From positions 1 to 7,174 of the forward strand of contig JALTYW010000009.1 of assembly GCA_027046415.1 (NCBI GenBank): a stretch of DNA of 7,174 bases, read 5' to 3'. Position 1 is the stretch's first letter; each line of letters starts with the position of its first letter. The stretch is from Sulfurovum sp. GTDB lineage: Bacteria > Campylobacterota > Campylobacteria > Campylobacterales > Sulfurovaceae. A program made the position numbers and the translations under genes. The notes beneath the pieces are model-generated. The model searched no databases and was not told the DNA's origin. It saw only the letters and a program-made list of their open reading frames with translations. Shown one piece after another: positions 1 through 7,174 of the stretch.

Positions 1-1
1 G

Positions 2-2440
2 GCAAGACTCTTCAATGCCGGCGGCGATGAGCTTGTGCAGATCGCAAAATTGGGTGATGAACTTGCAGGGCTTGGCAAATACCTTAAGCAATCTGAACTC
101 GCGGAGATATACGAGGCAGAGATAGCAAAGATGAAGCAGTCTACAGACTTACTTGCAGACAAGCTACAGGAGGCTTTCGGCATCAAAAATGACAGCGTTT
201 TTTGGCATCTGTTTGACAATCTACTTGGCAGTATAAACGCGTTTGGCAAGGCATTTGGAAGCGGAGATCCTTTCTCTGTGGCAAACGCTACAGGGAATCT
301 GATAGGTTCCTCTTTGGACACTTTGATGCCGGGTCTTGGTACCGCAGTGCAAACCATTGGGGCGATGTTCTCCAATACACTTACAGAAGCACAAATAAGA
401 GCTGCTGCAGGGCGCAGCGAATTTGACTCGAAAGGCACACAGCAGATCATAGATACGCTCAAAAAATACCAGGATCCACAGCTGACAGCAACCCGCCAGA
501 TGCTGACACACCTCGAAAGTATGGATCAGAATCTTTTGTCTGCACTGGCATCTTCGAGCAGCCTAAATCTCTCAGGATCGAACTTTACGCCAAAGACATC
601 TTCCGTGCTTGGCGGCATCATCTCTGCCTCTACAACAGAGCTGATAGGGTCTGGTATCAAATTTTACGATCAGGCAGTCAAAGGTTTTGTGCAGGGGGTT
701 GAGGCAGACAAATACGAGGCAATCAAAAAGAGTTCATCCATTTTGGGTATATTCCACAGCGAGAAGATCAAGGAACAGACCAGTAAGCTGCCACAAAGCA
801 TTGCAAAGCAGCTTGGTCAAGCGTTTCAAGATGGCATCGATGCTGCCGGCACAGCACTTGATACTCTTGGACTTGACACTACAGCTATTGAACAGAAGAT
901 TAACGAGTATGTCGTCAGTATTGGTAAGGTAAACCTGAAAGACATGTCTGCGGAAGAGCAGGCAAAAGCCATCAATGCAGCGCTGACAGAGCAACTCAAC
1001 AACGCAGTTTCGGGAGCCATAAACGCTATTGCATCTCCAGAGAACATTAGTAAACTGAACACTCTTCAAATAGCTGGAGAGGAGTATGTACAGGAGTTGG
1101 TGAGAATTGCAACAGAACATGAAACGGTCAGACAGCAGCTTGCGCTATTTGGTCAGACTGTACAGGATTTTGCAGCTTCCGACGCACTTGTTCAGGCAGC
1201 CGGCGGGCTTGACAGATTCAAGTCAGCCATGGACACTTTCACAAAAAACTTTTTCAGCAGTACTGAGCAAAAACAATTTATGCAGCAGCAGTTGCAATAT
1301 GCTCTGCAGATACACAATGTTGCACTACCAGCCTCAAAAGCTCAATTTAGGGCACTTGTTCTTGAGACGCAGCAAAAAATTATTTCTGTCAGAGCTACAA
1401 TCTCGACACTAAAAGCAGAAATTGCAGCAAAAGTAGCTGCTGGAGAAATGAGTCTGCAGGTTGCCTACGGGGAACTTGGGGCAAAAGGGAAAATAGCACA
1501 AGCACACTCAAATGTCATCAAGGGGCAAATATCTGATAATAATATTCTAATAAAAAGTTCACACGAAGCAGGCAAAGCGGCAGTCAGTTTTGGCAAGTCT
1601 GTTCACAATTCAATACAGGCAATGGTAACAGGTGTGGGGCAGGCTGCAGGAGATGGTGCAGAGCAATCAGTTGATGCGGTTGGAGGAATAGACTACAGCC
1701 GCATTACGTCTCCCGCAATTGCAGCAGCACAAGCAGAGCTTAAAAACCTTGAGGGGCTTTATGGGACACTAATGTCAAATATGGGTGATTTTGCAGAATA
1801 CTACAACGAAACCGGAGACTCAGTTGCGAAAACAAGCAACAATGCACAATCAGCAGAAGAAAAGCGAGTTGCAAAACTGAAAGAGGCGGTAGAACTCATC
1901 AACCAAGAGATTAAACTGAGAAATGCACTCAATAGGTCTATTGCATCAATGCAGGATAGTGTATATGGCACGTTTAGTCAACTAATGGGCAAAGATATCC
2001 CAAATATCATCGATAATCTGTATACAGCGATTGCAAACAAAAACTACGAGAAAGTGCCTGGATTGTTCAGTGATTATGCAAAGAAGCTTGAGGAAACAGC
2101 AAACAGCAAAGAGTCGTACCTCAGGGGAGTCATAGGAATGAATGCGGCAGTACAGTCTGTGACAAGACAGGACGAGATGACTCTTCTTGACGCAAACATC
2201 GCAACATCTGCAAACACTGAAGAGATTGTCCGTCTACAGCGAATTGCAACAGGAATTCAGGCAGACACAAAAGCATCAACGGAAAAAGACAACAAGCTCG
2301 ATAGAAACATAGAGCTGCTCAAAGAACTGATCGCCCTTCAAAAAGAAGCAAATAAACAGAACGCCAAAGGAATAGAGATACAAGAGACGCAGGCACGTGA
2401 TGCTGTAGCTGCTGCATATAGAGCAGGAGGTGCTGCATGA
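2..2440 (+). CDS. Phage tail tape-measure protein, C-terminal part (5' end outside window)
   Basis: The frame is open from the left edge, reading ARLFNAGGDELVQIAK, so the GTG at 35 is probably not the true start and the gene begins upstream. At least 812 residues remain. The protein is Ala/Gln/Lys/Glu-rich and largely helical, with no cysteine and a single Trp. A Gly-rich hydrophobic stretch lies around residues 68-115 counted from the GTG. Long coiled-coil-prone helices lie around 380-500, 605-645 and 740-790. The segment near residues 395-410 (LDRFKSAMDTFTKNFFSSTEQ) resembles a block I recall from tape-measure C-termini of proteobacterial phages. Tape-measure proteins set tail length inside the tail tube and leave it at DNA injection. 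Position just before tail-tip and fibre genes fits. The family call is from composition and context; no database search was possible. Confidence 0.8.
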   Translation, partial: ARLFNAGGDELVQIAKLGDELAGLGKYLKQSELAEIYEAEIAKMKQSTDLLADKLQEAFGIKNDSVFWHLFDNLLGSINAFGKAFGSGDPFSVANATGNLIGSSLDTLMPGLGTAVQTIGAMFSNTLTEAQIRAAAGRSEFDSKGTQQIIDTLKKYQDPQLTATRQMLTHLESMDQNLLSALASSSSLNLSGSNFTPKTSSVLGGIISASTTELIGSGIKFYDQAVKGFVQGVEADKYEAIKKSSSILGIFHSEKIKEQTSKLPQSIAKQLGQAFQDGIDAAGTALDTLGLDTTAIEQKINEYVVSIGKVNLKDMSAEEQAKAINAALTEQLNNAVSGAINAIASPENISKLNTLQIAGEEYVQELVRIATEHETVRQQLALFGQTVQDFAASDALVQAAGGLDRFKSAMDTFTKNFFSSTEQKQFMQQQLQYALQIHNVALPASKAQFRALVLETQQKIISVRATISTLKAEIAAKVAAGEMSLQVAYGELGAKGKIAQAHSNVIKGQISDNNILIKSSHEAGKAAVSFGKSVHNSIQAMVTGVGQAAGDGAEQSVDAVGGIDYSRITSPAIAAAQAELKNLEGLYGTLMSNMGDFAEYYNETGDSVAKTSNNAQSAEEKRVAKLKEAVELINQEIKLRNALNRSIASMQDSVYGTFSQLMGKDIPNIIDNLYTAIANKNYEKVPGLFSDYAKKLEETANSKESYLRGVIGMNAAVQSVTRQDEMTLLDANIATSANTEEIVRLQRIATGIQADTKASTEKDNKLDRNIELLKELIALQKEANKQNAKGIEIQETQARDAVAAAYRAGGAA
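2425..2440 (+). promoter_or_regulatory. Perfect Shine-Dalgarno with ATGA stop/start overlap
   Basis: AGGAGGT at 2425-2431 sits 5 nt before the ATG at 2437. The ATG overlaps the TGA stop (2438-2440) of the tape-measure gene. This fixes the start of the downstream gene and implies translational coupling of the two proteins. Confidence 0.85.
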
Positions 2441-3624
2441 TAGCTATTCCTGCGAAACCAATTGCACTTGTTTCTTCGAATGCATACATCACACCCGATG
2501 CAGAGTATCAGTCTGGTACAACATATGCAAAAGATAGCATTGTATACGTTAAGGAACGGGTAGCAGGAGATCCAAGCAGCTATGTTGGTGTTATTTTCCA
2601 AAGCATTATAGACCAAAACACAGCTGATCCTGTAGAAGACACATCAGCATGGAGGGCAATCGGATATCTTGAATACGAAGCGGGGAGGGTGTATCCGGAG
2701 AATGCAACCGTTGTGCTTGAGGGTAACAGATATCTGTCGCAGGAAATAAACAATGACACATCTCCTCTCTCCCATAACAGTAAATGGTCGTCACTCGGCA
2801 AAGATAATGCACATGCCTGTCTTGATTATTATTTTACGACAGCCACAACAAAAATAGGTGAATCACTCGTAATGACACTTGCATTTCAGCGATGTGATAC
2901 TCTTAGTCTTTTTGGGTTGTATGGAAGCTTTTTACAAGTAGAACAGCTTGACGAAAGCGGTAATGTGATTCAAACAAACATCATCCCGCACACAGATCCT
3001 GCGAGCATCAGTGATTTTGCCTCATGGATGCTGTTTGGAAGTGTAGGGGGAGTCACTGTCGATGGCACCGACATTGGAACGTACCAAAGAAGCCTTGTTG
3101 ATACCTCAATGATACATGATTTCGCTTCGTGGCTAAGGTTTGTATCCTGTGATACAGACGGAAGCGCACAAGTATCACTTATAAAGAAAGAGAATCAACA
3201 GGTTCGAATCACGATAGAACCAAAACCGTACAAAGGTGCTCTCATTGCAGAATTAGCATCTGTAACAGCAGGAGAAAAAAGAGTAATAGGGTGCACGATG
3301 AGAGGATTGACCTCCAGAAGAATATCCCTGCGTCCACCCAAAAGAGACAAATGGGGGGACATCGAAGATGGAGGGGACGACTATGTGAAGATCTATACAG
3401 CAAAAGCAATGTTTGATACAGAAGACATTGATTATATGGATAGCGTCATAGACCTTCTGTTTAATCAGCCAGCAACCTATTATCTCACAGATGACAGACA
3501 TCAGGCATTCAACACGTTTGGCATGATGCAAGACAATGAACTGTCACTCGAGAATGCATCAAAAACCGGGATGCCTGTAAAGATAGAAAGTTTCAAATAT
3601 AAAAAAAACAACAAGGAGTGCTAA
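2437..3624 (+). CDS. Phage tail-tip/adhesin-like protein with two carbohydrate-binding-type repeats
   Basis: This is a 395-residue protein translated from an ATG with an excellent ribosome site. Residues 24-76 and 80-121 form two related modules with the pattern Y-x-x-G-x-x-Y, a hydrophobic strand, N-x-x-x-P, and a closing W-x-x-(L/I)G. This pattern resembles the chitin/cellulose-binding (CBM5/12, ChtBD3) modules common in phage tail proteins. The middle (about 128-260) is beta-rich and contains the block DFASW twice, at 193-197 and 228-232. The C-terminal part (about 262-388) has a basic stretch (RGLTSRRISLRPPKR) followed by a mixed alpha/beta segment. Position between tape measure and fibre suggests a distal tail or baseplate component that may contact surface glycans. 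The glycan-binding role is inferred from the repeat pattern. The C-terminal part is not recognised. It could equally be a purely structural tail-tip protein. Confidence 0.65.
   Translation: MIAIPAKPIALVSSNAYITPDAEYQSGTTYAKDSIVYVKERVAGDPSSYVGVIFQSIIDQNTADPVEDTSAWRAIGYLEYEAGRVYPENATVVLEGNRYLSQEINNDTSPLSHNSKWSSLGKDNAHACLDYYFTTATTKIGESLVMTLAFQRCDTLSLFGLYGSFLQVEQLDESGNVIQTNIIPHTDPASISDFASWMLFGSVGGVTVDGTDIGTYQRSLVDTSMIHDFASWLRFVSCDTDGSAQVSLIKKENQQVRITIEPKPYKGALIAELASVTAGEKRVIGCTMRGLTSRRISLRPPKRDKWGDIEDGGDDYVKIYTAKAMFDTEDIDYMDSVIDLLFNQPATYYLTDDRHQAFNTFGMMQDNELSLENASKTGMPVKIESFKYKKNNKEC
2506..2799 (+). repeat. Two CBM5/12-like protein modules in tandem
   Basis: Module 1 covers 2506-2664 and module 2 covers 2674-2799. 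They share Y-x-x-G-x-x-Y at the start (YQSGTTY and YEAGRVY), an aromatic-x-S core, an Asn-to-Pro loop, and a final Trp followed by Gly (WRAIG and WSSLG). Module 1 is longer by a loop containing ERVAGDPSS. The similarity is at protein level, not DNA level. Confidence 0.55.
3007..3141 (+). repeat. Internal DFASW duplication in the tail-tip protein
   Basis: ISDFASWMLF (residues 191-200) and IHDFASWLRF (226-235) are 35 residues apart. Each follows a D-x-(A/S) turn (TDPAS and VDTSM). They look like an ancient duplication of a strand-turn-strand unit inside the central beta-rich domain. Confidence 0.5.
3613..3618 (+). promoter_or_regulatory. Ribosome binding site of the tail-fibre gene
   Basis: AAGGAG lies 9 nt before the ATG at 3628 and inside the last codons of the preceding gene, whose TAA ends at 3624. 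It supports the chosen start and cotranscription. Confidence 0.75.
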
Positions 3625-3627
3625 AAA

Positions 3628-4248
3628 ATGATAAATGAAATACAACAAGACGTTACAATACCACCTGCGCCGCCAACTGGACTTTATGATGCGGATTTCC
3701 AAAACAAAATAAATGCTCTTCTTGCATGGTTTAACACTCATGCAGTCGAAGAGACAACATTTATTGAGAAACTGAATCTCTTTGTTAATGAGGTAAACGG
3801 GGCAATACCATTGGTTAACAATGGGCTTCCAGTATCTGAATACACAGGAAGCCCAAATAACACATTTATGGTGGCAGATGCAGTTGCTGATGATGACGCT
3901 GTAAACAAGAGACAACTCGATTCTGCTATATCCGGAATTCTGACCAATGGCTTTTGTATGTCTCAGACAAGGGTAGACGAAACAGCAAATAGAGACCTCG
4001 GCATAACATACCAAAACACCTCTCTCGCACCTATAACTCTGCTTATCAGTTTTAACTACACTACGTCTACCACAAAATATATTAGCCTATTAGCCGATAT
4101 TGCGGGTACGATAGTTGAGTATCCTGGGATTGCGTCAACAACAACAAGAGACAGTCTTGCACAGATTGTTGTGCAACCCGGAGAAACATACAAAATCGAT
4201 GCAGGAGACAATTCACCTGTTGTTACACGCTGGATAGAGATAAAGTAA
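3628..4248 (+). CDS. Short phage tail-fibre protein
   Basis: This is a 206-residue protein. The N-terminal part (1-60) has a Pro-rich start (IPPAPPTGLYDADF) followed by helix-forming sequence, probably the tail-attachment and oligomerisation part. Residues 88-98 read DDDAVNKRQLD, the 'AVNKxQLD' motif often seen in phage tail-fibre shafts just before a trimerising segment. The rest (about 120-206) is beta-rich and starts with ITYQNTS. It contains VVQPGETYKI and ends WIEIK, in the manner of small C-terminal fibre heads (YTNT ... PPGxTY ... W). It probably forms a trimeric fibre that binds the host surface. It follows the preceding gene by 3 bp and is followed by a fibre-chaperone-type gene, the usual fibre/assembly pairing. 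At about 200 residues it is short for a fibre, so it may be only the distal piece. Confidence 0.75.
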   Translation: MINEIQQDVTIPPAPPTGLYDADFQNKINALLAWFNTHAVEETTFIEKLNLFVNEVNGAIPLVNNGLPVSEYTGSPNNTFMVADAVADDDAVNKRQLDSAISGILTNGFCMSQTRVDETANRDLGITYQNTSLAPITLLISFNYTTSTTKYISLLADIAGTIVEYPGIASTTTRDSLAQIVVQPGETYKIDAGDNSPVVTRWIEIK

Positions 4249-4254
4249 GGAGAG
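4247..4254 (+). promoter_or_regulatory. Ribosome binding site overlapping upstream stop codon
   Basis: AAGGAGAG shares its first two bases with the TAA stop (4246-4248) of the fibre gene and precedes the ATG at 4259 by 4 nt. This arrangement favours reinitiation by ribosomes finishing the fibre. Confidence 0.75.
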
Positions 4255-4258
4255 AAAG

Positions 4259-4786
4259 ATGAAATATTACAAAAATCAGAGCGAACAACCATTCGCATTT
4301 GAAGATGATTACACGCCTGAAAACGGTTTTATCGAAATTACAAAAGAAGAAGCGCTCGCACTCACTCACAATGCAAAAACACCAGAACAAAAGAAAAAAG
4401 AGCGATATTCGAGACTTGAAGAAATTTTCGTCGAAAAAACAATTGGGCTAAAAAAAATTGCTATCGATAAACCATGGATGAGCGATCCCGCAGCGGTCAA
4501 TAGCCAATATGTTGTATATGAAGAACTATACAACAATGCAAAAAAAGGGTTGTATGACCCACAAACCAACGAGGCTATTATTTTTGCGAACGAATCAACA
4601 AAAGAACAGCTTGCTCCCATCACACATCTACTCAATTCTGTACGAAGCACAATAGAAAATGCGATAGCCGCAGATAACGATAATGCAGATACACTGCTTG
4701 AAATGGCTGCTACTGTGTCCCTTGATGCCTCAGATATAACACAGAAAAAAGTTGATGAAATTAAAACTACTTTTGGACTAAACTAA
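4259..4786 (+). CDS. Tail-fibre assembly / chaperone-type protein
   Basis: This is a 175-residue acidic protein. Its first 35 residues (MKYYKNQSEQPFAFEDDY, then GFIEITKEEALAL) follow the pattern of tail-fibre assembly proteins and DUF4376-type phage proteins: a short beta hairpin quoting 'Y-x-x-x-x-x-x-F-A-F/Y-D', then 'x-I-T-x-E-E-A'. Residues 40-70 are a charged helix (EQKKKERYSRLEEIF). The rest is mostly helical with no cysteine. Proteins of this type usually sit directly downstream of their fibre and help it fold or attach, without joining the virion or as a minor part of it. The call rests on the N-terminal pattern and the position 10 bp after the fibre gene. The C-terminal half is not recognised. 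Confidence 0.6.
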   Translation: MKYYKNQSEQPFAFEDDYTPENGFIEITKEEALALTHNAKTPEQKKKERYSRLEEIFVEKTIGLKKIAIDKPWMSDPAAVNSQYVVYEELYNNAKKGLYDPQTNEAIIFANESTKEQLAPITHLLNSVRSTIENAIAADNDNADTLLEMAATVSLDASDITQKKVDEIKTTFGLN

Positions 4787-4790
4787 GGAA
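4785..4790 (+). promoter_or_regulatory. Ribosome binding site of the lipoprotein gene, overlapping upstream stop
   Basis: AAGGAA shares two bases with the TAA stop (4784-4786) of the assembly gene and lies 5 nt before the ATG at 4796. This is the same stop/Shine-Dalgarno design as one junction earlier. It ties the lipoprotein gene to the tail operon. I see no convincing promoter in the 9-bp gap. Confidence 0.7.
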
Positions 4791-4795
4791 AAAAA

Positions 4796-5893
4796 ATGAA
4801 ATATGGAATCCCCTACATCATTGCCTTGCTTTTTATGGCATTATTCTCGGCGTGCTCAACACAAGACAATTCTATTACAGAAACAAATATATCAACACAA
4901 GACTATTATACGATCGACACAAATGTATCAACACATAAGATTATATTCGATGATGATGCATTGGGAGATAACGACATCGCCCAGTCTCTATCTTCAATTC
5001 TCGCACTCGAAAAAACGGGAAATGTTCATCTGCTTGGTGTTGCACTAAGCGGAGTGGATACGAACAATAAACGCTCTTTGGCAGTATCCTCTATTCTCTA
5101 TTATTACGGGAGAGAAGATGTTCCAGTTTCTATATCTAAGAGAAAAGACACAAGAGTACAGCCATCTCCATTCAGCAACTATCCAAAACTATCAGACCTT
5201 TATGTGGGTCAGGGGAGGGATGTGTCAGAATTTAATAACGATGGAATTTTTGATGCTCAGCGGGAGGATGCCATAGATATGTATTGTAGAGTCCTTTCTT
5301 CTGTAGAACATAAAGTTACTATAGTGGTAGCAGGAAATTGTTATAACATCGACGAATTGTTTAAAGAGACAACAAGGTGCCACGGTATTGAATTGGTGAG
5401 AGACAAAGTTGACAAGCTTGTCCTGGTTGGTGGGCTTGTAAACAAAAAGGGATGGGATATGAATTTTGGAGCTTTTGGACGATTCCATCCCGCTGCGGTT
5501 AAAGCAGCGAAAAATACAATCAATATTTCTCCAGTACCGGTTGTGCTTATTGATGAAGCAGCTGGCTGTTATCCTACAGATGTATACAGACAATATCAGA
5601 CAAACAAGACAGACAGTCCAATGGCAATGATTCTTAGTGCGATGTATGGATCTCATGCGAAAATAGAAGATAGAGACTGTGTTTGGGATGCAGCTGCTGC
5701 ATTATACGCAATCAGTGGCACTGAATGGTATAAAAACAAGATATGGACAGAGGTTCACGGTAAAATAAAACTGGATAGAGATGGAAGGGTTTCTTTTCAT
5801 GAAGACACAAGCAGCAAAGATATTAAACTACAAAGAAGCAGTTCAACCGGACAAATACTGAATGATATTTTTATTGATCTTGTGAAACTTTAG
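4796..5893 (+). CDS. Nucleoside-hydrolase-like lipoprotein (divergent IUNH family), phage cargo gene
   Basis: This is a 365-residue protein. Residues 1-20 are a lipoprotein signal (one Lys, a hydrophobic core, then LFSAC with lipidated Cys20). A Thr/Ser/Asp-rich tether (21-47) contains a 12-residue tandem repeat. The remaining part matches the inosine-uridine preferring nucleoside hydrolase layout. It has IIFDDDALGDND (49-60) for the DTDxGxDxDD metal loop, VAGNCYN (178-184) for the GPLTN loop, LVLVGGLV (208-215) then MNFG (222-225, Asn223) for the GG...EFN block, HPAA (231-234), and WD (297-298) for the C-terminal HD metal ligand. Family enzymes split the N-glycosidic bond of nucleosides with a bound calcium. 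Several key positions differ here, so activity is uncertain. The protein would sit anchored in the membrane, facing the periplasm or cell surface. It ends the late operon and is not a structural tail type, so it is probably a moron expressed by or for the lysogen. Confidence 0.7.
   Translation: MKYGIPYIIALLFMALFSACSTQDNSITETNISTQDYYTIDTNVSTHKIIFDDDALGDNDIAQSLSSILALEKTGNVHLLGVALSGVDTNNKRSLAVSSILYYYGREDVPVSISKRKDTRVQPSPFSNYPKLSDLYVGQGRDVSEFNNDGIFDAQREDAIDMYCRVLSSVEHKVTIVVAGNCYNIDELFKETTRCHGIELVRDKVDKLVLVGGLVNKKGWDMNFGAFGRFHPAAVKAAKNTINISPVPVVLIDEAAGCYPTDVYRQYQTNKTDSPMAMILSAMYGSHAKIEDRDCVWDAAAALYAISGTEWYKNKIWTEVHGKIKLDRDGRVSFHEDTSSKDIKLQRSSSTGQILNDIFIDLVKL
4856..4939 (+). repeat. 36-bp tandem repeat in the lipoprotein tether
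   Basis: TCAACACAAGAC occurs at 4856-4867 and again at 4892-4903, and TCAACACATAAG at 4928-4939, each 36 bp apart. At the protein level this gives STQD/STQD/STHK starts with TETNI and IDTNV between them (residues 21-47). The second half of each unit is also conserved (ACAAATATATCAACACA at 4883 and ACAAATGTATCAACACA at 4919, one mismatch). There are 2.3 copies. It lengthens the linker between the lipid anchor and the hydrolase domain. Confidence 0.85.
5412..5425 (+). repeat. 14-bp exact repeat, copy 1 (inside lipoprotein gene)
   Basis: ACAAGCTTGTCCTG at 5412-5425 is repeated exactly at 5981-5994 in the non-coding region downstream. Its first ten bases (ACAAGCTTGT) are a perfect palindrome. 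In this copy the palindrome extends to 12 bases (GACAAGCTTGTC, 5411-5422). Confidence 0.8.
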
Positions 5894-5905
5894 GGAGTTT
5901 TTTTG

Positions 5906-5948
5906 CAGTATAAATATGAACATTGTCACATAGTTCTCATTTTTACTG
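5906..5948 (+). repeat. Imperfect inverted repeat downstream of the lipoprotein gene
   Basis: The arms are CAGTA-x-AAAT-xx-GAAC (5906-5921) and GTTC-xx-ATTT-x-TACTG (5933-5948). They pair over 13 positions with a 1-by-1 and a 2-by-2 internal mismatch around an 11-nt loop. A T-run (5898-5904) precedes it, but no T-run follows directly. It begins 13 bp after the stop codon. It could stabilise the mRNA 3' end or bind a protein. It is a weak candidate for an intrinsic terminator. Confidence 0.5.
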
Positions 5949-5969
5949 TAAAAAATTAACCTTTTTTGT

Positions 5970-6027
5970 GATTACTTACAACAAGCTTGTCCTGTTTCGT
6001 ATGTTGTAAAGAGTAATCTACTTTTTT
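5970..6027 (+). terminator. Long hairpin followed by T-run, candidate terminator of the phage operon
   Basis: GATTACT-TACAACA (5970-5983) pairs with TGTTGTA-aag-AGTAATC (6002-6018). This gives a 14-bp stem with a 3-nt bulge and an 18-nt loop. TAC and six T residues follow (6022-6027). The stem is AT-rich and the T-run starts 3 nt after the stem, so efficiency is uncertain. The loop begins within a second palindrome, ACAAGCTTGT (5981-5990), which competes with the stem. The same structure could instead be a recombinase binding site. Confidence 0.45.
5981..5994 (+). repeat. 14-bp exact repeat, copy 2 (non-coding)
   Basis: ACAAGCTTGTCCTG is identical to 5412-5425 in the lipoprotein gene. It overlaps the left arm and loop of the hairpin at 5970-6018. 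Confidence 0.8.
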
Positions 6028-6119
6028 AATAGAATTTATATTATGTTAATCAATATACGAGTTAAAGTAAGATTTCGGGTTGCTATTTAGCCCGTTTTTC
6101 CAAATAATCTACTATTTTA
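6014..6119 (+). repeat. 15-bp direct repeat pair, 91 bp apart
   Basis: TAATCTACTTTTTTA at 6014-6028 and TAATCTACTATTTTA at 6105-6119 differ at one base. They bracket the compact terminator at 6076-6099. The first copy overlaps the right arm and T-run of the 5970-6027 hairpin. Confidence 0.7.
6076..6099 (+). terminator. Compact intrinsic terminator, plus strand
   Basis: CGGGTT (6076-6081) pairs with AGCCCG (6089-6094) through six pairs including one G-U, around a 7-nt loop. TTTTT follows immediately (6095-6099). The GC-rich base and direct U-run are classical. It lies 183 bp after the lipoprotein stop. It may end the phage operon as a backup, or belong to whatever plus-strand gene originally faced the chromosomal genes here. 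Confidence 0.6.
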
Positions 6120-6188
6120 TACAGAACCAAATACCATTTAGTATTGATTCATTGATTGCTTACTATTCCAATATGGCTTTTTATATTT

Positions 6189-6222
6189 CCAAATCCCAAA
6201 ATGATTTCAAATCGGGATTTGG
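6189..6222. repeat. Perfect 9-bp inverted repeat with nested palindromes
   Basis: CCAAATCCC (6189-6197) and GGGATTTGG (6214-6222) are perfect complements around a 16-nt loop. Within the loop GATTT-c-AAATC (6203-6213) is itself an inverted repeat, and AAATC-gg-GATTT (6209-6220) offers an alternative fold. It sits 10 bp past the stop of the minus-strand gene ending at 6232. No T-run follows on either strand, so it is not a standard intrinsic terminator. It probably protects that gene's mRNA 3' end or ends transcription with help from Rho. Confidence 0.6.
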
Positions 6223-6231
6223 CTTATAGCA

Positions 6232-6675
6232 TCAAACAGCAATCATACGGTTTTGCTGTGCAACCTTTTGAAGTCTGGCAAGCATGCCATTAGAGAGTTT
6301 TTCTTGATGGATCTGTGTTGCCATTCTCACAAGTGTATCGTAGTCACTCAAATCTGCACTGCGCCTAAACAGTGCCTCATCACTCAGGTATGCTACAACA
6401 TCTTCATGGGTGGCAATATTGTGATGTACGATATTTGCTGCCATAGCAGCAGTTTGTGTGTGGCACTTTTGTACAAAAGATTCGCCTATGGTTTTGGCAG
6501 CATCGGCTTCGAGCCCTTTGGCTTCAAGATCTCTGGCAATCTCAGCACCGAGTCTGTTTTGCTTTTGTACCGCCAATGCACCAAGTGTGCGCTGTGAAAG
6601 GGTCTGCGCTACAGCCGGGTTGAATGCCAGCACCGAGATAAACAGTGTAATACGTAAAATATTTTGTGAGTTCAT
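6232..6675 (-). CDS. Small secreted protein of unknown function
   Basis: This is a 147-residue protein, starting at the ATG at 6675 with AAAGGA (6681-6686) 5 nt upstream. Residues 1-23 form a typical Sec signal peptide (MNSQNILR, a hydrophobic core, then AVA before QT). The mature part of about 124 residues is strongly helical and Ala/Gln-rich, with a single cysteine (Cys71, in QKCHTQ) and several His (72, 84, 85, 90, 123). There is no CxxCH haem site and no membrane segment after the signal. I do not recognise the family. It follows a Spy/CpxP-like gene on the same strand, but a strong terminator separates them, so it is probably transcribed alone. It is likely a chromosomal gene and not a phage gene, because it faces the late operon and encodes an ordinary exported protein. 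Confidence 0.75.
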   Translation of the reverse strand: MNSQNILRITLFISVLAFNPAVAQTLSQRTLGALAVQKQNRLGAEIARDLEAKGLEADAAKTIGESFVQKCHTQTAAMAANIVHHNIATHEDVVAYLSDEALFRRSADLSDYDTLVRMATQIHQEKLSNGMLARLQKVAQQNRMIAV

Positions 6676-6680
6676 GGTGA

Positions 6681-6686
6681 TCCTTT
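6681..6686 (-). promoter_or_regulatory. Ribosome binding site of the secreted-protein gene
   Basis: AAAGGA on the minus strand lies 5 nt before the ATG at 6675. It supports that start, which is also the one that begins the signal peptide. Confidence 0.7.
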
Positions 6687-6754
6687 CAGACCATTGTAGT
6701 AAATGAAGATAAACAAATCGCTTAACAAACTTTAGTCATATTGTATAAAGGTTT
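6687..6754 (-). promoter_or_regulatory. Probable promoter region of the secreted-protein gene
   Basis: Between the terminator at 6755-6783 and the ribosome site lie two TACAAT hexamers on the minus strand (complements of 6693-6698 and 6740-6745), each close to the sigma-70 -10 consensus. The upstream sequence is T-rich (TTTGTTTATCTTCATTT before the nearer one), as in many Campylobacterota promoters with weak -35 elements. Which one is used, if either, cannot be told. The nearer one would give a leader of only about a dozen bases. Confidence 0.3.
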
Positions 6755-6783
6755 AAAAAGCAGACAAAATTGTTTGCCTGCTT
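6755..6783 (-). terminator. Strong intrinsic terminator after the Spy/CpxP-like gene
   Basis: Read on the minus strand, AAGCAGGCAAA (6783-6773) pairs with TTTGTCTGCTT (6768-6758) over 11 positions with one G-U pair and a 4-nt loop. The U-run is formed by the end of the stem and 6757-6755. It starts 9 bp after the TAG stop at 6793-6795. It separates the Spy-like gene from the secreted-protein gene. Confidence 0.8.
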
Positions 6784-6792
6784 CAGCAACAA

Positions 6793-7173
6793 CTATTTAC
6801 CGCATTTACCGGCAGCACATTTCATGCCACCCTGCTTCATGCTTTGCATCTTCTCTTTCATCTTCATCATATGCCCTTTGCGTTTTTGCATCAGGTAGTC
6901 GTACTGTGCTTTGGTCAGTACGGCTTTGGTACTGTCAATACAGTTTAGATGTACCATGGTTGCCTCAGCTTCAAGTGATGCCAGCTTTTCTACTTTGGCT
7001 TTCAGTGCATCTGCTTTGGTACCTGCTTTGCTCGCTTCGATGATCTCTTTTCTCAGCTTCATCACTTCAGGCTTGAGTTTTTTCACACTGCTCATGGTCG
7101 TTTTACGTACTTCCATCAGTTTGGCTTTTTGGTCAGCAGTTAATGCCAGTTTTGGGTCATCCCAACTTTTAGC
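6793..7173 (-). CDS. Spy/CpxP-like periplasmic protein with Met/Cys-rich tail (N-terminus outside window)
   Basis: The frame stays open to the right edge, reading AKSWDDPKLALTADQKAKL before the ATG at 7116, so the true start and probable signal peptide lie upstream. The visible 126 residues are helical and very Lys-rich. Two LTxxQ motifs, the hallmark of the Spy/CpxP family, are present: LTADQ (7143-7129) and LTKAQ (6918-6904). Family members are dimeric periplasmic proteins that act as ATP-independent chaperones or sense envelope or metal stress. The last 27 residues are rich in Met, with one His and two Cys (GHMMKMKEKM, then GGMKCAAGKCGK), and a further Cys lies in HLNCID. This suggests binding of a soft metal such as copper, which is an inference from composition. 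It ends in TAG at 6795-6793, followed closely by a strong terminator. Confidence 0.75.
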   Translation of the reverse strand, partial: AKSWDDPKLALTADQKAKLMEVRKTTMSSVKKLKPEVMKLRKEIIEASKAGTKADALKAKVEKLASLEAEATMVHLNCIDSTKAVLTKAQYDYLMQKRKGHMMKMKEKMQSMKQGGMKCAAGKCGK

Positions 7174-7174
7174 T

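Follow-up and report, generated by a model that had tools for sequence, protein, structure and literature searches.

The window analyzed here is one whole contig (C9), 7,174 bp long, of a 1.44-Mb draft genome (G000) that is 66% complete, and it runs from the tail operon of a prophage into host chromosomal DNA. The contig starts inside a tape-measure gene, whose C-terminal part (2..2440, + strand) matches phrog_24709 and phrog_7740 and is 95% identical in L004, a locus of genome G112. It is followed on the same strand by genes for a 395-aa tail-operon protein (2437..3624; phrog_6278, unknown function, E=1.8e-26; 93% identical in L004) and a 206-aa tail-fiber-like protein (3628..4248; phrog_26525 tail fiber, E=4e-6), a 175-aa fiber-module gene that is tfa-like by position (4259..4786), and the last gene of the operon, encoding a predicted lipoprotein with a predicted nucleoside hydrolase (NH) fold (4796..5893). 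The phage right terminus, TGTAAGTAATCACAAAAAA, with the end TGT/ACA (5962..5980, - strand), lies 87 bp past the lipoprotein stop, and the host chromosomal dif site (6026..6051, + strand) lies 45 bp beyond the phage end. Two host genes on the - strand complete the contig: one encodes a 147-aa protein with a signal-like N terminus (6232..6675), in a stretch (6106-7174) that shares 91.8% DNA identity with contig C16 of G112, and the other is LTXXQ/CpxP-like, cut by the contig end (6793..7173), below the Pfam cut-off, and matched in 54 of 78 genomes of the genus. No Rfam family reached its gathering score in the window, and no tRNA was found in L001, L002, L004, or L006.

The lipoprotein gene begins with ATG and encodes 365 aa. 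Its N terminus, MKYGIPYIIALLFMALFSAC, reads by eye as a type II signal peptide (4796..4855, + strand) with a lipobox Cys at position 20, as the preliminary description had it, and this Cys20 is invariant in all eight aligned family members. According to the sequence and the AF2 model, the lipobox is followed by a tether of ~25 residues and one domain; the mature lipoprotein has 346 residues. Long Asn/Ser-rich tethers are seen in P0004, P0006, and P0007. In E. coli, the residue after the lipobox Cys influences inner- versus outer-membrane sorting (the Lol rule). This residue is S, G, T, and S in the four phage copies, for which the rule favors the outer membrane, and D, D, E, and E in P0004-P0007 (alignment A2). 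From these sequence features, we predict that the lipoprotein is lipid anchored and sorted to the outer membrane. The close coupling to the operon noted earlier is also present: the ATG follows the upstream stop (ending at 4786) by 9 bp, and a Shine-Dalgarno-like stretch, TAAGGA, overlaps the stop codon of the upstream gene. A promoter scan found 6 candidates versus 9.3 expected by chance, which is no excess. Given this lack of excess and the 9-bp gap to a late operon, expression of the lipoprotein gene in lysogens is unsupported.

The window protein, P0001, carries every block named in the preliminary description, in the NH order: the Asp-rich loop, FDDDALGDNDIA (residues 51-62), VAGNCYN (178-184), LVLVGG..WDMNFG (208-225), and WD (297-298). 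PF01156 matches residues 49-320 with E=4.8e-6 and 26.9 bits, under its gathering score of 34.2, and the NCBIfam RihA model gives E=3.6e-7 and 29.5 bits against a cut-off of 433. Sequence identity is 15% to RihC and 18% to RihB. The AF2 model of P0001 has the NH fold (mean pLDDT 76.7, pTM 0.80), and the first, shallower model was weaker (pLDDT 66.5) yet gave the same fold. Thus, the predicted fold on which the earlier reading hinged was recovered in the models, and the opposite outcome did not occur. In sequence searches of solved structures, P0001 had no match, and the family alignment had two weak XopQ-type matches (E 0.85 and above). When the weaker first model was used to query the viral structures of BFVD, the top matches were giant-virus NH proteins, and no bacteriophage NH was among the best 50.

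It is in the metal site that P0001 departs from known NHs. The Asp residues of the NH fingerprint that serve as metal ligands are D10 and D15. According to PMC8910321, NHs coordinate Ca2+ through three Asp, of which the fingerprint supplies two, and group I enzymes have a His ahead of the last Asp that aids in activating the leaving group. In P0001, the DxDxxxDD fingerprint, FDDDALGDNDIAQ (4946..4984, + strand), is broken (DDDALGDNDI): D52, D54, and D60 are kept, and I61 replaces the second Asp of DD. DI stands in place of DD in seven of eight aligned family members, with DD kept in P0008 only. The downstream metal-ligand Asp, in W297-D298 (5684..5689, + strand), is retained. In an alignment that took in RihB, RihC, the NH of L008 (from a different genome of the order), and L003 and P0009, two large proteins with an NH domain, all 10 rows have D52, D54, D60, and D298. 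The His before the last Asp is absent, its position being W297 in P0001, Q in P0004 and P0006, and L in P0007. Within the family, the pocket residues D52, D54, D58, D60, D88, G180, N181, Y183, N184, W220-A226, and D298 are invariant (8/8), and the extra Asp58 could compensate for the missing Asp of DD. Since the second Asp of DD is Ile61 and the His is replaced by Trp, classical NH chemistry in P0001 appears doubtful; that the pocket is so strictly conserved speaks for a functional ligand site. With one residue of the metal motif missing, the lipoprotein is likely to bind or alter something at the cell envelope and not to be an ordinary salvage enzyme. Alternatively, the protein could be a true, divergent NH, an envelope-anchored N-ribosidase that would release bases or ribose from extracytoplasmic nucleosides, either for salvage while the phage grows or to the benefit of the lysogen. 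An enzyme or a binder of small ligands would account for the conserved pocket no less well than a receptor jammer would. The altered fingerprint, the missing His, and a score under the Pfam cut-off make the N-ribosidase somewhat unlikely.

Searching 5.8 billion protein sequences, clustered at 90%, gave at least six relatives besides the query itself. A profile search added P0008 and the distant multi-domain P0009 and did not relist P0006; it scored the best 7,997 candidates, so the relative counts are lower bounds. Across 398 genomes of the order, profile matches occurred in three, namely the window's own, G112, and G194, and G033 had no match anywhere. Viral-contig scans yielded two loci (L002 and L006), and a single genome-contig scan yielded L004 and L005; INPHARED phages had no match at E 0.01. 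PF01156 matched in only 2 of 100 relatives, one of the matches being a large multi-domain protein (L003/L009, G038), and we therefore rejected a salvage enzyme captured from the host order as the origin of the gene, with the caution that the window's own gene went undetected in the same search, which thus overlooks divergent members. L003 (G038:C36, same genus) is an open frame of ~998 aa in which an NH domain with the full DxD..DD is followed by repeated segments. None of the literature matches listed describes a phage NH lipoprotein in its title or abstract opening, subscription literature being mostly outside the scope of that search.

Neighboring genes could be read at five loci, a set that leaves out the contigs of P0003, P0004, P0005 (12,960 bp), P0006, and P0007; L005 encodes a protein near-identical to P0005. 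Four of the five loci are phage, and all four have a fiber-type gene or module upstream, bearing out the expectation that homologues recur after tail-fiber genes. The order of tape measure, tail protein, fiber-type protein, 175-197-aa gene, and lipoprotein is shared by the window, L004/L030 (G112), and L002, whose lipoproteins are 81% (L004/L030) and 75% (L002) identical to that of the window. The fiber label derives from PHROGs, as tail fiber in the window and minor tail protein in L002; in L004 it reflects similarity to the window and L002 proteins, its own PHROG matches being of unknown function. The 175-aa neighbor had been called a fiber-assembly gene; it has no PHROG match itself, but its 42% identical relative in L002, a 197-aa protein, matches phrog_1766 "tail fiber protein" (E=5e-5), which supports the label in part. 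L006, with a lipoprotein 36% identical, is a different phage type with its own terminase (phrog_38). There, the lipoprotein start overlaps by one base the stop of a 160-aa tail-fiber-type gene (phrog_2712, E=1.4e-14), and a 107-aa frame follows the lipoprotein. The alternative that homologues would be chromosomal genes without phage neighbors holds, among these five loci, for L005/L035 alone and not overall. At this Nitratifractor locus (47% identity), the lipoprotein gene is flanked by genes for an OmpA-family protein and a phosphate transporter, and no phage gene was recognized within the 4,084-bp contig.

We compared rates of change along the operon using the Nei-Gojobori method. Between the window and L004, the lipoprotein (81.0% identity) has a dN/dS of 0.18, compared with 0.055 for the tape-measure part (95.2%) and 0.064 for the 395-aa protein (93.2%); dN/dS values with L002 rest on nearly saturated synonymous sites. 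Judged by these ratios, the lipoprotein is under purifying selection that is less tight than that on the tail genes. The fiber proteins of the window and L004 share 44.5% identity over 200 residues and the 175/192-aa genes only 19.7%, and across the three Mu-type relatives these two genes range from 19.7 to 44.5% identity versus 73-81% for the lipoprotein. By this measure, the fiber module beside the lipoprotein is recombination prone and swapped between relatives. Because the fiber and 175-aa genes were swapped and the lipoprotein stayed, a function tied to the receptor of one fiber is unlikely, and the pattern argues for a target common to the phage family or its hosts. Thus, the earlier proposal of an NH fold used as a binding protein that blocks a phage receptor divides in two: the altered metal motif lends support to a binding protein, and the swapping weakens the link of that receptor to the fiber.

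The carrier can be read more completely in G112, where an apparently complete phage lies on contig C2 (32,490 bp). Its genes encode an S24-type repressor, a transposase (rve plus Mu-transpos_C), an AAA/TniB-like ATPase, a GH108 lysozyme, a Mu F-like head protein, a terminase, a portal, a protease, a virion structural protein, tail proteins, and the lipoprotein; the transposase and ATPase fall into PF00665, PF09299, and AAA_22/TniB and into phrog_310 and phrog_296. No transposase was found in the window contig or its 66% complete genome, and we infer from its relatives that the window phage is Mu-like. The terminal bases of C2, 99 at one end and 120 at the other, are 100% identical to the flanks of a single position in C16, with a 19-bp direct repeat that flanks the phage (L030:81-99 and L031:12371-12389) and occurs in C16 at L025:3666-3684. 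C16 therefore represents the empty site, and since this site was assembled as a separate contig, the G112 sample was mixed for the insertion. In G033, there is no clean direct repeat beyond 9 bp. The phage ends read TGTAAGTAATCACA... and ...GATCCCCCACA in G112. Homology closes at the same right end in the window (5980) and L002 (11179), and the lipoprotein stop is 87 bp from the phage end in the window, G112, and L002. An integrase at L002:11918-12904, a tyrosine integrase, was considered as a phage gene and rejected, since the homology with G112 stops at the terminus; a 158-aa frame (11101-11577) of L002 spans the phage-end junction.

The sister phages of G033 and G190, with transposases 65% identical, differ in their last slot. 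Each has there a 108-aa gene, 86 bp from the end (L070:4168-4494 and L072:213-539), which has no Pfam match, and the lipoprotein is not among their right-end frames. Since the 108-aa gene fills the same slot, the lipoprotein is accessory cargo. Such a variable slot would suit an ordinary bacterial lipoprotein gene carried as a passenger, with a benefit to the lysogen unrelated to phage entry, such as the binding of nucleotides or surface sugars, and the non-phage setting of the Nitratifractor homologue and the further homologues on contigs beyond the five loci read point the same way. We nevertheless regard the passenger as quite unlikely, given that four of five readable loci are phage, from two unrelated phage types and always beside fiber-type genes, and that no separate promoter was seen against the chance expectation. 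A structural or lysis accessory of the late operon, such as a tail-tip factor or one disrupting the outer membrane at lysis, is very unlikely despite the tight coupling to the fiber module and the position of the L006 copy between a fiber-type gene and a small frame of holin size with hydrophobic stretches by eye, as that 107-aa frame matches nothing in PHROG or Pfam, virion proteins seldom carry a lipoprotein signal, and the sister phages have something else in its place.

The insertion point of the carrier adds a second distinctive feature. The element at 6026-6051 matches the dif published for Sulfurovum sp. NBC37-1 (PMC2731167). With up to 3 mismatches, this element was found in 58 of 78 genomes of the genus, as a single copy in 54 of these, and a reversed dif control had no match in the same 78. 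In the four genomes read that consist of a single contig, its position is close to the contig middle, and in all four the mean GC skew falls across it (20 kb each side). The phage right end is 45 bp from dif in the window (5962-6051), 81 bp in G190:C20 (L072), 84 bp in G112:C2/C16 (65 plus the 19-bp repeat; L030 and L025), and 92 bp in G033:C7 (L070). These four phages are always on the XerC side (sides named after PMC10132070) and in the same orientation, and they make up four of five cases; in the fifth, L002, the 2.7 kb past the right end contain no dif. Three of the 78 genomes (window, G112, and G033) have the exact phage end, always beside dif, and these exact matches carry the weight of the result, as one mismatch brings the count to 4 of 78 versus 2 of 78 for the reversed control. 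A candidate further end at G017:C21 was rejected as a chance match, since the one-mismatch motif lies inside a 205-aa frame and none of nine phage proteins searched matched in the 12,000 bases read at this locus. G190:C20 carries a Sulfurovum-form dif, though G190 belongs to another family and a dif-like site of a different form is present on its contig C13. C20 is probably a stray Sulfurovum contig contaminating that draft genome, so that three of the four dif-adjacent cases come from Sulfurovum genomes and the fourth from a contig whose origin is uncertain.

From these arrangements, the carrier appears to be a transposable phage that targets dif. A single insertion passed on vertically is a less likely explanation for the adjacency, since the insertion points differ between the dif-adjacent phages and the empty site is also present in G112. 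No dif-targeting phage was found by title among the literature matches listed, in a search with subscription literature mostly outside its scope; dif-hunting insertion sequences are known (PMC10132070).

Our preferred reading, put forward tentatively and with less than even confidence, is that the lipoprotein is an envelope-acting conversion or superinfection-exclusion factor, similar to Llp of phage T5, that works through its NH-like pocket and is made late with the tail proteins. It would be produced together with the tail proteins late in infection and would act at the host envelope as Llp does, with the predicted pocket binding, or slowly cleaving or trimming, a ribosyl-containing ligand. 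This ligand may belong to a phage entry route or mask it, so that progeny would not be wasted on the lysing cell or related phages would be kept out. A role late in the lytic cycle is no less likely than the lysogenic conversion suggested in the preliminary description. We consider unlikely, as a whole, the fuller version in which phages have converted the NH fold into a weapon at the envelope, a binder of ribosyl ligands with a lipid anchor and a rebuilt metal site that travels as the terminal cargo of a dif-hunting transposable phage and closes the cell surface to competitors.

If an entry-blocking role of the lipoprotein is confirmed, phage conversion factors would gain a scaffold derived from an enzyme, and the NH fold a new, altered use. 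The entry-blocking phage lipoproteins known to us are small. To our knowledge, little is known of Sulfurovum phage biology; here, the lipoprotein gene identifies the terminal cargo slot in a family of transposable phages from this genus, and its locus leads to the testable claim that the family targets dif, as some insertion sequences do.

Compared to the PF01156 enzymes RihA, RihB, and RihC, the window protein has a lipid-anchor signal and a tether, has Ile for the second Asp of DD, lacks the His before the last Asp, and scores below the Pfam cut-off, and it shares with them the predicted NH fold and the downstream metal-ligand Asp (D298). NH-fold proteins without nucleosidase activity have been described, namely XopQ (XOO4466) and Sde_0182 (PMC8910321). 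According to this review, these keep the Ca2+ site, and XopQ is an injected effector. In the window protein, the metal motif is itself changed, and the protein is predicted to be a phage lipoprotein. The superinfection-exclusion lipoproteins Llp, of T5, and Cor offer a parallel in context; Llp is a small lipoprotein of the outer membrane whose gene lies immediately downstream of pb5, the receptor-binding gene, and it acts from the periplasmic side to jam the receptor (PMC9586334). Like them, the window protein has a lipoprotein signal, as judged by sequence, and its gene comes after a fiber-type gene or module, in 4/4 phage loci. In contrast to Llp, it is far larger, and the fibers swap while the lipoprotein stays.

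For the carrier, the closest comparison is with Mu, since the G112 relative has an rve plus Mu-transpos_C transposase, a MuB/TniB-like ATPase, a Mu F-like head protein, and TGT...ACA ends. However, Mu duplicates 5 bp of its target, compared to 19 bp in G112, the single case with both ends clearly readable, and insertion beside dif in one orientation, in four of five cases, is also unlike Mu. Insertion sequences of the IS1202/ISAjo2 family include a long-TSD subgroup (16-28 bp), for which no dif targeting was found (PMC10132070). The dif hunters of this family are 1.5 kb long, insert 5 bp from the site in a fixed orientation on the XerC side, have 5'-TGT and ACA-3' ends, and make 5-bp TSDs (PMC10132070). 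The carrier shares with these elements the fixed orientation, the XerC side of dif, and the ends, whereas here whole phages lie 45-92 bp away.
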